64,000 nt of DNA from Halogranum gelatinilyticum (GTDB lineage: Archaea; Halobacteriota; Halobacteria; Halobacteriales; Haloferacaceae): contig NZ_FNHL01000009.1 in NCBI RefSeq assembly GCF_900103715.1, positions 1-64,000 on the forward strand, written 5' to 3'. The translations under genes and the position numbers were made by a program. Shown in pieces: positions 1 through 64,000 of this stretch. Each line of letters starts with the position of its first letter. Position 1 is the stretch's first letter. Below the pieces are notes generated by a model that ran no database searches, had not been told where the DNA came from, and worked only from the letters and a program-made list of their open reading frames with translations.

Positions 1-1332
1 ATCGACCGCGCGGAATATCTCTGGGACATCTACCACGAGCTCCGCGAGCGGACCGAAGAACTCGCAGAAGTCGTGACCAAAGAGTGCGGCAAGGAAATCT
101 CGGAAGGTCGCGCGGACGTCATCGAAGCGTACCACATGGTCGAGTGGGCCGCTGGCGACGCTCGCCACCCCAAAGGCGACGTTATCCCGAGCGAGATTCC
201 CGCCAAGGACGCCTATATGCGCCGCAAACCTCGCGGCGTCGTCGGCTGTATCACCCCGTGGAACTTCCCGGTCGCCATCCCCTTCTGGCACATGGCCGTC
301 GCCCTGGTCGAGGGTAACACCGTCGTCTGGAAGCCCGCCGAACAGACGCCGTGGTGCGGCCAGATCATCGCCGAGATGTTCGAGGATGCCGGTATTCCCG
401 ACGGCGTGTTCAACATGGTCCAGGGCTTCGGCGACGCCGGCGCCTCCATCGTGGAGGACGAACGCGTCGACACCGTCCTGTTCACTGGTTCGGCCGAGGT
501 GGGCCACGAGGTCGCCGAGAAAGTCGCCCAGCAGCCCGGCAAACTCGCCGCGTGTGAGATGGGTGGCAAGAACAACGTCGTCATCACCGAAGAGGCGGAT
601 CTGGACATCGCCGTCCACTCCGCGCTCATGACCTCGTTCAAGACGACCGGCCAGCGCTGTGTCTCTTCAGAGCGCATCGTCGTCCACGAAGACGTCTACG
701 ACGAGTTCAAAGACCGCTACGTCGAGTTGGCAAAGAACGTCTCCGTCGGCGACCCGCTGGACGAAGACACCTTCATGGGCCCGCTCATCGAGGCCGGTCA
801 CAAGGAGAAGGTCACGAAGTACGCTGAGCTGGCGAAGAAAGAGGGCGTGAACGTCCTCGTCGACCGAACGGAGTTGGACGAGGACGAGATTCCGGACGGT
901 CACGAAGACGGCCACTGGGTCGGTCCCTTTGTGTATGAAGCCGACGCGTGGGAGGACCTGCGCTGCACGCACGAGGAAGTCTTCGGCCCGCACGTCGCAC
1001 TCCTGAAGTATTCGGGTGACATCGAAGAAGCGGTCGCCATCCAGAACGACACCGACTACGGACTCGCTGGCGCGATTATCTCCGAAAACTACCGCCAGAT
1101 CAACTACTTCCGCGACCATGCGGAGGTGGGACTGGCCTACGGGAATCTCCCATGCATCGGTGCTGAGGTGCATCTGCCGTTCGGCGGCGTCAAGAAATCC
1201 GGCAACGGCTACCCCTCCGCTCGCGAAATCATCGAAGCCGTCACCGAGCGCACCGCCTGGACGCTCAACAACTCCAAAGACATCCAGATGGCACAGGGCC
1301 TCTCCGCCGACATCAAAACCAAAGACGACTGA
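1..1332 (+). CDS. Aldehyde dehydrogenase family protein, 5' end outside window
   Basis: The reading frame is open from base 1, so the gene begins upstream; 443 residues are visible against about 480-510 for the family, so roughly 40-60 N-terminal residues are missing. The ALDH hallmarks are present: the substrate/NAD loop GCITPWNFP, the nucleotide-binding stretch LFTGSAEVG, the general-base glutamate in CEMGGKN and the catalytic cysteine in TTGQRCVSSER. It should be a cytosolic NAD(P)-dependent oxidase of an aldehyde to an acid. The family is certain; the substrate cannot be told from sequence. It ends two bases before a convergent zinc micro-protein gene. Confidence 0.93.
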   Translation: MDRAEYLWDIYHELRERTEELAEVVTKECGKEISEGRADVIEAYHMVEWAAGDARHPKGDVIPSEIPAKDAYMRRKPRGVVGCITPWNFPVAIPFWHMAVALVEGNTVVWKPAEQTPWCGQIIAEMFEDAGIPDGVFNMVQGFGDAGASIVEDERVDTVLFTGSAEVGHEVAEKVAQQPGKLAACEMGGKNNVVITEEADLDIAVHSALMTSFKTTGQRCVSSERIVVHEDVYDEFKDRYVELAKNVSVGDPLDEDTFMGPLIEAGHKEKVTKYAELAKKEGVNVLVDRTELDEDEIPDGHEDGHWVGPFVYEADAWEDLRCTHEEVFGPHVALLKYSGDIEEAVAIQNDTDYGLAGAIISENYRQINYFRDHAEVGLAYGNLPCIGAEVHLPFGGVKKSGNGYPSAREIIEAVTERTAWTLNNSKDIQMAQGLSADIKTKDD

Positions 1333-1333
1333 A

Positions 1334-1471
1334 TCAGTCGGTCTCTTTTTCGACCGTCTCACCGCACTCCGTACAGCGGTAGCCGACGACGCGCCAGCCG
1401 CCGCCCGTCGCGTACCGGTTGGTGAACGAGTCGCGCGCGCCACAGTCGGGACAGCGAGTGGGCTTGGTCAT
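1334..1471 (-). CDS. Small zinc-ribbon protein, 45 aa
   Basis: A 45-residue reading frame with two zinc knuckles, CPDCG at residues 7-11 and CTECG at 33-37, separated by a Tyr/Gly-rich middle. This is the CPxCG-type one-domain zinc finger that is abundant in haloarchaea and usually missed by gene callers. It is convergent with the aldehyde dehydrogenase, their stops almost touching. Zinc binding is inferred from the cysteine pairs; the cellular role is unknown. Confidence 0.72.
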   Translation of the reverse strand: MTKPTRCPDCGARDSFTNRYATGGGWRVVGYRCTECGETVEKETD

Positions 1472-1534
1472 CCGTCGGAGACTGCGTCCACGAAGGGGAA
1501 AAAGGTCGCTCTCGGTGGTCGGGTGCGGAGGTCG

Positions 1535-2317
1535 TCAGTTGGAGGACGTGTCGGCGTCCATGATGGACATGATGTTGCCCCGGATGATCTGGGCGAGTAC
1601 GGCGGCCATCGCCGTGTCGGCACTCCAGATGGCCGTCTCTTCCGTCACGTCGGGGAGGTCTGCGTCAGCGAGGACTGAGAGGAGGACGACGGTCCCGTCG
1701 CACAGCAGCACGCGACCCATGAAGTCCGTCGGCGGCTCGTAGGCCGGTTCGGCGACGGTGAAGGGTGCGTCGGCGAAGCGTGCGCGAACTTCGGGGCTTT
1801 CGCTGGCGACGGTGACGTCGACACCGGCGGCGGCGCGCTCGAGGAGGGTTTCGACGAGCGCGTCCGGCACCGACGACGGTTCGGCCGCCGCGAAGACGAG
1901 CCAGTCGGTCGCCTCCTTGGCGAGGTCGACCGTCCGGTCGTCGACCGAGTCACGGCCGCGGACCGTCCAGACGTCGTCGCGGGTCTCCTCGCCGCGCTGG
2001 TCGCGCTGGACCGTCTCGAGATAGTCGAACGCCCGCGACTTGTTGCACTCGATGCGCTCTGTGAGCCGAGTCCGTGCCGCGTCGAGACTGACGGGACGGT
2101 AGCGTTTCGGCGTCGACTGCTGGACCTCGACGAGGCCGCGCTCTTCGAGTTCGTCGGCCGCGCCGTAGACCTGCGACCGCGGCACGTCGGCCACTTGGTG
2201 GATCTCGCGAGCCGTGCCGGTCCCGAGCTTCTGGAGGGCGACGAACACCCGCGCCTCGTAGTTCGAGAGACCGAGCTGTTCGAGCGACTCGACGGCTTCG
2301 TGTTCGCCGTCACTCAT
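1535..2317 (-). CDS. TrmB-family transcriptional regulator
   Basis: 260 residues. The N-terminal 70 residues are a winged helix of the TrmB type (EQLGLSNYEARVFVALQ, then ADVPRSQVYGAADELEERG as the recognition region), followed by a domain without the long sugar-binding part seen in full-length TrmB. The start at 2317 is chosen because it gives the usual short N-terminus before the helix; an upstream in-frame ATG would add 24 Arg-rich residues inside the exporter gene. It overlaps the 3' end of the upstream exporter by 8 bases, so it is translationally coupled and probably regulates its own operon. Confidence 0.87.
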   Translation of the reverse strand: MSDGEHEAVESLEQLGLSNYEARVFVALQKLGTGTAREIHQVADVPRSQVYGAADELEERGLVEVQQSTPKRYRPVSLDAARTRLTERIECNKSRAFDYLETVQRDQRGEETRDDVWTVRGRDSVDDRTVDLAKEATDWLVFAAAEPSSVPDALVETLLERAAAGVDVTVASESPEVRARFADAPFTVAEPAYEPPTDFMGRVLLCDGTVVLLSVLADADLPDVTEETAIWSADTAMAAVLAQIIRGNIMSIMDADTSSN

Positions 2318-4856
2318 CCGTTGGCTCACCCCCATCGGTGACCACGGTCTGTCCGCCGGCTTCGCTCGGACCGGGCGACGTGTCGACATCGCCCATCGGG
2401 ACGTCCGGGTCGCCGTTGACGAGGCGGTCCCAGATGACGAGTGCCGAGGGGAGTACGACGAGCGACGCGAGGAACGAGTAGACGATACTCAGCGCGGTCA
2501 GCACGCCGAACTGGCCGAGGACGCTCAGGAGCGCGAGCACGAGCACGCCGATCCCGAACGTCGTCGTCAGCATACTCCCGGCCAGTGCCCCACCCGTCCC
2601 GCGGACGGTCCGGTCGAGCGCGGTGAAGAGGTCGTGTTCCCGTCGCTCGTCGACGAACCGGTGGACGACGTGGACCGAGTAGTCGATACCCAGCCCGATG
2701 GTGAGCGACAGGATGGTCGCCGTGAACGCGTTGAACGAGATGCCCAGATACTTCATCGTCCCTGCGACGAACGCGACGGCGATGGCGATGGGCACCGTGT
2801 TGACGACGCCGAGCGACGGCAGGCCTTCCAAGAGCCAGTAGATGAGCACGAGGAAGACCACCGTCGCGCCGAGCGCGATGGCGAGACTCGTCAGTGCCGA
2901 CTCGAAGATGAGATCCGAGATGGCCTGGAAGACGACCGTCCCACCGGTGGCGACGGCACCGCCGCGGAAGCGGTCGGCGACCATGCGGCCGTCGTTGGTG
3001 ACCTCAGATTGGGAGGCGTCGGCGGTCACGGAGTAGACGACTCGCGTGCTCCGACGGTCCTCCGAGAGATAGTTCAACGCCTGGTCCTCGGCCGGCGAGT
3101 TCAGCAGGTAGTCGTAGATCTCTCCGAGGTTGTCGTCGGGGATGCCGTTGCCGTCGATGTCGTTGCGTGCGACGAGTCGGCGGAACTCGGGGTCACGCTC
3201 GGCCTGCGACTGGACGACGGTGACGATGCTCTGGGCGTCGGCCTGCCGGTTCTCGCTGACGAACGACTCCGGCGGGTCCTGTCCGGCACGGTGGATCTCT
3301 TCGAGCACCGTGTCGCGCTCCATGCGCGTCTCGTAGTATATGGTGACTGACCCCCCCTGTGTCGTCTCGAACTTGTCTTCGAGGAAGTTCAGCTGACCGA
3401 CGACGGTGTACTCGCTCGGCGCGAACGGCTCGGGGAGCGACTGGAGGAACGCCGGCACCTCCTCGGGCGGGAGGAAGTCCTCTTGGGTGAACGAGGTGTC
3501 GATGTCCGTTGCGTAGTAGCCCGCCCCGGCACTGGCGACGAGCGCGAGCACGAGGAACAGCGCGGGGGCGTACTTCGAGATGACGACGCCGCCACGGAGC
3601 ACCTCGCCCAGCCGGGAGCCTTCGGCACCGAGCGGCGACTGACTGAAGACCGGAATCGGATATTTCTCCGCTCTGCGGTCCAGCCAAACCTTCGCCGCCG
3701 GGAGGAAGACTCCGAAGATGAGGAAGGTGAAGATGATACCGACGGCCGCGACGACGCCGAAGTCCTGAATCGGCGCGAGGTCGCTGGCGAGGTTCGACAG
3801 GAAGCCGATGACCGTCGTCCCGGTGACGATGAAGAACGCGACGAGCAACTGGTCCGTCGCCTTCGTCATCGCCTCTTCGATACCGAGACCGTCGGCGCGG
3901 TCCTCACGGTAGCGGTTGATGGCGTGGATACCGAAGTCGATACCCACCGCGAGCAAGAGCGGCGGAACCGCGATCATCATCTGGCTGAACGGGATTCCGG
4001 CGATACCGAGGAAGCCGAACGTCCAGATGATGGCCATAAGCAGCGCGAACGACCCCAAGAGGAGGTCCATCAGGTCGCGGTACGCCACCACCAGGAAGAA
4101 GATGATGAAAATCACCGCTGCGGGCGTGACGATGAGCAGCGAGTCGGTGATGACGCTGCCGAACTCCGCGGAGATGATACCGCTCCCGAAGACGGTGATG
4201 TCGCCGCCGACGGTGTCGACGACGCGCTGGGAGCGCTGTTGGATGTCCGTCAGCGGACTCGACCCGCTCTGCCCGGCACCGCCACCACTGCCGCCCGCGT
4301 CGGGCACGTTGTGGCTGACGACGCCGATGGTCGCCGACGCCGAGGCGGACTTGGCGTTGAAGTCGTTACTGACTGTCCCGGTAAAGCCGGGGTTGTCGGC
4401 GTTGGTGCGGACGGCCGAGCGGATCTCGGTCCGCGTCGCCCCTTCGACCGCTCGGATCTGCGCTTCGAGCGTCGTCGCCGACGGGTCGATAGTGCGCGCG
4501 ACGAGGCTCGCCGCGCTCGACGTGCTCTCGACCCGGAGGTCCTCCTTCTCTTGCAGCCGCTCTTGGGCCCGCAACATGTTGAGCAGCTGTTCGCGAGCGA
4601 GGACGTTGTCACCCCGTTGGATGAGCTGCGTGCTGCCGCCGCCCTCCGAGAACGAGGAGCCGAACTCCTGGTTGATGTCCTCGAGGGCGTTGTTGGCCGG
4701 GATGTCGGCGGCGAACTGCTGGGTACCGGCCTCCGTCGAGACGTTGCCGAGACCGACGGCGAACATGCTCGTCACGAGCAGGAAGGCGATGATCACCTTC
4801 CCCGAGCTCTCGACGATGCGTTCGTCCGTCCAGTCGATGAATCGCTGGTAGTCCAT
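2310..4856 (-). CDS. RND-superfamily (MMPL/HAE3-type) exporter
   Basis: 848 residues with the two-fold RND layout: a membrane helix near residue 20, an extracytoplasmic loop to about residue 230, a five-helix block (about 235-400), a second helix near 435, a second loop to about 640 and a second five-helix block to about 810. Each block carries the conserved Gly-Asp/Asp-rich fourth helix (GIDFGIHAINRYRE and GIDYSVHVVHRFVDE). Such proton-driven transporters export lipids or hydrophobic compounds, often with an accessory surface protein. The ATG overlaps the stop of the preceding CARDB-type gene in TAATG, and the TrmB gene overlaps its end. Confidence 0.92.
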   Translation of the reverse strand: MDYQRFIDWTDERIVESSGKVIIAFLLVTSMFAVGLGNVSTEAGTQQFAADIPANNALEDINQEFGSSFSEGGGSTQLIQRGDNVLAREQLLNMLRAQERLQEKEDLRVESTSSAASLVARTIDPSATTLEAQIRAVEGATRTEIRSAVRTNADNPGFTGTVSNDFNAKSASASATIGVVSHNVPDAGGSGGGAGQSGSSPLTDIQQRSQRVVDTVGGDITVFGSGIISAEFGSVITDSLLIVTPAAVIFIIFFLVVAYRDLMDLLLGSFALLMAIIWTFGFLGIAGIPFSQMMIAVPPLLLAVGIDFGIHAINRYREDRADGLGIEEAMTKATDQLLVAFFIVTGTTVIGFLSNLASDLAPIQDFGVVAAVGIIFTFLIFGVFLPAAKVWLDRRAEKYPIPVFSQSPLGAEGSRLGEVLRGGVVISKYAPALFLVLALVASAGAGYYATDIDTSFTQEDFLPPEEVPAFLQSLPEPFAPSEYTVVGQLNFLEDKFETTQGGSVTIYYETRMERDTVLEEIHRAGQDPPESFVSENRQADAQSIVTVVQSQAERDPEFRRLVARNDIDGNGIPDDNLGEIYDYLLNSPAEDQALNYLSEDRRSTRVVYSVTADASQSEVTNDGRMVADRFRGGAVATGGTVVFQAISDLIFESALTSLAIALGATVVFLVLIYWLLEGLPSLGVVNTVPIAIAVAFVAGTMKYLGISFNAFTATILSLTIGLGIDYSVHVVHRFVDERREHDLFTALDRTVRGTGGALAGSMLTTTFGIGVLVLALLSVLGQFGVLTALSIVYSFLASLVVLPSALVIWDRLVNGDPDVPMGDVDTSPGPSEAGGQTVVTDGGEPTDE

Positions 4857-6469
4857 TACGCGGACCGGCGGGTGTAGAGGTAGCCTCCGACCCCGAGCAG
4901 GACGAGCAGCACGACGCCACCGATGAGCGGCAGCGGCAGGCCACCGTCGTCCTCGGGTTCGGTCACGGTCACGGGCACCTGGTACGTCTCGGAGATGAGG
5001 GTGTCACCGTCGGCCGTGTCGTAGCGGAAGTCCAAGGACACCGGATACGTCTTGTCGGTGAGCGCGCCGCCGCCGACGCTCGTCGAGAAGGCGATGGTCG
5101 CGCTCTCGCCGGGTTCGAGCGACTCGATGAACGCCTCGTCGTCGCTCGCCGAGATGGGCGCGTCGACGAACAGCTTCGCCGAGATGTCCGTCAGCGTCTC
5201 CGCGCGGTTGTTGGTGACCGTCATCGTCATCCGACCGCTCTCGCCGGCGGCGAACGTCGTGTTGACGCCCTCGACGTCGAACTCCTCTTGGGCACCGGCG
5301 ACGTTGGCCTGCACGTCGAGCGGGTCGCTCTCGCGGGACTCGCCGTCGCTGTTGCGGTAGGTCACCGCCAACGTGAACTGCCGCGGACCGGCCTCGGCGG
5401 TCTCGGAGATCTCGGTGTCGAAGCTGAAGTCCGTCCGTTCACCCGCCTCGAGCGTGCCGATAGCGTACTCGGTCTCGATGGGGTTGACGTTCGGGTTCTC
5501 GGTCTCGAAGACGACGACCGCGTTGCGAGCGGCCGTCTCACCGTTGTTGACGACCTCACCCGTCAGCTGACCCTCCTGGCCGACCCGGAGGGTGCTCTGG
5601 GTGTTCTCGAGCGCGAAGGTCTGTTCGTCGCGCGGGGTGACGCCGAAGGCCATCGCCTCCGAAGACGAGGCCACGCCGTCGGTGTCGTCGTAGTTCACCG
5701 TCGCGGTGAGCGCGTAGTTACGGGGCGTCGCACCGGCAGCGACCTCGGCGTCGTAGGTCAGCGTCCGCACCTCGCCCGGCTCCCACTCGCCGACGTAGTT
5801 CGAGGACGTGCTCGCACGCGAGAAGGTGAAGTCGTTGTTCTGGGAGGCAACCTGGACGCTCGCGTCCTCGGCGGCGGCGGTACCGGTGTTCTCGATGTTC
5901 ACCGAGACCGGCCCGCTGTCGCCGACCGCGAGGTCACTGGTCGTGTTGACGATCTCGAAACGGGCGTTGTCGACGACGCGGAGGTTGACTCTGAACGTCT
6001 CGCGGACGTCCTCCTCGTCGTAATCGCCACTCGCCGTGTCGATAGACTCCGTGTATGTGTAGGTGACGCGGACGGGAATCTTGTAGGTCCCCGTCGGGGC
6101 GTCCTCGTCGACGCTGATGCTGAAGGTGGCCGGAACGGCCGAGCCGTCGGGGATCTGGCCGAGCGAGAGCTTGCCCGTGTTGACCTCGATGGGCGGGTCG
6201 CGCTCGCCGAAGCGGTTGTTCTCCTCGCGGAGTTCGACGGTGACGCCGCGAGCGGTCGTCACGCGTTGGTTCAGCTGCGAGTTCGAGCTTTGGTCGATCT
6301 CGCCGGTGTTCTGCAGCGTGACGGTGACCTGGGTGTCTTCGCCTGGCACGACCTCGTTGTCACCCATGGTCGCGTTGAGATTCGGTTCCCCTTCGACGAC
6401 CGCGAGGGCCGTCGTCGGGACCAATACGAGTCCGATGACGAGAAGCGTGAGTAGTTGAGATTTCTTCAT
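4856..6469 (-). CDS. Exported CARDB/COG1361-like surface protein, first gene of RND operon
   Basis: 537 residues starting MKKSQLLTLLVIGLVLVPT, a Sec-type signal peptide; an upstream in-frame start would put 42 residues before the signal and is rejected. The body is built of about four Ig-like CARDB/COG1361 repeats (VTVTLQNTGEID, VSVNIENTGTA, LTGEVVNNGET, MTMTVTNNRAE mark successive repeats). The C-terminus has one membrane helix (LPLPLIGGVVLLVLLGVGGY) and a YTRRSA tail, so it is anchored outside the cell. Fused stop/start with the exporter suggests an extracellular partner of the RND pump. Confidence 0.85.
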   Translation of the reverse strand: MKKSQLLTLLVIGLVLVPTTALAVVEGEPNLNATMGDNEVVPGEDTQVTVTLQNTGEIDQSSNSQLNQRVTTARGVTVELREENNRFGERDPPIEVNTGKLSLGQIPDGSAVPATFSISVDEDAPTGTYKIPVRVTYTYTESIDTASGDYDEEDVRETFRVNLRVVDNARFEIVNTTSDLAVGDSGPVSVNIENTGTAAAEDASVQVASQNNDFTFSRASTSSNYVGEWEPGEVRTLTYDAEVAAGATPRNYALTATVNYDDTDGVASSSEAMAFGVTPRDEQTFALENTQSTLRVGQEGQLTGEVVNNGETAARNAVVVFETENPNVNPIETEYAIGTLEAGERTDFSFDTEISETAEAGPRQFTLAVTYRNSDGESRESDPLDVQANVAGAQEEFDVEGVNTTFAAGESGRMTMTVTNNRAETLTDISAKLFVDAPISASDDEAFIESLEPGESATIAFSTSVGGGALTDKTYPVSLDFRYDTADGDTLISETYQVPVTVTEPEDDGGLPLPLIGGVVLLVLLGVGGYLYTRRSA

Positions 6470-6565
6470 GTTCGCTCCGTCCGGCACGCACCGAACCTGC
6501 GCCGGACCGACAGGCCACCGCCAGTTGAAACTGGTAGTCGTTACACACCCCTTGAGGCTCCTCCC

Positions 6566-6591
6566 ATATAACGTGTTGTAAATTTCTACAA
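6566..6591 (-). promoter_or_regulatory. Promoter and TTGTA/TACAA palindrome of RND operon
   Basis: On the minus strand a TATA-like TTATAT lies at 6571-6566, about 95 bases before the operon start, predicting a leader of roughly 70 bases. Immediately upstream is the inverted repeat TTGTA-6 nt-TACAA (6576-6591). Position next to the BRE/TATA suits a regulator, and the TrmB encoded at the end of this operon is the obvious candidate. Confidence 0.45.
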
Positions 6592-6748
6592 ACACTGCTG
6601 GTGTTGCTATCAGACACCAATGTCTTCGGCACTGACGGTCACGGTATCCGGAGAATATGCCGTCACAGAGGAGAAAAAGGGGTCGTCGCTGCTGTCGACT
6701 TGGAGCCGAAGGCTATTACCCTCCCCGAAACCGGACAGTTCGACCGGC

Positions 6749-7207
6749 TCAGCGGCCGGGTTCGACGCCGTCGGCGACGCCGAGGTCTTCGAGCGTCCAC
6801 TGGACGACGCGCGCTTCCACGTAGTCGCGCGTCTCGACCATCGGGTCGTCGCCGTAGCGGTCGACGACTCGGGTGGCCTCCCGCAGTCGCTCGGCTTCGA
6901 GTGCCGACTGGTCGGGTTCGTCCTTCCGGATGCGGGTCAACGCCTCGAAATCCGCCCGGAGGTCGAAGGAGGCACGGGCGACGCTACAGCGCGACAACGG
7001 GTTCTGGCCGAGGTCGACGACGAGGTCACAGACGAGTTCCCAGTCGCTCGCACAGAAGTGCACCGAGACGTCGCCGACGATGTCGCGCCACGCGATGCGG
7101 CCGCCGTGTTTCATCAGCGTCACCGCTCGTGGGGGCAGGTCGAGCCGGGCGACGGTCTCGGGGTCGTCACAGAGGCAACACGGCTGTTCTGTCTTGCCCG
7201 TGTACAT
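6749..7207 (-). CDS. Hypothetical Cys/His-containing haloarchaeal protein
   Basis: 152 residues, soluble and acidic. The N-terminus has CCLC (residues 10-13) and a later HFCASDWELVC stretch (50-60) that together could bind zinc, followed by a helical C-terminal half rich in Arg and Glu (SALEAERLREATRVVDRYG). No catalytic motif is evident and I do not recognise the family. It reads towards the RND operon but is separated from it by 279 bases, and it is preceded by a long spacer full of stem-loops that may form its leader. Confidence 0.72.
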   Translation of the reverse strand: MYTGKTEQPCCLCDDPETVARLDLPPRAVTLMKHGGRIAWRDIVGDVSVHFCASDWELVCDLVVDLGQNPLSRCSVARASFDLRADFEALTRIRKDEPDQSALEAERLREATRVVDRYGDDPMVETRDYVEARVVQWTLEDLGVADGVEPGR

Positions 7208-7224
7208 ACGCGACTATTGGAGCC

Positions 7225-7358
7225 GACAGTCATGTGACTGTCTATCGACTCACGGACGAAGGAAGTGGACAGCCGAGTGGGCTGTCCGGTTCACACACAG
7301 TGGTGGCAGTGACAAGGGCTGGCAGATCCGTCACTGCCGGGTGCGAGTGTTACCTCGC
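7225..7358. repeat. Cluster of four inverted repeats (stem-loops)
   Basis: Four hairpins follow one another: GACAGTCA-TG-TGACTGTC at 7225-7242 (8-bp arms), GGACAGCC-5 nt-GGCTGTCC at 7267-7287 (8-bp arms), GGCAGTGAC-16 nt-GTCACTGCC at 7305-7338 (9-bp arms) and GCGAG-6 nt-CTCGC at 7343-7358. All arms are perfect. The array lies just upstream of the 6749-7207 gene and could be its structured leader, an independent RNA, or a set of protein-binding sites. Confidence 0.6.
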
Positions 7359-7428
7359 GGGCGCGGCCGCAGCACGGTTGATTGCTCACACATGACAGGT
7401 TGGTTGGTGGGCGGTTCGCGCCAACAGT

Positions 7429-7479
7429 GTGTATATGGTGGTGTCATAAAAAGCTTCGTATCTACACCATATTATACAC
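7429..7479. repeat. AT-rich imperfect inverted repeat
   Basis: GTGTATATGGTG at 7429-7440 matches the reverse complement of CACCATATTATACAC at 7465-7479 except for a short insertion. The arms contain TATA-like words on both strands, so this may be a divergent promoter core. Confidence 0.45.
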
Positions 7480-7575
7480 TAAATAGGACTATTGTTGAGA
7501 CATCTGTCCGCTCTTTGACTGAGACCCTAGGGGAATCTAAATCAAAGTTCATCCACTGACGCCCGCTGACACCGG

Positions 7576-7590
7576 CGTTACCTGGTAACG
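7576..7590. promoter_or_regulatory. Perfect 15-bp palindrome upstream of doxX
   Basis: CGTTACC-T-GGTAACG is a perfect 7+1+7 palindrome. It lies about 15 bases before a TATA-like GATATATTC and about 110 bases before the DoxX start, where an activator or repressor dimer could sit. The cognate regulator is not visible nearby. Confidence 0.4.
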
Positions 7591-7701
7591 TTCATGTCCG
7601 AGAACAGATATATTCGTGGGTCGTGTACGGATGGTTGTGACGAACACAAATCTGCGGACGGTCGCACCGATAAGTGAACAGCAGTCGACGGAGGCCGAGC
7701 G

Positions 7702-8136
7702 ATGAGCGTGCTGCTCCAGAGTGCCTTCGGCTCTGCGAGTGCGGATCTCGCGTTCCTCGTGGGGCGCGTCCTGTTCGGCGCGGTGCTGGCCTTCATGGGA
7801 CTGAACCACTTCATGAACCTCGAGACCATGGTCGGCTACGCCGACGCCAAGGGCGTCCCGGCAGCCGGGCTCGCGGTCCCCTTCACGGGCGGGATGCTGG
7901 CCTTCGGCGGTCTCGGCATCGCGCTCGGCGCGTTCCCGCTTCTGGCGTCCGGCGCGCTCGTCGTCTTCCTGCTCGTGACGACGCCCGTCATCCACGACTT
8001 CTGGGCGGCCCCCGAGGAACAGCAGCAGACCGAGATGACGCAGTTCCTGAAGAACATCGTCATGCTCGGCGGCGCGTTCTTCTTCCTCGCGCTGAGCAGC
8101 CAGCCGTGGCCCTACGCGGTCGGCATCGGTCTCTGA
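7702..8136 (+). CDS. DoxX-family membrane protein
   Basis: 144 residues and about four hydrophobic segments, the size and layout of DoxX/DoxD-like proteins. The family signature GRVLFGAVLAFMGLNHFMNL is near residues 22-41, followed by GYADAKGVPAAGLAVPFTGG. In bacteria such proteins (for example MhqP) accompany ring-cleaving dioxygenases and oxidoreductases in quinone or thiol stress clusters. Here it leads a VOC dioxygenase-like gene and a flavin reductase gene, with 62 bases before the next start. Confidence 0.85.
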   Translation: MSVLLQSAFGSASADLAFLVGRVLFGAVLAFMGLNHFMNLETMVGYADAKGVPAAGLAVPFTGGMLAFGGLGIALGAFPLLASGALVVFLLVTTPVIHDFWAAPEEQQQTEMTQFLKNIVMLGGAFFFLALSSQPWPYAVGIGL

Positions 8137-8198
8137 AGACGGCGGACACAGACGACCGGTACCAACAGACACGTTTCCTTCCAGAACGATATCCCACC

Positions 8199-8690
8199 AT
8201 GAGCGACGCACCACCGACGACAGGCTTGCACCACGTGACGAACATCTGCACCGACATGGACGAGACGGTGGCCTTCTACGAGGACGTCCTCGGCTGGCAC
8301 ACCGTCAAGCGCACGCAGAACTACGACGACCCGGGGACGAAGCACTACTACTTCTCTCCGACGCCCGAGGGCCAGCCGGGCACGAACGTCACCTACTTCG
8401 AGTATCCCGACTCCCGCGGCCAGCCCGGTCCGGGCGCGAGCCACCACTTCGCCATCGGCGTTGAGGACGAGGACGCCCTCCACGAGTGGCGCGAGCATCT
8501 GATGGCCCACGACGTGCGCGTCTCCAACGTCAAGGACCGCACCTACTTCAAGAGCATCTACTTCAACGACCCCGACGGGCTGGTCTTCGAGATCGCGACG
8601 AGCGGGCCGGGCTTCGGCGTCGACGAGGAGACGCCCGGCGCGGCCGAGATCGACCCGTTCGAGGAAGGCCACGAAGACGAGGACGCGTAG
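8199..8690 (+). CDS. VOC-family ring-cleavage dioxygenase-like protein (MhqO-like half)
   Basis: 163 residues forming one VOC/glyoxalase unit. The beginning GLHHVTNICTDMDETVAFY and the stretch KRTQNYDDPGTKHYYF are the pattern of MhqO-type ring-cleaving dioxygenases, which are about twice as long; this protein carries a single two-module domain. Putative metal ligands are His in GLHHV, His in ASHHF and Glu in LVFEI. The start at 8199 gives the usual short N-terminus; further upstream the frame is non-coding. It ends one base before the flavin reductase ATG, so the two are co-translated. Confidence 0.85.
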   Translation: MSDAPPTTGLHHVTNICTDMDETVAFYEDVLGWHTVKRTQNYDDPGTKHYYFSPTPEGQPGTNVTYFEYPDSRGQPGPGASHHFAIGVEDEDALHEWREHLMAHDVRVSNVKDRTYFKSIYFNDPDGLVFEIATSGPGFGVDEETPGAAEIDPFEEGHEDEDA

Positions 8691-9275
8691 ATGGAGGGCA
8701 CACCGGACGACTTCGGCCCGTACCGTCTGCTCGCTGGGGGCGTCGTCCCCCGGCCCATCGCGTGGGTCTCGTCTCGCAGCACGGACGGCGTCGACAACCT
8801 CGCGCCGTACAGCTTCTTCAACGTCGTCGCCTACGACCCGCCGGTCGTCATGTTCGCGCCCGTCGGCGTCGGCGAGGACCTGAAGGACACGCCGCGGAAC
8901 ATCCTCGACACGGAGGAGTTCGTCGTCAACGTCGTCACGGAGGACCTCGTCGAGGCGATGAACGCGACGAGCGCGACCTTGGACGACGGAGAGAGCGAGT
9001 TCGACCACGCCGACTTGGAGAAGGTCGAAGCCACGACGGTCGACGTCGCCCGCGTCGCCGACGCGAAGGTCGCCTTCGAGTGCGAACTCTACGACAGCAT
9101 GGAAGTCGGGAGTTCGACGATGATTCTCGGTGAAGTCGTCTACGCGCACGTCGCCGACGGGGTGACGACGCCCGAGGGCAAACTCGACGTGAACAAACTC
9201 GACGTGGTCGGCCGCCTCTCCGGCGGCGGGTACACGCGGACGCGAGACAGGTTCTCGTTGGAGCGGCCGCCGTAA
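8691..9275 (+). CDS. Flavin reductase domain (DIM6/NTAB) protein
   Basis: 194 residues with the FMN-binding split-barrel signature of flavin reductase-like proteins: YRLLAGGVVPRPIAWVSS at residues 10-27 and NLAPYSFFNVVAYDPPVVMF. Proteins of this family bind FMN and reduce it with NAD(P)H or act as FMN-dependent oxidoreductases on small substrates. It starts directly after the VOC gene stop, completing a DoxX-VOC-flavoprotein unit consistent with turnover of quinones or aromatic compounds. The physiological substrate is not deducible. Confidence 0.86.
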   Translation: MEGTPDDFGPYRLLAGGVVPRPIAWVSSRSTDGVDNLAPYSFFNVVAYDPPVVMFAPVGVGEDLKDTPRNILDTEEFVVNVVTEDLVEAMNATSATLDDGESEFDHADLEKVEATTVDVARVADAKVAFECELYDSMEVGSSTMILGEVVYAHVADGVTTPEGKLDVNKLDVVGRLSGGGYTRTRDRFSLERPP

Positions 9276-9309
9276 CCGACTCGTCCTACCGACGGTCCCC
9301 ACCAGTTTC

Positions 9310-9729
9310 TCACCGCCGCGTCGCCAACTCCTCGATTCGCCGGAGCGCCCGCTCACAGACGACCGCGTAGCCCGCCGCGAGGAGCGGAACCTCGAAGACG
9401 GCTCGACAGCGACCCTCGCCGAGCGGTTCGACGCGGTGGCCCGTCGCCGGAACCGTCGCGACCGACCACGTCCAGCGGTAGTGCTCGTCGTCGCAGTCGT
9501 CGACCTCGAAGGGAATCCAGACGCCGGCGACGCGGACACGGCCGGTCGTCCCCGTCCTGATACGCTCGTCGGCGCAGTCGACCGCGCCGACGCTCGGTCC
9601 CCACTCGGGCCAGCGCGAGGGGTCGGTGAAGAGGTCCCAGACGGCGGCTGCGGGGGCGTCGACGACGCGGGAGACGTCGAGTCGGCGGCCGTCGGGCGTG
9701 CGCGAGACGGAGACGTCGGTGCGGCGCAT
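9310..9729 (-). CDS. SRPBCC-family (START-like) protein
   Basis: 139 residues of the polyketide-cyclase/START-like fold: the starting strand DVSRVVDAPAAAVWDLFTD, then PSRWPEWGPSVGAVD, and a C-terminal helix (LAAGYAVVCERALRRIEELA). Such proteins bind hydrophobic ligands in a deep pocket; function is usually unassigned. It is convergent with the flavin reductase gene and stands alone. Confidence 0.82.
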   Translation of the reverse strand: MRRTDVSVSRTPDGRRLDVSRVVDAPAAAVWDLFTDPSRWPEWGPSVGAVDCADERIRTGTTGRVRVAGVWIPFEVDDCDDEHYRWTWSVATVPATGHRVEPLGEGRCRAVFEVPLLAAGYAVVCERALRRIEELATRR

Positions 9730-9814
9730 GGTCGGTCGACGGTCGCCTCCGTGGTAGCTCTGACCTTAAGGAGATGGGTGTGATAATAAGACTCTAAACT
9801 TCCTCCGAGAAAGA

Positions 9815-9822
9815 GTTAATAT
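9815..9822 (+). promoter_or_regulatory. TATA-like box of the 45-aa reading frame
   Basis: GTTAATAT lies 26-33 bases before the ATG at 9848, the distance expected for a leaderless haloarchaeal transcript. Confidence 0.45.
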
Positions 9823-9847
9823 CACCTCCGCGTTACCACGGTACACG

Positions 9848-9985
9848 ATGACAAAGGAAAGCACGACACGAACGATGAAAGACATCAGCCACACACCGCC
9901 TGCTGGTGTCTCCGTGACGAATATCTGGCAGCGAGGCCGAAAACCGGAGAACGAGACGGAGACACAGACACCCGCTGACGACTGA
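9848..9985 (+). CDS. Small hydrophilic protein, 45 aa (putative)
   Basis: A 45-codon frame beginning MTKESTTRTMKDISHTPPAG and continuing with VSVTNIWQRGRKPENE and an acidic tail. It has a well-placed TATA-like box, sits in an otherwise empty gap between the SRPBCC gene and the ABC operon, and has no competing frame. No Cys pairs, signal or membrane helix is present. I do not recognise it; an internal ATG at codon 10 is an alternative start. Confidence 0.45.
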   Translation: MTKESTTRTMKDISHTPPAGVSVTNIWQRGRKPENETETQTPADD

Positions 9986-10090
9986 ACCACCGACGCAGAC
10001 CGAGTCCTCAATACACCGGATAGACGAGTAGGTACGGTTTCTCTCCCGACGGTTTTCCACCCCGAGCGACCCGCCTGCCTCGGGGCCCGA

Positions 10091-10098
10091 TTTTAAAT
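10091..10098 (+). promoter_or_regulatory. TATA box of ABC exporter operon
   Basis: TTTTAAAT is centred about 27 bases before the ATG at 10122, predicting a leaderless mRNA for the three-gene ABC operon. Confidence 0.6.
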
Positions 10099-10121
10099 CC
10101 CTCCCCGGCGACCCCCTCGAC

Positions 10122-11138
10122 ATGATAGAAGTCGAGACACTCCGGAAGACCTACGGGGAGTTCGTCGCCGTGCGCTCCAGCAGTTTCGAGGTCGACCGTG
10201 GGGAGATCTTCGGCGTCGTCGGCCCGAACGGGGCCGGGAAGACGACGACGCTGAAGATGCTGGCGGGACTCATCGAACCGACCGACGGCGAGGCGACGCT
10301 CGCCGGTTTCGACGCCGGCGACCCCGAGATGCGCTCGACGCTCGGCTTTCTGCCCGAGGAGTCGCCCCTGTACGAGGACATGACGCCGCTGTCGTATCTC
10401 CGCTTCTTCGCCGACCTCTACGACGTCCCGCGCGACGTTGCCAACGAACGCATCACGGACGCGCTCGACCGACTGGAACTGGAACACCGCGAGCGTCGGC
10501 TCGGCGATATGTCCAAGGGGATGAAACGGAAGGTCGCCATCGCCCGCTCGCTCGTCAACGACCCCGACATCCTCATCTACGACGAGCCTGCCTCCGGACT
10601 CGACCCCCTGACGACCAACTACGTGCTGGAGTTCACCCGCGACCTCGCCGACCAGGGGAAGACGGTCGTCTTCAGCGCGCACAACCTCTATCACGTCGAG
10701 AGCATCTGTGACCGCGTCATCATCATGAACCGCGGCGACATCGTCGCCCGTGGCTCCGTGCCCGAGATTCGCGAGGAACACGGCTACACCGAGTACCACG
10801 TCACGACGACCGTCCCCGTCGAGGGCGCGGAAGTGGTGGCCGTCGGCAGCAGTGAGAGCGGCGCGGGCGACGTGGGCGACACGGACGGCTCAGACGACGA
10901 GTACCGCGTCGTCGTCGACACCATGGACGAGGTCCGCGAGATTCGCGAGGCCGCCGAAGCCGCCGGTGGCGACGTCGCCGACATCCGCACGAAGGAGCCG
11001 AGTCTCGAGGACATCTTCCTCGATCTCGCGAAGCGACCGGCGACTTACGACCGGACGGTCGCGGGCGAGGCCCGAATGGCCGAGAACGGCTCGTCCGAGG
11101 AGACGCTCGAAGCGGCCCCACCGGAGGACAGCCGGTGA
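10122..11138 (+). CDS. ABC transporter ATP-binding protein (ABC-2/NatA type)
   Basis: 338 residues. The nucleotide-binding domain has Walker A GPNGAGKTTTLKML (about 37-50), the signature LGDMSKGMKRKVAIARSL (about 127-144), Walker B DILIYDEPASGLDP, and the switch His in VVFSAHNLYH. The last 110 residues form an acidic C-terminal extension (EPSLEDIFLDLAKR) typical of NatA-like exporters. It overlaps the next permease in GTGA and should pair with the two permeases downstream in ATP-driven export, possibly of Na+ or a drug. Confidence 0.93.
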   Translation: MIEVETLRKTYGEFVAVRSSSFEVDRGEIFGVVGPNGAGKTTTLKMLAGLIEPTDGEATLAGFDAGDPEMRSTLGFLPEESPLYEDMTPLSYLRFFADLYDVPRDVANERITDALDRLELEHRERRLGDMSKGMKRKVAIARSLVNDPDILIYDEPASGLDPLTTNYVLEFTRDLADQGKTVVFSAHNLYHVESICDRVIIMNRGDIVARGSVPEIREEHGYTEYHVTTTVPVEGAEVVAVGSSESGAGDVGDTDGSDDEYRVVVDTMDEVREIREAAEAAGGDVADIRTKEPSLEDIFLDLAKRPATYDRTVAGEARMAENGSSEETLEAAPPEDSR

Positions 11139-13003
11139 GCGGTCGCTGGAAGGCGGTCCTCCGCATCGCCCGCTGGGAGGTGAGCCGAAGCGCGGGCACC
11201 ATCGACCGCCGGACGGCCGCCATCGCACTCGTCGCGCTCCTCCTCTCGGGCGGTATCTTCGGCGCGACGGCCGCCGCGGGCGTCTCGGGCATCGCGCTCG
11301 ACCGCGACATCTACCGCGTCGGCGTCGCGCCCGACAGCCCCTACTACGACCCGGTCGTCGAGAGCACCGCACTCGATGCCCGGCCGGTGAACGGACGGCT
11401 CGCACCGCAGGGAAGCCTCGACCTCGTCGTCAGCGACGGTGGCTTCACCATCGCCGACACGGCCAAGGGACAGGCCGCGCTCGCGGAACTCCGCTCGGCG
11501 GTCGAGGCTCACAACGACCGGCTGATGAGCGACGAGGAGAACCAAACGGCCGCCTTCCCGGTACTCGTCGACCTCCAGTACGTCGCCCGCGACGAAGTGT
11601 CGGCCGCAGTCGGCGTGGGTGGGAGTGCCGGTGGCAGCGGTGACTCGTCTGGTGGGAGTGCTGGAACTGGCGGCACCGACGACGGTGCCGGAACCGGCAG
11701 CAGCGGCGGCGGCTCCGGCGGCGACGGCGGCTCGTCAGGTGGTCAATCGAGCGGGACCGCAGACACCGGCGGCGACCTGCCCGTGCCGGACGTCGGCACC
11801 GGCGGTGGCATCTTCGGCGGCCAGACCAGCGGCTCGCCCGCGGCTATCAGCCCGCCGTTCCCGTTCGGCTCGCTCATCCTCGCGTTCGCCTTCCTCGTGC
11901 CGATGAACTTCGTCATCCAGGCGTACGGAAGTACCATCCTCAACGAGCGCGTCAACCGCCGCGGCGAACTGTTGCTCGTCGCGCCGATCGAGCCGAGCGA
12001 CATCGTCCTCGGGAAGACGCTGCCCTACGTGACGGCGATGCTCGGCGTCACCGTCGCCATCGCGCTCGGCGTCGGGAGTCTCGCGGAGGGAACCGCCGGA
12101 GTGGTCTCCGTCGCGAGCGTCTTCCCCGTCGCGCTGCTCTTTCTCGCGGCGACGTTTGTCGGCGCGATGTTCGCCCGCTCGTTCAAGGAACTCACCTTCG
12201 TGACCGTCGCCGTCTCGGTCTTTCTCACCTCCTACGTCTTCGTCCCCGCCATCTTCACCAACATCACGCCCATCGCGCTCATCTCGCCACTGACGCTCGT
12301 CGTCCGCGACCTGCAGGGGCTGGGCGTCTCGGTGGTCCAGTACGCCTTCTCGACCGGCCCGTTCTACCTCGGGTCGGCCGTCCTCTTCCTGCTCGGTCTC
12401 GGCGTCTACCGCGAGGAGGATATGTTCACCCAGCGGCCCGTCCCGCTGAAGTTCGTCGACGCGCTGGATAGCCGCATCCGCAGCAAGTGGTCGATGACAA
12501 CGCTCTCGATTCTCTTCATCCCCTTCGTCTTCATCGCCGAACTGCTCGCGGTCGCCATCCTTTTTGCACTCCCCATCGCGGTGTCGACACCGCTTCTCTT
12601 GGTCACCATCGCGGGCGTCGAAGAGGTCGCAAAGAGCGTCCACGTCTACGCTGGCTTCGAGAAGGGCCGCTTCCCGCGGACGCTCCGCTCGGCGCTCGTG
12701 CTCGGGTCGCTCTCGGGACTGGGCTTCTTCCTCGGCGAGAAACTACTCGTCGTCGTCCAGCTCATCGGCTTCGGCGACCTCGAACTCGGCCAACAGCTGT
12801 TGACCTCCGCGGGCGTCGGCAGCGACGTCGGCGTCGGCGTCGCTCTCGCCCTCTTGCTCGCGCCGCTCGCACTCCACACGGTGACGACGAGCATCTCGGC
12901 GATGGGAGCGACGCGGGGCAAGTACGCCTACGGCGGCACGCTCGTCGTGGCGACGTTGGTTCACGCGGCCTACAACCTCACGGTGGTGAGCAGCCTTGGG
13001 TGA
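11135..13003 (+). CDS. ABC-2 permease fused to PrsW-like intramembrane protease domain
   Basis: 622 residues with a GTG start in GTGA overlap with the ATPase gene. Residues 1-440 look like a NatB/ABC-2 permease: an N-terminal helix, a long outer loop containing a Gly/Ser-rich linker (about 165-215), then helices from about 245. From residue 450 a second membrane domain carries PrsW-type motifs: EEVAK at 496-500, FFLGE ending in Glu535, His581 in HTVTTS, and HAAYN at 610-614. These match the EExxK, FxxxE, H and HxxxN motifs of PrsW metalloproteases, so the protein may cut membrane proteins as well as export. Confidence 0.82.
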   Translation: MSGRWKAVLRIARWEVSRSAGTIDRRTAAIALVALLLSGGIFGATAAAGVSGIALDRDIYRVGVAPDSPYYDPVVESTALDARPVNGRLAPQGSLDLVVSDGGFTIADTAKGQAALAELRSAVEAHNDRLMSDEENQTAAFPVLVDLQYVARDEVSAAVGVGGSAGGSGDSSGGSAGTGGTDDGAGTGSSGGGSGGDGGSSGGQSSGTADTGGDLPVPDVGTGGGIFGGQTSGSPAAISPPFPFGSLILAFAFLVPMNFVIQAYGSTILNERVNRRGELLLVAPIEPSDIVLGKTLPYVTAMLGVTVAIALGVGSLAEGTAGVVSVASVFPVALLFLAATFVGAMFARSFKELTFVTVAVSVFLTSYVFVPAIFTNITPIALISPLTLVVRDLQGLGVSVVQYAFSTGPFYLGSAVLFLLGLGVYREEDMFTQRPVPLKFVDALDSRIRSKWSMTTLSILFIPFVFIAELLAVAILFALPIAVSTPLLLVTIAGVEEVAKSVHVYAGFEKGRFPRTLRSALVLGSLSGLGFFLGEKLLVVVQLIGFGDLELGQQLLTSAGVGSDVGVGVALALLLAPLALHTVTTSISAMGATRGKYAYGGTLVVATLVHAAYNLTVVSSLG

Positions 13004-14045
13004 CCCGCGAATCACCATCGCGTCGCGCGAGTTGAGCGTCCTCCGCAAGGAGAAGACCATCGTGCTCGCGCTCCTGATTCAGTTGTTCATCGCGGCGTTC
13101 TCGTCGTTCCTCGTCGTCGGTCTCGTCTCGCTGTACGACCCGACGAGCGTCGACGGCTACACGGTCGACGTGGCCGTGACGGGCGACGCGACCGACGACC
13201 TGCTCGCGGTCACGGACGACCAGGCGAGCATCCGCGGCGTCGGATACCCGTCCGAGGAGGCCGCGCTCGACGCCTTCGACCAACGCCGGGTCGATGCCGT
13301 GCTCGCAACGGAGGTGGTCGACGACAGGGTGCAGGTGGCGGCGGTCGCCCCGGACTCGAACATCCGGACGACGCTCGTCGTCGTCCAGCTCCGCGACGCG
13401 CTGCGGGGCTTCGAGCGCGCCGAGCGGCTGGACCGCGCGGCGTGGCTCGACCGCCTCCCGCTCGACCTGCCGCCGGAGGCGACGACCAGTCCCTACTTCG
13501 GCTTCACCTACACGGTGCTCGTCCCGCTCCTGCTCTTCCTGCCGGTGTTCATCAGCGGCTCTATCGCCGTCGACTCAATCACCGAGGAGTTCGACCGCGG
13601 GACGCTCGAACTCCTGCGGGTCGCCCCGGTCTCACTCGTCGACATCGTCGACGGCAAACTCGCGGCGGCGGCACTACTCGCCCCCGCACAGGCGGTGCTG
13701 TGGCTGCTCCTCTTGGAGTTCAACGGCACCCAAATCGAGAACTTCGCGCTCCTCGTCGTGCTCGTCGCGGCGTTCTCGCTGTTGGTCGTCAGTGTCGCCA
13801 TCGCCATCGCGCTCGCGACGCCCGACCGCCGCTCGGCGCAGTTCGTCTACTCGCTGGCCGTCCTGCTGCTCTTCGGCGGGACGACGCTCCTGCCGTCGAG
13901 TCCGGCTAACGCTGTCGCCCGCCTCTCCATCGGCAGTGTCGGCACGGACGTACTGCTCGTCGTCGCCCTCTACGTCGCGCTCGCCGTCGCGGGCTACGCG
14001 GGCGTCCGGGTCCTGACGGCCCATGTCGACGAGACGAGTCTCTGA
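12996..14045 (+). CDS. ABC-2 type transporter permease
   Basis: 349 residues starting at a TTG that overlaps the previous gene by 8 bases (GDPRITIASREL follows it), giving the usual ABC-2 N-terminus. A first membrane helix (about 20-43) is followed by an outer domain to about residue 165 and five further helices, including FGFTYTVLVPLLLFLPVFI and the C-terminal VLLVVALYVALAVAGYAG. The conserved cytoplasmic stretch TEEFDRGTLELLRVAPVS is typical of NatB-like permeases. It completes the exporter encoded by the two upstream genes. Confidence 0.87.
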   Translation: MGDPRITIASRELSVLRKEKTIVLALLIQLFIAAFSSFLVVGLVSLYDPTSVDGYTVDVAVTGDATDDLLAVTDDQASIRGVGYPSEEAALDAFDQRRVDAVLATEVVDDRVQVAAVAPDSNIRTTLVVVQLRDALRGFERAERLDRAAWLDRLPLDLPPEATTSPYFGFTYTVLVPLLLFLPVFISGSIAVDSITEEFDRGTLELLRVAPVSLVDIVDGKLAAAALLAPAQAVLWLLLLEFNGTQIENFALLVVLVAAFSLLVVSVAIAIALATPDRRSAQFVYSLAVLLLFGGTTLLPSSPANAVARLSIGSVGTDVLLVVALYVALAVAGYAGVRVLTAHVDETSL

Positions 14046-14086
14046 GGCTTCGTCAGAGTAAAATACGACCCGCGAGGCCGTCGAAT

Positions 14087-14773
14087 ATGGTCTCGCTCTC
14101 CCCGCGTCGCCGTGGGACACTCACCGTCCTCGTCGGCTTCGCCCTCCTGCTCAACCCGTTCGTCGTCGGCCACTTCGACATCGGCGACCCGGACCGATAC
14201 GAGTACGAGGCGAGTGAAGTATCTTTCACGGAGTACGGCACGTCGGATATTCCCCGCGGCGTTGACGTTGTCGACCCGCAGATCGCCTGTCTCGACGGCT
14301 ATCCACCCTCTCGCTCGTGTGTTCTCGAACGGGCGATTCACGCGAACGGTGGTCTCTGGTACGACGGTCCACCGGCGCATTTCCTCCGGAGTGACTACGA
14401 GTACGTCTTCACCGAAACTGAGGGCTTCCACGAACTGGTCGCGAGAGAGGGCGCAGACAACCAGATAAAATACGACAGCCGGCCGGTACCGACGGACGAA
14501 GCACTCGACCGGGTCGCGACGGAGTACGAACACGCTCCTCGGAAAGCCCAGTTCACCATCGACAGCGGAAGTTACGCCGCACGAGACCCGATTGACGGCG
14601 CGAACGAACTCGTCGAGAAGAACGGCAGCTACTACGTCGTACACGAGACGAGGGTGCGAAGAAACGCCGATGAGCGGAGTCAAATCGTCGTTCTCGGCCA
14701 GTGGGTGTTCGGCATCGCTGGCGCAGGACTCGTCATGAAAGGCCAGCGAGCGAGAGTCGAAGCCGAGGCTTAG
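14087..14773 (+). CDS. Hypothetical membrane-anchored protein
   Basis: 228 residues. An N-terminal hydrophobic segment (TLTVLVGFALLLNPFVVGHF) and a C-terminal one (VVLGQWVFGIAGAGLVM) flank about 170 residues that would lie outside the cell, containing a Cys pair (IACLDG and SRSCVL) that could form a disulfide. No domain is recognised. It follows the ABC operon after 41 bases but is not obviously part of it, and its last four bases overlap the convergent methyltransferase gene. Confidence 0.75.
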   Translation: MVSLSPRRRGTLTVLVGFALLLNPFVVGHFDIGDPDRYEYEASEVSFTEYGTSDIPRGVDVVDPQIACLDGYPPSRSCVLERAIHANGGLWYDGPPAHFLRSDYEYVFTETEGFHELVAREGADNQIKYDSRPVPTDEALDRVATEYEHAPRKAQFTIDSGSYAARDPIDGANELVEKNGSYYVVHETRVRRNADERSQIVVLGQWVFGIAGAGLVMKGQRARVEAEA

Positions 14774-16215
14774 GCCGCGACGATGTCGACGACCGTCTCG
14801 GCGTCGACGACGAGGTTGTACGCGCCCTCGTCGTCGTTCCACAGGGCGAGGACGTTCTCGAAGCCCAGGATGGCTCCGTAAGGTGCGTGTTCCAGTTCCT
14901 CGTTGAGCACCGACTCCCGCGTGAGGACGGCGTAGTGTTCGACCTGCTCGCTGCCGTCGCCGACTTTGAACAGTTTGTTCTTGCCCTCGGAGAGGTTGTG
15001 GCTCAGTTTGACGGCCAAGAGATTGATTCGCTCCGTGACGTGTTCTTCCATGTCGGCCATGCGGGCGTGCTGGGACCCGCTGGCGCGGATGTCGAACCGT
15101 CGTTTCTTGTCTTTCCGCAGAATCGAATGGGAGAACTGCACGTCGACGTTGACGAACGTCCCCGACTCCTCCTCGTCGCTGTCGTTGCCCTCGTCCAGCC
15201 GGTGCTGGAACCCGGGGACGTCGAGGTCGTCGCGGACGTCGAACGACCAGCCGCGGTCGGCAGGTTCGTAGCCGTCCCAGAGCCGGAGCGTCGGCGAGTA
15301 GACCGTCAGCCCCGAACCGGGACCGGTGACGGCGCGTTCGACCTCCCGCAGGCCGGTCGAGGTGTTCAAGTCGGCGGGTTCGATAGCGACGAGCGAACCG
15401 TCGTCGGCGACGACGTCGAGATATTTCTGGACTACACTCTCGGGGTCGTCCAGTTCCGAGAGGACGTTGGCGAAGAGGACGATGTCGAACGCGTCGTCGG
15501 ACTCGTCGTCCTCCTCGCCGCCACTCAGCTCGTCGAGATTCAGGTCTTCGGCCGTCTCGCGGTGGACCGTCGTGTGGAAGTTTCTGGGAGTCTCCTCCAG
15601 CATATGCTCCAGTACGTCGGCGTTGGCGCTCGGCTCGACGGCGTGGTAGTCGACGAGCGCGTCGTCGCCCACGTAGTCCGAGAGACCGAGTGCCGGGCCG
15701 CCTGCGCCCGCGCCGACGTCGAGCACGCGGAGCTTCCGGGGGAGCAGCCCCTTCTTCGCGAGCTCGTCGAGCACGTAGCCGACGACGGCGTAGTTGTCCG
15801 GCAGATGGTAGAGCGCGTAGCCCACCGCTGCCGTGTCGTCGTATGCGACGGGGTTCTGGTGGTAGTAGTCGGTCTTGAGCCGCCGGACGGACTCGCGGAG
15901 GGTGTCGCCCGAGTCGCCCATGTGCCAGTTCGCGCCGTACTCGCGGACAAGCAGGTCTTCCAGCGCGAAGCTGTACTCCTGGGGGAACGCCTCGGGATGC
16001 CACCGCTGGACGGCGATGGGTTCCTCGTCGACGGGGACGAACGTGCCGTCGTCCTGTTCGACGAGTCCGAGGTCGAACGCCTCCTCGCGCAGCGTCTGCT
16101 TGACGACCGCTGGGTGGGGGCTGCCTTCGACGTACTCCGCGATCTCCTCGGGGTCGATGGGGCGGACCTGCCGGAGATACTTCGCGTTGTCGCGGACGGC
16201 CTCGCGGTCGATCAT
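14770..16215 (-). CDS. Rsm22-like SAM-dependent methyltransferase
   Basis: 481 residues. A helical N-terminal region is followed by a class I methyltransferase core with motif I VLDVGAGAGGPALGLSDY (about 161-178), an acidic motif II (DYHAVEPSANADVLEHML) and DIVLFANVLSELDDPESV. The arrangement and the FPQEYSFALEDLLVREY lead-in resemble Rsm22/mtRsm22-type proteins linked to small-subunit rRNA or ribosome assembly. The [4Fe-4S] cysteines of some Rsm22 proteins are not seen. ATGA overlap with the upstream prephenate dehydrogenase gene shows co-translation. Confidence 0.8.
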   Translation of the reverse strand: MIDREAVRDNAKYLRQVRPIDPEEIAEYVEGSPHPAVVKQTLREEAFDLGLVEQDDGTFVPVDEEPIAVQRWHPEAFPQEYSFALEDLLVREYGANWHMGDSGDTLRESVRRLKTDYYHQNPVAYDDTAAVGYALYHLPDNYAVVGYVLDELAKKGLLPRKLRVLDVGAGAGGPALGLSDYVGDDALVDYHAVEPSANADVLEHMLEETPRNFHTTVHRETAEDLNLDELSGGEEDDESDDAFDIVLFANVLSELDDPESVVQKYLDVVADDGSLVAIEPADLNTSTGLREVERAVTGPGSGLTVYSPTLRLWDGYEPADRGWSFDVRDDLDVPGFQHRLDEGNDSDEEESGTFVNVDVQFSHSILRKDKKRRFDIRASGSQHARMADMEEHVTERINLLAVKLSHNLSEGKNKLFKVGDGSEQVEHYAVLTRESVLNEELEHAPYGAILGFENVLALWNDDEGAYNLVVDAETVVDIVAA

Positions 16216-17009
16216 CGGTCGGCCTCCTCGGCGGCTGACTCGTCGCTCGCAGGCGACTCGGCCGTCTCGTCGGAGCCGCCGAAGCGCGCGGCGAGTTCGC
16301 GGTACAGCTCTTCGAAGGTCTCGTCGTCGGCCGCGGCGATACGGTCGGCCGCGGCGGCCACGTCGTCGGCCCCGCCAAAGGTCGACTGTATTTCGCTGTA
16401 GACGCCCGGCGAGCCGTCGGTGACGGTGGCGACGAGGTCCTCCAGCCCCGCGGAGACGGGCGTTGCGAACTCCTCGCGCACGTCGCCTGCGGCGAGCGCG
16501 TAGGCGAGGACAGCGGTGTGGGCACCGGCTTGGACTGTCTCCATCGCCTCGTCGTGTTCGTCGACCGTGGTCTCGAAGACGTGGTTGCCTGCGGCGGCCA
16601 TGTCTTCGCGGACGGCGTCGGTGACGGGTCCGCTCTCGTCGACGACGAGCGCGACGTTACCGGGCGCGTTCCGCGGCGCGAACAGCGGGTGGAAGCTGAC
16701 GCGTTCGAGGTCGGGCGCGTGGTCGGCCATCGCCGAGATGGGGCCGGCCATCGCGCCGGTGATGTCGAAGACGGCCTCCTGAGCCAGTGGTGCGTAGGTT
16801 TCGATAGCGTCGGTAGCGGCGGACATGGGGACCGCGAGGCAGACAGCGTCGAACCGCTCGTCCGTGTCGAGGGCGACGACTCGCCCGTCGACTGCCTCGG
16901 CCGCCGTTTCCGCCGCGTCGACGTCGCGGTCCGCGAAGGCGACGTCGGCGTCGACGGTCTCGGCGACCCAGCGGCCCATCGCGCCCGCACCGACGATGAG
17001 CAGGTTCAT
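16212..17009 (-). CDS. tyrA: Prephenate dehydrogenase
   Basis: 265 residues. An N-terminal Rossmann fold (MNLLIVGAGAMGRWVAETV) binds NAD(P); the stretch DAVCLAVPMSAATDAIE and the conserved SFHPLFAPRNAPG (about residues 115-127) are typical of prephenate dehydrogenases, with the His contacting substrate. It would convert prephenate to 4-hydroxyphenylpyruvate for tyrosine synthesis. Other aromatic pathway genes (aroA, aroC) lie 3-5 kb away. The ORF ends in ATGA overlap with the methyltransferase. Confidence 0.84.
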   Translation of the reverse strand: MNLLIVGAGAMGRWVAETVDADVAFADRDVDAAETAAEAVDGRVVALDTDERFDAVCLAVPMSAATDAIETYAPLAQEAVFDITGAMAGPISAMADHAPDLERVSFHPLFAPRNAPGNVALVVDESGPVTDAVREDMAAAGNHVFETTVDEHDEAMETVQAGAHTAVLAYALAAGDVREEFATPVSAGLEDLVATVTDGSPGVYSEIQSTFGGADDVAAAADRIAAADDETFEELYRELAARFGGSDETAESPASDESAAEEADR

Positions 17010-17192
17010 TGCGCGAAGGTTGCCCGTCGCGTTTCAAAAGGAGTTCGGTGCGGGCGGGCAGCAGTAACTGACTATTGACGGCCGCCGCCATCTGCAACGC
17101 CAACGAATCTCCTTCACGAACGTTCAGTAAACTCCCGGCGCGTGGTCGCGCGTGCACGAACGGTCAAGTAACCTCCCGCAGAACGCGTGACC

Positions 17193-18038
17193 ATGAGTGA
17201 CACACCGCTCGACGGACAGGTCGCCTTCATCACCGGTACCAGCCGAGGCATCGGCAAGGCCCTCGCGCTCCGACTGGCCGACGCTGGCGCGAAGGTCGTC
17301 TCCACCGGCAAGAGCGTCGAACCGCACGACAAACTGCCGGGCACCATCGTCGAGACGACAGAGGAAATTCGCGAGCGCGGCGGCGAGTCCATCTACCGCG
17401 AACTCGACGTGCGCGACGCCGACGTCGTCCAGTCCGTCATCGACGACGTCGTCGACGAGTGGGGGCAGTTGGACATCGTCATCAACAACGCCGGAGCCAT
17501 CCACCTCGCGCCGTTCGAGCAGACGCCCCCGAAGCGGTTCGACCTCCTCATGGACGTCAACGCCCGCGGCGCGTACGTGACGACGCAGGCCGCCCTCCCC
17601 TACCTGAAGGAGAGCGACCACGCGCACGTCCTGATGATGTCGCCGCCGATGAAGATGGACGCCGCGCCCGGCAAGGCGGCTTACGCGCTCTCGAAACTCG
17701 GGATGACGTTCTTCGCGAACTCCCTCTCGGAGGAACTCGCGAGCGACGACATCGGTGTCAACAGCCTGTGGCCCGTCGCCGCCATCGAGACGGAAGCGAC
17801 CCGACATTTCGACCTCGGGCAGCCCGAGGACTGGCGCACGCCCGAAATCGTCTGCGACGCGACGATGGAGATTCTGACCCGCGACCCGACGGAGTGTACG
17901 GGCAACCAGTTCTACGACGAGGACCTGCTCATGGAGGCTGGCGTCGAAGACTTCTCGAAATATGCCGTCGTCGAGGGGACCGACCCCGGACCGACGTCGG
18001 CGTGGCTGTTCGACCCCGAGTACGAGCGGCCGGAGTAA
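17193..18038 (+). CDS. SDR-family oxidoreductase (HSDL2-like)
   Basis: 281 residues. The cofactor loop TGTSRGIGKALALRLADAG (about 13-31), NNAG near 102 and the YALSK active-site pair (about 164-168) are classical SDR motifs. The serine stretch MMSPPMKMD and the substrate region resemble HSDL2-type dehydrogenases rather than beta-ketoacyl reductases. The ATG at 17193 is preferred over a GTG six bases earlier. It is divergent from tyrA, with 183 bases between. Substrate unknown. Confidence 0.88.
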   Translation: MSDTPLDGQVAFITGTSRGIGKALALRLADAGAKVVSTGKSVEPHDKLPGTIVETTEEIRERGGESIYRELDVRDADVVQSVIDDVVDEWGQLDIVINNAGAIHLAPFEQTPPKRFDLLMDVNARGAYVTTQAALPYLKESDHAHVLMMSPPMKMDAAPGKAAYALSKLGMTFFANSLSEELASDDIGVNSLWPVAAIETEATRHFDLGQPEDWRTPEIVCDATMEILTRDPTECTGNQFYDEDLLMEAGVEDFSKYAVVEGTDPGPTSAWLFDPEYERPE

Positions 18039-18674
18039 CTAGCGAACTGACGAGAATTCGTCGCCCTCGAGGACGTCCAGAAGGTCGCCGAAGTTCGAAA
18101 TCCGAACGTCGGGCTCTCGGTACGGCGGCTCGTCGTCGTCGTTTTCGAGCCAAACCGAGGTCATGCCGAACGTCTCGCCCATCAGGAGGTCCTCGTTGTA
18201 CTCGTCGCTGACGAAGGCGACCGGCTCGTCACCCTCGGGAAGGCACTCGACGTAGCCTTTCGGGTGGGGCTTCGACCGTCGAAGGTCCGAGGAGACGACG
18301 AGGTCGTCGAAGCAGTCGAGGACCCCGTGCTCCGAGAGGACTGTCTCGATCCACGGGCGCGCCATGTTGCCGAAGATGACGAGCGTGTGGTCGGTCGCGA
18401 GTTCGCGGATGACGTCGACGTGTTCCGCGGGGAACTCGGGAGCGAGCCACGTCTGTTCGAGATAGTCACGACACGCGTCGTGGGACGCGCCCGTGAGCGT
18501 CGAGAGAAGTTCGAGGTACTCGGCGGTACTCTGGATGAAGCCATCACGAAAGGCGAAGTACGCGAGCCAGCCGGGATAGGGGTCGCGCTCGGGGTCGACA
18601 CCTAGAACGTCTGCCTGTTTGCGTTCGTCACCGTGTTCGACGATGACGCCGCCGTAATCGAGGACGAGATGCAT
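18039..18674 (-). CDS. HAD-superfamily hydrolase
   Basis: 211 residues beginning MHLVLDYGGVIVEHGDERKQ; motif I is DYGGV with the nucleophile Asp6, motif II is LVIFGNM, motif III Lys is in SKPHPKG and motif IV is AFVSDEYNEDLLMGETFG. A helical cap follows motif I. This is a subfamily IA phosphatase or dehalogenase of unknown substrate. The start at 18674 is chosen over an upstream ATG because it places the nucleophile in the usual position. It is convergent with the SDR gene, directly abutting it. Confidence 0.86.
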   Translation of the reverse strand: MHLVLDYGGVIVEHGDERKQADVLGVDPERDPYPGWLAYFAFRDGFIQSTAEYLELLSTLTGASHDACRDYLEQTWLAPEFPAEHVDVIRELATDHTLVIFGNMARPWIETVLSEHGVLDCFDDLVVSSDLRRSKPHPKGYVECLPEGDEPVAFVSDEYNEDLLMGETFGMTSVWLENDDDEPPYREPDVRISNFGDLLDVLEGDEFSSVR

Positions 18675-18740
18675 GGGGCTTTGTCGAACTTGCCAGTCAG
18701 GTATCACTCTGTCGAATAATGAGTCGCCAGTAAACCGGAC

Positions 18741-19916
18741 CTATTCGACGACCAGTTCGACGTCGTAGTCGGTCAGGTTCTCGTAGCCGTCCTCGGTCAC
18801 GACGACGATGTCCTCGATTCGGACGCCGCCGACCTCGGGGTCGTAGAGGCCGGGTTCGATGGTGATGATCTGACCCGCCTCCAGCTCGTCACCGTTCGTG
18901 CTGACGTGCGGGAGTTCGTGCACGTCGAGGCCGACGCCGTGGCCCGTGCTGTGGATGAAGCCTGTCTCCGTCGTCGGGTCGTCGCGGAGCGTCGGCAGGC
19001 CCGCCTCCTGGTAGACGTCGCAGGCGGCGTCGTGGACCGCCTCACCCGTCGCGCCCGGTTCGATTGCGTCGAGTGCGGCGTCCAGTGCCTCGTGGGTCAG
19101 GTCGTACCACTCGCGAACCGTCTCCGACGGCTCGCCCTTGCAGAACGTCCGGGTCATGTCGGCGTGGTACTTCGAGGCCTTGTTACGCGGGAATATGTCG
19201 ATGATGATGGACTCGTTCGCCTCCAGTGGGCCGCTGCCGCGGTTGTGCGGGTCGGCGGCGTCCGCGCCGCAGGCGACGATGGTCTCGTCGAGCGCGCAGC
19301 CTTCGCGGAGGAGTGTGACCTCGATTTCCTCTTTGACACGCTCGCTGGTCAGGGGTTTACCCTCGTAGTGGAGGACGCCGTCCTCGACGTCGGCGGCGGC
19401 GATGAGGTTCTCGGCGGCAGCGAGTGAGTTCTCGTTCGCCTTCTGCGCCTCGCGCACCGCCTCGATCTCCGCTTCTTGCTTCACGGAACGAATTTGGGTG
19501 ACGACGTCCCGCGACTCGGCCTCGACGAGGATGTCGAGTTCGCGGAGCGCGTCGGCGGAGCCGAGCGGGAAGCGGCGCGGCGTGACGACGGAGTCGACGT
19601 CGTACTCCGCGAGGAACTCGGCGTTGACGCGAGCACCCGCCTCGAACCGGCCGTACTCCTGTCTCTTCTCTTGCGCATCGAACTCGGCGGTGCGACGGAC
19701 CTCGTCGGCACGGGCTTCCTTCTTCGCACGGCCGTACTCCAGCCCCGAGACGAGGAGGTAGGTCCCGTCGGGCGTGTAGAGCGTGAGGAACGGGTCGGGC
19801 GCGTCGAAGCCCGAGAGGTAGCGCTGCGTCGAGTCGTCGCTAGCGGCGTCGACGAGATAGCCGTCGGCACCGGCCTCGTCGAGATAGTCGTCGAGCGGGG
19901 AGAAGTCGGGTTCCAT
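18741..19916 (-). CDS. M24-family metallopeptidase (Xaa-Pro dipeptidase-like)
   Basis: 391 residues. A creatinase-like N-terminal domain (to about 150) precedes the pita-bread domain whose five metal ligands are visible: Asp in IIDIFPRN, Asp in DMTRTF, His in [13 protein letters not shown], Glu in ITIEPGLYD and Glu in VRIEDIVV. It should remove N-terminal residues ahead of proline or cleave Xaa-Pro dipeptides. The start at 19916 is supported by a TATA-like box 25-30 bases upstream; an upstream in-frame ATG would lie before that box. Confidence 0.9.
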
Positions 19917-19938
19917 GCTGTGAACAGCCACACTGGAC

Positions 19939-19947
19939 CGATAAATC
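19939..19947 (-). promoter_or_regulatory. TATA box of M24 peptidase gene
   Basis: On the minus strand GATTTATCG is centred about 27 bases before the ATG at 19916. It fixes that start as a leaderless one. Confidence 0.55.
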
Positions 19948-20072
19948 GGTTGCTGTCCCTCGGCCTCCTCGTTCGTCATCCGGCACCATCACGACTGCCC
20001 GGCGATACGACGACGCGACGGCAAAGTCACCGCCTCCGGTACGCTGATACGGGCCGACACAGACACGCCGGT

Positions 20073-21371
20073 ATGGACATCGAAGTCTCGCAGTCGCGCG
20101 TCCGTGGCCGTGCGCGCGCTCCGCCCTCGAAGAGCTACACACACCGAGCCATCCTCGCCGCGGGCTACAGCGGCGGCGCGCTCGTCTACGACCCGCTCGT
20201 CAGTGCCGACACGAAGGCGACGATGCGCTCCGTCGACGCCTTCGGCGGCGACGTCGACCGCGAAGCAGGTGAAAATCACCTCGATGTGACCGGCTTCGAC
20301 GGCCGCCCCGACGTCCCCGCGGACGTCATCGACTGCGCCAACAGCGGGACGACGATGCGACTCGTCACCGCCTGTGCCGCCCTCGCCGACGGCATTTCGA
20401 TACTCACTGGCGACTCCTCGCTCCGCTCGCGGCCGCAGGGACCGCTCCTCGACGCCATCGACAGCCTCGGCGGCCGTGCCGAGAGCACCCGCGGCAACGG
20501 GCAGGCACCACTCGCGGTCAAGGGTCCGATCTCGGGCGGAACGGTCTCGATTCCCGGAGACGTCTCCTCGCAGTACATCACGGCACTGTTGATGGCCGGT
20601 GCCGTGACCGAGGAAGGAATCGACGTCGACCTCGAAACGGAACTCAAGTCCGCGCCGTACGTCGACATCACGCTCGAAGTCCTCGACGCGTTCGGCGTCG
20701 ACGCCGAGAAGACGGAACAGGGCTTCTCGGTCCCTGGTGGCCAGTCTTACGACCCCGCAGACGGCGAGTACCACGTCCCCGGCGACTTCTCCTCGATGAG
20801 CTATCTGCTCGCGGCCGGTGCCGTCGCTGCCGCCGATGACGACGAAGTCGTCGTCGCGGGCGCACAGCCGAGCGCGCAGGGCGACAGTGCCATCGTCGAC
20901 GTCCTCGAACGGATGGGCGCAGACATCGACTGGGACGAGGACAACGGCTACATCACGGTTCGCCACTCGGACCTCTCGGGCGTCGAGGTCGACGTCGGCG
21001 ACACCCCCGACCTGCTGCCGACCATCGCCACGCTCGGTGCTATCGCCGACGGCGACACCCGCATCGTCAACTGCGAACACGTCCGGTACAAGGAGACCGA
21101 CCGCGTTAGCGCGATGGCCGATGAGTTGACCAAGATGGGTGCGACAGTGACCGAAGAACAGGACGTCCTGACGGTTCACGGCGACGAGTCGGCCCTCGAA
21201 GGTGCTGCCGTCGACGGCCGCGCGGACCACCGGATCGTCATGTCGCTCGCTGTCGCCGGTCTCGTCGCCGATGGGACGACCACGATTGCTGGCGGCGAAC
21301 ACGTCGACGTCTCGTTCCCGGACTTCTTCGACGTACTCTCCGACCTCGGCGCGGACGTGCGTCGTCAGTAG
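20073..21371 (+). CDS. aroA: 3-phosphoshikimate 1-carboxyvinyltransferase (EPSP synthase)
   Basis: 432 residues. Signatures include [17 protein letters not shown] (about residue 19), the PEP/shikimate-binding [18 protein letters not shown] (about 90), [14 protein letters not shown] and RYKETDR near 337. It joins shikimate 3-phosphate and phosphoenolpyruvate to 5-enolpyruvylshikimate 3-phosphate in the cytosolic chorismate pathway. The start at 20073 matches the family N-terminus; the much longer open frame upstream is antisense to the peptidase gene. aroC follows 131 bases later. Confidence 0.96.
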
Positions 21372-21502
21372 GGAGCGCGGCAAGACCCCTCTCGTCGGAA
21401 CGCGGTCCCTCTCATCGACAGAACGCGGCCCTTCTCGTCGGCACCGGCTCGTGCTTGCGTCTTCTGCAAACGCTAAATGCGAGGAACCCACATCCTCGGG
21501 TA

Positions 21503-22660
21503 ATGAACGGAAACCGCTTCGGCCGACTCTTCCAGGTCACCACCTACGGGGAGAGCCACGGCGAGGCCATGGGCGTGACAGTCAGCGGCTGTCCGGCCGG
21601 TCTCGAACTCAGTGAAGAGGACATCCAGGGCGATCTCGACCGTCGCAAGCCCGGCCAGTCGATGATCACGACGAGCCGCGGCGAACCGGACGAAGTCACC
21701 ATCAACTCCGGCGTCCAAGACGGCTACACGACGGGGACGCCGATCGGGATGGTCATCCAGAACAAGGACGCCCGCTCCGGTAAGTACGAACCCTACGTCA
21801 CCGCACCGCGACCGAGCCACGGCGACTTCACCTACTCCGCGAAGTTCGGTACGCGCAACTGGGGCGGCGGCGGCCGCTCCTCCGCCCGCGAGACGGTGAA
21901 CTGGGTCGCTGCAGGCGCGATTGCGAAGAAGATTCTCGCCACGCAGGATATCGAGGTCAAAGCGCACGTCAACCAGATCGGCGACATCGAAGCACCGGAG
22001 GTCACGTGGGAGGAGATTCTGGAACACAGCGAAGAAAACGAAGTCCGCTGTGCCCATCCCGAGACGGCCGAGGAGATGCGCGACCGCATCGACGAATACC
22101 AGAAGGAGGGCGACTCCATCGGCGGCAGCATCTACTTCGAGGCACGCGGCGTCCCGCGTGGTCTCGGTGCACCGCGCTTCGACTCCTTCTCCGCCCGTCT
22201 CGGACAGGCGATGATGTCCGTTCCGGCGGCGACGTCCTTCGAGTTCGGTCTCGGCAAGGAGGCCCGCCAGTGGACCGGCAAGGACCGCAACGAGGACTGG
22301 GAGTTCGACGAGAACGGCGACCCCACGCCCGTCGGCAACAAACACGGCGGGATTCAGGGCGGCATCACGACCGGCCAGCCCATCTACGGCGAGGTGACGC
22401 TCCACGCGCCGACGTCGATTCCGAAGAAGCAGACGACGGTCGACTGGGAGACTGGAGAGGAGAAAGAGATTCAGGTCGTCGGCCGCCACGACCCCGTGCT
22501 ACCGCCGCGGGGCGTCCCGGTCGTCGAGTCGATGCTCCAGCTGACGATTCTCGACTATATGCTGCTTGCAGGGCGAATCAACCCGGACCGTCTGGATGGA
22601 CAGGTCGGGGAGTACCAGACCGATTACCACCCGCGTAGTCCGGACAATATGAAAGAGTGA
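21503..22660 (+). CDS. aroC: Chorismate synthase
   Basis: 385 residues, close to the family norm. It begins NGNRFGRLFQVTTYGESHG and keeps the FMN-binding and catalytic stretches GCPAGLELSEEDIQGDLDRR, RPSHGDFTYSAKFG, GGGGRSSARETVNWVAAGAI and the C-terminal HDPVLPPRGVPVVESM. The reaction is removal of phosphate from EPSP to give chorismate, requiring reduced FMN. A TATA-like CTAAATG about 30 bases before the ATG suggests its own promoter, besides likely linkage with aroA. Confidence 0.97.
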   Translation: MNGNRFGRLFQVTTYGESHGEAMGVTVSGCPAGLELSEEDIQGDLDRRKPGQSMITTSRGEPDEVTINSGVQDGYTTGTPIGMVIQNKDARSGKYEPYVTAPRPSHGDFTYSAKFGTRNWGGGGRSSARETVNWVAAGAIAKKILATQDIEVKAHVNQIGDIEAPEVTWEEILEHSEENEVRCAHPETAEEMRDRIDEYQKEGDSIGGSIYFEARGVPRGLGAPRFDSFSARLGQAMMSVPAATSFEFGLGKEARQWTGKDRNEDWEFDENGDPTPVGNKHGGIQGGITTGQPIYGEVTLHAPTSIPKKQTTVDWETGEEKEIQVVGRHDPVLPPRGVPVVESMLQLTILDYMLLAGRINPDRLDGQVGEYQTDYHPRSPDNMKE

Positions 22661-22664
22661 CGGC

Positions 22665-23612
22665 TTAGGTCAGGAGCCGCTTCAGCCCCCCCAGACCGAC
22701 AAGGGCGACACCCGCGCCAGCGTAGAGGAGTTGGGTCTCGCTCAGGTCGGGGACGAGACCGTTTCTGTCGGCACCGGTCTCGATCGACTCGTTTTGATAG
22801 ACGTAGTGGTCGTCGCGCCAGGGTGCCTTGACTGGCTCGTACGACTCGTTCCACGTAGTGGTGTTTGTGCCCGCACGGCCGACGAACTCGACCTGGTCGA
22901 TACCACCCTCACGCTCTGAGATATTTCCGGCATAGAGACGGGCTTCTCCTGCGACTTTGGTCCCTCGGTCTTCGAGTAATTCAACCGTTATGGTGCGATT
23001 CTCACCAGGAGCGACTGACGCGCCATACAGGCTTCCGTCTGTCCCCTCAGTATAGACCATCAATTTCGTGCTATACATCTGTATGCTCGGGTTCGAGAGG
23101 GTGACCTTGGCGACGGTAGAAGGTTCGCCGTCGATCGTTCCGTTGGTGACTTTGACGTCTTCGATGTGGGTGTGGGGTATTTCGGTGCCGTTAGTGTAGT
23201 TGATGTCACGGGTGAAGTTGTACTTAGTGAGATTTCCATAGGTCGTGACCGTGACTGTATGGTTCTTATCTCGAATATCTAAGTTCGGGGTTAAATTAAA
23301 ACTCCAGTTATGTACATCCCCCGGGCTAGTGTCGAATTGTACATTTTGAATCTCAGTTCCGTCTGATCGGATAGTGAACCCTGTTTCTCTCTTCCAATCC
23401 CCCTTGTTCTTAGCAGATATCGTGACTTGGTCACATCCCTCAAATTCAACCGTGAAATGTACCTGCGTTGTGTCCTGGATTGTCCTGACAGGTTTCTCTA
23501 CCTCACATCCACTCCCCATTCTTTCAGATGGACTTGCAGCTATTGAACTCCCAGCAGATGTCGCTATTAGGCACAAGATCAATACGCCTACAGAGAGTGA
23601 CTTCAGAGACAT
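22665..23612 (-). CDS. Exported membrane-anchored protein of unknown function
   Basis: 315 residues. The chosen start MSLKSLSVGVLILCLIATSA gives a Sec signal peptide with AxA-like cleavage; an ATG 18 bases upstream would overlap the preceding gene. The extracellular part has many N-glycosylation sequons (NWSF, NLTK, NFTR, NYTNG, NGTI, NRTI, NTTT, NESY, NESI) and a Cys pair near residues 43 and 60. A C-terminal helix (LLYAGAGVALVGLGGL) anchors it. It follows the large PKD protein by five bases, so the two are probably made together. G+C is lower than in the neighbours. Confidence 0.78.
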   Translation of the reverse strand: MSLKSLSVGVLILCLIATSAGSSIAASPSERMGSGCEVEKPVRTIQDTTQVHFTVEFEGCDQVTISAKNKGDWKRETGFTIRSDGTEIQNVQFDTSPGDVHNWSFNLTPNLDIRDKNHTVTVTTYGNLTKYNFTRDINYTNGTEIPHTHIEDVKVTNGTIDGEPSTVAKVTLSNPSIQMYSTKLMVYTEGTDGSLYGASVAPGENRTITVELLEDRGTKVAGEARLYAGNISEREGGIDQVEFVGRAGTNTTTWNESYEPVKAPWRDDHYVYQNESIETGADRNGLVPDLSETQLLYAGAGVALVGLGGLKRLLT

Positions 23613-23617
23613 AACCA

Positions 23618-26600
23618 CTATTGACACTCCCATCGCCGCATTGGGTTCTCGTCTGCACACCGTGTGGTCGACCTGTACGAGCGTCGAATCTCTGCTTCGC
23701 TCAACAGACCGCTCTCACGGTGGACTATCTCGAAGTCCTCACCCCCCGTGATTGTGAACTCTCCCGTCTCCGGGTTGAGCTGGCGGTTCATTTTGAATCC
23801 ACTCACCGTCGCACGAGTCTCGATCACGTTATCCTCGTCACGGTAGGAGTCGGAAATTACTTTCGCTGTTCCGAGACTCTTAGTTAATGTCCACTCTTTG
23901 GAAACAGACTGAGATCCAAGCCGATAATCGGACTGTCTCGACCGCTGGTATGCCTTCAGCTCGTCGTTGACAGTCGTTGTTGGCCGCCATTCGTACTGTG
24001 CGGGTGCGACCTGTACTTGGCGACTTGCCTCGTAGACTATGTAGTCTTCTTGATGTGTCTCTTCAAATCGGTACTGGTACTGTGTCGTGTACTCGGCGGG
24101 AGAGATTTTGATTAGCCTGCTCTCACCGGTGCGGTCGTGACTGTAACCGTGTGAGAAGAACGCCCAGTAGGTTTCACGCTCTGTTACCGTGTAGGTGTAA
24201 CGCTCCGTGGTCTGGACTTCATACTCTTCTTCATCTGTGACGGTATACGTCTCATCATACGTGTAACACCGGAACCCGAAGCAGCGTTCGACAGTTCGAG
24301 TCCGAGTCTCCTGAACCGTTCGTGTTCGCGTCTCCCAGACGGTTCTCGTTCCCGTTCTCGTCTCTTCGTCCGTGTACTCGTATTTGTACTGACGCTTGTA
24401 GTCGGCAGGTTCGATCTGCTTACGACGCGTGTTCCCGGTGAAATCTCCGTCTCCGGTGCGGCTGTCCCGCCATTCCGTCTCTGTCGACGTCCACGTTCTC
24501 GTCTCTCGACGAGTTCCTGCCTTCTCCCACTCAGATCGATCCTTGAGGAACATTTCACGATATCCCCGCTGTCGGAAGGACTGTGTTTCCGTCTCGTACT
24601 GAGCCTCGTGTACTTTGACGCGTTCCTCAAGTACGAACTCTCTGTCAGTGACGCGGCTGTCAGTTACGTTGTAGCCCTTGGTCAGGAGTCGAAGTTTTTC
24701 ATCAGGGCTGTCGACAGTTCGCTGTATCTGCTTTTCGGCCCTAATCAGGTACTTTATTTCGTTGATGCCGGTTATCTTGTAGACTGGTGGCGCGTTCTGC
24801 GTAACCGTCACTGAGGGGAGTGGGTGTGTGACGCTGATTCGTTCTGGATTGTTCTGATTGTAGATCTCCACGGCCCCATCCTTCGCTATCAACTCGGATG
24901 CAGGGACTTCGATGATTCCGTGCCACTGGCGCTGGTTTGCTGCTGTCTTTCCAGTGGGCTTCCGGGTTGTTTTGTGCCAGTCCTTCACTTCGCCGTCTAC
25001 GTCGACTGGCTTCGCTCGAATCTGTGTTTCGTACCTGTTTTTACTAAATTTGTAATTGTTTGTCGAGACGGCGAATGTCACCGTCTCGTTTGCGGTGTAA
25101 GGGCCGTCATCAACTGGTTCAATCGTTGCGTTCGGTGGAACGAAGAACTGATGATAGGAGTGATTTTGAGTCGCTCTTGCCCCGCTTCCGTCTTCTACCA
25201 CCAGCGTTGCAGATCGGAGCGAACGGAGTTCTCCTGTCGAATTTCCGGGTCCAATCGGATCGGCTCCTTCTCCCCAAAAGTATTTCAAATCGGTACCGTC
25301 AGGGTCGAATGAACGGCTGGCATCCAGTATTAGTCCCCAATTGTCGGCGGACTGTGTCGTACCATCAGTTTCCGCAGTGAGCCTGACTTCTGGTGGGCTT
25401 GGTTCTACAACCAAGTTCTCAGTAACCGGTGTGTTCAGACTAGTGTACTTTGTCCGACTTTCGAGCTCATATGTGCCGGGTTTCTCCGCCGACCAATACG
25501 AAACAACTGTTAGTGTTCCATCCTCTGCATATCGATTCTTATCAAATTGACCACGATCTACTTGTATGGTTCTCTCCTTCTTTTGAGGCGTCTGTACTAC
25601 CGATACATTCTCCGGATCAGCCCCGTTCAATTCGATCTTTACCACGTGCTTCGCCGCGTACCGCTCCGGGTCGATCCGTTCGTGGTACGAATCCACCGGA
25701 AGGTTCACGAATCCGGATTCGACGATTTCAGGCTCTCCGACGGGTGTCACTTCCTTCGAGACGGTCGTCGTCTGTCCGCGTCGGTCAGTTGCAGTAATCC
25801 GGATCGTCAAGGGATCGTCGAACGACTGAACCGATTTGGTGAACTGGATCCGCTTCGTCTGCCGTGGCCACTCCCCTCGTCTTCCAGTAATCTCCGGTCG
25901 GCGAACCAGCGTCTCGCCGTCGACTTCAACGCGGACGGACTGAAGGTTGTCGTAGCCGTCGGTCCCGACAGCTTCGCCGGAGAGCACGCTGGACGCAGTC
26001 AGGTCTCCGACCGATACTGTCGGTTTGGGGTCGGCAACGACGGTCGTCGAACCGTCGGAGAACCGAGCGACGTCGCTGGAGCCGTCGGTGTAGGTGACGA
26101 CGGCGTAGACGCGGTGGTCGCCGGGCTGCCACCGGATTTCCTGTCGACCACCGCTCCCGATTCGGCCATGTTCGGTGTACCACTGTACTGACCGGACGAC
26201 TCCCGATGGAGCACCAGCGAGGTCGTACGTCGCACGGAGTGGTTCGCCGCCAGTGACGAGGTCTGGGCCGTCAAGTGTCGGCGACTGTTGGCTCGCAACG
26301 GACGGCTGCGGCTGGTCCGGTGGACTCTGTCTCGGCCGGGAACTGTGTCGTGTCGTCGCCGTGTCTGTCAGCCCGTCGGTGTCGACGAGTTTCACGGAAA
26401 TCGTGTGTGCTCCCGTCGCACCGAACGTCTGATTGAGCGAGTCTGTCGTCGTCTCCGACGAGAGCGAGCGGTTGGCAACAGTCGTTCCATCGACGGTCCA
26501 GACGATCCGTTCCAGTGGGGCCGCCCCACGGTCGAGCGTCGCCGTAAACGTCTCCGTCGTGCCGACGAGCGAAGTGTCGGGACCGTCGACGGTCGCTTGC

Positions 26601-26965
26601 GGTGCCTGTCCGCGTTCGACGGTCACGTAGAGGGTATCGGTCCGTTCGGCACCGTCGTCGTCGGTGACGGTGAGTGTTACTTCGTACTGACCTCGCGTGT
26701 TTGCTTCGAAGGTCGTCCGTGGCGAGGATTCGTCGGACAGTGGTACGCTTCGTCCGGTCGGCGAGGTGACAGACCACTCGTAGTCGACGATGCGGCCGTC
26801 AGGGTCACGAGACCCCGTCGCATCGAGGAAGACCGTCGAGCCGCGAGTGACAGTCTGGTCAAGTCCCGCTTCCGGAAGCGGTGCTTCGTTCGTCGCACCG
26901 ACCACACCGGCGGGAACCAGTGTGGTGACGAGGAGGAACGCGACGATGACTGGTGATAGTTTCAT
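23618..26965 (-). CDS. Large exported PKD-domain protein with Thr/Arg/Tyr-rich repeats
   Basis: 1115 residues. A signal peptide (KLSPVIVAFLLVTTLVPAG) precedes a PKD domain (about 30-117: GSRDPDGRIVDYEWSV, TVTDDDGA), a second PKD-like unit (about 120-205) and further Ig-like modules to about 660. The region 780-1010 is unusual: charged and Tyr/Thr-rich, with repeats such as TRTVWETRTRTVQETRTRTV and a recurrent I-x-PAxYxxQYxY motif (about 850 and 950, weaker near 981). One CFGFRC pair lies between. No C-terminal membrane helix is seen. Likely cell-surface or secreted; role unknown. Confidence 0.82.
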   Translation of the reverse strand: MKLSPVIVAFLLVTTLVPAGVVGATNEAPLPEAGLDQTVTRGSTVFLDATGSRDPDGRIVDYEWSVTSPTGRSVPLSDESSPRTTFEANTRGQYEVTLTVTDDDGAERTDTLYVTVERGQAPQATVDGPDTSLVGTTETFTATLDRGAAPLERIVWTVDGTTVANRSLSSETTTDSLNQTFGATGAHTISVKLVDTDGLTDTATTRHSSRPRQSPPDQPQPSVASQQSPTLDGPDLVTGGEPLRATYDLAGAPSGVVRSVQWYTEHGRIGSGGRQEIRWQPGDHRVYAVVTYTDGSSDVARFSDGSTTVVADPKPTVSVGDLTASSVLSGEAVGTDGYDNLQSVRVEVDGETLVRRPEITGRRGEWPRQTKRIQFTKSVQSFDDPLTIRITATDRRGQTTTVSKEVTPVGEPEIVESGFVNLPVDSYHERIDPERYAAKHVVKIELNGADPENVSVVQTPQKKERTIQVDRGQFDKNRYAEDGTLTVVSYWSAEKPGTYELESRTKYTSLNTPVTENLVVEPSPPEVRLTAETDGTTQSADNWGLILDASRSFDPDGTDLKYFWGEGADPIGPGNSTGELRSLRSATLVVEDGSGARATQNHSYHQFFVPPNATIEPVDDGPYTANETVTFAVSTNNYKFSKNRYETQIRAKPVDVDGEVKDWHKTTRKPTGKTAANQRQWHGIIEVPASELIAKDGAVEIYNQNNPERISVTHPLPSVTVTQNAPPVYKITGINEIKYLIRAEKQIQRTVDSPDEKLRLLTKGYNVTDSRVTDREFVLEERVKVHEAQYETETQSFRQRGYREMFLKDRSEWEKAGTRRETRTWTSTETEWRDSRTGDGDFTGNTRRKQIEPADYKRQYKYEYTDEETRTGTRTVWETRTRTVQETRTRTVERCFGFRCYTYDETYTVTDEEEYEVQTTERYTYTVTERETYWAFFSHGYSHDRTGESRLIKISPAEYTTQYQYRFEETHQEDYIVYEASRQVQVAPAQYEWRPTTTVNDELKAYQRSRQSDYRLGSQSVSKEWTLTKSLGTAKVISDSYRDEDNVIETRATVSGFKMNRQLNPETGEFTITGGEDFEIVHRESGLLSEAEIRRSYRSTTRCADENPMRRWECQ

Positions 26966-27305
26966 TCGTCTTAGGACGGGTTTAATTTCGTTGCCGGGTT
27001 TATATCTTCGGGTTCAGAAAGAAATCAACACCCCACGAAGTGTAACACTTCAGCATGAGGCCCTCTCACGGCAAACCTGATCTCTGTGTCACTGATTCGG
27101 CTTCGAACGCCCGAAACAGCCCCGCCGACAGTGACCGGAGAGGGTGAACGTCCGCATTTCGGATCTGACAAGAACGCCCGGAGAAGAGCCGAGAAGCCTA
27201 GATTCTTCATTATCGTTCCTTGCTAATCCATAGCAAAGTCTAAGGCCTGACCGTCGCAACATCCCGCTACTAGTGGTCCGTATCGGCGGGCCGTGACATC
27301 CAAAT
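26966..27305. other. 340-bp divergent spacer between PKD operon and porAB
   Basis: No protein or RNA gene is evident. On the minus strand TATA-like words (AAATTAAA at about 26981-26988 and GATATAAA at about 26999-27006) can serve the PKD gene. The side towards porA has no clear TATA box, only an AT-richer patch at 27205-27245. A perfect palindrome lies at 27037-27051. Confidence 0.5.
27037..27051. promoter_or_regulatory. Perfect 15-bp palindrome upstream of PKD operon
   Basis: GAAGTGT-A-ACACTTC is a perfect 7+1+7 palindrome about 30 bases upstream of the minus-strand TATA-like GATATAAA and 72 bases upstream of the PKD protein start. A dimeric regulator site is the simplest reading. Confidence 0.4.
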
Positions 27306-29210
27306 ATGACTGAAGACGAACTCATCTGGCGAATCGCAGGGGGGTCCGGGGACGGGATCGCCTCGACGAGCCAGAACTTCGCAAAGGCCCTGATGCGGGC
27401 GGGGCTACACGTGTTCACGCACCGACACTATCCGTCGCGAATCCGTGGCGGCCACACGTACACCGAAGTACGTGCCTCGGCCGACCCGGTCAAATCACGC
27501 GGTGACGGATACAACTTCCTCCTCGCGCTTGGTGACTCCTTCGCTCGGAACCCACAGGAGCACGCCTACTACGGTAACGAGGAGATCAAGCCGCTGTCGG
27601 AGAACCTCGATGAACTCCGCGAGGGCGGAGTCATCGTCTACGACTCGGGGCTGCTCGACGCGAGCGAGATCGAGAACTTCGACGAGCGCGTCGAAGAGAA
27701 CAACTGGCACGTCTACGACCTGGACCTCCGTAGTATGGCTCGCGAGCACGGTCGCGAAGTCATGCGGAACACCGCCGGTGTCGGTGTGACGTGCGCGCTC
27801 GCTGGCATCGAACTCGAGTGGATCGAGGACCTGATGTCGGACGCCATGCCGGAGAAGATTCTCGAGCCCAACATCGAGATTCTTCACGAGGCGTACGAGC
27901 TCGTACAGGAGGAGTACGACACCGACGCACCTGACGTGTCTGTCCCTTCCAGCGAGCACGACGAGGAGCAGGTGCTCCTCTCGGGTTCGGACGCCATCGC
28001 CTACGGCGCGCTCGACGAAGGCTGCCGGTTCATCGCGGGCTACCCGATGACCCCGTGGACCGAGGTCTTCACCATCATGTCGCAGAACCTCCCCGAGGTC
28101 GGCGGCATCTCCGAACAGGTCGAAGACGAGATCGCCGCGGCGGCACTCGCAATCGGTGCGAGCCACGCCGGCGCGAAGGCCATGTCCGGGTCGTCCGGCG
28201 GTGGCTTCGCGCTGATGGGTGAGCCGCTGGGCCTCGCCGAGATGACCGAGACGCCGGTCGTCCTCGTCGAAGCGATGCGTGCGGGTCCGTCGACGGGTAT
28301 GCCGACGAAGCCCGAGCAGTCCGACCTCGAACACGTCCTGTACACCTCGCAGGGTGACTCCCAGCGCATCGTCTTCGCGCCCGGGACCGCCGCCGAGGCG
28401 TACACGCAGACGCGCAAGGCGTTCGAGATCGCCTACGAGTACCAGATTCCGTCCATCATCCTCTACGACCAGAAGCTCGGTGGCGAGCTCGCCAACGTGC
28501 CCGCCAGCGTCTTCGACGAGGCACCGAACCCGTCGCTGGGTTCGACTCTGACGGAAGCGGAACTCGAGGACGCGCCGCACTCGGAGACTGGGAAGTACAA
28601 GCGCTTCCAGCACGACGTCGAGGACGGCGTCAGCCCGCGCTCCATCCCCGGTCAGAAGGGCGGTCGTTTCCTCGCGACGGGTAACGAGCACACGCCGGAA
28701 GGACACATCTCGGAGTCCCCGGCGAACCGTGTTGCCCAGATCAACCGTCGTATCCAGAAGAAGGAGGCCATCCGCGCGGAGCTCGACACGGCGAACCGCG
28801 AGGACAGCCACCAGACCTACTACGGTCCGGAAGACGCCGACTACGGTCTCATCACGTTCGGGAGCCAGCAGGGCACCGTCGAGGAGGCAGTCGACGTCCT
28901 CAACGAGAAGGGTCATTCGGTCAAGGCGCTCGGCGTCTCCGACATGATGCCCTTCGCAGAGAAGGAGGTCGCGGAGTTCATCGAGAGCGTCGACGAGGCG
29001 CTCGTCGTCGAGATGACGGCTTCGGCGCAGTTCCGCGGTCTCATCCAGAAGGAACTCGGCCTGTACGGCGAGCAGCTGTCCAGTCTCCTGAAGTACAACG
29101 GCAACCCGTTCGAGCCGGCTGATATCGTCGAAGGGTTCGAAGTAAACGTCATCGAGGGTGGCGAACTCGACCACACGCGGACGAAGTTCGTCCCCAAAGC
29201 AGGTGAGTAA
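27306..29210 (+). CDS. porA: 2-oxoacid:ferredoxin oxidoreductase alpha subunit (pyruvate type)
   Basis: 634 residues, a gamma-alpha fusion. The first 200 residues are the gamma domain (RIAGGSGDGIASTSQNFAKA, HRHYPSRIRGGHTYTEVR), and the alpha pyrimidine-binding domain begins near 225 (GSDAIAYGALDEGCRFIAGY, then PMTPWTEVFTIM). The C-terminal third carries the transketolase-C-like domain. It decarboxylates a 2-oxoacid with TPP and reduces ferredoxin. Length and the sequence of the beta subunit fit halobacterial PorAB better than the shorter KorAB, but substrate assignment rests on that similarity alone. Confidence 0.85.
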   Translation: MTEDELIWRIAGGSGDGIASTSQNFAKALMRAGLHVFTHRHYPSRIRGGHTYTEVRASADPVKSRGDGYNFLLALGDSFARNPQEHAYYGNEEIKPLSENLDELREGGVIVYDSGLLDASEIENFDERVEENNWHVYDLDLRSMAREHGREVMRNTAGVGVTCALAGIELEWIEDLMSDAMPEKILEPNIEILHEAYELVQEEYDTDAPDVSVPSSEHDEEQVLLSGSDAIAYGALDEGCRFIAGYPMTPWTEVFTIMSQNLPEVGGISEQVEDEIAAAALAIGASHAGAKAMSGSSGGGFALMGEPLGLAEMTETPVVLVEAMRAGPSTGMPTKPEQSDLEHVLYTSQGDSQRIVFAPGTAAEAYTQTRKAFEIAYEYQIPSIILYDQKLGGELANVPASVFDEAPNPSLGSTLTEAELEDAPHSETGKYKRFQHDVEDGVSPRSIPGQKGGRFLATGNEHTPEGHISESPANRVAQINRRIQKKEAIRAELDTANREDSHQTYYGPEDADYGLITFGSQQGTVEEAVDVLNEKGHSVKALGVSDMMPFAEKEVAEFIESVDEALVVEMTASAQFRGLIQKELGLYGEQLSSLLKYNGNPFEPADIVEGFEVNVIEGGELDHTRTKFVPKAGE

Positions 29211-29212
29211 AC

Positions 29213-30151
29213 ATGAGTGCATTCAGCGCAATCGGTGAAGAACGCGAGATCGACCGAGAGGAGTATACGCCTGGTCTCGAACCACAGCCGACGTGGTGTC
29301 CGGGCTGTGGTGACTTCGGTGTCCTCAAGGCACTGAAACAGGCCCTTCCGGAGGTCGGCCGCACGCCGGACGAGACGATGCTCGTGACGGGTATCGGCTG
29401 TTCCGGCAAACTGAACAGCTACCTCGACAGCTACGGGTTCCACACCATCCACGGCCGCTCGCTGCCCGTCGCTCGGGCCGCGAAGCTCGCCAACCCCGGC
29501 CTCGAAGTCGTCGCCGCCGGTGGCGACGGTGACGGCTACGGCATCGGTGGGAACCACTTCATGCACACGGCTCGTGAGAACCACGACATGACCTACATCG
29601 TGTTCAACAACGAGATCTTCGGCCTCACGAAGGGCCAGACCTCGCCGACGAGCCCGAAGGGTCACAAGTCGAAGACCCAGCCGCACGGCAGTGCTAAGGA
29701 GCCGCTCCGCCCGCTGTCGCTGTCGCTGACCTCCGGTGCGTCCTACGTCGCCCGGACGGCGGCCGTCAACCCGAACCAGGCCAAGGAGATCCTCATCGAA
29801 GCCATGAACCACGACGGCTTCGCACACGTGGACTTCCTGACGCAGTGTCCGACCTGGAACAAGGACGCCCGCCAGTACGTCCCGTACATCGACGTGCAGG
29901 ACTCCGACGACTACGACTTCGACGTCACCGACCGCCGTGAGGCGGCCGAGATGATGCACGAGACCGAGGACGCCCTCCACGAGGGCAAGGTCCTGACCGG
30001 CCGGTTCTACGTCGACGAGGACCGCCCGTCCTACCAGCAGGAGAAGCAGAACATCGGCGAGATGCCGGAGGCGCCGCTCGCAGAGCGCTACTTCGACGAG
30101 GACTACGAGTGGGAGCGCTCGTACGACATGTTCCTCGACAAGCACAAGTAA
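29213..30151 (+). CDS. porB: 2-oxoacid:ferredoxin oxidoreductase beta subunit (pyruvate type)
   Basis: 312 residues. The TPP-binding region is GGDGDGYGIGGNHFMHTARE with NNEIFGLTKGQTSPTS, and the cysteines of the single [4Fe-4S] cluster are visible in CPGCGDFG, GIGCSGK and TQCPTWNK. It starts two bases after the porA stop, so the subunits are co-translated. The enzyme oxidises pyruvate (probably) to acetyl-CoA in the cytosol, passing electrons to the 2Fe-2S ferredoxin. Its C-terminal 60 residues are acidic and extend beyond typical KorB. Confidence 0.87.
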   Translation: MSAFSAIGEEREIDREEYTPGLEPQPTWCPGCGDFGVLKALKQALPEVGRTPDETMLVTGIGCSGKLNSYLDSYGFHTIHGRSLPVARAAKLANPGLEVVAAGGDGDGYGIGGNHFMHTARENHDMTYIVFNNEIFGLTKGQTSPTSPKGHKSKTQPHGSAKEPLRPLSLSLTSGASYVARTAAVNPNQAKEILIEAMNHDGFAHVDFLTQCPTWNKDARQYVPYIDVQDSDDYDFDVTDRREAAEMMHETEDALHEGKVLTGRFYVDEDRPSYQQEKQNIGEMPEAPLAERYFDEDYEWERSYDMFLDKHK

Positions 30152-30227
30152 CGCACGCCGCGTTCACGGCTGCGACTTTCTTTCGGACACAATCGCTTAG
30201 CCGCTGCACTGTGTAGCGACCGACACG

Positions 30228-30647
30228 ATGGCTGGTCCCCACTCCACTCGACGTCGTCTCCTCGCGACCCTCGGTACCGCCGGTCTCACTGGTCTCGCTG
30301 GCTGTGGCAGTAGCTCTGAACTCGAAGGTGAGGGTGACACCATCGAGATCATGCCCAGGAACGGCACCGACGAAACACAGCAAATCGCGATACGTATCGA
30401 GGATAGCGACGGCACCACCGTCTTCTCACACGTCTACGAACTCGAACCGGACCATCTGTCCGAGTCGGAGGGTGTCTCCCCCGATGCGGACCCGACACGT
30501 ATCTCCGTGTTCGTCGCAGGCGGGCCGAACGAGACGTTTCGGTATCATCCGGACGACGAGACGCGTCGGACGTGCCAACGAGACGGCATCGATTTCGGTG
30601 TAACGCTGACAGCCGAGCAGACTTTGGCACCGTGGTACACCTGTTGA
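30228..30647 (+). CDS. Tat-exported lipoprotein, hypothetical
   Basis: 139 residues. The N-terminus has a twin-arginine signal (TRRRLLATLGTAGLTGLAGC) ending in a lipobox with Cys27, so the protein should be folded before export and lipid-anchored outside. The mature part is a single small beta-rich domain (IEIMPRNGTDETQQIAIRIE, VYELEPDHLSESEG) and ends with two Cys (TCQRD, WYTC) that could pair. Family unknown. It follows porB after 76 bases with a T-rich stretch in between, so it is probably separate. Confidence 0.75.
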   Translation: MAGPHSTRRRLLATLGTAGLTGLAGCGSSSELEGEGDTIEIMPRNGTDETQQIAIRIEDSDGTTVFSHVYELEPDHLSESEGVSPDADPTRISVFVAGGPNETFRYHPDDETRRTCQRDGIDFGVTLTAEQTLAPWYTC

Positions 30648-30708
30648 CACTTGAGCCGGTCGTGACGGGGTTTTACGAGTTACACAAGCCGTTTTCGATT
30701 CGGAAGAT

Positions 30709-30717
30709 ATTTTTTAT
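30709..30717 (+). promoter_or_regulatory. TATA box of Lrp-type regulator
   Basis: ATTTTTTAT is centred about 25 bases before the ATG at 30738, consistent with a leaderless transcript. Confidence 0.55.
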
Positions 30718-30737
30718 GCCAACCGAAAGCTCACTCA

Positions 30738-31166
30738 ATGAGTTCCACCTCCACGGAGGAGCGTATCCTCGCCGCCCTCGAAGAGGATGCACAGGCCTCC
30801 TATGCCGATATTGCCGAGAGCGCAGGGGTGTCGAAACCGACAGTGCGAAAGTACATCAAACAGCTCGAAGAGAGCGGCGTCATCGTCGGATACTCCGCCG
30901 ATGTCGACCCGAAGAAGCTGACCGGGCAGTCTATCGCTATGGTCGGCATCGACGTCGAGAGCGAGCGGTACGTCGAGGCGACGCGGGCACTGAAGGGGCT
31001 CGACTCCATCGAGACGCTCTACACCTCCTCGGGCGACCATATGCTGATGGCGGAAGTCCGCGCCGACGACGGCGACGCCGTCGGCGACGTCATCAGCGAC
31101 GAGATACTCGCTATCGACGGCGTCACCGCCGCACATCCGTCGTTCCTGCAGGAACGCCTGAAGTAG
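30738..31166 (+). CDS. Lrp/AsnC-family transcriptional regulator
   Basis: 142 residues. The winged helix-turn-helix covers residues 5-55 (ASYADIAESAGVSKPTVRKY as helix-turn-helix) and a RAM/AsnC effector domain follows (SIAMVGIDVESERYVEATRA, then LYTSSGDHMLMAEVRADD). Such proteins form octamers or dimers that sense amino acids or related metabolites. Its position beside porAB suggests a link to pyruvate or amino acid metabolism, as an inference from neighbourhood only. Confidence 0.92.
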   Translation: MSSTSTEERILAALEEDAQASYADIAESAGVSKPTVRKYIKQLEESGVIVGYSADVDPKKLTGQSIAMVGIDVESERYVEATRALKGLDSIETLYTSSGDHMLMAEVRADDGDAVGDVISDEILAIDGVTAAHPSFLQERLK

Positions 31167-31234
31167 TCGTTTCTCGCTTCACTTTCACTGCACATCCCGA
31201 AGCTTCTCCATCCTCGCGCTCCGATAGTGAGACG

Positions 31235-32608
31235 ATGAGTGGGGAGACGCTGCCTGGCACGCCCCCGGCCGAGGAGCGGCGCGTCGTCCTCCACGTCGAC
31301 ATGGACTGTTTCTACGCCTCCTGCGAGCGACTGCGCGAACCCGAACTCGTCGGCGAACCGCTCGTCGTCGGCATGGGCTACGACGCGGGTGAAGCCCACG
31401 GTGCAGTCGCGACAGCGAGCTACGAGGCCCGCGAGTACGGCGTCGAGAGTGCCCAAGCCATCTCGAAGGCACTCGAACTGCTGCCCCGCATCGACGAGGA
31501 GTCGGACGACCCCGACGCCGACGGTGCGGGATACTACCGCCCCGTCGACCTCGACTTCTACAAGGCTGTGAGCGAGGACGTGAAGGACGTGCTCCACGAC
31601 TGCGCCGACGTCGTCCGCGAGGTCAGCATCGACGAGGCCTATCTCGACGTGACCGACCGGACCGCGTGGCAGACCGTCGCCGGGGGCGACCGGACGCTCG
31701 CGGAGGGGTTCGCTCGGCACGTCAAAGAGCGTATCAGCCGCGAGGTCGGGGTGCCTGCGAGCATCGGCGTCGCCCCGAATATGTCGACCGCGAAGGTCGC
31801 GAGCGACTACGACAAGCCCGACGGCCTGACCGTGGTCGAACCCGGCGAAGTCCGGGAATTTCTCGCGCCGCTCCCGGTCGAAGCCGTCCACGGCGTCGGC
31901 CCGGTGACCGCTCGCAAACTGGGCGAGTTGGGTATCGAGACCGCTGGCGACCTCGCGAGCGCGGACCCCGGCGAGCTGGAAGGGCGGTTCGGCGGCCGGG
32001 GGCGGGAGATGTACGACCGCGCTCGCGGCCGCGACGACCGGGCGGTGACGCCGACCGGGCGGCCCAAGAGCCTCTCGCGGGAGTCGGCGTTTGTGGAGGC
32101 AACGGAGGACAACGAAGCCAAACGCGAGAAGGTGCGCGCGCTCGCCGCCGACGTCGCCGACCGTGCCCGTCAGCGTGGAGCGATGTACCGCACTATCGGC
32201 ATCAAGGTCGTCACTCCTCCCTTCGACGTCAACACCCGCGCGAAGTCGCTCTCGGGACCGGTCGATGACCCCGACCTCGTCGAGTCGGTCGCGCTCGACC
32301 TCCTGACGGAGTTCACGGAGAGTGAGGTGCGGAAACTCGGCGTCCGCGTGTCGAATCTGAGCTTCGCCGCCGAGGAGCAGGCGAGTCTGGACGGCTGGGA
32401 GGGAGCGGACGGTGGTGAGTCGTCGGCGGCAGGACAGCCGACGCTCGACGGCTGGGATGCCCCGGAGAGTGAGCACGCGGAGGCTGCCGTCGCCGACAAG
32501 GGCGACCTGCGGCACTGGGCGGACGCCGACGGCAGCGACGACGAGACAGAGCCGTCACGTCCGCGACGGCGTGGAGACGGACAGGCATCGTTGGGTGATT
32601 TCGAATGA
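31235..32608 (+). CDS. dinB: DNA polymerase IV (Y-family) with repeated PIP-like motifs
   Basis: 457 residues. The Y-family palm motifs are VVLHVDMDCFYASCERLREP (about 20-39) and SIDEAYLDVTD (about 130); the helix-hairpin-helix (VHGVGPVTARKLGELGIETA) and little-finger domain follow. It copies damaged templates. The tail beyond 375 has three PCNA-binding-like sequences, QASLDGW at 382, QPTLDGW at 401 and QASLGDF at 450 near the end. The start at 31235 is the first ATG with coding character. The following gene overlaps it in ATGA. Confidence 0.94.
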   Translation: MSGETLPGTPPAEERRVVLHVDMDCFYASCERLREPELVGEPLVVGMGYDAGEAHGAVATASYEAREYGVESAQAISKALELLPRIDEESDDPDADGAGYYRPVDLDFYKAVSEDVKDVLHDCADVVREVSIDEAYLDVTDRTAWQTVAGGDRTLAEGFARHVKERISREVGVPASIGVAPNMSTAKVASDYDKPDGLTVVEPGEVREFLAPLPVEAVHGVGPVTARKLGELGIETAGDLASADPGELEGRFGGRGREMYDRARGRDDRAVTPTGRPKSLSRESAFVEATEDNEAKREKVRALAADVADRARQRGAMYRTIGIKVVTPPFDVNTRAKSLSGPVDDPDLVESVALDLLTEFTESEVRKLGVRVSNLSFAAEEQASLDGWEGADGGESSAAGQPTLDGWDAPESEHAEAAVADKGDLRHWADADGSDDETEPSRPRRRGDGQASLGDFE

Positions 32609-33186
32609 GCAGCGAACAGTTCTACCAGTGGGTGTCGGACGGCGTGATGGGGCGGCGAGGGACCATCTCGCTGCTCGTCGGTGTCGCACTCGGCTGGACG
32701 GGCGCGACACTCGTCAACGACTCGGCCGACTCGGGAGACGGGGATGGGTCGCCCGTCGACGAGTCGGACGGGTCGACGACAGAGACAGCGACGGCGGAGC
32801 CGACCGAGACGGACGAGCCGACAGCAACCGAGACCGCTCAGCCGACGGAGACAGAGACGGCGACGGAGACGCAGGAGTCGACGGCAGAGCCGACAGCGAC
32901 GGCGACGCCAACGGACGGCCTCGCGGCAAACCTCGATATTTCTCACCGTGGCTTCGGCGACGAGACCTCGTACCAGGTGCTCTACAGCATCATCAACCGC
33001 AACGACGTGGCGGTCGTCGTCGACTTCGCGGCGACTGTCACTCTCCGGAACGGCGAGACACTCCGGCAGGAGCGGACGGCGACCATCGACCCCGGACAGG
33101 CAGCCAACGACGAATTCGTCTTCGAGGGCTACGACTCGACGCCTACAGGCTGGGGGTTCAGGCCAACCGACGTCAGACGCGCCTGA
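32605..33186 (+). CDS. Membrane-anchored protein with Thr/Glu-rich linker
   Basis: 193 residues. An N-terminal hydrophobic segment (GTISLLVGVALGWTGATLV, about 15-33) is followed by about 70 residues almost entirely of Thr, Glu, Ala, Pro and Asp, then a compact C-terminal beta domain (about 108-190: LDISHRGFGDETSYQVLYSI, AVVVDFAATVTLRNGETL). The linker looks like an extracellular spacer that may be O-glycosylated. It starts in ATGA overlap with dinB, though a functional relation is not obvious. Confidence 0.78.
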   Translation: MSSEQFYQWVSDGVMGRRGTISLLVGVALGWTGATLVNDSADSGDGDGSPVDESDGSTTETATAEPTETDEPTATETAQPTETETATETQESTAEPTATATPTDGLAANLDISHRGFGDETSYQVLYSIINRNDVAVVVDFAATVTLRNGETLRQERTATIDPGQAANDEFVFEGYDSTPTGWGFRPTDVRRA

Positions 33187-33234
33187 GGCGACGAAAGGAG
33201 TTATGCCCTCGCGGTCGGAGTTGCCAGTAACTGA

Positions 33235-35055
33235 ATGACCGACCAGGAAACCATCACCGTCGCGGAGGTGAGCGACGGACCCGGCGGCGACAGCGGCGAG
33301 AAGCCCGGAACGCCCGTCTCGCTTCCGGTCGTCGAGATTCTCACCGGTCGCGGCTTCGTGACAGGCAAGAGCGGCTCGGGGAAGTCCAACACCGCGAGCG
33401 TCATCATCGAAAAGCTGCTGGACTCGCAGTTCCCCGTCCTCATCGTCGACACCGACGGCGAGTACTACGGTCTCAAAGAACAGTACGAGATCCTCCACGC
33501 GGGCGCAGACGACGAGTGCGACATCCAGGTCAGCCCCGAGCACGCCGAGAAGATCGCGAACCTCGCCTTGGAGCAGAACGTCCCCATCATCCTCGACGTG
33601 TCGGGCTATCTCGACGAGGCCGACGCCGAGGAGATGCTGCTGCAGGTCTCCCGACAACTCTTCGCGAAGGAGAAGAAACTGAAGAAACCCTTCCTGATGC
33701 TCGTCGAGGAGTGCCACGAGTACATCCCCGAGAAGGGCGGGATGGGCGAGGCGGGCAAGATGCTCATCAAGGTCGCAAAGCGCGGCCGGAAACACGGGCT
33801 CGGCGTCGTCGGCATCAGCCAGCGGCCCGCCGACGTCAAGAAGGACTACATCACCCAGTGCGACTGGCTCGTCTGGCACCGCCTGACGTGGCGCAACGAC
33901 ACCAAGGTCGTCGGCCGCATCCTGGGCAACGAGTACGCCGACGCCATCGAGGACATGGGCAACGGCGAGGGCTTCCTGATGACCGACTGGAGCGAGTCGC
34001 TTCGAAGAGTTCAGTTCCACCGCAAGGAGACCTTCGACGCGGGCGCGACGCCCGGTCTCGACGACTTCGAGCGACCGGAACTCAAGTCCGTCAGCGGCGA
34101 CCTCGTCAGCGACCTCCGCGAGATCTCCGACGAGAAGGCCCAGCGTGAGAGCACCATCGCCGACCTCCGGCAGGAACTCGACAAGAAGGACGCGACCATC
34201 CGTCAGCTCAGACAGGAGCTCGAAGAGGCACAGGACATGAGCAACATGGCCGACAAGTTCGCGCAGGCGATGCTCCAGCGGGCAGAGGCACCCTACCGCG
34301 GCGGCGGGGGGCGGAACCTCAACCGGCCGGAGCATCAACGAGACCTCTCGGAATACGAGGAAAGCGAGGCGACCGACGAGGACGCGATTCGCGCCGTCGG
34401 CGAAGGCGAGTCCCGCCCCGTCGACGAGACCGACGACGAGTCGGACGTCGCCGACGACAACACTGGCTATCCCGGCTTCGAAGGCTCCGAGGGTGTCGCC
34501 GAGGCTGGCGATATCGTCGAAGAGCCCACGGCCGACGACTCCGACCCAAGGATTTCGGAGTCCGACGACTCCCAAAATAGTGGCCCCGACACCGACCGCC
34601 GGATTCACGACCAGCGCGACGTCGTGCGGACGCTCACCGCCGCCATCGCGGACCTCGACGCCACGTCGCGGCGGATGCTCCGACACTACCGCGAGCAGCT
34701 CGTGAGCGACCCGGTCGACGCCCACGTCGCCGCCGGGGGAAGCGGCGACAGCCAACTCGCCTACAGCCGCAACCGCCCGCTCCGACAGGCCGGATTCATC
34801 AGCCACGCGGGGCGAGGGCAGTACGCCTACGCCCTGCCGGATCTCGTCCGCGAGGAGTACGCCGACCGACTCGACCCCGAGGAGTTCGGCGAGACGGTCG
34901 AAGCCATCGAGGCGGCGTTCCTCGACGCAGCCGAAGAATCGAGCGTGGAGGCCGATGGCGGGGTCGACGGCGAGGTCGACAGCGAGCGTGACCAGTCCGC
35001 GGGCGACGACGGTGACGACGATTCGGCGACGTGGCCCGACCACGGCCAGCACTGA
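33235..35055 (+). CDS. HerA-type ATP-binding protein
   Basis: 606 residues. The ATPase domain has Walker A TGKSGSGKSNTASVIIEKLL (about 43-62), Walker B FLMLVEECHEYIP (about 155) and the sensor region GVVGISQRPADVKKDYITQC, all as in HerA/FtsK-related DUF87 ATPases. A coiled-coil (about 300-345: EKAQRESTIADLRQELDKKD) separates it from an acidic linker and a C-terminal winged-helix-like domain (about 460-560). The protein could pump DNA or remodel nucleoprotein. No NurA nuclease gene is nearby, so it is not clearly the repair HerA. Confidence 0.86.
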   Translation: MTDQETITVAEVSDGPGGDSGEKPGTPVSLPVVEILTGRGFVTGKSGSGKSNTASVIIEKLLDSQFPVLIVDTDGEYYGLKEQYEILHAGADDECDIQVSPEHAEKIANLALEQNVPIILDVSGYLDEADAEEMLLQVSRQLFAKEKKLKKPFLMLVEECHEYIPEKGGMGEAGKMLIKVAKRGRKHGLGVVGISQRPADVKKDYITQCDWLVWHRLTWRNDTKVVGRILGNEYADAIEDMGNGEGFLMTDWSESLRRVQFHRKETFDAGATPGLDDFERPELKSVSGDLVSDLREISDEKAQRESTIADLRQELDKKDATIRQLRQELEEAQDMSNMADKFAQAMLQRAEAPYRGGGGRNLNRPEHQRDLSEYEESEATDEDAIRAVGEGESRPVDETDDESDVADDNTGYPGFEGSEGVAEAGDIVEEPTADDSDPRISESDDSQNSGPDTDRRIHDQRDVVRTLTAAIADLDATSRRMLRHYREQLVSDPVDAHVAAGGSGDSQLAYSRNRPLRQAGFISHAGRGQYAYALPDLVREEYADRLDPEEFGETVEAIEAAFLDAAEESSVEADGGVDGEVDSERDQSAGDDGDDDSATWPDHGQH

Positions 35056-35221
35056 GCGACACGAACGCGGCGTCGGCAGCGTCGACAGACCGTCCGGCGT
35101 CGCGGGTCAGCCTGCGCGGTCACACGGGACGTGGACCGCTGGCTAGCGGAGGCGGCCGGCGCGACAACGAGTGCGAGCGAGTGAAAGGAGTGAGAGCGAG
35201 CGAAACGACTGTTTCTCGGAC

Positions 35222-35866
35222 TTACAGCCCGGAGACGAGGTCTTCGAGCGCGGCCTTCGGGTCGTCGGCCTTGGCGACGCCGCTGGCGAGGAGGATGCCC
35301 GTCGCGCCGAGGTCGCCCGCGGCGACGACGTCGTCGCCGGTCGAGACGCCCGCGCCACAGAAGACGTCGACGTTCTCGTCGACGGCGGCCGCGGCGTCCA
35401 CGGCGTCCTCGACGATTCCAGGGTCGGCCGTGGAGACGGAGACGTCGCCACCGATGAGTTCCGGCGGTTCGACGGCGACGGCGTCGGGGGCGAGTGCGGC
35501 GGCGGCACCGATCTGTGTGGGGTTGTTGGCGCAGACGATGGTTTCGAGGTCCGCGCGTTCGGCGGCGTCGAGCGAGGCGTCGATGTCGGCGAGCTTCATG
35601 CGCTTCTCGGAGTGATTGAGCAGCGTCCCCGTCGCGCCGGCGTCGGCGGCGGCCTCGGCGAGCGTGCTGCCGGTGTGGCTGCCGTGCTCGTTCGGCGAGA
35701 CGTGTTGTGCCCACGTTTCGACGCCTGTCTCGGCGACGGCCGAGAGGTGGGCCGCCTGCGGGGCGACGGCGATGCGGACGTCGGACTCCTCGGCGACGTC
35801 GCGTGCGGCGGTTGCGACCTCGATGGGGTCACACGGATACGCCTTCAGATTTACGAGGATGAACAT
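35222..35866 (-). CDS. tpiA: Triosephosphate isomerase (archaeal type)
   Basis: 214 residues, the short archaeal form. Active-site residues are visible: Asn6 and Lys8 in ILVNLKAY, His in [10 protein letters not shown] and the catalytic Glu in [10 protein letters not shown]; the phosphate-binding GAGVSTGDD is near 170. It interconverts dihydroxyacetone phosphate and glyceraldehyde 3-phosphate. The start at 35866 is the family start and has a TATA-like box 25-33 bases upstream; longer frames upstream are not coding. Confidence 0.95.
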
Positions 35867-35890
35867 ACAGGCGAAGATTCGGCCGTGGCG

Positions 35891-35899
35891 GTAAATAGC
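35891..35899 (-). promoter_or_regulatory. TATA box of tpiA
   Basis: On the minus strand GCTATTTAC lies 25-33 bases before the tpiA ATG, as expected for a leaderless transcript. Confidence 0.5.
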
Positions 35900-36067
35900 T
35901 TGATTTCTCTGCACAGAGCGCCAGCTGTTCGGCTCCGATTCGGTCGTCCCGACCGCTCGCTTGAGGCTGAGCACTCGACGTCGTCGACGGATAGCAGGCA
36001 CATCCTACTCACCGACGGCGGACGGCACGCGACGCATACCTACAGCCGCTAACCTCGTCCGGAGAGT

Positions 36068-36187
36068 ATGAACGTCTGTGTCACCTGCCGGCGGCCGACG
36101 TCGACACACTGCTGTCGGGGTCGGTGGGTCTGTTCGTCGTGTTGCGGCGCGCCTCAACTCCACGGCGCGCGGCGCGTCCGCTACTGA
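36068..36187 (+). CDS. Small Cys-rich protein, 39 aa (putative zinc finger)
   Basis: A 39-codon frame beginning MNVCVTCRRPTS with CVTC at residues 4-7, CC at 15-16 and CSSCC at 22-26, then a basic tail ending RRVRY. Seven cysteines in 26 residues are improbable by chance in this composition and suggest zinc or another metal. It lies alone in the gap between tpiA and the aMBF1-like gene. Role unknown; the small size keeps confidence moderate. Confidence 0.5.
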   Translation: MNVCVTCRRPTSTHCCRGRWVCSSCCGAPQLHGARRVRY

Positions 36188-36222
36188 ATGAGAGACTCGA
36201 GAGAAACAGAGAGAGTGAGAAC

Positions 36223-36750
36223 TCAGTCCTTGCGCTTGACGACGTCGCCGAGCGTGGTCTTCGTCGACGAGCCGCTGGACCAGTCGGCGTCTTCGTCGCT
36301 GGAGCCTTCGGTCAGCGAGATGCCGAGCTTCTTCTCGAGCTTCTTCCGGACGTCGTCGCTCGGGAGGACGTTTCCGCGTTCGAGTTTACGGATGAGACTC
36401 GCCTTCTCGTTCAGCTCTTTCGCGAGGTCCTCCTGGCTCAGACCCTTGTTCTCACGGGCCTTCCGGATGCGGTCGTCGTAGTCCGTCGCGATCTCGTCCA
36501 TGTCGTCGAACATGTCGCGGCGACGGCGCGTGCTGCCGCCGGACGACGACGAGGACGAGGAAGACGACGAACTCGACGAACTCGCCTTCGAAGAGGACGT
36601 CGAATACTTCGTCGACGTCGAACTCTGCGATTCAGTGCGGACCTCGGTCCCGAAGTCCTTGCAGCTGTCGCAGAGCTGCAGTTCGGCACCTTCGACTTTC
36701 GTGGTGGTGAGCGAGGCCTTGTTGGCTCCGCACATCTCGCACTGGGGCAT
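36223..36750 (-). CDS. aMBF1-like zinc-ribbon/helix-turn-helix factor
   Basis: 175 residues. An N-terminal zinc ribbon (CEMCGAN at 4 and CDSCKDF near 34) is joined by a Ser-rich linker with an unbroken run of 14 serines (about 66-79) to a Cro-type helix-turn-helix (about 100-155: ARENKGLSQEDLAKELNEKA, SLIRKLERG). This is the archaeal multiprotein bridging factor architecture, which links TBP or the ribosome to regulators. The start at 36750 is supported by a TATA box (TTTATA) 25-30 bases upstream. Confidence 0.9.
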   Translation of the reverse strand: MPQCEMCGANKASLTTTKVEGAELQLCDSCKDFGTEVRTESQSSTSTKYSTSSSKASSSSSSSSSSSSSSGGSTRRRRDMFDDMDEIATDYDDRIRKARENKGLSQEDLAKELNEKASLIRKLERGNVLPSDDVRKKLEKKLGISLTEGSSDEDADWSSGSSTKTTLGDVVKRKD

Positions 36751-36774
36751 GGACTGGAATAGTGGAGCCGGGGG

Positions 36775-36780
36775 TATAAA
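36775..36780 (-). promoter_or_regulatory. TATA box of aMBF1-like gene
   Basis: On the minus strand TTTATA followed by CCCCC lies 25-30 bases before the ATG at 36750. Confidence 0.55.
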
Positions 36781-36873
36781 AGGCACGCCCCGCCGCGGTG
36801 AGCCGGTTCTACGGACCGGGCTGGCCACGTCTCCCGAATCGCTGCCGAGTCAGAGAAACCGAAAGCCGCGCTC

Positions 36874-37479
36874 TCACTCCAGATCAGACCACGCGCCCCA
36901 GAACCGCTGGAGCGCGGTCAGATGGCCGACGATAGTGAAGAGCACGAGCAGTAGTCCGATGAGGCCGAGGCCCGCGACGAGGTCACCGGGGAACAGGGCC
37001 GTCAGGAAGCCAGCGAAGCCGACGAGCGCGAGGCGGTCCGCGCGGCCGAGCAGGCCGCCGTAGGCGCGGCCGAGACCGACCGCCTGAATCTGCGTGCCGA
37101 GATACGAGGTCATGAGCACGCCCGTCACCGCTGCGAGACCGAGCGCGTAGTTGCCGATACCGGCGGCCATCCCCGCGAGGATGACGATGTCGGCGTAGCG
37201 GTCGAGCACGTGGTCGAGCAGGTCGCCACCGTCGCTCGCGACGTTCTGTTTCCGAGCGAGCGCGCCGTCGACGAGGTCGAGCCAGCCGTTCCAGAAGACG
37301 AACAGCGCGCCCAGCCCGTACCACAGCGGCGTCCCGAGGTAGAAGGCGACCCCGGCAGCGACGGCGAAGCCGAAGGCGATGACGCTAACGCCGTTCGGCG
37401 AGAGGCCGAGGCTGTCGGCGACGGAGACGAACGGCTTCAACAACTTGTCCGCGGTCGAGCGGTACTGGTCCAGCGTCAT
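36874..37479 (-). CDS. CDP-alcohol phosphatidyltransferase family protein
   Basis: 201 residues with about five membrane helices. The family motif DG-x2-AR-x8-G-x3-D-x3-D is present as LVDGALARKQNVASDGGDLL followed by DHVLDRYAD (about 65-95). Such enzymes transfer a phosphoalcohol from a CDP-lipid, in haloarchaea to make archaetidyl head groups such as the glycerol or inositol phosphate type; which one is not decidable. Its ATG overlaps the adenylate kinase stop in ATGA. Confidence 0.9.
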   Translation of the reverse strand: MTLDQYRSTADKLLKPFVSVADSLGLSPNGVSVIAFGFAVAAGVAFYLGTPLWYGLGALFVFWNGWLDLVDGALARKQNVASDGGDLLDHVLDRYADIVILAGMAAGIGNYALGLAAVTGVLMTSYLGTQIQAVGLGRAYGGLLGRADRLALVGFAGFLTALFPGDLVAGLGLIGLLLVLFTIVGHLTALQRFWGAWSDLE

Positions 37480-37979
37480 AGATAGTCCACGAAGTCGACG
37501 GTGCCCGCACTCGGGTCGCGCTCGCCGTCGAGGACGGCCTGTATCTCGCCTGCGACCGCCTCGGGCGCGCGCTCCGTCGTGTCGATCTCGTAGACCTTCT
37601 CCGCGCCGTGGAACTCGAAAGCCTCCGAGAGGATGACGTCGAGTGCCTCGCTCTCGGCGTTCTCCCTCGCTTTCTCCGTAGATTCGCCGCGCTCCACGAG
37701 CCGTTCTTCCAGCAGGTCCGGCCGACAGCGCAGGACGACCACCTTGTCGGCGTCGAGGTGGTGTGCGAGATGTGACTCCACGATACCCTCCCAGTCGCCG
37801 AGCCACTCGCGGACGCCGTCGAGGTCGGTGACGAGCGTGTCGCGGTCGGCGTCACGCTCGGTCCAGAGGTCGTGTTCGCGGATGGCGTCGTTGAGGTGGA
37901 CGATGCGGTGGTCGGTATCTAAGGCCTCTACAGCCGTCGTCTTGCCCGTCCCCGGGGTACCGGTGACGACGACCCTCAC
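37476..37979 (-). CDS. Adenylate kinase family protein (AK6/Fap7-like)
   Basis: 167 residues starting at GTG, in GTGA overlap with hisC. The P-loop is VVVTGTPGTGKTTAVEALD at residues 2-20, followed by the short NMP region IVHLNDAIREHDLW and VVLRCRPDLLEERLVERG, the pattern of the broad-specificity AK6/Fap7 group that also acts in small-subunit ribosome maturation. It is co-translated with the phosphatidyltransferase downstream. Confidence 0.87.
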   Translation of the reverse strand: MRVVVTGTPGTGKTTAVEALDTDHRIVHLNDAIREHDLWTERDADRDTLVTDLDGVREWLGDWEGIVESHLAHHLDADKVVVLRCRPDLLEERLVERGESTEKARENAESEALDVILSEAFEFHGAEKVYEIDTTERAPEAVAGEIQAVLDGERDPSAGTVDFVDYL

Positions 37980-39061
37980 GCCTCGGCCACCTCGGTGAGG
38001 ATACTGTTGAGGACCTCGACGGCCTTCTTCGTGCCCGCCTTCGTCCCGCAGGAGATGCGGACGCAGGTCGGCAGCCCGAAGCTCGAACAGTCGCGGATGA
38101 TGACGCCCTCGCGCTGGCTGGCCTCGGCGACGGCACTCGCGTCGCCGACCTCGGCGAGGACGAAGTTGCCCGCGCTCTCGTAGGTCGGCGCGTCGAGATT
38201 GTCGTGGAGATACTCGCGCGCCCACGCCGCCGTCTCGACGGTCTTCTCGACGTGTTCGGCGTCGTCGAGCGCGGCGAGTGCAGCGCGGCAGGCGACCTCG
38301 TTGGCGGCGAAGGGCGTGTTGACCCGCGCGTAGGTGTCGCCCCACGCCTCGGGCACGGCGGCCCAGCCGATGCGGAGACCCGCGATGCCGTAGGCTTTCG
38401 AGAAGGTACGCGTGACGGCGATGTTGTCGTATTGATCCAAGAGGTCGATGCTGCTCGGCCGCTCGGAGTATTCGCCGTAGGCTTCGTCGACGACGACGAG
38501 GGTGTCGTCGTCGACCGACTCGGCGATCTCGCGGATGTCCTTCCGGGAGAACTCCGAGCCGGTCGGGTTGTGCGGCGTCGTCAGGTAGACGATACGCTCG
38601 CCGTCGTAGAACTCCAAGACTGTCTCGGGCGTCTGCGCGAAGTCGTTGTCGGCGGTGAGTTCGTACTCCGCCACCTCGCCGTGGTGGTAGCGGGCACTCA
38701 TCCCGTAGTAGGAGAAGCCGGGCGTCGGCGTCAGGATGCGGTCACTCGGCTCCAGCATCGCGCGAGCAAGATAGTCGAGCGCGCCGTCGGCACCGGCGCT
38801 GACCCACACCTGCTCGGGGGCGAGATTCCACTTCTCGGCGAGTTTCTCGGTCAGGTCCGCGTGGGAGGTGGTCGGATAGACGTCGATGTCCGATGCCGTC
38901 TCGCGAACTGCCTCGACCGCCTTCGGACTCGGGCCGAACGGGTTCTCGTTCGACGACAGCTTCGTCAGGTTCTCGGGGTCGAGTCCGAGTTCGCGGGCGA
39001 CCTCCTCCGTCCCGCGGCCGGGCACGTACGGAGCGTGGTCTGAGAGGTCCCGTGGTTGCAT
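37976..39061 (-). CDS. hisC: Histidinol-phosphate aminotransferase
   Basis: 361 residues, a class I/II PLP aminotransferase. The conserved lead is KLSSNENPFGPSPKAVEAV (about 33-51); the PLP lysine is in TRTFSKAYGIAGLRIGW (about 218), and the phosphate-binding Arg is near CVRISCGTKAG at the end. It makes histidinol phosphate with glutamate as donor. The start at 39061 has a CTTAAG TATA-like box 25-30 bases upstream. It heads a three-gene overlapping operon with the kinase and the phosphatidyltransferase. Confidence 0.92.
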   Translation of the reverse strand: MQPRDLSDHAPYVPGRGTEEVARELGLDPENLTKLSSNENPFGPSPKAVEAVRETASDIDVYPTTSHADLTEKLAEKWNLAPEQVWVSAGADGALDYLARAMLEPSDRILTPTPGFSYYGMSARYHHGEVAEYELTADNDFAQTPETVLEFYDGERIVYLTTPHNPTGSEFSRKDIREIAESVDDDTLVVVDEAYGEYSERPSSIDLLDQYDNIAVTRTFSKAYGIAGLRIGWAAVPEAWGDTYARVNTPFAANEVACRAALAALDDAEHVEKTVETAAWAREYLHDNLDAPTYESAGNFVLAEVGDASAVAEASQREGVIIRDCSSFGLPTCVRISCGTKAGTKKAVEVLNSILTEVAEA

Positions 39062-39113
39062 AGTCGAGGGAAACAGGCGACGAGTCTTAAGGGTGCTTAC
39101 ACCGAGCGCGTTC

Positions 39114-39470
39114 TCACTCCTGTTCCTGGATGATCTCGACGACGTAGCCGTCGGGGTCGGTGACGAACGCAACGTACAGGCCGAACTCGTCGACGGCGAA
39201 CGGGCCGCGGTCGACGCGCTCGTCGCCCAACTCGTCGACGAGCGCGTCCACGTCGTCGACGTCGACCGCGAGATGGTTCAGCCCGGACGGCTCGACTTCG
39301 CCCTCGGCGGGGATGAACTGGACTTCCATCTCGCCGTCGGTGCCGTAGAAGACGTTGGTGACGCCACCGGCGTCCAGTTCGGCGACCGGTTCGAAGCCGA
39401 AATGCTCGCTGTAGAAGGCGGTCGTCGCGTCCATGTCCGAAACCTCGATGGCTGCGTGCAGTAGACTCAT
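39114..39470 (-). CDS. VOC-family protein (lactoylglutathione lyase-like)
   Basis: 118 residues forming one complete glyoxalase-type domain of two beta-alpha-beta3 modules. Likely metal ligands are His5 in LLHAAIEV, Glu in MEVQFIP, His in LNHLAVDV and Glu in YVVEIIQEQ. Length and order match small glyoxalase I-like proteins, but haloarchaea use gamma-glutamylcysteine rather than glutathione, so the thiol substrate is uncertain. It sits between hisC and hflX as a single gene. Confidence 0.86.
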   Translation of the reverse strand: MSLLHAAIEVSDMDATTAFYSEHFGFEPVAELDAGGVTNVFYGTDGEMEVQFIPAEGEVEPSGLNHLAVDVDDVDALVDELGDERVDRGPFAVDEFGLYVAFVTDPDGYVVEIIQEQE

Positions 39471-39519
39471 ACGCCGTGTCGGTCGTCCTCCGATAAAGGG
39501 CTACGCCCCGTGGCAAGCC

Positions 39520-40848
39520 TCAGTCCAGCGTCTCGGCTTTCGACAGGAATCGTTCGACGACGCCCGGTCTGCCCTCGAAGTGGACGGTCACTCGTTCGGC
39601 GTCACCACGGCTGTAGTCGACGTCGGCGACGGTGCCGTGGTCGTGTGCCCACGCCAGGAGGGCCTGTGTCTCACCGGTGTTCGGCACGTCGACCGTCGCC
39701 TCGGCGGTCGGAATCGCCGACCCGACGCGAGCGAGGAGGTCGTCGGTTCCGGTACCCTCGGTAGCACTGACGGCGACCGGGTCGGCGTCGAACTCGGCGA
39801 CAGCAGCGCGGGCAGCTTCGACCTCGTCGGCCGAGCAGCGGTCGACCTTGTTCACCACGGGGACGATGGTGCCATCAGTACGGCCGTCGAGGACTTCGCG
39901 ACAGGTGTCGACCTTCGATTCGATCTCTGCTGGCGGATCGCTCGCGTCGACGACGAGCAGGACGACGTCGGCGTGGTAGGCGGCCGACAGCGTCGACTCG
40001 AAGGCGTCGACCAGCCACGGCGGGAGGTCGCGGATGAACCCTACCGTGTCGGTGACGAGCAGCTGTCTCCCCTCGGTCGAGACTCGCCGCGTCGTCGTGT
40101 CGAGCGTCTCGAACAGTCGGTCAGCGGCTCGGGCGGTCGTCGCTTCGTCGGGGTGGACTGGCTCGCCCTCTCCCGCGACGTCGAGGTCGTCGGCGAGCCG
40201 TCGTAGGAGCGTCGACTTCCCGGCGTTGGTGTAGCCGGCGAGTGCGACGAGGTCGCGGCCAGCCTCGCGGTGGCGGTCACGGCGACTCTCACCGACGCTG
40301 CCGAGCGCGTCCAGCTCGGCTTCGACACGCTGGATACGCTCGCGGAGGTCGAGCACGCGCCGGTGTTCCTTCTCGTTCATCCCTTCGACCGTCCGCCGCT
40401 CGTTCGCGGCCTCGGTTTCGAGACGGATCTCCTGGCGGACGCGGGGCAGTTCGTAGCGCAGTTCGGCGAGACAGACCTGCAGCTTGGCCTCTTTGGTCGC
40501 CGCTCGCTCGGCGAAGATGTCGAGGACGAGCCGGTGGCGGTCGACGAATCGCGTCCCGTCGGGGGCCAGTGCTTCGAGGTTGTAGACCTGCTGTGGCGAC
40601 AGCGGGTTGTCGACGAGGACGGTCTCGACGCCGCTCTCGGCGACGCGGCGGGCGAGTTCCTCGGCCTTGCCGCGGCCGAACTGGTAGCTCGAATCCTCGG
40701 GTCGGGTCTGCGTGAGTTCGTCGACGACGCGGTAGCCCGCCGTCTCGGCGAGAGCGGCGAGTTCGTCCGTCGTCTCGGTTCGGTCGTCGTATCGGGCGGC
40801 GAGGAGTGCTGGCTGTCGCGCGTCTCGTGAGTTTCGTGACTGTGTCAT
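39520..40848 (-). CDS. hflX: HflX-type GTPase
   Basis: 442 residues. The N-terminal HflX domain includes VDNPLSPQQVYNLEALAPDG (about 100), and a Glu/Arg coiled-coil precedes the G domain with G1 GYTNAGKSTLLRRLADDL (about 215), G3 DTVGFIRDLP and G4 NKVDRC. HflX proteins bind the large ribosomal subunit and split stalled ribosomes. The start at 40848 is chosen because upstream codons (Arg-rich) lack similarity; it is monocistronic. Confidence 0.92.
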   Translation of the reverse strand: MTQSRNSRDARQPALLAARYDDRTETTDELAALAETAGYRVVDELTQTRPEDSSYQFGRGKAEELARRVAESGVETVLVDNPLSPQQVYNLEALAPDGTRFVDRHRLVLDIFAERAATKEAKLQVCLAELRYELPRVRQEIRLETEAANERRTVEGMNEKEHRRVLDLRERIQRVEAELDALGSVGESRRDRHREAGRDLVALAGYTNAGKSTLLRRLADDLDVAGEGEPVHPDEATTARAADRLFETLDTTTRRVSTEGRQLLVTDTVGFIRDLPPWLVDAFESTLSAAYHADVVLLVVDASDPPAEIESKVDTCREVLDGRTDGTIVPVVNKVDRCSADEVEAARAAVAEFDADPVAVSATEGTGTDDLLARVGSAIPTAEATVDVPNTGETQALLAWAHDHGTVADVDYSRGDAERVTVHFEGRPGVVERFLSKAETLD

Positions 40849-41208
40849 TCGTGTCGTGTCGGTGCCGACCGCCGCGGCGAGCCGAACGTGACGGAGCGCT
40901 CGGACTGCCCGCCGACCGGCCACCGTCGTGTGACGGCTGCTCGGGAACCGGTGCGTGACACTCTCCAGTGTGAGAGTGTCGAAAACAGGGGGTCGAGTCG
41001 CCAAGTAGTCGTCACCGCTGTGTGGATAGACTCGGGTGACGGAACCGTCGGGGCGACGCGACCGGAGGGCAGCTTAGTCGAGCGTCATTCAGCTTCGGGT
41101 GAGACGTGAGGCGGGCAGGAGAAGAGTGCTGGGGTGGTGTGTAAACGAGTGTCGTGACGCCAGTGGCCGTGAGTCGGCGGCTGCGAGTCGGCGGCTGCGA
41201 GTCGGCGG
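40849..41208. other. 360-bp spacer between hflX and the GMC operon
   Basis: No convincing gene is seen on either strand. It contains a hairpin at 40957-40980 (GACACTCTC-6 nt-GAGAGTGTC, perfect 9-bp arms) and a 14-bp tandem repeat at its distal end. It should hold the hflX promoter and the terminator of the GMC operon, though no clear TATA or U-run is visible. Confidence 0.5.
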
Positions 41209-41212
41209 TTAC
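41171..41212. repeat. Three tandem 14-bp repeats at the end of the GMC gene
   Basis: GAGTCGGCGGCTGC occurs twice (41171-41184, 41185-41198) and a third copy with two changes, GAGTCGGCGGTTAC, covers 41199-41212 and includes the stop codon of the minus-strand GMC gene. This looks like slippage duplication of the gene's last bases. Confidence 0.7.
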
Positions 41213-42804
41213 AGCACCGCGTCCAGCGCGTCGGCCGCCCGCAACGACAGTGCCGCGATTGTCAGTGTCGGATTCATCGCGCCACCGGTCGGGAAGACGC
41301 TCGACCCGACGAGCCACAGGTTCGAGAGGTCGTGCGTCCGGCAGTCGGCGTCGACGACGCTCTCGCTCGGGTTCTCGCCCATCCGTGTCGTCCCCATGTG
41401 GTGGTACGCCGGCCCGGTGGTGTCGGGGCCGACCGACCACTCGATGTCGACGCCGAGTTCCTCCAAGACGGCGCGCTGAACCTCGTTTGCCCGTTCGAGC
41501 GCGGCTTTCGTGTCGTCGTCGACGCCCCAGTGGACCTCCGGCACGGGGTTGCCGTGGTCGTCCGTCTGCGAGTCGTCGAGAGTGACGTAGTTCTCTTCTT
41601 GGGGTAACTGCTCGACGAGCGCGCCCATCGCGATGTGGCTGCCGTAGGAGTCCTGCAACTGGCCCAGAAGTTCGTCGCCCCACGTCTCGCCGTTCAGCGC
41701 CTCGATGACGGGCGACGGCCCAGCGTAGTTGAGGAACTCCAGTTTGAGCCCGTTGACTGGGTCGGTATCGTCGTAGAACTGGTGGCACTCGCTGGTGTTG
41801 AAGCCGACGTGGTTCTGTCGCGTGGGCCGGTCGAGTCGGCCGCCCATCCCGGCGAAGAGATGGTCCATGAAGTAGCGGCCGAGGGTTTCCGAGGAGTTGG
41901 CAAGCCCGTCGGGATACTGCGGCGACTCCGAGAGCAGGAGCAGTCGCGGCGTCTCCACCCCGCCGGCGGCGACGACGAACTGGTCGGCCGTCTGTCGGTG
42001 CTCGGTTCCGTCGGGAGTCACGTAGACCGCGGCCGTAACCGACTCACCCGCATCGTCGTGTTCGAGTCGCTGGACGGGCACGCGGTCGACGACCGTCGCG
42101 CCCGCCGCCTCAGCCTTGTCGACGTGGCCCTCGGCGGTGTACTTCGCGCCGGAGGGACACACCGGTTTGCACGTGCCGTAGCCGACGCAGGGCGAGCGGC
42201 CGTCGTAGCCTTCGGAGTTCCGTGCGTTCGGCACCGAGTGCATATCGAGTTCGAGCGTCTCGCAGGCCTCGGCGAACAGGCTGTCCGAGTGCGACGGCGG
42301 GAAGGCGGTCATCGGATACGGCTCCTCCCGCGGCGGCGCGTAGGGGTTGTCGTCGGCACCGGCGACGCCGAGTTCCCGCTCGGCGGCGGCGTAGTAGGGT
42401 CGGAGGTCGTCGTAGTCGAGGGGCCAGTCGGTGCCGACGCCGTGGCGGGAGTTCATCTCGAAATCCCGCTCGTGCAGCCGCATCACCATCCCCTGCCAGT
42501 GGAGCGTCGACCCGCCGACGCCCTTCACCCGCGAGGCGTTCAGCGGGTAGTAGCTGTCGCCCGAGGACGTGTAGGCGTCGCGCTCGCCGCCCATCTCCCA
42601 GATGTTACCCTGGCCGGGACGGATATGTGCCTCCTGCTGTTCGAGCCGTTCGTCCATTTCGAAGCGGCGACCGGCTTCGAGTATCACGACCTCGTGTCCG
42701 GCCTCGGCGAGTCGGTGCGCGAGCATCGAGCCGGCTGGCCCGCTGCCGACGACGCAGAGGTCCGCGCCGTCGATGGGCGTCCGGTCGGCGTGGCCGTCAG
42801 CCAT
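41209..42804 (-). CDS. GMC-family oxidoreductase (gluconate dehydrogenase-like large subunit)
   Basis: 531 residues. The FAD-binding Rossmann motif is GSGPAGSMLAHRLAEAG (about 21-37); GGSTLHWQGMVMRLH marks the second FAD contact, and HMGTTRMGENP plus NPTLTIAALSLRAADAL at the C-terminus hold the active-site His and FAD end. A CVGYGTCKPVCPSGAKY stretch is typical of the gluconate/2-keto-sugar dehydrogenase branch. Its start overlaps the small-subunit gene by 8 bases, so both form a Tat-exported complex on the cell surface. Confidence 0.9.
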   Translation of the reverse strand: MADGHADRTPIDGADLCVVGSGPAGSMLAHRLAEAGHEVVILEAGRRFEMDERLEQQEAHIRPGQGNIWEMGGERDAYTSSGDSYYPLNASRVKGVGGSTLHWQGMVMRLHERDFEMNSRHGVGTDWPLDYDDLRPYYAAAERELGVAGADDNPYAPPREEPYPMTAFPPSHSDSLFAEACETLELDMHSVPNARNSEGYDGRSPCVGYGTCKPVCPSGAKYTAEGHVDKAEAAGATVVDRVPVQRLEHDDAGESVTAAVYVTPDGTEHRQTADQFVVAAGGVETPRLLLLSESPQYPDGLANSSETLGRYFMDHLFAGMGGRLDRPTRQNHVGFNTSECHQFYDDTDPVNGLKLEFLNYAGPSPVIEALNGETWGDELLGQLQDSYGSHIAMGALVEQLPQEENYVTLDDSQTDDHGNPVPEVHWGVDDDTKAALERANEVQRAVLEELGVDIEWSVGPDTTGPAYHHMGTTRMGENPSESVVDADCRTHDLSNLWLVGSSVFPTGGAMNPTLTIAALSLRAADALDAVL

Positions 42805-43366
42805 CGTCGCCTCCCCGTCCATCCACCGACGCCTGCTGGTAGCTCTGGGTCCCGCCGGGATGTCCAATCGGATTCTCGATACCGACGAGCTCTCCGCCGA
42901 CGGGTGAGGAGTAGAACGCGAAGAGCAGGTCGTTGACGACGAAGTAGCGGACCCGATTCGAAATCGGTCCCTCGGGGTCCGGGTCGGCCGTCTCGACGCC
43001 GAGGTCCCGCAGCAGTCGGTCGCGGACGGCCGGATCGAGGGCTGCGAAGGCGTCACCCTGCCAGTCGCGCGCCAGGTCGTCGAGGTCAGTCGCGGCAGCG
43101 ACGAGACCCGCGCGGTAGTCCTCGCGACCCTCGATACGGCCGAGGACGTAGGTCTCGACGAACTCGGCGTGGCCGTCGACCTCGGTGGGGAAGAGGACCT
43201 CGGCCGCGGCCGTGAGCGTGTCGAGCACTGCCGCGGGGGGCGTCTCCTCGGGCGTCGGCTGGGTGCTCTCGTCACCGTCGCCGACGAGCGACGCGCCGCC
43301 GACGGCGACACCGACGCCGCTGGCGGCTGCGAGTGCCACCAGCGCGTCACGGCGTGTCAGCTCCAT
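42797..43366 (-). CDS. Gluconate 2-dehydrogenase subunit 3 family protein
   Basis: 189 residues beginning with a twin-arginine signal (ELTRRDALVALAAASGVGVA). The mature helical domain (about 45-170) corresponds to the small subunit of gluconate/sorbitol dehydrogenases, which carries the FAD-containing large subunit across the membrane by the Tat route. It precedes the GMC gene with 8 bases overlap. A DtxR-box-like operator lies in its promoter. Confidence 0.85.
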   Translation of the reverse strand: MELTRRDALVALAAASGVGVAVGGASLVGDGDESTQPTPEETPPAAVLDTLTAAAEVLFPTEVDGHAEFVETYVLGRIEGREDYRAGLVAAATDLDDLARDWQGDAFAALDPAVRDRLLRDLGVETADPDPEGPISNRVRYFVVNDLLFAFYSSPVGGELVGIENPIGHPGGTQSYQQASVDGRGGDDG

Positions 43367-43377
43367 CTGAACACGGA

Positions 43378-43398
43378 TTAGGTAGACCTAAACTTAAG
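43378..43398 (-). promoter_or_regulatory. Promoter with iron-box-like palindrome
   Basis: TTAGGT-2 nt-ACCTAA at 43378-43391 is a perfect palindrome with the half-site of DtxR/IdeR-type iron boxes. On the minus strand it directly follows and overlaps the TATA-like CTTAAGTTTA (43398-43389), 23-32 bases before the gene start, the ideal place for a repressor. Metal-dependent repression of the dehydrogenase operon is inferred. Confidence 0.55.
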
Positions 43399-43467
43399 CC
43401 CTGCCGTTCGGCGTGGCTGTGGGCAGGATGGGATGCTGAACGAGAACGGATGGGTCGCCGACGCGGC

Positions 43468-44199
43468 TCAGGGGATGCGGACGTCGTGTTCCAGCGTGCC
43501 GACGCCTTCGACGATGACCTCGACGGTGTCGCCGTCTTCGAGCGGGCCGACGCCCGCGGGCGTGCCCGTCGAGATGACGTCACCGGGTTCCAGCGTCAGG
43601 TAGGTCGTGATCTCCTCGATGAGCGTCGGGACGTCGAAGAACAGCTGGTCGCGGCTGCCTTCCTGTCGGAGGTCGCCGTTGACACGGAGTTCGACGGCGG
43701 CATCGTCCGGGACGTGCTCGGGGTCGGCCAGGACCGGACCCATGGGAGCCGAGCCGTCGAAGGCCTTGCCGCGGACCCAGTTCTGCTCTTTGTTCTGGTC
43801 GTCGCGGTTCGAGAGGTCGTTGAGGCAGGTGAAGCCGGCGACGACGTCCATCGCGTCTTCGGCGTCGACGTGGCGACACTGCTCGCCGATGACGACTGCC
43901 AACTCGGCCTCGTGGTCGATACGCTCCTTGTCGGCCGGAAGCGTGACGGTGTCGCCGTGGCCCGCGAGCGTGTTCGGCGGCTTGAGGAAGAGCAGCGGCC
44001 GGTTGGGCATATCGTTGTCCATCTCGGCGGCGTGTTCGGCGTAGTTGCGGCCGATACAGACGATTTTGGACGGCTCACACGGCGGGAGGATGTCGACCTC
44101 GTCGTGGTCGTACCGCTCGCCGCCGAAGGTGATCGCGTCCTCGTGCCACTCGCCCTGCCGGACTGCGCCAGCCGGGTCGCGGAATCGAACGTGGTGCAT
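43468..44199 (-). CDS. Fumarylacetoacetate hydrolase family protein
   Basis: 243 residues, the size of the single-domain FAH fold. Conserved parts are IVCIGRNYAEHAAEMDNDMP (about 45-64), the metal ligands Glu in HEAELAVVIGEQ, and Asp in FTCLNDLSNRDDQN with Lys in VRGKAFDGSAPMGP, plus STGTPAGVGPLEDGD near the end. Members hydrolyse or decarboxylate acylpyruvates and related compounds with Mg2+. Here it is monocistronic; the exact substrate is open. Confidence 0.9.
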   Translation of the reverse strand: MHHVRFRDPAGAVRQGEWHEDAITFGGERYDHDEVDILPPCEPSKIVCIGRNYAEHAAEMDNDMPNRPLLFLKPPNTLAGHGDTVTLPADKERIDHEAELAVVIGEQCRHVDAEDAMDVVAGFTCLNDLSNRDDQNKEQNWVRGKAFDGSAPMGPVLADPEHVPDDAAVELRVNGDLRQEGSRDQLFFDVPTLIEEITTYLTLEPGDVISTGTPAGVGPLEDGDTVEVIVEGVGTLEHDVRIP

Positions 44200-44334
44200 A
44201 CGTGAGCCTCCTTGGCACGGCGTTTAGTCCTTTGTGAAACGGCGAGGTGCTGTGGCCGGGGGAGCGACGCGGTATCTGACGTTTTCCTGCTCGCCATCAT
44301 TTATCATCGTTCCGTGAGTACGTCCGGACGCACT

Positions 44335-45060
44335 ATGGAACTCACCTGGCACGGTCACTCCACCTGGTACGTCACCGTCGGCGAGACGTCGCTGCTCATC
44401 GACCCGTTCTTCGACAACCCGCACACGTCGCTGGACGTCGAGGAGATCGACGAGCCGGACTACGTGCTCCTGACACACGGCCACGCCGACCACGTCGCGC
44501 ACGCCCACAAGTTCAACGACGCGACGCTCGTGGCGACACCGGAACTCGTCGAGTACGCCAAGGAGAACTGGGGCTTCGAGGACGCCGTCGGCGGCATGGG
44601 GATGAACCTCGGCGGCACCGTCGAATGTGGCGACGCCTACGTCACGATGCACCGCGCCGACCACTCCAACGGCATCGAGACGGGCTACGGCACGAGTGCC
44701 GGGATGCCCGCCGGCTACGTCATCAGCGACACGGTCCCGACGCAGGCCGCAGACGACGAGTCGACGACCTTCTACCACGCCGGCGACACCGGTCTCATGA
44801 CCGAGATGCGTGAGGTCATCGGCCCGTATCTGGAGCCTGACGCCGCCGCGCTGCCCGTCGGTGACCACTTCACGATGGGTCCGTGGCAGGCCGCCATCGC
44901 CGCCGACTGGCTCGGCGTCGACCACGTCTTCCCGATGCACTACGACACCTTCCCGCCCATCGAGATCGACATGGAGGACTTCGAGCGCGAACTCGACGCG
45001 ACGGGTGCGGCCGCCGAACTCCACGCACTCGACGGCGACGAGACGTTCACGCTGGAGTAG
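44335..45060 (+). CDS. UlaG-like metal-dependent hydrolase (metallo-beta-lactamase fold)
   Basis: 241 residues. The start [16 protein letters not shown] and the metal-binding [15 protein letters not shown] (HxHxDH type) identify the UlaG/YtkL branch; further ligands are His in MHRADHSNG and Asp/His in [12 protein letters not shown]. Members act on lactones or N-acyl derivatives. The start at 44335 is the family start; a TATA-like TTTATC lies about 30-35 bases upstream. A T6 run follows the gene. Confidence 0.9.
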
Positions 45061-45078
45061 TCGCGCCGACCGGGCCGC

Positions 45079-45084
45079 TTTTTT
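45079..45084 (+). terminator. U-run terminator after UlaG-like gene
   Basis: A T6 run 19 bases after the stop, preceded by G+C-rich sequence, is the usual archaeal termination signal. Confidence 0.5.
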
Positions 45085-45179
45085 CGACGCTCGCGTCCGC
45101 GGTGGCCGCCGCAGTGGCCGACGCAGTGAGCACCGATTGGGTTAGCTTTAGGATGGTTGCATCCCACCGTTCGAGTGCA

Positions 45180-45578
45180 ATGAGCGACATCGAGACCACC
45201 ACCGTCAGTGAGGAAGGATATGCGTGTACGAGTCAGGTCGGCGACTTCGATATGGCCATCGACGCCACGGACGAGACCGGCCCGAACCCGAACGCCGCGC
45301 TCGTCGCGACCTATGCGTCCTGTTTCCTGCCCGCCTTCCGCGTCGGCGGCCAGCAGCGTGGCGAGGACGACCTCGGAAAGCTCCAGATCGACGCGAGTGC
45401 CGACCTCGACGACGACGACGACCTCGAGGCCATCCGCTTCGACATCTACGTCGAGGCCGACCTCTCGGACGACGAACTCGGCGAGATCGTCACCCGCGCC
45501 GAGGACATCTGCCACGTCCACAGCGCGCTCCGCGACGGTCTCCACGCCGACATCACCGTCCACGGCGGCGCGTTCTAA
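45180..45578 (+). CDS. OsmC-family protein
   Basis: 132 residues. The central FDMAIDATDETGPNPNAALV and TYASCFLPAFRVGG contain the first redox cysteine, and the second lies in AEDICHVHSALRDGL, the two-cysteine pattern of OsmC/Ohr peroxidases that reduce organic hydroperoxides. The stretch of five Asp in the middle is a halophilic addition. It is a single-gene unit followed by a T6 run at 45599-45604. Confidence 0.9.
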   Translation: MSDIETTTVSEEGYACTSQVGDFDMAIDATDETGPNPNAALVATYASCFLPAFRVGGQQRGEDDLGKLQIDASADLDDDDDLEAIRFDIYVEADLSDDELGEIVTRAEDICHVHSALRDGLHADITVHGGAF

Positions 45579-45598
45579 GCGTTCCCAACCGACTCCCG

Positions 45599-45604
45599 TT
45601 TTTT
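45599..45604 (+). terminator. U-run terminator after OsmC gene
   Basis: A T6 run 21 bases downstream of the OsmC stop, following CGACTCCCG. Confidence 0.5.
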
Positions 45605-45768
45605 GACACTCCGCTCCGCAGTGGCGACGCCGGACGCCGCTCACCGGCCGTGCCGGGCTTTAGCGGCTGTCGACCACGGATGGTCCGAAACGCCCCTTAT
45701 ACACCTATTGTTGACTATATTCATCTATGCATGAGGTTATATGTGGTCCGCGACACTGACTCGGTATC

Positions 45769-45948
45769 ATGAGTTTCAAACTGAGCTGTCTCTGTGACTG
45801 CGGGTTCGTCGCACGCGGTGCCGATCGGGTCGAGGTTGGGGCGGCGGTGCGGACGCATCTCGACGAGGAACACCAACTGCCCGCGGACCCCTCCGAACTG
45901 GCTGCCTGTGCACTACCGGCGTACGCTGCACATCCCACGCAGACCTGA
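45769..45948 (+). CDS. DUF1059-like small protein, 59 aa
   Basis: A 59-codon frame beginning MSFKLSCLCDCGFVARGADR. The pattern C-x-C-x-CGF...GAD..EV...V..HL.EEH resembles DUF1059, small proteins with a conserved Cys/Gly-rich start and a helix bearing His residues. An AT-rich tract (CCTTATACACC, TTATATG) precedes it. Its residues 45-59 are Ala-rich and less conserved in look. Function unknown. Confidence 0.62.
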   Translation: MSFKLSCLCDCGFVARGADRVEVGAAVRTHLDEEHQLPADPSELAACALPAYAAHPTQT

Positions 45949-46078
45949 CCGAGCTTCGGAGCAACGGCATCGGTGCCGACCGACACGGCCGAACGGCAGA
46001 ACAGTCTCGCCGCCGACAGCGACGCCTCAAGACCATAACCGCGTCCCGACCGTCGCACCGCTCGGCGGTCGGTCCTAG

Positions 46079-46084
46079 AAAAAA
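46079..46084 (-). terminator. U-run terminator of the 42-aa gene
   Basis: On the minus strand a T6 run lies 21 bases after the stop of the 42-aa gene. Confidence 0.4.
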
Positions 46085-46105
46085 GCAGTCCGCGTTTCTC
46101 CGTGA

Positions 46106-46234
46106 CTACCGCCGGTAGCTTCGGTATGTCATGGCCTGTCCGTCGACGATGACGACCTCTCGCTCCTCCGGGTCGTGCGTTGGTTTGGCGGCCAGTTCAT
46201 CACGGAAGCGGTACGGCGTGTCACGGTCTTCCAT
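46106..46234 (-). CDS. Small protein, 42 aa
   Basis: A 42-codon frame MEDRDTPYRFRDELAAKPTH followed by DPEEREVVIVDGQAMTYRSY and two Arg. It has a strong TATA box (TTTATTATAT) 20-29 bases before the ATG and a U-run after the stop, so it is a complete transcription unit. It is hydrophilic, without Cys or membrane helix. I do not recognise it. Confidence 0.62.
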   Translation of the reverse strand: MEDRDTPYRFRDELAAKPTHDPEEREVVIVDGQAMTYRSYRR

Positions 46235-46253
46235 ACCACACCTCGGGAAGGCG

Positions 46254-46263
46254 ATATAATAAA
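46254..46263 (-). promoter_or_regulatory. TATA box of the 42-aa gene
   Basis: On the minus strand TTTATTATAT lies 20-29 bases before the ATG at 46234; it is one of the clearest TATA boxes in the window. Confidence 0.55.
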
Positions 46264-46396
46264 CACTCCGTCAGACAGCTAACAATCTGTTGACAGTCTC
46301 GGGTGTGGCCGACAGACGGAGCTTCTGACCGGATTGGCGGCCGTGCGGGAGGGCGAGGGCCTCGGGTCGACAGCGTCGGTCCGCGGTGTGCGGCGT

Positions 46397-47227
46397 CTAT
46401 CGTCGTGGACCGTCGTAGCGGCCCATGCCCGCGTGGAGTTGGCCGTCGAGGACGGTCCACCCCTGTCGGTCCGCGGTGAAGGTCGTCGCCGTCGTGCTCG
46501 ATTCGAAAGCGTTGAAACTGTTCGAGAGGCCGAACCCCCACTCGTTCCAGCCCTCGAACCGGACCTCACCGAGCGTGACCGTCGCCGGCGTCTCGCTCTC
46601 GTACGTCACCGACGCCACGCTGGAGAACGACATACAGACGTCCGTCGCCGTCCACGGGTCGCGGCAGTCGACCGACGTCACGTTGTCGACCGGTGCGAGG
46701 AACGACCCGTTGCCGATGGGATACCGAGTCTCGATGTCGTGGTCGACGGTCACCTGCCAGCCGACCGAGTAGCTCGTCGGTTCCGGGACGAGCCGCCGGT
46801 TCGTCATGTTCTCCGGCACCTCGTCAGCGTCGATGATCCGTCGGTCGATGACCGACCCGTTGGAGGCGTAGGTCCAGAGAGTGTAGCGGTCTTCGCCAAC
46901 CAACCGGTCGGTGTGCAAGCGCAGCATCGGGCCGTGCGGCGTCTCGACGACTGCCGTATCCCAGTCGGTGATCCGGTTCCCCGCGTCGTCGTAGAGCCAC
47001 AGCTCCGAGAGGGGGTCCGCTCCGACGTCGTCGCCGACGGGGAACGGGAGCAGTACCGTCGCGTTCTCGACGGTGCTGTTCGTGCTGACTGTCGTCGTAT
47101 ACGAGTAGGTGGTGTAGTGGCTGTACATGAACCCCGGCGGGGCGACCACGAGCATGAACAGGGTGAGCGGCGTGAGGACGACGACTGCGGCGACCGCGAC
47201 GACGAGAAGCCGCTTCGAGGAGACCAT
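46397..47227 (-). CDS. Membrane-anchored exported protein, hypothetical
   Basis: 276 residues. Starting at MVSSKRLLVVAVAAVVVLTP it has one N-terminal signal anchor and about 240 extracellular residues with several N-glycosylation sequons (NSTV, NATV, NGSV, NMTN, NGSF, NVTS). A Cys pair (DCRDPWTATDVC) may form a disulfide. The chosen start removes 14 residues of the longest frame that lack coding signs. No domain is recognised; it is monocistronic. Confidence 0.75.
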   Translation of the reverse strand: MVSSKRLLVVAVAAVVVLTPLTLFMLVVAPPGFMYSHYTTYSYTTTVSTNSTVENATVLLPFPVGDDVGADPLSELWLYDDAGNRITDWDTAVVETPHGPMLRLHTDRLVGEDRYTLWTYASNGSVIDRRIIDADEVPENMTNRRLVPEPTSYSVGWQVTVDHDIETRYPIGNGSFLAPVDNVTSVDCRDPWTATDVCMSFSSVASVTYESETPATVTLGEVRFEGWNEWGFGLSNSFNAFESSTTATTFTADRQGWTVLDGQLHAGMGRYDGPRR

Positions 47228-47338
47228 ACCGTCTAGACGCTCTTCTCGGAGAAATACTCCGCATATCACGGGATACCACGCCGCCTGCTGGCGTCCGTCG
47301 GAGCGTGACCGACGGCCGCCCGGACGATATTTCGTCGC

Positions 47339-47932
47339 TCAGTCGTCGGCCGCGGCGACCTCGCCGTGGTGGATGTCGGTCCCGAGCAGGTCGAGGAAGC
47401 CCGCGATCCACTCGGGGTGGTCGGGCCACGCCTGGCCCGTGACGAGGTTTCTGTCCGTCACGACGCCGTCGACCCACGAACAGCCCGCGGCGGTGACCTC
47501 GGCCTGGACCGCGGGATACGCCGTCAGCTCGTAGCCGTCGAGGACGCCCGCGGCGGCGAGAATCTGCGGCCCGTGACAGATGGACGCGACGGGCTTCTCC
47601 GCGTCGAAGAAGTGTCGGACCATGTCGAGCACCTCGTCGTAGGTGCGGAGATACTCCGGGGCGCGGCCGCCGGGGACGACGAGCGCGTCGTAGTCGGCGG
47701 GGTCGACCTCGGCGAACGTCGCGTTCAACTCGAAGTCGTGACCGCGCGTTTCGAGGTAGGTCTGGTCGCCGCGGAAGTCGTGGACGGCGGTCTTTACTTT
47801 GTCTCCGGCCGCGCGCTCGGGACAGACGGCGTGGACCTCGTGGCCGACGGCCTGGAGTGCTTGGAAGGGAACCATAATCTCGTAGTCCTCGCCGAAGTCG
47901 CCGACGAGCATGAGGATCTTCTTGCCTGGCAT
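47339..47932 (-). CDS. DJ-1/PfpI-family protein
   Basis: 197 residues of the class I glutamine amidotransferase-like fold: [20 protein letters not shown] with the acidic residue near 15, the nucleophile elbow [15 protein letters not shown] with the reactive Cys (about 117), and [14 protein letters not shown] near the end. Members are proteases, deglycases or chaperones acting under oxidative or carbonyl stress. The start at 47932 is the family start; an upstream ATG adds six residues. Confidence 0.9.
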
Positions 47933-48042
47933 AGCGACTAGATATCTCATTCAGAAACGATAATGGTTTCTCAGGTCGCGGCCGTTCGGTCGCTGGTGAA
48001 CCAATCAATCGTCGCCGACCGCGTCCGTCGCGAGCGACCCGC

Positions 48043-48831
48043 TCAGTCGTCGCCGTCCAGCACGCGGTCGATGGCGGCGATGGAGTCCAACACGTAGTCC
48101 GGCTCGATAGCCGAGTTCGCCAGCGCGGCCTCGTCGGTGACGCCGGTCCGGACGAGCACCGTCGTCATCCCCGCGCTGGCACCGAGCGCGATGTCGGTGT
48201 CGAGACGGTCGCCGACGACGAGGCAGTCCGCGGGGTCGACGCCGAGGAAATCCAAGGCTAGCTCGCGGGCGTACTCGTCGGGCTTGCCGAGCACGCGGTC
48301 GGGGTCGCGGCCGACGACGCCCGCGACGGCGCGGATGATGGCCCCCGACCCCGGAATCAGTCCCTGGTCGGTCGGGATGGTCACGTCGGGGTCGGTGCCG
48401 AGAAACGTCACCCCGCCGTCGAGCGCGCGGTGTGCCCGCGTCAGCTGGTCGTAGTGGAAGTCCCGGTCGATGGAGACGACGACCGCCTCGGCGGCGTCGG
48501 GGTCGTCGACGACAGACAGGTCGGCGTCGTCGAGCTGGGTGCGGAAGCCGGACTCGCCGACGAGAAAGAGGTCGTCGCGGGCGTGGAACTCGCGGAGATA
48601 CTCGACCGTGACGGTGCCGGAGGTCATCACCTCGTCGGCGTCGACCGCCAGCCCCGCCCGCTCGAAGCGGTCGACGTAGGCCGCCGGTGGCTTCGTCGGG
48701 TTGTTCGAGAGGAACAGTCGTCGAAGCCCCGCGTCGGCGAGGCTGTCGAGCGCGTCGGCCGCGCCCGGCAGCTGTGTGTCGCCGCGGACGACCGTGCCGT
48801 CGACGTCGAGGATGACACCGCGATAACTCAT
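48043..48831 (-). CDS. HAD-IIA family hydrolase (NagD-like)
   Basis: 262 residues. Motif I is GVILDVDGTVVRG with Asp nucleophile and acid, motif II is LRRLFLSNNPTKPP, a C2 cap occupies about 70-175 and motifs III/IV are GKPDEYARELALDFLG and VVGDRLDTDIALG. This is the p-nitrophenylphosphatase/NagD group that dephosphorylates sugar phosphates, glycerol 1- or 2-phosphoglycolate type substrates. It is divergent from the pterin operon, 128 bases away. Confidence 0.9.
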   Translation of the reverse strand: MSYRGVILDVDGTVVRGDTQLPGAADALDSLADAGLRRLFLSNNPTKPPAAYVDRFERAGLAVDADEVMTSGTVTVEYLREFHARDDLFLVGESGFRTQLDDADLSVVDDPDAAEAVVVSIDRDFHYDQLTRAHRALDGGVTFLGTDPDVTIPTDQGLIPGSGAIIRAVAGVVGRDPDRVLGKPDEYARELALDFLGVDPADCLVVGDRLDTDIALGASAGMTTVLVRTGVTDEAALANSAIEPDYVLDSIAAIDRVLDGDD

Positions 48832-48959
48832 TGGCGGCGGTAGGGCGGGGGACGGATTGAAGCTCCCGGTCGTGTCGGGGCCGTCGGCCACCGGTCGAGC
48901 GGCGTCTGGGACTTCGGCGAACCAAAGAACGAATAGTACGCCCTCCTGAGGAGGGGGTA

Positions 48960-49742
48960 GTGACGAACACGCAGCTCACACACATCCAGATCGACAACTA
49001 CGGGCCGTGGACCGTAACGCCGGAACCGCGCCGCGAGATGGACCTCCAGACGCTCCAGTCGCGACTCTTCGCTGACCTCGCACAGTTCGTCGGCAACCGC
49101 GGCGGCTACGTCTTCTTCACCCGCTTCGACAACATGGTCGCGGTGACGAACGGGCTGGACCGCACTGACCACGAACTCCTGCAGGAGTCCGTCGGCAACC
49201 GCTATCCGGTCACCCTGAGCCTCGGCGTCGGCGTCGACGAGATACCCGTCGAGGCACTCGAAACCGCGACGGCGGGGGTGCAGGCAGCCGGAAGCGCGCA
49301 GGACGCCGAGCGGACCGAAGTCCTCGCCGGAGAGTTCCATACGGGGCAGGCCGCCGACGACCTCCACATCGCGCACTTCGACGTCGATGACGCCACGGGC
49401 AAGTACACCGACCGGCTCAACGAGTTCGACACGTTCATTCAGATCGAACAGGGCTACGCCGCGCTGATGCGGTATATGCGCGAGGAGCACGGCGCGCTCT
49501 CCTTCTTCGTCGGCGGCGACAACATCATCGCCGTCTGTCCGGAGCTGTCGCCCGCCACGTACCAGGCCGCCATCGACGCCGTCGAGGCCGAGGTCGGCGT
49601 CGAACTGAAAGTCGGTGTCGGCACCGCACCCTCGCCACACGAGGCCGGGTTCGCGGCGAAACACGCCCTGGAGGACTGTCGGCACCGCGGCACCGCCGTC
49701 GAGTTCGCCGCGACCGACTCGCCGACGCTCTCGACTGACTGA
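48960..49742 (+). CDS. arfA: GTP cyclohydrolase IIa (archaeal GCH III)
   Basis: 260 residues with a GTG start. Two related halves each resemble a nucleotidyl-cyclase palm: LTHIQIDNYGPWTVTPEPRR and GGYVFFTRFDNMVAVTNG in the first, FDTFIQIEQGYAALMRYM and SFFVGGDNIIAVCPELS in the second. Archaeal GCH IIa opens GTP to the formamidopyrimidine that feeds riboflavin and F420. It leads a four-gene operon; the next gene starts one base after its stop. In this context it may also supply a pterin pathway. Confidence 0.92.
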   Translation: MTNTQLTHIQIDNYGPWTVTPEPRREMDLQTLQSRLFADLAQFVGNRGGYVFFTRFDNMVAVTNGLDRTDHELLQESVGNRYPVTLSLGVGVDEIPVEALETATAGVQAAGSAQDAERTEVLAGEFHTGQAADDLHIAHFDVDDATGKYTDRLNEFDTFIQIEQGYAALMRYMREEHGALSFFVGGDNIIAVCPELSPATYQAAIDAVEAEVGVELKVGVGTAPSPHEAGFAAKHALEDCRHRGTAVEFAATDSPTLSTD

Positions 49743-49743
49743 G

Positions 49744-50778
49744 ATGCCAGCACGCTCGCTCTACTTCACGGCACCCGAGGAAGTGGCCCTTCGCGAGCGG
49801 CCGGTTCCGACGCCCGGTGCCGACGAAGTCCGCGTCCAGACGACCGTCTCGGCGGTCAGCCCCGGTACGGAGCGGCTGCTCTACGAGGGCAACGCACCGT
49901 CGAACCTCCCCATCGACTCGTCGCTTCCGGCACTGTCGGGGACGTTCGAGTATCCCTTCACCTACGGCTACGCCGCCGTCGGCACCGTGACCGCCGTCGG
50001 CGACGACGTCGACGAGGCGTGGCTCGACCGCACCGTCTTCGCGTTCAACCCCCACGAGACGCACTTCCTCGCGGAGCCGGCCGACCTGCACGTCGTCCCC
50101 GACGGCTGTTCGCCCGAGACCGCCGCGCTCCTGCCGAACGTGGAGACGGCACTCAACTTCGTCATGGACGGCCGCCCGGTCGTCGGCGAACGCGTGGCCG
50201 TCTTCGGCCAGGGCGTCGTCGGCCTACTCACGACGGCCATCCTCTCGTCGTTCCCACTGGAGCAGCTGACGACGGTCGACACCGTCGCCGCCCGTCGCGA
50301 CCTCTCCCGGCAGTTCGGCGCGGACGAGAGCCTCACGCCCGCCGAGACCCGCGAACGGTTCGCGCTCGACCCGGCGACCAACGGCCACGCCGACGTCCCC
50401 CAGGGGACCGACCTGACCTACGAACTCTCGGGGAACCCCGAGGCACTCGACGACGCCATCGACGTGACGGGCTACGACGGCCGCGTCGTCGTCGGCTCGT
50501 GGTACGGCCGCAAGCGGGCCGACCTCGGTCTCGGCGGCCGCTTCCACCGCAGCCGCATCGACCTCCAGAGCAGTCAGGTGAGCACCATCGCCCCCGAGTT
50601 CCGCGGCCGGTGGACGACCGAGCGACGGTTCGAGACGGCCTGGGACTGGCTCTCTCGGCTCGACACCGACCGGCTCGTCACCGACCGGCTGCCGCTCTCG
50701 CGCGCGGCCGACGCCTACGACAGCCTCGGCTCCGACCGCGAGGGGACCGTGCAAATCCTCTTTACCTACGGGGAGTGA
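49744..50778 (+). CDS. MDR-family dehydrogenase lacking usual zinc ligands
   Basis: 344 residues. The GroES-like N-terminal domain (to about 130) has VSAVSPGTERLLYEG where zinc alcohol dehydrogenases carry the catalytic Cys, and no four-Cys lobe follows, so zinc binding is doubtful. The Rossmann part has VAVFGQGVVGLLTTAILSSF. This resembles the BchC-like/bi-domain branch of NAD(P)-dependent MDR reductases. Second gene of the operon, nine bases before the PTPS homologue; probably reduces or oxidises an intermediate of the same pathway. Confidence 0.85.
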   Translation: MPARSLYFTAPEEVALRERPVPTPGADEVRVQTTVSAVSPGTERLLYEGNAPSNLPIDSSLPALSGTFEYPFTYGYAAVGTVTAVGDDVDEAWLDRTVFAFNPHETHFLAEPADLHVVPDGCSPETAALLPNVETALNFVMDGRPVVGERVAVFGQGVVGLLTTAILSSFPLEQLTTVDTVAARRDLSRQFGADESLTPAETRERFALDPATNGHADVPQGTDLTYELSGNPEALDDAIDVTGYDGRVVVGSWYGRKRADLGLGGRFHRSRIDLQSSQVSTIAPEFRGRWTTERRFETAWDWLSRLDTDRLVTDRLPLSRAADAYDSLGSDREGTVQILFTYGE

Positions 50779-50787
50779 GTTCGGGTC

Positions 50788-51165
50788 ATGTACTCGGTCA
50801 CGGTCCGACGTTCCTTCGTCGCCCAACATTTCCTCACCGTCCCCGACCCCGGCCCGGAGGGCGAACTCCACTCGCATCACTTCACCGCCGAGGTCGGCTT
50901 CCACGGTCCCGAGTTGAACGAGTACGGCTATCTCGTCGACATCGACGACGTGAAAGACGCGATGGCGACCGTCATCGGCCGCTACCGCGACACGACGCTC
51001 AACGACCAGGACTCCTTCGCGGGGAAGAACCCCAGCGTCGAGCACTTCTCGCGGATTCTCTGTGAGGAGATCGTCGCCCACGCCGAACCCGAGGTACCGA
51101 CGAAGGCCTCCGTGAAGCTCTGGGAGGACGACGAGGCGTGGGCGCGCTACGAGACGTCGCTGTAG
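50788..51165 (+). CDS. 6-pyruvoyl-tetrahydropterin synthase family protein with Glu in place of Cys
   Basis: 125 residues. The zinc ligands are His14 (FVAQHFLTV), His28 and His30 (EGELHSHHF). Position 24, which holds the catalytic Cys in standard PTPS (C-x3-HxH), is Glu here, as in the PTPS-III type that cleaves the side chain of dihydroneopterin triphosphate to 6-hydroxymethyl-dihydropterin. The C-terminal PTKASVKLWEDDEAW has the conserved pterin-anchoring Glu. It lies between the MDR gene and a glycosyltransferase in a tight operon. Confidence 0.9.
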   Translation: MYSVTVRRSFVAQHFLTVPDPGPEGELHSHHFTAEVGFHGPELNEYGYLVDIDDVKDAMATVIGRYRDTTLNDQDSFAGKNPSVEHFSRILCEEIVAHAEPEVPTKASVKLWEDDEAWARYETSL

Positions 51166-52251
51166 ATGCACGTCGGTCTCGTCGTCTACGGCGACCTCGA
51201 CCGTCGCTCGGGCGGCTATCTCTACGACGCGGAACTCGTCGACCATCTGCGCGAGGCGGGCGACGAGGTGACGGTCTTCTCGCTCCCCGAGCGGCGCTAC
51301 GCGCGCTCGCTCGCCGACAACGCTGACCGGGAGTTCCGTCAGGAACTGCGACGGGCTGACCTCGACGTGCTCCTGCAGGACGAACTCTGCCACCCATCGT
51401 TGGCGTGGACGAACCGTCGGCTGCGTCGCAGCGGCTTCGAGACACCCATCGTCGCCATCGTCCACCATCTCCGGTCGGTCGAGCCGCGGACGGCGTGGCG
51501 CAACGACCTCTACCGCGCCGTCGAGCGTCGGTATCTGTCGACCGTCGACGGCTTCGTCTACAACAGCGAGACGACCCGCGAGACCGTCGCGAGACTGGCC
51601 GACCCCGACCCCGGCGTCGTCGCCTACCCCGCGGGCGACCGCTTCGACCGGTTCGGCCGAACGCCCACCCCGGACCAGGTCCGCGAGCGAGCGAGCGAGG
51701 GACCGCTGCGGCTCGTCGCGCTCGGCTCCGTCACCCCGCGGAAGGGGCTGGACACGCTCGTCGAAGGGCTGGCACGGACGGACGGCGGCTGGGAGCTGAC
51801 CGTCGTCGGCGACGACACGGTCGACCCGGACTACGCGTTGCGGCTCCGCACGCTCGTCGCATCGCTCGGTCTCGTCGAGGACGTGACGTTCACCGGTCGG
51901 CTCCCCGACGACGAACTCGTGACCGTCCTCGAACGGAGCCATCTCCTCGCGATGCCCTCACAGTACGAGGGGTTCGGCATCGCCTACGTCGAGGGGATGG
52001 CCTTCGGACTCCCCGCGTTGGCCTCGACGGCCGGTGGCGCGGCCGAACTCGTCACCGACCGCGTCAACGGTCTGCTGGTCGACCCGGGCGACGCGAGCAG
52101 CGTCGTCGACGCGGTCGCCCCGCTGTGTCGCAACCGTGAGCGACTCGCCCGGCTGAGCGTCGCTGCACTCGAAACCGCACAGACGCATCCGACGTGGGCC
52201 GAGACCGCTGCGCGGATTCGGGGGTTTCTCGCCGCCGTCGTCGCGGAGTGA
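51166..52251 (+). CDS. Glycosyltransferase family 4 protein
   Basis: 361 residues with GT-B fold. The donor-binding half has LRLVALGSVTPRKGLDTLVE (about 182-201), VTFTGRLPDDELVTVLERSH and SQYEGFGIAYVEGMAFGLP with the EX7E motif (about 268-280), typical of GT4. Its start codon directly follows the PTPS stop with no gap. Co-translation with three pterin-type genes suggests the acceptor is a small molecule such as a pterin, but export polysaccharide or lipid acceptors are not excluded. Confidence 0.9.
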   Translation: MHVGLVVYGDLDRRSGGYLYDAELVDHLREAGDEVTVFSLPERRYARSLADNADREFRQELRRADLDVLLQDELCHPSLAWTNRRLRRSGFETPIVAIVHHLRSVEPRTAWRNDLYRAVERRYLSTVDGFVYNSETTRETVARLADPDPGVVAYPAGDRFDRFGRTPTPDQVRERASEGPLRLVALGSVTPRKGLDTLVEGLARTDGGWELTVVGDDTVDPDYALRLRTLVASLGLVEDVTFTGRLPDDELVTVLERSHLLAMPSQYEGFGIAYVEGMAFGLPALASTAGGAAELVTDRVNGLLVDPGDASSVVDAVAPLCRNRERLARLSVAALETAQTHPTWAETAARIRGFLAAVVAE

Positions 52252-52512
52252 CGGCCGTCGTCTGCGGACTCCTCGGGGAGACGCTCCACCAAACCGGTCC
52301 TCACGACCGAACAGCCGACCAATGAGGTTTCTGACTGGAAATCCAGAGAGTGTTCGAGAAAGACGTTGGACTGGACGATAGTGCTCGCACAGACCGGGCT
52401 CTCAACGAGGCTCGCGCGGACCGCGCCTGCCGACGCGAACGGCCAAGCGGCCGGGCGGCCGTGCGTGGCACACGCTGGGTGGTCCCTCTCGGCCGACCCG
52501 AGTCGAGACCGG

Positions 52513-52803
52513 CTACCCTGTCGCCTGCCCGGTCTGGATCTGGTTCTCCCAGTCGCGTCGTTCGTCGAGTTTCTGTCGGCCGAGATGAGTCAGCTGGTAG
52601 TAGTTGGTGCGGCGGTCCAGCCGCCCCTTCTCGACGTAGCCGTTGTCGACGAGATGGTCGAGGTTGGGATACAGCCGACCGTGCTTGATCTCGCCGCCGA
52701 AGTCGCGTTCGAACCGCTCTTTCACTTCTTGGCCAGAGGGTCGTTCGAGACCGCTGATGACGTACAGGAGGTCACGTTGGAACCCAGTGAGGTCGAACAA
52801 CAT
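52513..52803 (-). CDS. PadR-family transcriptional regulator
   Basis: 96 residues, a compact winged helix. MLFDLTGFQRDLLYVISGLE leads to PSGQEVKERFERDFGGEIKH and the strand-turn GRLYPNLDHLVDNGYVEKG, as in PadR. The start at 52803 fits the family; seven extra codons upstream belong to the operator region. A 19-bp imperfect palindrome overlaps the promoter, consistent with autoregulation. Effectors of PadR proteins are often phenolics or membrane stress; none is indicated here. Confidence 0.88.
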   Translation of the reverse strand: MLFDLTGFQRDLLYVISGLERPSGQEVKERFERDFGGEIKHGRLYPNLDHLVDNGYVEKGRLDRRTNYYQLTHLGRQKLDERRDWENQIQTGQATG

Positions 52804-52813
52804 CCCCGTATAG

Positions 52814-52832
52814 TATGTCGTCAAACAACATA
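52814..52832 (-). promoter_or_regulatory. Palindromic operator of PadR gene
   Basis: TATGTCGT-3 nt-ACAACATA is an inverted repeat with one mismatch, 11-29 bases upstream of the PadR start. The flanks are AT-rich (ATATATCC, TTTTTGACAAT), and the site also lies between this gene and the ferredoxin gene. Confidence 0.45.
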
Positions 52833-52977
52833 GTTATTGTCAAAAATTACATATATCCGGAGAGTCTGGAAGATGGAAGCGACGTGGGCCGTTCTCTCGG
52901 GACGACGCCCCCCGAGAGGGTCGTCGTTTCGACACCCTGCCGACACGTTACTGGCGTTCACGTTACCGAAAGCGTGA

Positions 52978-52985
52978 GGGTTTAC
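52978..52985 (+). promoter_or_regulatory. TATA-like box of J-domain ferredoxin gene
   Basis: GGGTTTAC lies 25-32 bases before the GTG at 53010 and supports that start as leaderless. Confidence 0.45.
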
Positions 52986-53009
52986 CGCTCGGAGTCCTTG
53001 CCTCGCCGT

Positions 53010-53693
53010 GTGGAGTCCCCATTCGAGATTTTAGGGATCGACGCGGACGCGAGCGACGAGGAGATCGTCGCCGCATACCGCCAGCGGGTGAAGGAAGCCC
53101 ATCCCGATCAGGGCGGGTCCGCCGCCGAGTTCCAGCGCGTCCGAGCGGCCTACGAGGAACTCCAGCAGGGCTACCAGCCCGACGCGCTCGACGTCGCCGA
53201 CGCTGTCGACCAGACGACGAACGGCGAGTCCGACGGAACTGACGACCCGGCGACGGCCGACGCCCGAGAGCCCAGCGGCCCGCATATCGAATATCTCAAC
53301 TTCGAGACCTTCAGCGACCACGGCTGGGACCTCGGCGACGACGACCTGTTCGAGAAGGCCGCCGCGGCTGACCTCGCGCCCGAGGACTACGGCGTGTTCT
53401 CCTACGACGACGGCCGAAACCTCCTCCAGTCGGCCGAAGACTGCGGCTACTCGTGGCCCTTCGCCTGCCGCGGCGGCGCGTGCGCGAACTGTGCGGTCGC
53501 CGTCGTCGAAGGCGAAGTCGAGATGCCCTCGAACCACATCCTCTCCCAAGAGATGGTCGACCGCGGCATCCGACTCTCCTGCATCAGCGAACCCATTTCG
53601 GACGAACTGAAGGTCATCTACAACATCAAACATCTGCCCGGTCTCGACGACCTCCGCCTGCCACCCCAGCAGTTCGGTGGCGCGAACGACTGA
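53010..53693 (+). CDS. J-domain/2Fe-2S ferredoxin fusion
   Basis: 227 residues from a GTG start. Residues 1-60 form a DnaJ-like J domain (SPFEILGIDADASDEEIVAA, HPD at 31-33). After a linker, residues 95-215 are a halobacterial plant-type 2Fe-2S ferredoxin, with the acidic insert (YLNFETFSDHGWDLGDDDLF) and cluster ligands Cys153, Cys158, Cys161 and Cys191 (CRGGACANC, LSCIS). Such fusions could dock Hsp70 to iron-sulfur client handling. Longer upstream frames are inside the PadR promoter. Confidence 0.9.
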   Translation: MESPFEILGIDADASDEEIVAAYRQRVKEAHPDQGGSAAEFQRVRAAYEELQQGYQPDALDVADAVDQTTNGESDGTDDPATADAREPSGPHIEYLNFETFSDHGWDLGDDDLFEKAAAADLAPEDYGVFSYDDGRNLLQSAEDCGYSWPFACRGGACANCAVAVVEGEVEMPSNHILSQEMVDRGIRLSCISEPISDELKVIYNIKHLPGLDDLRLPPQQFGGAND

Positions 53694-53699
53694 ATTCGG

Positions 53700-54041
53700 C
53701 TGATCGTCGACCTCTCTAATTCGGGTGAGGTATTCGTCGATAGAGGTCGACGAACGGTCAAAGTCGAGACCGAGTCCAGTGTCCCAAAGAAGCGTGTGCA
53801 GGACATCGGCGTTCGTCGACGACGAGAGGCAGTTCACGTATCAAGTCTGAACGCCGAGTGTCGCCTGTTCTGTTTCGTTGATTACGAACTTCGCGAGCGT
53901 CGTCTGGCCAGCACCGGAAAGCCCGGTGATGAGTGTGTCCTCACCCGATTCGCCGCGTTGATTGGAGCAAGGAGCGAGGACAGATGTCCAATGTTCGAGA
54001 TCACTGACCACTTCCTCACGTGAACCGAGCAGCCAGATTTG
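53700..54041 (-). pseudogene. Remnant of an AAA/Orc1-Cdc6-type ATPase
   Basis: Reading the minus strand in one frame gives WLLGSREEVVSDLEHWTSVL, then a P-loop GLSGAGQTTLAKFVINETEQ with Lys replaced by Gln, a TGA stop, and then YVNCLSSSTNADVLHTLLWD and DEYLTRIREVDDQ before the frame runs into the ferredoxin gene. This is the order of the N-terminal half of Orc1/Cdc6-like and related haloarchaeal ATPases. The C-terminal two thirds are gone, so it is a decayed fragment. Confidence 0.68.
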
Positions 54042-54082
54042 TCAGGAGAAGATTAATATCTGGTTGAATAAAATGTCAGCTC

Positions 54083-55174
54083 ATGTCGAAGGTTTCTGTA
54101 TTACTCGTCGCTGTCTTGGTTCTCCTCGCGGGATGCACGGGTGCCAGCCCGACCGGTACACCAGACAGTGGAGAAGACGAGACCACGGTAGTCTCCGAAG
54201 AAGAGACTGCGACACAATCAGAGACACGCACGGAGACCGAAACTGCCACAGCCACGCCAGAACCGACTGCGACGGCGACACCCGAACCAGAGATTGAGAA
54301 CCCGTGGGGCCAGAGCATCGTCGTCGTGGGTATCGACCAGACGGTGAATCCGGACAGAAACGTCACACCGCTGGTCAGACAGGCACTGGAGTACTGGGAG
54401 AACAACAGCGAGCAATACGGTAGCTACTCGATTGACTACCGACTCGTACCGGACCGACGACAGCCCGACATCGAGATTCAATTCGTCGACGACATCGCAG
54501 ACTGCGGCCCAGACTACACTGTCGACACGGTCGGATGCGCACCCGTCATCGATCCTGACGCAGAAGCAGATCTCTCTACTCCAGTTCAAGTCGAGGCAGG
54601 TTACAACAACAATAGCACTCTTCTCATCCTAAAACACGAGTTGGGACACACTCTCGGGCTGGAACATTCTTCGACGCCATCGTTCATGACCGAGTCTGAT
54701 TTCCACTACACGTTACCAAAGCCGGATGTAACCGACCGCTACTATCCGTGGAAGACGTCGAACTTCACCGTCTACGTTGATGACTCGAACGTCAGTGAGT
54801 TCAATCAAGACGAGTATCGCGAACAGATTGAACACGCAGTAACCTACTACGAAGATGACCCGAAGGGGATGCCGTCGAACCTGTCGTTCACCTTCGTCGA
54901 CGACCGGGCCAACGCGACACTCGTCGTCACCTACAGAGACGACGTTGACGACCCGAAATCGTCAGTGAGAACGTACGGATACGACCCGGACGGAGATGAT
55001 GCACTAGAGTACTACACAGACGCGACCATCTACATCGAAGACCTTGAACACGACCGAGTCGCGTATCACGTCGGCTACTGGATCGGCATGATAACGGTTG
55101 CCGATGACCGTTCTGACCTCCCTCCACCGTTACAGGAGGATGGAGCGAACCCTGAAGACCATTGGTGGGACTGA
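54083..55174 (+). CDS. Lipoprotein with metzincin-type and degenerate second domain
   Basis: 363 residues. A signal with lipobox (SVLLVAVLVLLAGC) precedes a Thr/Glu/Pro-rich stalk (about 20-70). The first domain (about 75-215) ends in HELGHTLGLEH (185-195) with a later SFMTES as Met-turn, the zinc motif of matrixin-like metalloproteases. A second similar domain (about 230-345) has YHVGYWIGM at the matching place, so zinc ligands and catalytic Glu are lost. Anchored at the cell surface. Lower G+C than the flanks; the start has the lipobox in the proper position. Confidence 0.82.
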   Translation: MSKVSVLLVAVLVLLAGCTGASPTGTPDSGEDETTVVSEEETATQSETRTETETATATPEPTATATPEPEIENPWGQSIVVVGIDQTVNPDRNVTPLVRQALEYWENNSEQYGSYSIDYRLVPDRRQPDIEIQFVDDIADCGPDYTVDTVGCAPVIDPDAEADLSTPVQVEAGYNNNSTLLILKHELGHTLGLEHSSTPSFMTESDFHYTLPKPDVTDRYYPWKTSNFTVYVDDSNVSEFNQDEYREQIEHAVTYYEDDPKGMPSNLSFTFVDDRANATLVVTYRDDVDDPKSSVRTYGYDPDGDDALEYYTDATIYIEDLEHDRVAYHVGYWIGMITVADDRSDLPPPLQEDGANPEDHWWD

Positions 55175-55175
55175 T

Positions 55176-55391
55176 TCAAAAGAGTTTCTGCGTCGTGTAG
55201 ACGGTAGCACCGTTCTCGTTTTCGATGATGTAGATGCCGACGCTGATGTCATCCCACTCAGGCGTAAGGACGTTCTGCCGGTACCCGGTCGGGTTCATCC
55301 ACTGGTACATCAGTCCGTTAGCGAACTACTGTTCGTTGGTGTAGTAGTGTTCCCGACAGAGGTAGGACAGTCGTCTCCCAGTCTCTTGTAG
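55176..55391 (-). pseudogene. Remnant of a CAP (SCP/PR-1) domain gene
   Basis: The minus-strand frame ending TTTTGA reads FANGLMYQWMNPTGYRQNVL, TPEWDDISVGIYIIENENGA and TVYTTQKLF, the C-terminal half of a CAP domain (family pattern W-MNSPGHR-NIL-P.-IGVG--Y-TQ-F). One in-frame TAG separates it from upstream CAP-like residues (REHYYTNEQ). No start or N-terminal half is present. Decayed fragment of an exported protein. Confidence 0.65.
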
Positions 55392-55486
55392 CGACTTCCC
55401 ACCGTCTCCCCCGAGTTACGAGATGAGAGCGGGGGCTATCTTGGGGAGATAGCAGCAAGGCTCTCCGAAATAGTGTCGCAAGGAAG

Positions 55487-55661
55487 TGGGGTCGGAGGGA
55501 TTTGAACCCCCGATCGACTGATATCTCCGGTTTGCCTCGGTACTCCAGAGGGTCGTCAACGCGAACCGATGATCAGTCGGTCGCTCGGAATATCAGTCTG
55601 GAGTTCGTCACCGGGCGTTACCTCTGGAGTCAGTCGCCATGCCGGGCTTGGCCACGACCCC
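55487..55661 (-). tRNA. tRNA-Trp (CCA) with 101-nt intron
   Basis: Acceptor GGGGTCG/CGACCCC with discriminator A; D arm GCCA/TGGC; anticodon stem ACTGA/TCAGT; T-loop TTCAAAT. The anticodon loop CTCCAGA carries CCA. The intron (55523-55623) lies after position 37; flanks form a bulge-helix-bulge of CTCC/GGAG with bulges AGA and ATA, giving a 74-nt mature tRNA. CCA is not encoded. Haloarchaeal pre-tRNA-Trp introns are known to contain a C/D box guide; GTGACGA and CTGA words fit. Confidence 0.93.
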
Positions 55662-55703
55662 TTGCATGTCCACGTATGGCGAATTGCCTAAAAGGGGTTT
55701 CGG

Positions 55704-55925
55704 TTAACGGTCGGTGTCGGCCCAGTCACAGTCTTGGCATTTGTAGGCTGTCACGAACTCCGTCACGCTCGGCATATAGCCGACGGAGAGGACGTTGCCG
55801 CCACAGTCGGGGCAGTCGCGGTCGGCGTCCTCGATGGGTTCGGCCTCCATCGGCCGTTCACCCTCGACGAGTTCGGCGAGTCGTTTCGGCGTCACCATCC
55901 GTCCCTGCACGACGCGGTTGCTCAT
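55704..55925 (-). CDS. Haloarchaeal zinc-ribbon protein (DUF5795-like)
   Basis: 73 residues beginning MSNRVVQGRMVTPKRLAELV. One zinc ribbon is formed by CPDCGG (about 46) and CQDCDWADTD at the end. I recall this as the DUF5795-type haloarchaeal family, with the name held loosely. An upstream in-frame ATG would add eight residues and is less likely. It is next to the DUF5794-type membrane protein gene, and the two recur together, suggesting a shared but unknown role. Confidence 0.8.
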   Translation of the reverse strand: MSNRVVQGRMVTPKRLAELVEGERPMEAEPIEDADRDCPDCGGNVLSVGYMPSVTEFVTAYKCQDCDWADTDR

Positions 55926-56003
55926 ACGGGCGAGAGTAGGTCCACCCACCTAAGAGCACCGTCAGCGGTACGGGGTGGCGAGAGGGGGCGAGTCAGTCCG
56001 CGT

Positions 56004-56972
56004 TCAGAGCCACGGCGCGCGTGCCTCGTCCTGACTCGGGTAGTCGTAGCCGCTGGCGTCGGAGTCGTCCGACGGGTCGTCGGAACCGTCCACGTCCTCC
56101 GGGTCCTCGGCAGCGGCCGCATCCACGTCGTCCGCGCCGTCTTCGACGTCGACACCGGCGACGGCAGCTTCGGTCGGGTCGTCGCCACCGTCGGTCAGTG
56201 CCGGGTCCAGGTCGGCCGCTTCGGGCACGTCGAGCTCCGAACCGGGGTCGAACGAGAACACGGCCGTCACGCAGAGGACGACGAGCGCGATGGGCGCGTC
56301 GGCCGGGATACCGGGCACCTGCAGCACCGACAGTGCCAGCATTCCGAGGGCAACCGAACTCCCGAAGCGGAACAGGTCGATGTCGACCGCACCGCGCAGC
56401 CGCGGGCCGAGCAGTGCCACCGAGAGCGCAAAGGCGATACCGACGCCGACGGCGGCGACGGCCGGGACAATGACCGCCGGATCCGTCTGCAGTTGGACCT
56501 CGGACGGTACCGACTCGAAACTCGCGACGAGACCGAGTCCGATGATGGCACCGGGACTCGGGAGATACTCGCCGACCTTCGAGGAGGCCGTCTTCGCGGC
56601 GATGGCGAGGATGACGATGCCCGCGAAGCGGTGGAAGATATCGAAGTTCAGGAACTCGGCCAGCGTCTGGGCGAGCATGGCTTCGACGGCCGCGACGGGT
56701 AGGAGAATCGCACCGAGCATGAGAACGGCCATCGCCTGTTCGCGTGGCGAGCCGTCCATCTCGGCGAGGATGACCGCCACCGTGGCCGAGCCACCGAAGA
56801 TGAGGAGACCTGCCTCGAGGACGTCGACGGGGTTCTGGAGCGCGCCAGCGATGATGAGGGCAGGGAAGATACCGTCGACGAGTGGGAGACCCATGACGGT
56901 CGCGAGCAGCTTGGTCGCGCCGCCGACCTGCTGTTCGAGTCTGAGGGCTACAGGGTGCTGTGAGACACTCAT
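56004..56972 (-). CDS. Haloarchaeal membrane protein (DUF5794-like)
   Basis: 322 residues with about seven or eight membrane helices in the first 235 residues (KLLATVMGLPLVDGIFPALI, VLEAGLLIFGGSATVAVILA, GIVILAIAAKTA, VVLCVTAVFSF), then an 80-residue strongly acidic tail that ends in SGYDYPSQDEARAPWL, which looks like a short conserved peptide. No transport signature is recognised. It resembles the DUF5794 family, held loosely. Located beside the zinc-ribbon gene on the same strand. Confidence 0.8.
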   Translation of the reverse strand: MSVSQHPVALRLEQQVGGATKLLATVMGLPLVDGIFPALIIAGALQNPVDVLEAGLLIFGGSATVAVILAEMDGSPREQAMAVLMLGAILLPVAAVEAMLAQTLAEFLNFDIFHRFAGIVILAIAAKTASSKVGEYLPSPGAIIGLGLVASFESVPSEVQLQTDPAVIVPAVAAVGVGIAFALSVALLGPRLRGAVDIDLFRFGSSVALGMLALSVLQVPGIPADAPIALVVLCVTAVFSFDPGSELDVPEAADLDPALTDGGDDPTEAAVAGVDVEDGADDVDAAAAEDPEDVDGSDDPSDDSDASGYDYPSQDEARAPWL

Positions 56973-56978
56973 TCGGGG

Positions 56979-57152
56979 CTAGCGGCCGTCACCATCGGCC
57001 AAACGGCGATAGGAACGCAACTCCCCCAAGGTGGCGTCGTCTCCGCCGAGGAACTCCTGTTTAAATGTCCGCCACATCGCTGTAAATTTGACGCCGGATA
57101 CGGGGGTCGTCTGACCGGCAATACGCGATGCGACAAGACTGTCGGAGTTCAT
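56979..57152 (-). CDS. Small basic/acidic protein, 57 aa
   Basis: 57 residues beginning MNSDSLVASRIAGQTTPVSG and continuing VKFTAMWRTFKQEFLGGDDA and TLGELRSYRRLADGDGR. A TATA box (GTTTATTA, 57183-57176) lies 24-31 bases before the ATG, supporting a leaderless start. It ends six bases before the DUF5794-like gene start, so it could form an operon leader. No motif recognised. Confidence 0.55.
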   Translation of the reverse strand: MNSDSLVASRIAGQTTPVSGVKFTAMWRTFKQEFLGGDDATLGELRSYRRLADGDGR

Positions 57153-57461
57153 ATCCAAACATCGTGGGAGTGAAGTAATAAACGTTGTGTGGGACATGAC
57201 CGCACGTGCCAACAGAATCCGCGAGACAGTATTTAAATGAGAATTGAGATGGTTAGGAACTCGTGAGATAAGCCGACGATTCGTCACTGTCCGCTGTCGA
57301 CTACGGTGATTATTGCGGCACAACCGGGGCCGGCGCGCGCCTCGGCACGTTCACGAGCGTTGTATGCACCGACGTGAATATTCTCTCCCCTAGCACTGAG
57401 ACGACCACGCACGGACGTGCCATCTCGCAACGTTTTTGACGCCCCACGGTTCACGATTTAT
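57153..57461. other. 309-bp divergent spacer upstream of guaB
   Basis: It holds the minus-strand TATA box near 57176-57183 and, on the plus strand, a strong TATA-like TATTTAAATG near 57229-57238 about 225 bases before guaB, so either a long leader or an unseen small transcript. Closer to guaB, GATTTATATGG overlaps the start. No riboswitch-like fold is evident to me. Confidence 0.45.
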
Positions 57462-58958
57462 ATGGCGAACGACGTTCCCGAACGAGAACCCTTTTCGGAG
57501 AAACTCCGCGTACCCGAGTCGCTGACCTTCGACGACGTGCTGCTCCGCCCGATGGAGAGCCGTGTCGAACCCGACGACGCAGACGTGTCGACGCGCGTCT
57601 CGACCAACGTCGAACTCAACATCCCCATCCTCTCGGCCGCGATGGACACCGTCACCGAGAGCGACATGGCCATCGGGATGGCCCGCGAGGGCGGGCTCGG
57701 CGTCCTGCACCGTAACATGGACATCGAGGCGATGGTCGAGGAGATCTCGCGCATCAAGCGCGCCGACGAACTCGTCATCTCCCGCGAGGACGTCGTCACG
57801 GCGAACGCGAGCCAGACCATCAGCGAGGTCGACCTGATGATGGAGCGCGCTGGCGTCTCCGGCGCGCCTGTCGTCGACGATGACGACACGGTCCTGGGCA
57901 TCATCTCCGGCACCGACATCCGTCCCTACCTCGAGGTCGGCGAGTCCGACGCCGTCCGTGAGGCCATGACCGACGAGGTCATCACCGCGGGTGCGGACGT
58001 GACCGCTCGCGAGGCGCTCGAACTCATGTACGACTACAAGATCGAGCGCGTCCCCATCGTCGACGACGAGGACCGGCTGATCGGTCTCGTCACGATGCAG
58101 GGCATCCTCCAGCGTCGCGAACACGAGAACGCCGCCCGCGACGACGAGGACAAGCTCCTCTGTGGCGTCGCCGTCGGCCCGTTCGACGAGGAGCGCGCCG
58201 CCGCCGCCGACGAGGCCGGTGCGGACGTCCTCTTCATCGACTGCGCACACGCGCACAACCTGAACGTCATCGACGCCGCCCGCGCCATCGCGGAGACCGT
58301 CGAGGCCGACGTCGTCGTCGGCAACATCGGCACCCGCGAAGCAGCGAAGGAGGTCGTCGGCTTCGCCGACGGCGTCAAGGTCGGCATCGGTCCCGGCTCC
58401 ATCTGTACGACCCGCGTCGTCTCCGGCTCGGGGATGCCGCAGATTTCGGCCGTCGCCGAGGTCGCCGACGTCGCCGGTCCCGAGGGCGTCCCGGTCATCG
58501 CCGACGGTGGCATCCGCTACTCCGGTGACGCCATCAAGGCCGTCGCCGCCGGAGCCGACGCCGTCATGCTCGGCTCCTACTTCGCCGGTACGGACGAAGC
58601 TCCCGGCCGCGTCATCACGATGAACGGCAAGAAGTACAAGCAGTACAGAGGCATGGGCAGCGTCGGCGCGATGAAGTCCGGCGGCGGCGACCGCTATCTC
58701 AAGGACGAACCCGAGGACGAGGAGTACGTCCCCGAGGGTGTCGAGGCCGCGACGCCGTACAAGGGCACGCTCGCCTCCGAACTCCACCAGCTCGTCGGCG
58801 GGATGCAGTCCGGTATGGGCTACGTCGGTGCCGAGACCATCCCGGCGTTCAAGGAGAAGTCCGAGTTCGTCCGCGTCTCCGCGGCCGGCCAGACCGAGGG
58901 CCACCCGCACGACGTGATGATCACGGACGAGGCGCCGAACTACAGCCCGAACGAGTAA
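57462..58958 (+). CDS. guaB: Inosine-5'-monophosphate dehydrogenase
   Basis: 498 residues, the family length. Order: N-terminal barrel half (VPESLTFDDVLLRPMES, about 18-34), two CBS domains (about 100-215), then the catalytic half with GPGSICTTRVVSG (catalytic Cys near 313), IADGGIRYSGDAIKAVAAGA and the KYKQYRGMGSVGAM flap. It oxidises IMP to XMP with NAD in GMP synthesis. The start at 57462 matches the family; a longer frame adds 15 non-coding-looking residues. Confidence 0.96.
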   Translation: MANDVPEREPFSEKLRVPESLTFDDVLLRPMESRVEPDDADVSTRVSTNVELNIPILSAAMDTVTESDMAIGMAREGGLGVLHRNMDIEAMVEEISRIKRADELVISREDVVTANASQTISEVDLMMERAGVSGAPVVDDDDTVLGIISGTDIRPYLEVGESDAVREAMTDEVITAGADVTAREALELMYDYKIERVPIVDDEDRLIGLVTMQGILQRREHENAARDDEDKLLCGVAVGPFDEERAAAADEAGADVLFIDCAHAHNLNVIDAARAIAETVEADVVVGNIGTREAAKEVVGFADGVKVGIGPGSICTTRVVSGSGMPQISAVAEVADVAGPEGVPVIADGGIRYSGDAIKAVAAGADAVMLGSYFAGTDEAPGRVITMNGKKYKQYRGMGSVGAMKSGGGDRYLKDEPEDEEYVPEGVEAATPYKGTLASELHQLVGGMQSGMGYVGAETIPAFKEKSEFVRVSAAGQTEGHPHDVMITDEAPNYSPNE

Positions 58959-59055
58959 GCGCGTCGCTCGTCGTTCTCAGTTTCTCTCCGCTGTTCTCGT
59001 TTCTCGACTCGTCTTCTCTGGTTTCTCTTCAGCTTTCGCACTCTCGAACCCGCCG

Positions 59056-59181
59056 TCAGAGTCCCTTCCCGCCGGACTCGCACCGCGGGCTACAGTAGCC
59101 CGTCGCGACCGCGTTCGAGCCGTCCAGCGCGCGGTACGTCTCGCCACAGTGCTGACAGTCGTAGTCGTCGAAGGCAGTCAT
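59056..59181 (-). CDS. Small zinc-finger protein, 41 aa
   Basis: A 41-codon frame MTAFDDYDCQHCGETYRALD followed by GSNAVATGYCSPRCESGGKG. CQHCG (9-13) and CSPRC (30-34) form a treble-clef-like zinc pair. It is typical of haloarchaeal micro-proteins. It lies between guaB (convergent) and a truncated Tat lipoprotein frame upstream on the same strand. Confidence 0.68.
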   Translation of the reverse strand: MTAFDDYDCQHCGETYRALDGSNAVATGYCSPRCESGGKGL

Positions 59182-59184
59182 GAG

Positions 59185-59403
59185 TCACCACGATATCGTC
59201 GCCGAGTCGCCAAATCCGTTGGGTCCGTCAGAACAGACAGTACCGCCCGCCGCCGACGGTGCAAGACTCGACCGCGCTGGCGTGCGGCCGACGTGGGTCC
59301 ACGACCCCGAGACGTCGCGGTCGGTCGCGGGAGAGAGACAGCCAGCGGCACTCGCGAGCAGGCCGCTGCCCGCGGTCGCGAGAAACGTGCGTCGGGAGGG
59401 CAT
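59185..59403 (-). pseudogene. Truncated Tat lipoprotein (5' remnant)
   Basis: 72 residues. The first 24 form a textbook twin-arginine lipoprotein signal (PSRRTFLATAGSGLLASAAG, lipobox Cys), then SGSWTHVGRTPARSSLAPSA, which looks like the beginning of a PQQ beta-propeller-type extracellular domain, after which the frame ends in unrelated sequence three bases before the zinc-finger gene. The several hundred residues expected are absent, so this is most likely a gene start left by a deletion. A short functional lipoprotein is the alternative. Confidence 0.5.
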
Positions 59404-59487
59404 CGGCTCGGCGTTCGTGACAGCCGGCAATAACCCCACCGTTCGAGGGAACGAATTAATAGTCATGTACAACGTCGATACATACTA

Positions 59488-60585
59488 ATGGACTCTGCGG
59501 AGCTACGGGGAGCACTGGAGGACGCCGGTCTCTCGCAGTATCAGGCGGAGGCGTACACCGCGCTTCTGCGACTCGGCTCGGCGAGCGCGACGGAACTCGC
59601 CGACGCGTGCGCCGTGCCGACGGCGCGCATCTACGACGTGCTCCGCGACCTCGAGACGAAGGGCTACATCGAGACGTACGACCAAGAGAGCCTGCACGCT
59701 CGCGCACACGACCCCGACGACGTGCTTTCGGACCTCAGGGACCGAGCGGACCTCCTCTCCGACGCGGCCGAGGAGATCGAGAAACGCTGGGAGGAGCCGG
59801 AGGTCGACCCCCACAAGGTCAGCATCGTCAAGCGCTTCGAGACGGTCTTCGACCGCGCGGCGGCGACCATCCGCAACGCCGAAGACGAGGTCCAACTGGC
59901 GGCGACGCCCGACCAGTTCCACGCGCTGCGACCCGCGCTCGCCGCCGCGTACGACAACGGTGCCATCGTCAACGTCTCGGTACACACCGACCCCACCGAG
60001 GAGAACCAGGACGTCCCGGTCGACGACCTCGAAGGCGTCGTCACCGAACTCCGTCACCGGAACCTGCCGACGCAGTTCGTCGCGCTCGTCGACCGCACGG
60101 AGACCTGCTTCGCCCCGCACGCGGCCTCGCTGAACGAGTACGGCGTCCTCGTCGACGACTACACGCTCACCTACGTCTTCCACTGGTATTTCCAGACCTG
60201 CCTCTGGGAGGTCTGGGACGTGATCTACGACGGCAGGCCGACCGACCCGCCGCTGCCCTACTCGGACATCCGGCGGTTCGTCCGCGACATCGAGCCGTTG
60301 CTCGACGAGGGCGCGGAGCCGACCGTGACGGTCGAGGGCTTCTCGACGGAGACCGGAGAGCGGACGACGCTCACCGGGCAGGTGACCGACCTGTTCTACC
60401 AGGGGAAGGGTGCCGTCGAGGGGATTCCCTCGCTCCCGCAGCTGGCTGGACAGGTCGCCATCCACGTCCGGACGGACGAGCGAACCGTCGTCGTCGGCGG
60501 CTGGGGGTCCGTGCTGGAGGAGGTCGAAGCGACGCGTATCACGCTCGAGGCGGTCGACGAACCACAGAAAGTCGTCGAACGGTAG
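59488..60585 (+). CDS. TrmB-family transcriptional regulator, long form
   Basis: 365 residues. The winged helix (about 1-75: LRGALEDAGLSQYQAEAYTA, CAVPTARIYDVLRDLETKGY) is followed by a coiled region and the C-terminal TrmB effector domain (about 110-350) that in other members binds sugars or other metabolites. A TATA-like TTAATAG lies about 30-35 bases upstream. It is monocistronic; targets are not evident, but sugar or central-carbon control is the usual role. Confidence 0.88.
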   Translation: MDSAELRGALEDAGLSQYQAEAYTALLRLGSASATELADACAVPTARIYDVLRDLETKGYIETYDQESLHARAHDPDDVLSDLRDRADLLSDAAEEIEKRWEEPEVDPHKVSIVKRFETVFDRAAATIRNAEDEVQLAATPDQFHALRPALAAAYDNGAIVNVSVHTDPTEENQDVPVDDLEGVVTELRHRNLPTQFVALVDRTETCFAPHAASLNEYGVLVDDYTLTYVFHWYFQTCLWEVWDVIYDGRPTDPPLPYSDIRRFVRDIEPLLDEGAEPTVTVEGFSTETGERTTLTGQVTDLFYQGKGAVEGIPSLPQLAGQVAIHVRTDERTVVVGGWGSVLEEVEATRITLEAVDEPQKVVER

Positions 60586-60692
60586 GCCATCTGATGTGTG
60601 AATCCCAAGAGACAACAGCTAAGGGGTATTTTCATATACTCGCACATAACATAAGAGGCCGTGAGTGTTGACACGGCACCACTGTCCGACAA

Positions 60693-61289
60693 ATGAGTGA
60701 CGCATCCCCGCTCGTCCTCGTCGTCGAAGACGAGCCTGACCTCGCAGACCTGTACGCGACCTGGCTGAGTACGGAGTACCGCGTCCGCACGGCCTACGGC
60801 GGCCACGAGGCGCTGGACGCGCTCGACGACGACGTCGCGGTCGTGCTTCTCGACCGGCGCATGCCGGACCTCTCGGGCGACGAGGTCCTCAACGCGGTCC
60901 GCGAGCGCGGCATCGACTGCCGCGTCGCCATGGTGACTGCCGTCGAGCCCGACTTCGACATCATCTCGATGGGCTTCGACGACTATCTCGTCAAACCGGT
61001 GACGAAAGACGCCCTGCGCGAGACCGTCTCGACGCTCTGTACGCGAAACACCTACGACACGGGCGTCCAGGAACTGTTCGCGCTGGCCTCGAAGAAGGCA
61101 CTCTTGGAGTCCGAGAAAGGCAACGCAGAGCTCGCAGAGAGCGAGGAGTATATCGAACTCAGCGACAGAATCGCCGTGCTCCGCGAGGAACTCGACGAGA
61201 CCATCGGCAGCGTCGACGACCACGACAGGTTCGTCGGCTTCTATCAGGATATCGAACGAGACGAGAAAGACGAAGACGAGGACGACTAG
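60693..61289 (+). CDS. Response regulator with HalX domain
   Basis: 198 residues. The receiver domain (about 6-120) has the acidic pocket VVEDEPD, phospho-acceptor Asp in VVLLDRRMPDLSG and the Lys in YLVKPVTK. A C-terminal HalX domain (about 125-190: KKALLESEKGNAELAESEEY) follows, found only in halophilic archaeal two-component proteins. No histidine kinase is adjacent, so it is an orphan. It is convergent with the ParA partner gene, seven bases apart. Confidence 0.92.
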   Translation: MSDASPLVLVVEDEPDLADLYATWLSTEYRVRTAYGGHEALDALDDDVAVVLLDRRMPDLSGDEVLNAVRERGIDCRVAMVTAVEPDFDIISMGFDDYLVKPVTKDALRETVSTLCTRNTYDTGVQELFALASKKALLESEKGNAELAESEEYIELSDRIAVLREELDETIGSVDDHDRFVGFYQDIERDEKDEDEDD

Positions 61290-61296
61290 CGCGTCG

Positions 61297-61716
61297 CTAC
61301 CGTCTGCCGTATCCCCACTCCTCCATCACGTCGACGACGTCGTCGACGTTTCTGAGACCCGCTTTCACCACAGCCTCGCGGACGTCCAGCGACATCACGT
61401 CGTCGCCGTCGAACCGCGACTCCAACTCGCGCTCCAGCGCGTCGATGTCTTCGGCGGTCACGTCGCGAACGTAGACCGGCAGTGCGTCGCGGTCGGCTTT
61501 GACCGTCCGTCGCGCGAAGATGAACGGCAGGTCGCCGAGACCGTCCGACTGCGTCGACGACTCTGCCGACTCCGTCGACTCCGCAGATTCCGTCGCCGCC
61601 TCGTGGCCGTTTCGGCTCGCACCGCTCGACTCGCCCGGTTCGCTCGGCGTCCCGTAACTGTCGCCGCTCGACCCGTAGCTGTCGCCAGCTGCCCCGTAGC
61701 GGTCGTCTTTCGTCAC
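61297..61716 (-). CDS. ParA-associated protein, hypothetical
   Basis: 139 residues in two parts: a low-complexity Gly/Ser/Tyr/Glu region (1-60; repeats GDSYG at about 11 and 18) and a folded part (LPFIFARRTVKADRDALPVY, DVTAEDIDALERELESRFDG) of about 75 residues. It overlaps the ParA gene in ATGA, so the two are made together. By position it is the ParB/cargo adaptor counterpart, but no helix-turn-helix or CTPase motif is visible. Confidence 0.78.
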   Translation of the reverse strand: MTKDDRYGAAGDSYGSSGDSYGTPSEPGESSGASRNGHEAATESAESTESAESSTQSDGLGDLPFIFARRTVKADRDALPVYVRDVTAEDIDALERELESRFDGDDVMSLDVREAVVKAGLRNVDDVVDVMEEWGYGRR

Positions 61717-62558
61717 CGGGCCACCTCCTCGGGGGTCGCCGCCTCAACCGACCCCTCTTCGATGACTCGCGCGACGGTCTCGAACTGCTCCAGCAGGTCC
61801 TTCTCGTAGTCGCGCAGGTCGCGCGTCTCCTCGGATTCGGCGAAGGTGAAGAGATCCATCTGGGCCTGCCACGCCTGTTTCAGCACGTCGCGCTTGCGGA
61901 TGCCGAACGGCGTGACCGGCTTGCCGTCGGTCTCCAACTGCTCGCGCACCTCGCGGTAGATGTTCGAGTCGCCGACCTCGTTGGGGACGACAGCGAGAAT
62001 CCCAAGCCGGAAGTCCTCGTCGAACGTCTGGAAGCCCCGTTGCATACTGTCGAGGGTGTCCTCCAGCCCGTCGATGGAGACGCTGCCCTTGCGCGTCAGC
62101 TCGATGGGGATGACCACGTCGCGCGCGGCGACGAGCGCGTTGTCGACGAGGACGTTCAGCGTCGCGGGCGGGTCGACGAGGAAGTAGTCGTACTCGCCAG
62201 CGAGCGGTGTCAGTGCCGAGCGCAGGCGGAACTCCCGGAGGTTGGTCCCACGGGCGGCCATCTCGCTCTCGATGTTCGCCAGCCCCTCGTGGGAGGGGAT
62301 GAGGTCGAACGCGCCCGCGTCGACGACGAGGTCGCTCGCGTCGCGGTCTTCGGCCAAGAGAACGTCGCCGAGATGGTCGCGGTCGCCGGTCTTCAGCTCG
62401 CCGTAGCCGACGTGGTCTGTCAGGCTCCCGAGTTGGGGGTCGAGGTCGACGACGAGGACGTCCGCGCCGCGCCGCCCGAGCGCGGCCGCCGTGTTCGTCG
62501 CGAGCGTCGTCTTCCCGACTCCACCGGATTCACTCCACAGCGTGACTGCCCGTTTCAT
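61713..62558 (-). CDS. ParA/MinD-type ATPase
   Basis: 281 residues. The deviant Walker A is SGGVGKTTLATNTAAALG (about 10-27, with the signature Lys-type loop carrying Ser-Gly-Gly), followed by VLVVDLDPQLGSLTDHVG and YDYFLVDPPATLNVLVDNAL (Walker B/switch). Such ATPases position plasmids, chromosomes or protein assemblies by ATP-dependent surface binding. It precedes a partner gene in ATGA overlap, and a palindrome lies at its promoter. Whether it segregates DNA or cargo is undecided. Confidence 0.92.
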   Translation of the reverse strand: MKRAVTLWSESGGVGKTTLATNTAAALGRRGADVLVVDLDPQLGSLTDHVGYGELKTGDRDHLGDVLLAEDRDASDLVVDAGAFDLIPSHEGLANIESEMAARGTNLREFRLRSALTPLAGEYDYFLVDPPATLNVLVDNALVAARDVVIPIELTRKGSVSIDGLEDTLDSMQRGFQTFDEDFRLGILAVVPNEVGDSNIYREVREQLETDGKPVTPFGIRKRDVLKQAWQAQMDLFTFAESEETRDLRDYEKDLLEQFETVARVIEEGSVEAATPEEVAR

Positions 62559-62564
62559 ACGCGA

Positions 62565-62590
62565 GGTCTACCGTAGACCCCTACATAAAG
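62565..62590 (-). promoter_or_regulatory. Promoter and palindrome of parA-like gene
   Basis: GGTCTAC-C-GTAGACC (62565-62579) is a perfect 7+1+7 palindrome only 7-21 bases before the ATG, between it and a TATA-like CTTTATGT (62590-62583). Placed over the likely transcription start, it would block transcription when bound, and could also act as a centromere-like site. Confidence 0.5.
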
Positions 62591-62617
62591 TTCCGTCAGA
62601 CACTCGCACCGAAGAAA

Positions 62618-62641
62618 CTGTCTGAGTAGCTATACAGACAG
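62618..62641. repeat. Inverted repeat CTGTCTG/CAGACAG upstream of parA-like gene
   Basis: CTGTCTG-10 nt-CAGACAG has perfect 7-bp arms and an AT-rich loop. It lies 60-83 bases upstream of the ParA start. A further related word, GTCAGACAC, is at 62595-62603. Together with the promoter palindrome it may form a control or partition region. Confidence 0.45.
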
Positions 62642-62772
62642 CTGTTTGCAAAGCCATACAGAAATATAACCAGATAACCAAATGACTGCGGCGACCTCGA
62701 CTGATCAGAAAGGGCAGCGTCTCACACGTTTCTGGTGGCGGATAGTTCGTCAGTCGGGCAACGGACAGGCCC

Positions 62773-63744
62773 TCACAGACTGACGGTCGTCCCCACTCCC
62801 TCGGTCTCGGCGCGGTCGAGGAGCTGTTCGGCGGTCGCCGCATCGAGGACCGCAGAGCCGACCGATGCGACGACGAGGATCTCGTCGCTCCGCTCGCGAC
62901 CCGCCCGACCCTCGAACACGTCCGAGAGGGGAATCAACGACGCGGCGTCGGTCTCGGGGAAGTCGCCCGTCGCGGCCGCCTCCTCGGGCACGTCGGCGAA
63001 GAGCCGCGCCGCCCGCTCGACCGTCCGCGTGTCGAGTTCGCGCATCTCGGCGGTGTAGGCACCGACGGCGACGACGACTGCCCCCGGAGCCAGCGCGTCG
63101 CCGTCGAAGACGGGTCGGGTGCTCGTCGTCGCCGTGACGACGACGGAGGCATCGGAGACGGCCGCCTCGGCGGTGTCGACGGCGGTCGCGTCCAGCCCCG
63201 CCGCGCGCAAGTCGGCGGCACACGCCTCCCGCGCATCCGAGCGCGAGTAGACGCGGACCTCGCCGACGTCGACCGCGGCGGCGACTGCGCGGGCCTGCCA
63301 CCGCGCCTGCGTGCCGGAGCCGACGACGCCGAGCCTGATCTCACCATCCACGTTCGCCAACTCCCGAGCAGCGAGTCCACCGATACAGCCCGTCCGGGCG
63401 TTCGTGACCCGCGTCCCGGCCATGTACGCCGCGGGGAGACCGGTCGCCGCGTCCGACAGCGCGATGGTGGCGTTGACCGTCGGCAGCCCCCGCGACTCGT
63501 TGCCCTCGTGGACGCTCGCGAGTTTCGTGGCGACGTACTGCGCGCCGTGGATGTAGGCTGGCATCGTCAGCGCGGTCCCAAGGGGCTCGTCACCGTCGAG
63601 ACCGGTTCCGACGGGGAAATGTGGCCGGTCGGGCCGTTCGACCTCGCCGCGACCCTGCGCGAGGAACGCCCGCTCGACGACCGGGAGCAGTGAGTCGAGG
63701 TCGAGGAGTGACGCGACGTCGTCGTCGGAGAGGACGGTGAGCAT
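62773..63744 (-). CDS. Ornithine cyclodeaminase/mu-crystallin family protein
   Basis: 323 residues. Features of the family: the N-terminal dimer domain with ALTMPAYIHGAQYVATKLAS (substrate Lys near 69), the NAD-binding Rossmann with LGVVGSGTQARWQARAVAAA (about 134) and VVVTATTSTRPVFDG. Members act as ornithine cyclodeaminase or, in archaea, alanine dehydrogenase; the exact reaction cannot be separated here. It is divergent from the FAD oxidoreductase gene and convergent with nothing close. Confidence 0.9.
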   Translation of the reverse strand: MLTVLSDDDVASLLDLDSLLPVVERAFLAQGRGEVERPDRPHFPVGTGLDGDEPLGTALTMPAYIHGAQYVATKLASVHEGNESRGLPTVNATIALSDAATGLPAAYMAGTRVTNARTGCIGGLAARELANVDGEIRLGVVGSGTQARWQARAVAAAVDVGEVRVYSRSDAREACAADLRAAGLDATAVDTAEAAVSDASVVVTATTSTRPVFDGDALAPGAVVVAVGAYTAEMRELDTRTVERAARLFADVPEEAAATGDFPETDAASLIPLSDVFEGRAGRERSDEILVVASVGSAVLDAATAEQLLDRAETEGVGTTVSL

Positions 63745-63791
63745 ACGTTCGGGTTCGTCGCCTGTCGGTTAGCCCTTGCTGTGCGCCAACG

Positions 63792-63798
63792 CTTATCA
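63792..63798 (+). promoter_or_regulatory. TATA-like box of terminal FAD oxidoreductase gene
   Basis: CTTATCA lies 23-29 bases before the ATG at 63821, predicting a leaderless transcript. Confidence 0.4.
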
Positions 63799-63820
63799 CG
63801 GATACGGGACAACTCCGGGT

Positions 63821-64000
63821 ATGACTGTCGTCGTCGTGGGCGGCGGAATCGTCGGTCTCGCCAGCGGCTACTATCTCGCGAAGCGCGGCGAGGACGTCGT
63901 CGTCTGTGAGAAAGGGACCGTCGGCAGCGGGAGCACCGAGCGCTCGGCGGGCGGCATCCGTGCGCAGTTCTCCACGCCGGTCAACGTCGACCTCTCCGTA
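63821..64000 (+). CDS. FAD-dependent oxidoreductase (DAO family), 3' end outside window
   Basis: The first 60 residues are visible. They contain the dinucleotide-binding motif VVVVGGGIVGLASGYYLAKR and the DAO-type SGSTERSAGGIRAQFSTPVN that contacts FAD. Family members (about 370-400 residues) oxidise amino acids such as glycine, sarcosine, proline or D-amino acids. The ornithine cyclodeaminase homologue on the other side is divergent, which may indicate joint amino acid turnover. Confidence 0.87.
   Translation, partial: MTVVVVGGGIVGLASGYYLAKRGEDVVVCEKGTVGSGSTERSAGGIRAQFSTPVNVDLSV

Follow-up and report, generated by a model that had tools for sequence, protein, structure and literature searches.

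A candidate DtxR/IdeR-type iron box in the promoter of an exported two-subunit FAD dehydrogenase of Halogranum gelatinilyticum and other haloarchaea

Introduction

Why should a palindrome resembling the operator of an iron repressor stand in the promoter of an exported dehydrogenase that is annotated as an enzyme of sugar metabolism? The question is raised by a locus of Halogranum gelatinilyticum in the 64-kb stretch of DNA analysed here (the window). Neither the operator type nor the enzyme family is new. An earlier report of such a dehydrogenase as an iron target was not found in the literature searched, which fell short of the key archaeal DtxR regulon papers, and this absence is weak evidence of novelty.

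The candidate operator and its promoter

A sequence-only reading of the window had placed the palindrome TTAGGT-2 nt-ACCTAA directly after a TATA-like element and had compared its half-site with DtxR/IdeR boxes. The arrangement is exactly as claimed:

43378..43391, minus strand: candidate operator, 14-bp palindrome TTAGGTCTACCTAA with the core TTAGGNNNNCCTAA (from the sequence and position-locked conservation)
43393..43398 (about), minus strand: TATA-like element CTTAAG, immediately before the operator (from the sequence and homologue promoters)

On the minus strand, the order is GGGCTTAAGT-TTAGGTCTACCTAA-TCCGTGTTCAG-ATG, with the operator 12-25 nt upstream of the small-subunit ATG (at 43366) and separated from it by an 11-nt spacer. 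Homologue promoters carry TATAA or a TTAAG-like element at the place of CTTAAG. In this predicted promoter, the operator would be located where a bound protein blocks initiation.

The likeness to DtxR/IdeR boxes extends from the half-site to the whole motif, as TTAGGNNNNCCTAA is the proposed redefined 14-bp target of a single IdeR/DtxR dimer (PMC8464063). As with the IdeR/DtxR iron box (19-bp TTAGGTTAGSCTAACCTAA; single-dimer 14-bp TTAGGNNNNCCTAA), the same 14-bp palindromic core is found in a promoter, in a genome that encodes DtxR-family proteins and has iron genes downstream of its boxes. Unlike that iron box, the Halogranum element belongs to an archaeal promoter with a TATA element and is a candidate operator, known here from sequence.

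The palindrome is unique in the 64-kb window when up to two mismatches are allowed (0.29 matches expected), and the perfect form, TTAGGTNNACCTAA, occurs a single time in the 3.77-Mb genome, at the operator itself. Whether the motif is enriched depends on how it is spelled. The strict pattern TTAGGTNNACCTAA with up to two mismatches gave 18 matches per strand of the 3.77-Mb genome against 22 for the control, which is no enrichment, whereas the core TTAGGNNNNCCTAA had 10 sites in the same genome against 1 for its reversed control, and the totals from 60 family genomes were 629 against 71.

Conservation of the box before the dehydrogenase

Small-subunit homologues were collected from named haloarchaeal genomes (n = 80), and 69 of them carry an exact box at the gene start: 66 at 18-30 nt from the start by automatic placing, two where an alternative GTG start lies further upstream, and one whose start is masked by a run of N. 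Two further homologues have a box that is one base off. When 68 promoters were aligned, the ten core bases proved invariant or nearly so, and most flanking columns held less than 0.6 bit; because the flanking bases diverge while the box stays, the box itself is under selection. An exact box was present in 27/30 loci of a family sample (the remaining three have one mismatch at the same place) and in 25/28 loci at the level of the order, in sample sets that partly overlap and contain related species, which are not independent. The three order-level loci that lack the box belong to a separate paralogue with the N terminus MTDYELTRRD. Even where a genome has just two or three boxes, one of them precedes the dehydrogenase, and this enzyme ranks among the iron-box targets that haloarchaea retain most consistently.

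The dehydrogenase pair

The genes downstream of the operator agree with the Tat-exported gluconate-dehydrogenase-type complex that had been named from the sequence; they encode a small subunit with a twin-arginine start and a GMC oxidoreductase:

42797..43366, minus strand: small subunit, Gluconate_2-dh3 (PF13618), 189 aa, with the hitchhiker-type twin-arginine signal MELTRRDAL (domain match)
41209..42804, minus strand: large subunit, a BcGDH/FDH-type GMC FAD dehydrogenase that contains CX5CX3C (domain match and alignment)

The large-subunit gene, which starts at 42804 or 42822, overlaps the end of the small-subunit gene. Its product aligns over the whole length with Burkholderia glucose dehydrogenase (BcGDH; E = 5e-95, 517 residues) and likewise with Gluconobacter fructose dehydrogenase. 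The cysteines of its CVGYGTCKPVC segment align with Cys212, Cys218, and Cys222 of BcGDH, the three residues that bind the [3Fe-4S] cluster in the Burkholderia enzyme (PMC6719666), and CX5CX3C is kept in 95 of 96 large-subunit homologues. Judged by alignment, the large subunit keeps the [3Fe-4S] ligands, and the cluster itself is predicted. Among small-subunit homologues, the Tat start TRRDA is invariant. Among structures compared with the predicted fold of the small subunit, the fructose dehydrogenase small subunit came first, with a modest score (Z 6.1, 3.1 A, 84 residues; VIA-align 2); the next, unrelated entry reached Z 4.5, and a Foldseek search of the small subunit against the PDB gave no significant match.

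The pair forms a two-gene operon with no gene for a cytochrome c subunit beside it; the next gene on this strand, about 200 nt downstream, encodes HflX. In other genomes, the matched neighbours are FAA, HflX, GT2, RGP, or transporter genes. Since the operon lacks a cytochrome c subunit, the pair is best classed, from its gene content, as a two-subunit relative of the BcGDH/FDH-type complex and not as a three-subunit member. With the Burkholderia FAD glucose dehydrogenase (6a2u) and the Gluconobacter fructose dehydrogenase (7w2j) it shares a GMC subunit with three cluster cysteines and a Tat hitchhiker small subunit; unlike these enzymes, the haloarchaeal pair has no adjacent cytochrome c subunit, is only moderately similar in sequence, and is preceded by an iron-box promoter.

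Other boxes in the Halogranum genome

A genome search for the same box, which had been suggested as a check, revealed nine further exact boxes, several of them before typical iron genes. The nine sites stand before these genes, or between them:

contig C2, near 914 kb: PF01497 siderophore-type binding protein
contig C4, 16.2 kb (two boxes) and 18.4 kb: PF01497 siderophore-type binding proteins
contig C3, 409 kb: FbpA-like ferric-binding protein, followed by a permease, an ATPase, and a PMT-like protein
contig C1, 507 kb: PQQ-type sugar dehydrogenase
contig C2, 354 kb: DUF7553 gene with two boxes upstream
contig C1, 1118 kb: short ORF with weak similarity to DUF7331, close to a Dps-like gene

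The FbpA-like protein on contig C3 matches a ferric-binding protein (E = 5e-63) and keeps the di-tyrosine region NHYY. In the family sample, a box was found in 23/30 FhuD-type loci. The haloarchaeal iron regulon has been named ferR, after Leyn and Rodionov 2015 (PMC11349517), and the boxes described here share with it siderophore-type ABC transporter genes that bear the signal. Certain boxes of the Halogranum genome precede genes without an assigned function; beside the DUF7553 gene (L020 5118-5167), no iron gene is evident.

The PQQ-type protein is a Tat-lipoprotein of the glucose/sorbosone dehydrogenase kind (box at L023 5300-5313; contig C1 506799). An iron-controlled pathway from glucose to ketogluconate was considered on this basis and dropped, as none of 14 close homologues in the family sample (52-59% identity) has the box.

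Genomic surroundings of the pair

Among 48 family loci, four of which were chosen for their boxes and the rest by presence of the small subunit, 31 have a gene for an FbpB-like permease within about 9.5 kb of the pair, as do 11 of 20 order-level loci (42/68). These neighbourhoods usually also contain genes for FbpA, FbpC, the glycosyltransferases RGP (PF03214) and GT2 (PF00535), and a PMT_2/DUF7846 protein, often with one box before each unit, and a typical layout reads FbpB< box gdh3> GMC> box GT2> PMT< FbpA< box RGP< box. In another arrangement, which includes the Halogranum genome, the pair adjoins a fumarylacetoacetate-hydrolase-type (FAA) gene, and the Halogranum RGP-box-FbpABC-PMT set stands apart from it on contig C3. 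As in other FbpABC ferric ABC transporters, the Halogranum FbpA-like protein matches ferric-binding proteins, and it bears the same box as the pair; unlike the usual FbpABC systems, those of many haloarchaea are clustered with glycosyltransferase genes and the dehydrogenase pair.

Candidate regulators

Two DtxR-family proteins of the Halogranum genome score above the Pfam cut-off: a long form, which has a FeoA domain, and a short form. The long protein matches IdeR and DtxR structures well, and its best NCBIfam score is to a manganese regulator model, below the cut-off of that model. Each kind occurs in almost all genomes of the family, and the attempt to assign the regulator by presence or absence was dropped for this reason. 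Neither Halogranum DtxR-family gene has a box close by. Autoregulation was likewise set aside, as no box with up to one mismatch was found within about 1.5 kb at 30 short-form loci.

Proposed mechanism and alternatives

The location of boxes before iron genes, the presence of two DtxR-family proteins, the position-locked conservation, and the clustering with ferric ABC transporter genes all support reading the palindrome as a DtxR/IdeR iron box. From these sequence comparisons, we judge it highly probable that a haloarchaeal iron repressor of the DtxR/IdeR family uses the box as its operator and holds the operon under iron-type repression. With enough iron, a metal-loaded repressor dimer would occupy the box and block TBP, TFB, and RNA polymerase; when iron is scarce, the operon would be derepressed together with ferric uptake. 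We infer this direction of control, off with iron and on without it, because the box lies between the TATA-like element and the start and is common to uptake genes. The FAD/[3Fe-4S] dehydrogenase would then be exported by Tat on its small subunit and, at the cell surface, could oxidise a sugar, polyol, or glycan in a way that aids iron acquisition. Electrons might be passed to Fe(III), the pair being without an adjacent cytochrome subunit, or an oxidised, iron-binding product might feed the co-regulated ferric transporter.

We favour the hypothesis that the enzyme acts at the cell surface to reduce or bind Fe(III), because an Fe-S enzyme induced at low iron makes most sense if it gains iron. 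On the strength of gene association, a role of the dehydrogenase in iron acquisition has about an even chance of being correct. It had been suggested before that the enzyme reduces iron, which is possible; the other purpose suggested at the time, the saving of cofactors, is disfavoured by the retention of the iron-sulphur ligands and by the box that the enzyme shares with uptake genes. Against the preferred explanation it counts that an Fe-S enzyme made under iron shortage itself costs iron and that certain boxes of the Halogranum genome precede genes without an assigned function. In addition, no such dehydrogenase appears among the proteins that a published Haloferax table lists as altered 10-fold or more by iron starvation.

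The lack of enrichment of the strict pattern at two mismatches would suit a palindrome that arose by chance or has no regulatory function. However, the reversed control predicts roughly one exact core site in each genome, and most of some 130 homologues have the box in the same position, with diverged flanks. This conservation has in practice already refuted such a reading, leaving it a negligible probability. DtxR-family proteins differ in metal specificity, and the box might instead respond to manganese or a different metal by way of an MntR-like member, which would make the dehydrogenase a manganese or general metal-stress gene. The sub-threshold preference of the long DtxR-family protein for the manganese model speaks in favour of such control, but the same protein resembles IdeR/DtxR structures, boxes precede genes for ferric and siderophore binding proteins, and the motif equals the consensus of an iron regulator (PMC8464063). 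Control by manganese or a different metal is therefore quite improbable.

The remaining alternatives accept iron control and concern what the enzyme does. It could be an ordinary sugar-catabolic dehydrogenase that is tuned to iron for the sake of its Fe-S cluster and has no part in acquisition, in keeping with the conserved [3Fe-4S] ligands and with known relatives that oxidise sugars (PMC6719666). A box between TATA and start, however, implies more enzyme at low iron, the opposite of sparing, and the clustering with the ferric transporter suggests a role in acquisition; we regard a purely catabolic function as unlikely. Somewhat more plausible, though still doubtful, is that the RGP, GT2, and PMT-like glycosyltransferases encoded in the same clusters make a surface glycan which the enzyme then modifies, in a low-iron change of the envelope instead of direct iron chemistry. 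Glycosyltransferase genes are indeed interleaved with the pair, many with their own boxes, but in the FAA-type arrangement, including that of the Halogranum genome, the dehydrogenase stands apart from them. Glycan modification overlaps with the preferred explanation, and the regulation is compatible with it.

The preferred reading of iron-repressed surface oxidation can be extended, tentatively, to an iron-starvation surface module. The exported two-subunit FAD/[3Fe-4S] dehydrogenase, the RGP/GT2/PMT-like glycosylation set, and FbpABC would act together, the dehydrogenase oxidising a sugar or surface glycan and thereby reducing or chelating Fe(III) for uptake. If true, such a module would let cells obtain iron with no need for a soluble siderophore. 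The dehydrogenase family in any case gains a clear test condition (low iron) and candidate partners, namely the ferric transporter and the glycosyltransferases. The association suggests that the oxidation of surface sugars is connected with iron uptake in archaea, a connection of which we know no earlier description.

Additional observations

At L198, L231, L250, L253, and similar loci, the genes of a glycosylation set (RGP, GT2, PMT_2/DUF7846, LPG_synthase_TM) lie interspersed among those of the ferric transporter, and many units have their own box. The short DtxR-family gene and a small ORF of ferritin-like appearance overlap at the end of the latter (L027 3331-4283; contig C1 near 942 kb), and the short regulator is conserved at 73-92% identity in nearly all genomes of the family. 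Several genomes encode extra DtxR paralogues a few kb from boxed sites or iron genes (G001 C3 556484, G029 C20 48217, G042 C1 51288, G059 C2 27335, and others); from their location, it is possible that they act as local regulators. Boxes before binding-protein genes occur in pairs in several genera, with a start-to-start distance of 36 bp (35 once). Examples of paired boxes are contig C4 16223/16259 and C2 354117/354153 in the Halogranum genome, as well as loci L140, L155, and L162-L165. The recurrent spacing hints at cooperative binding by two dimers.
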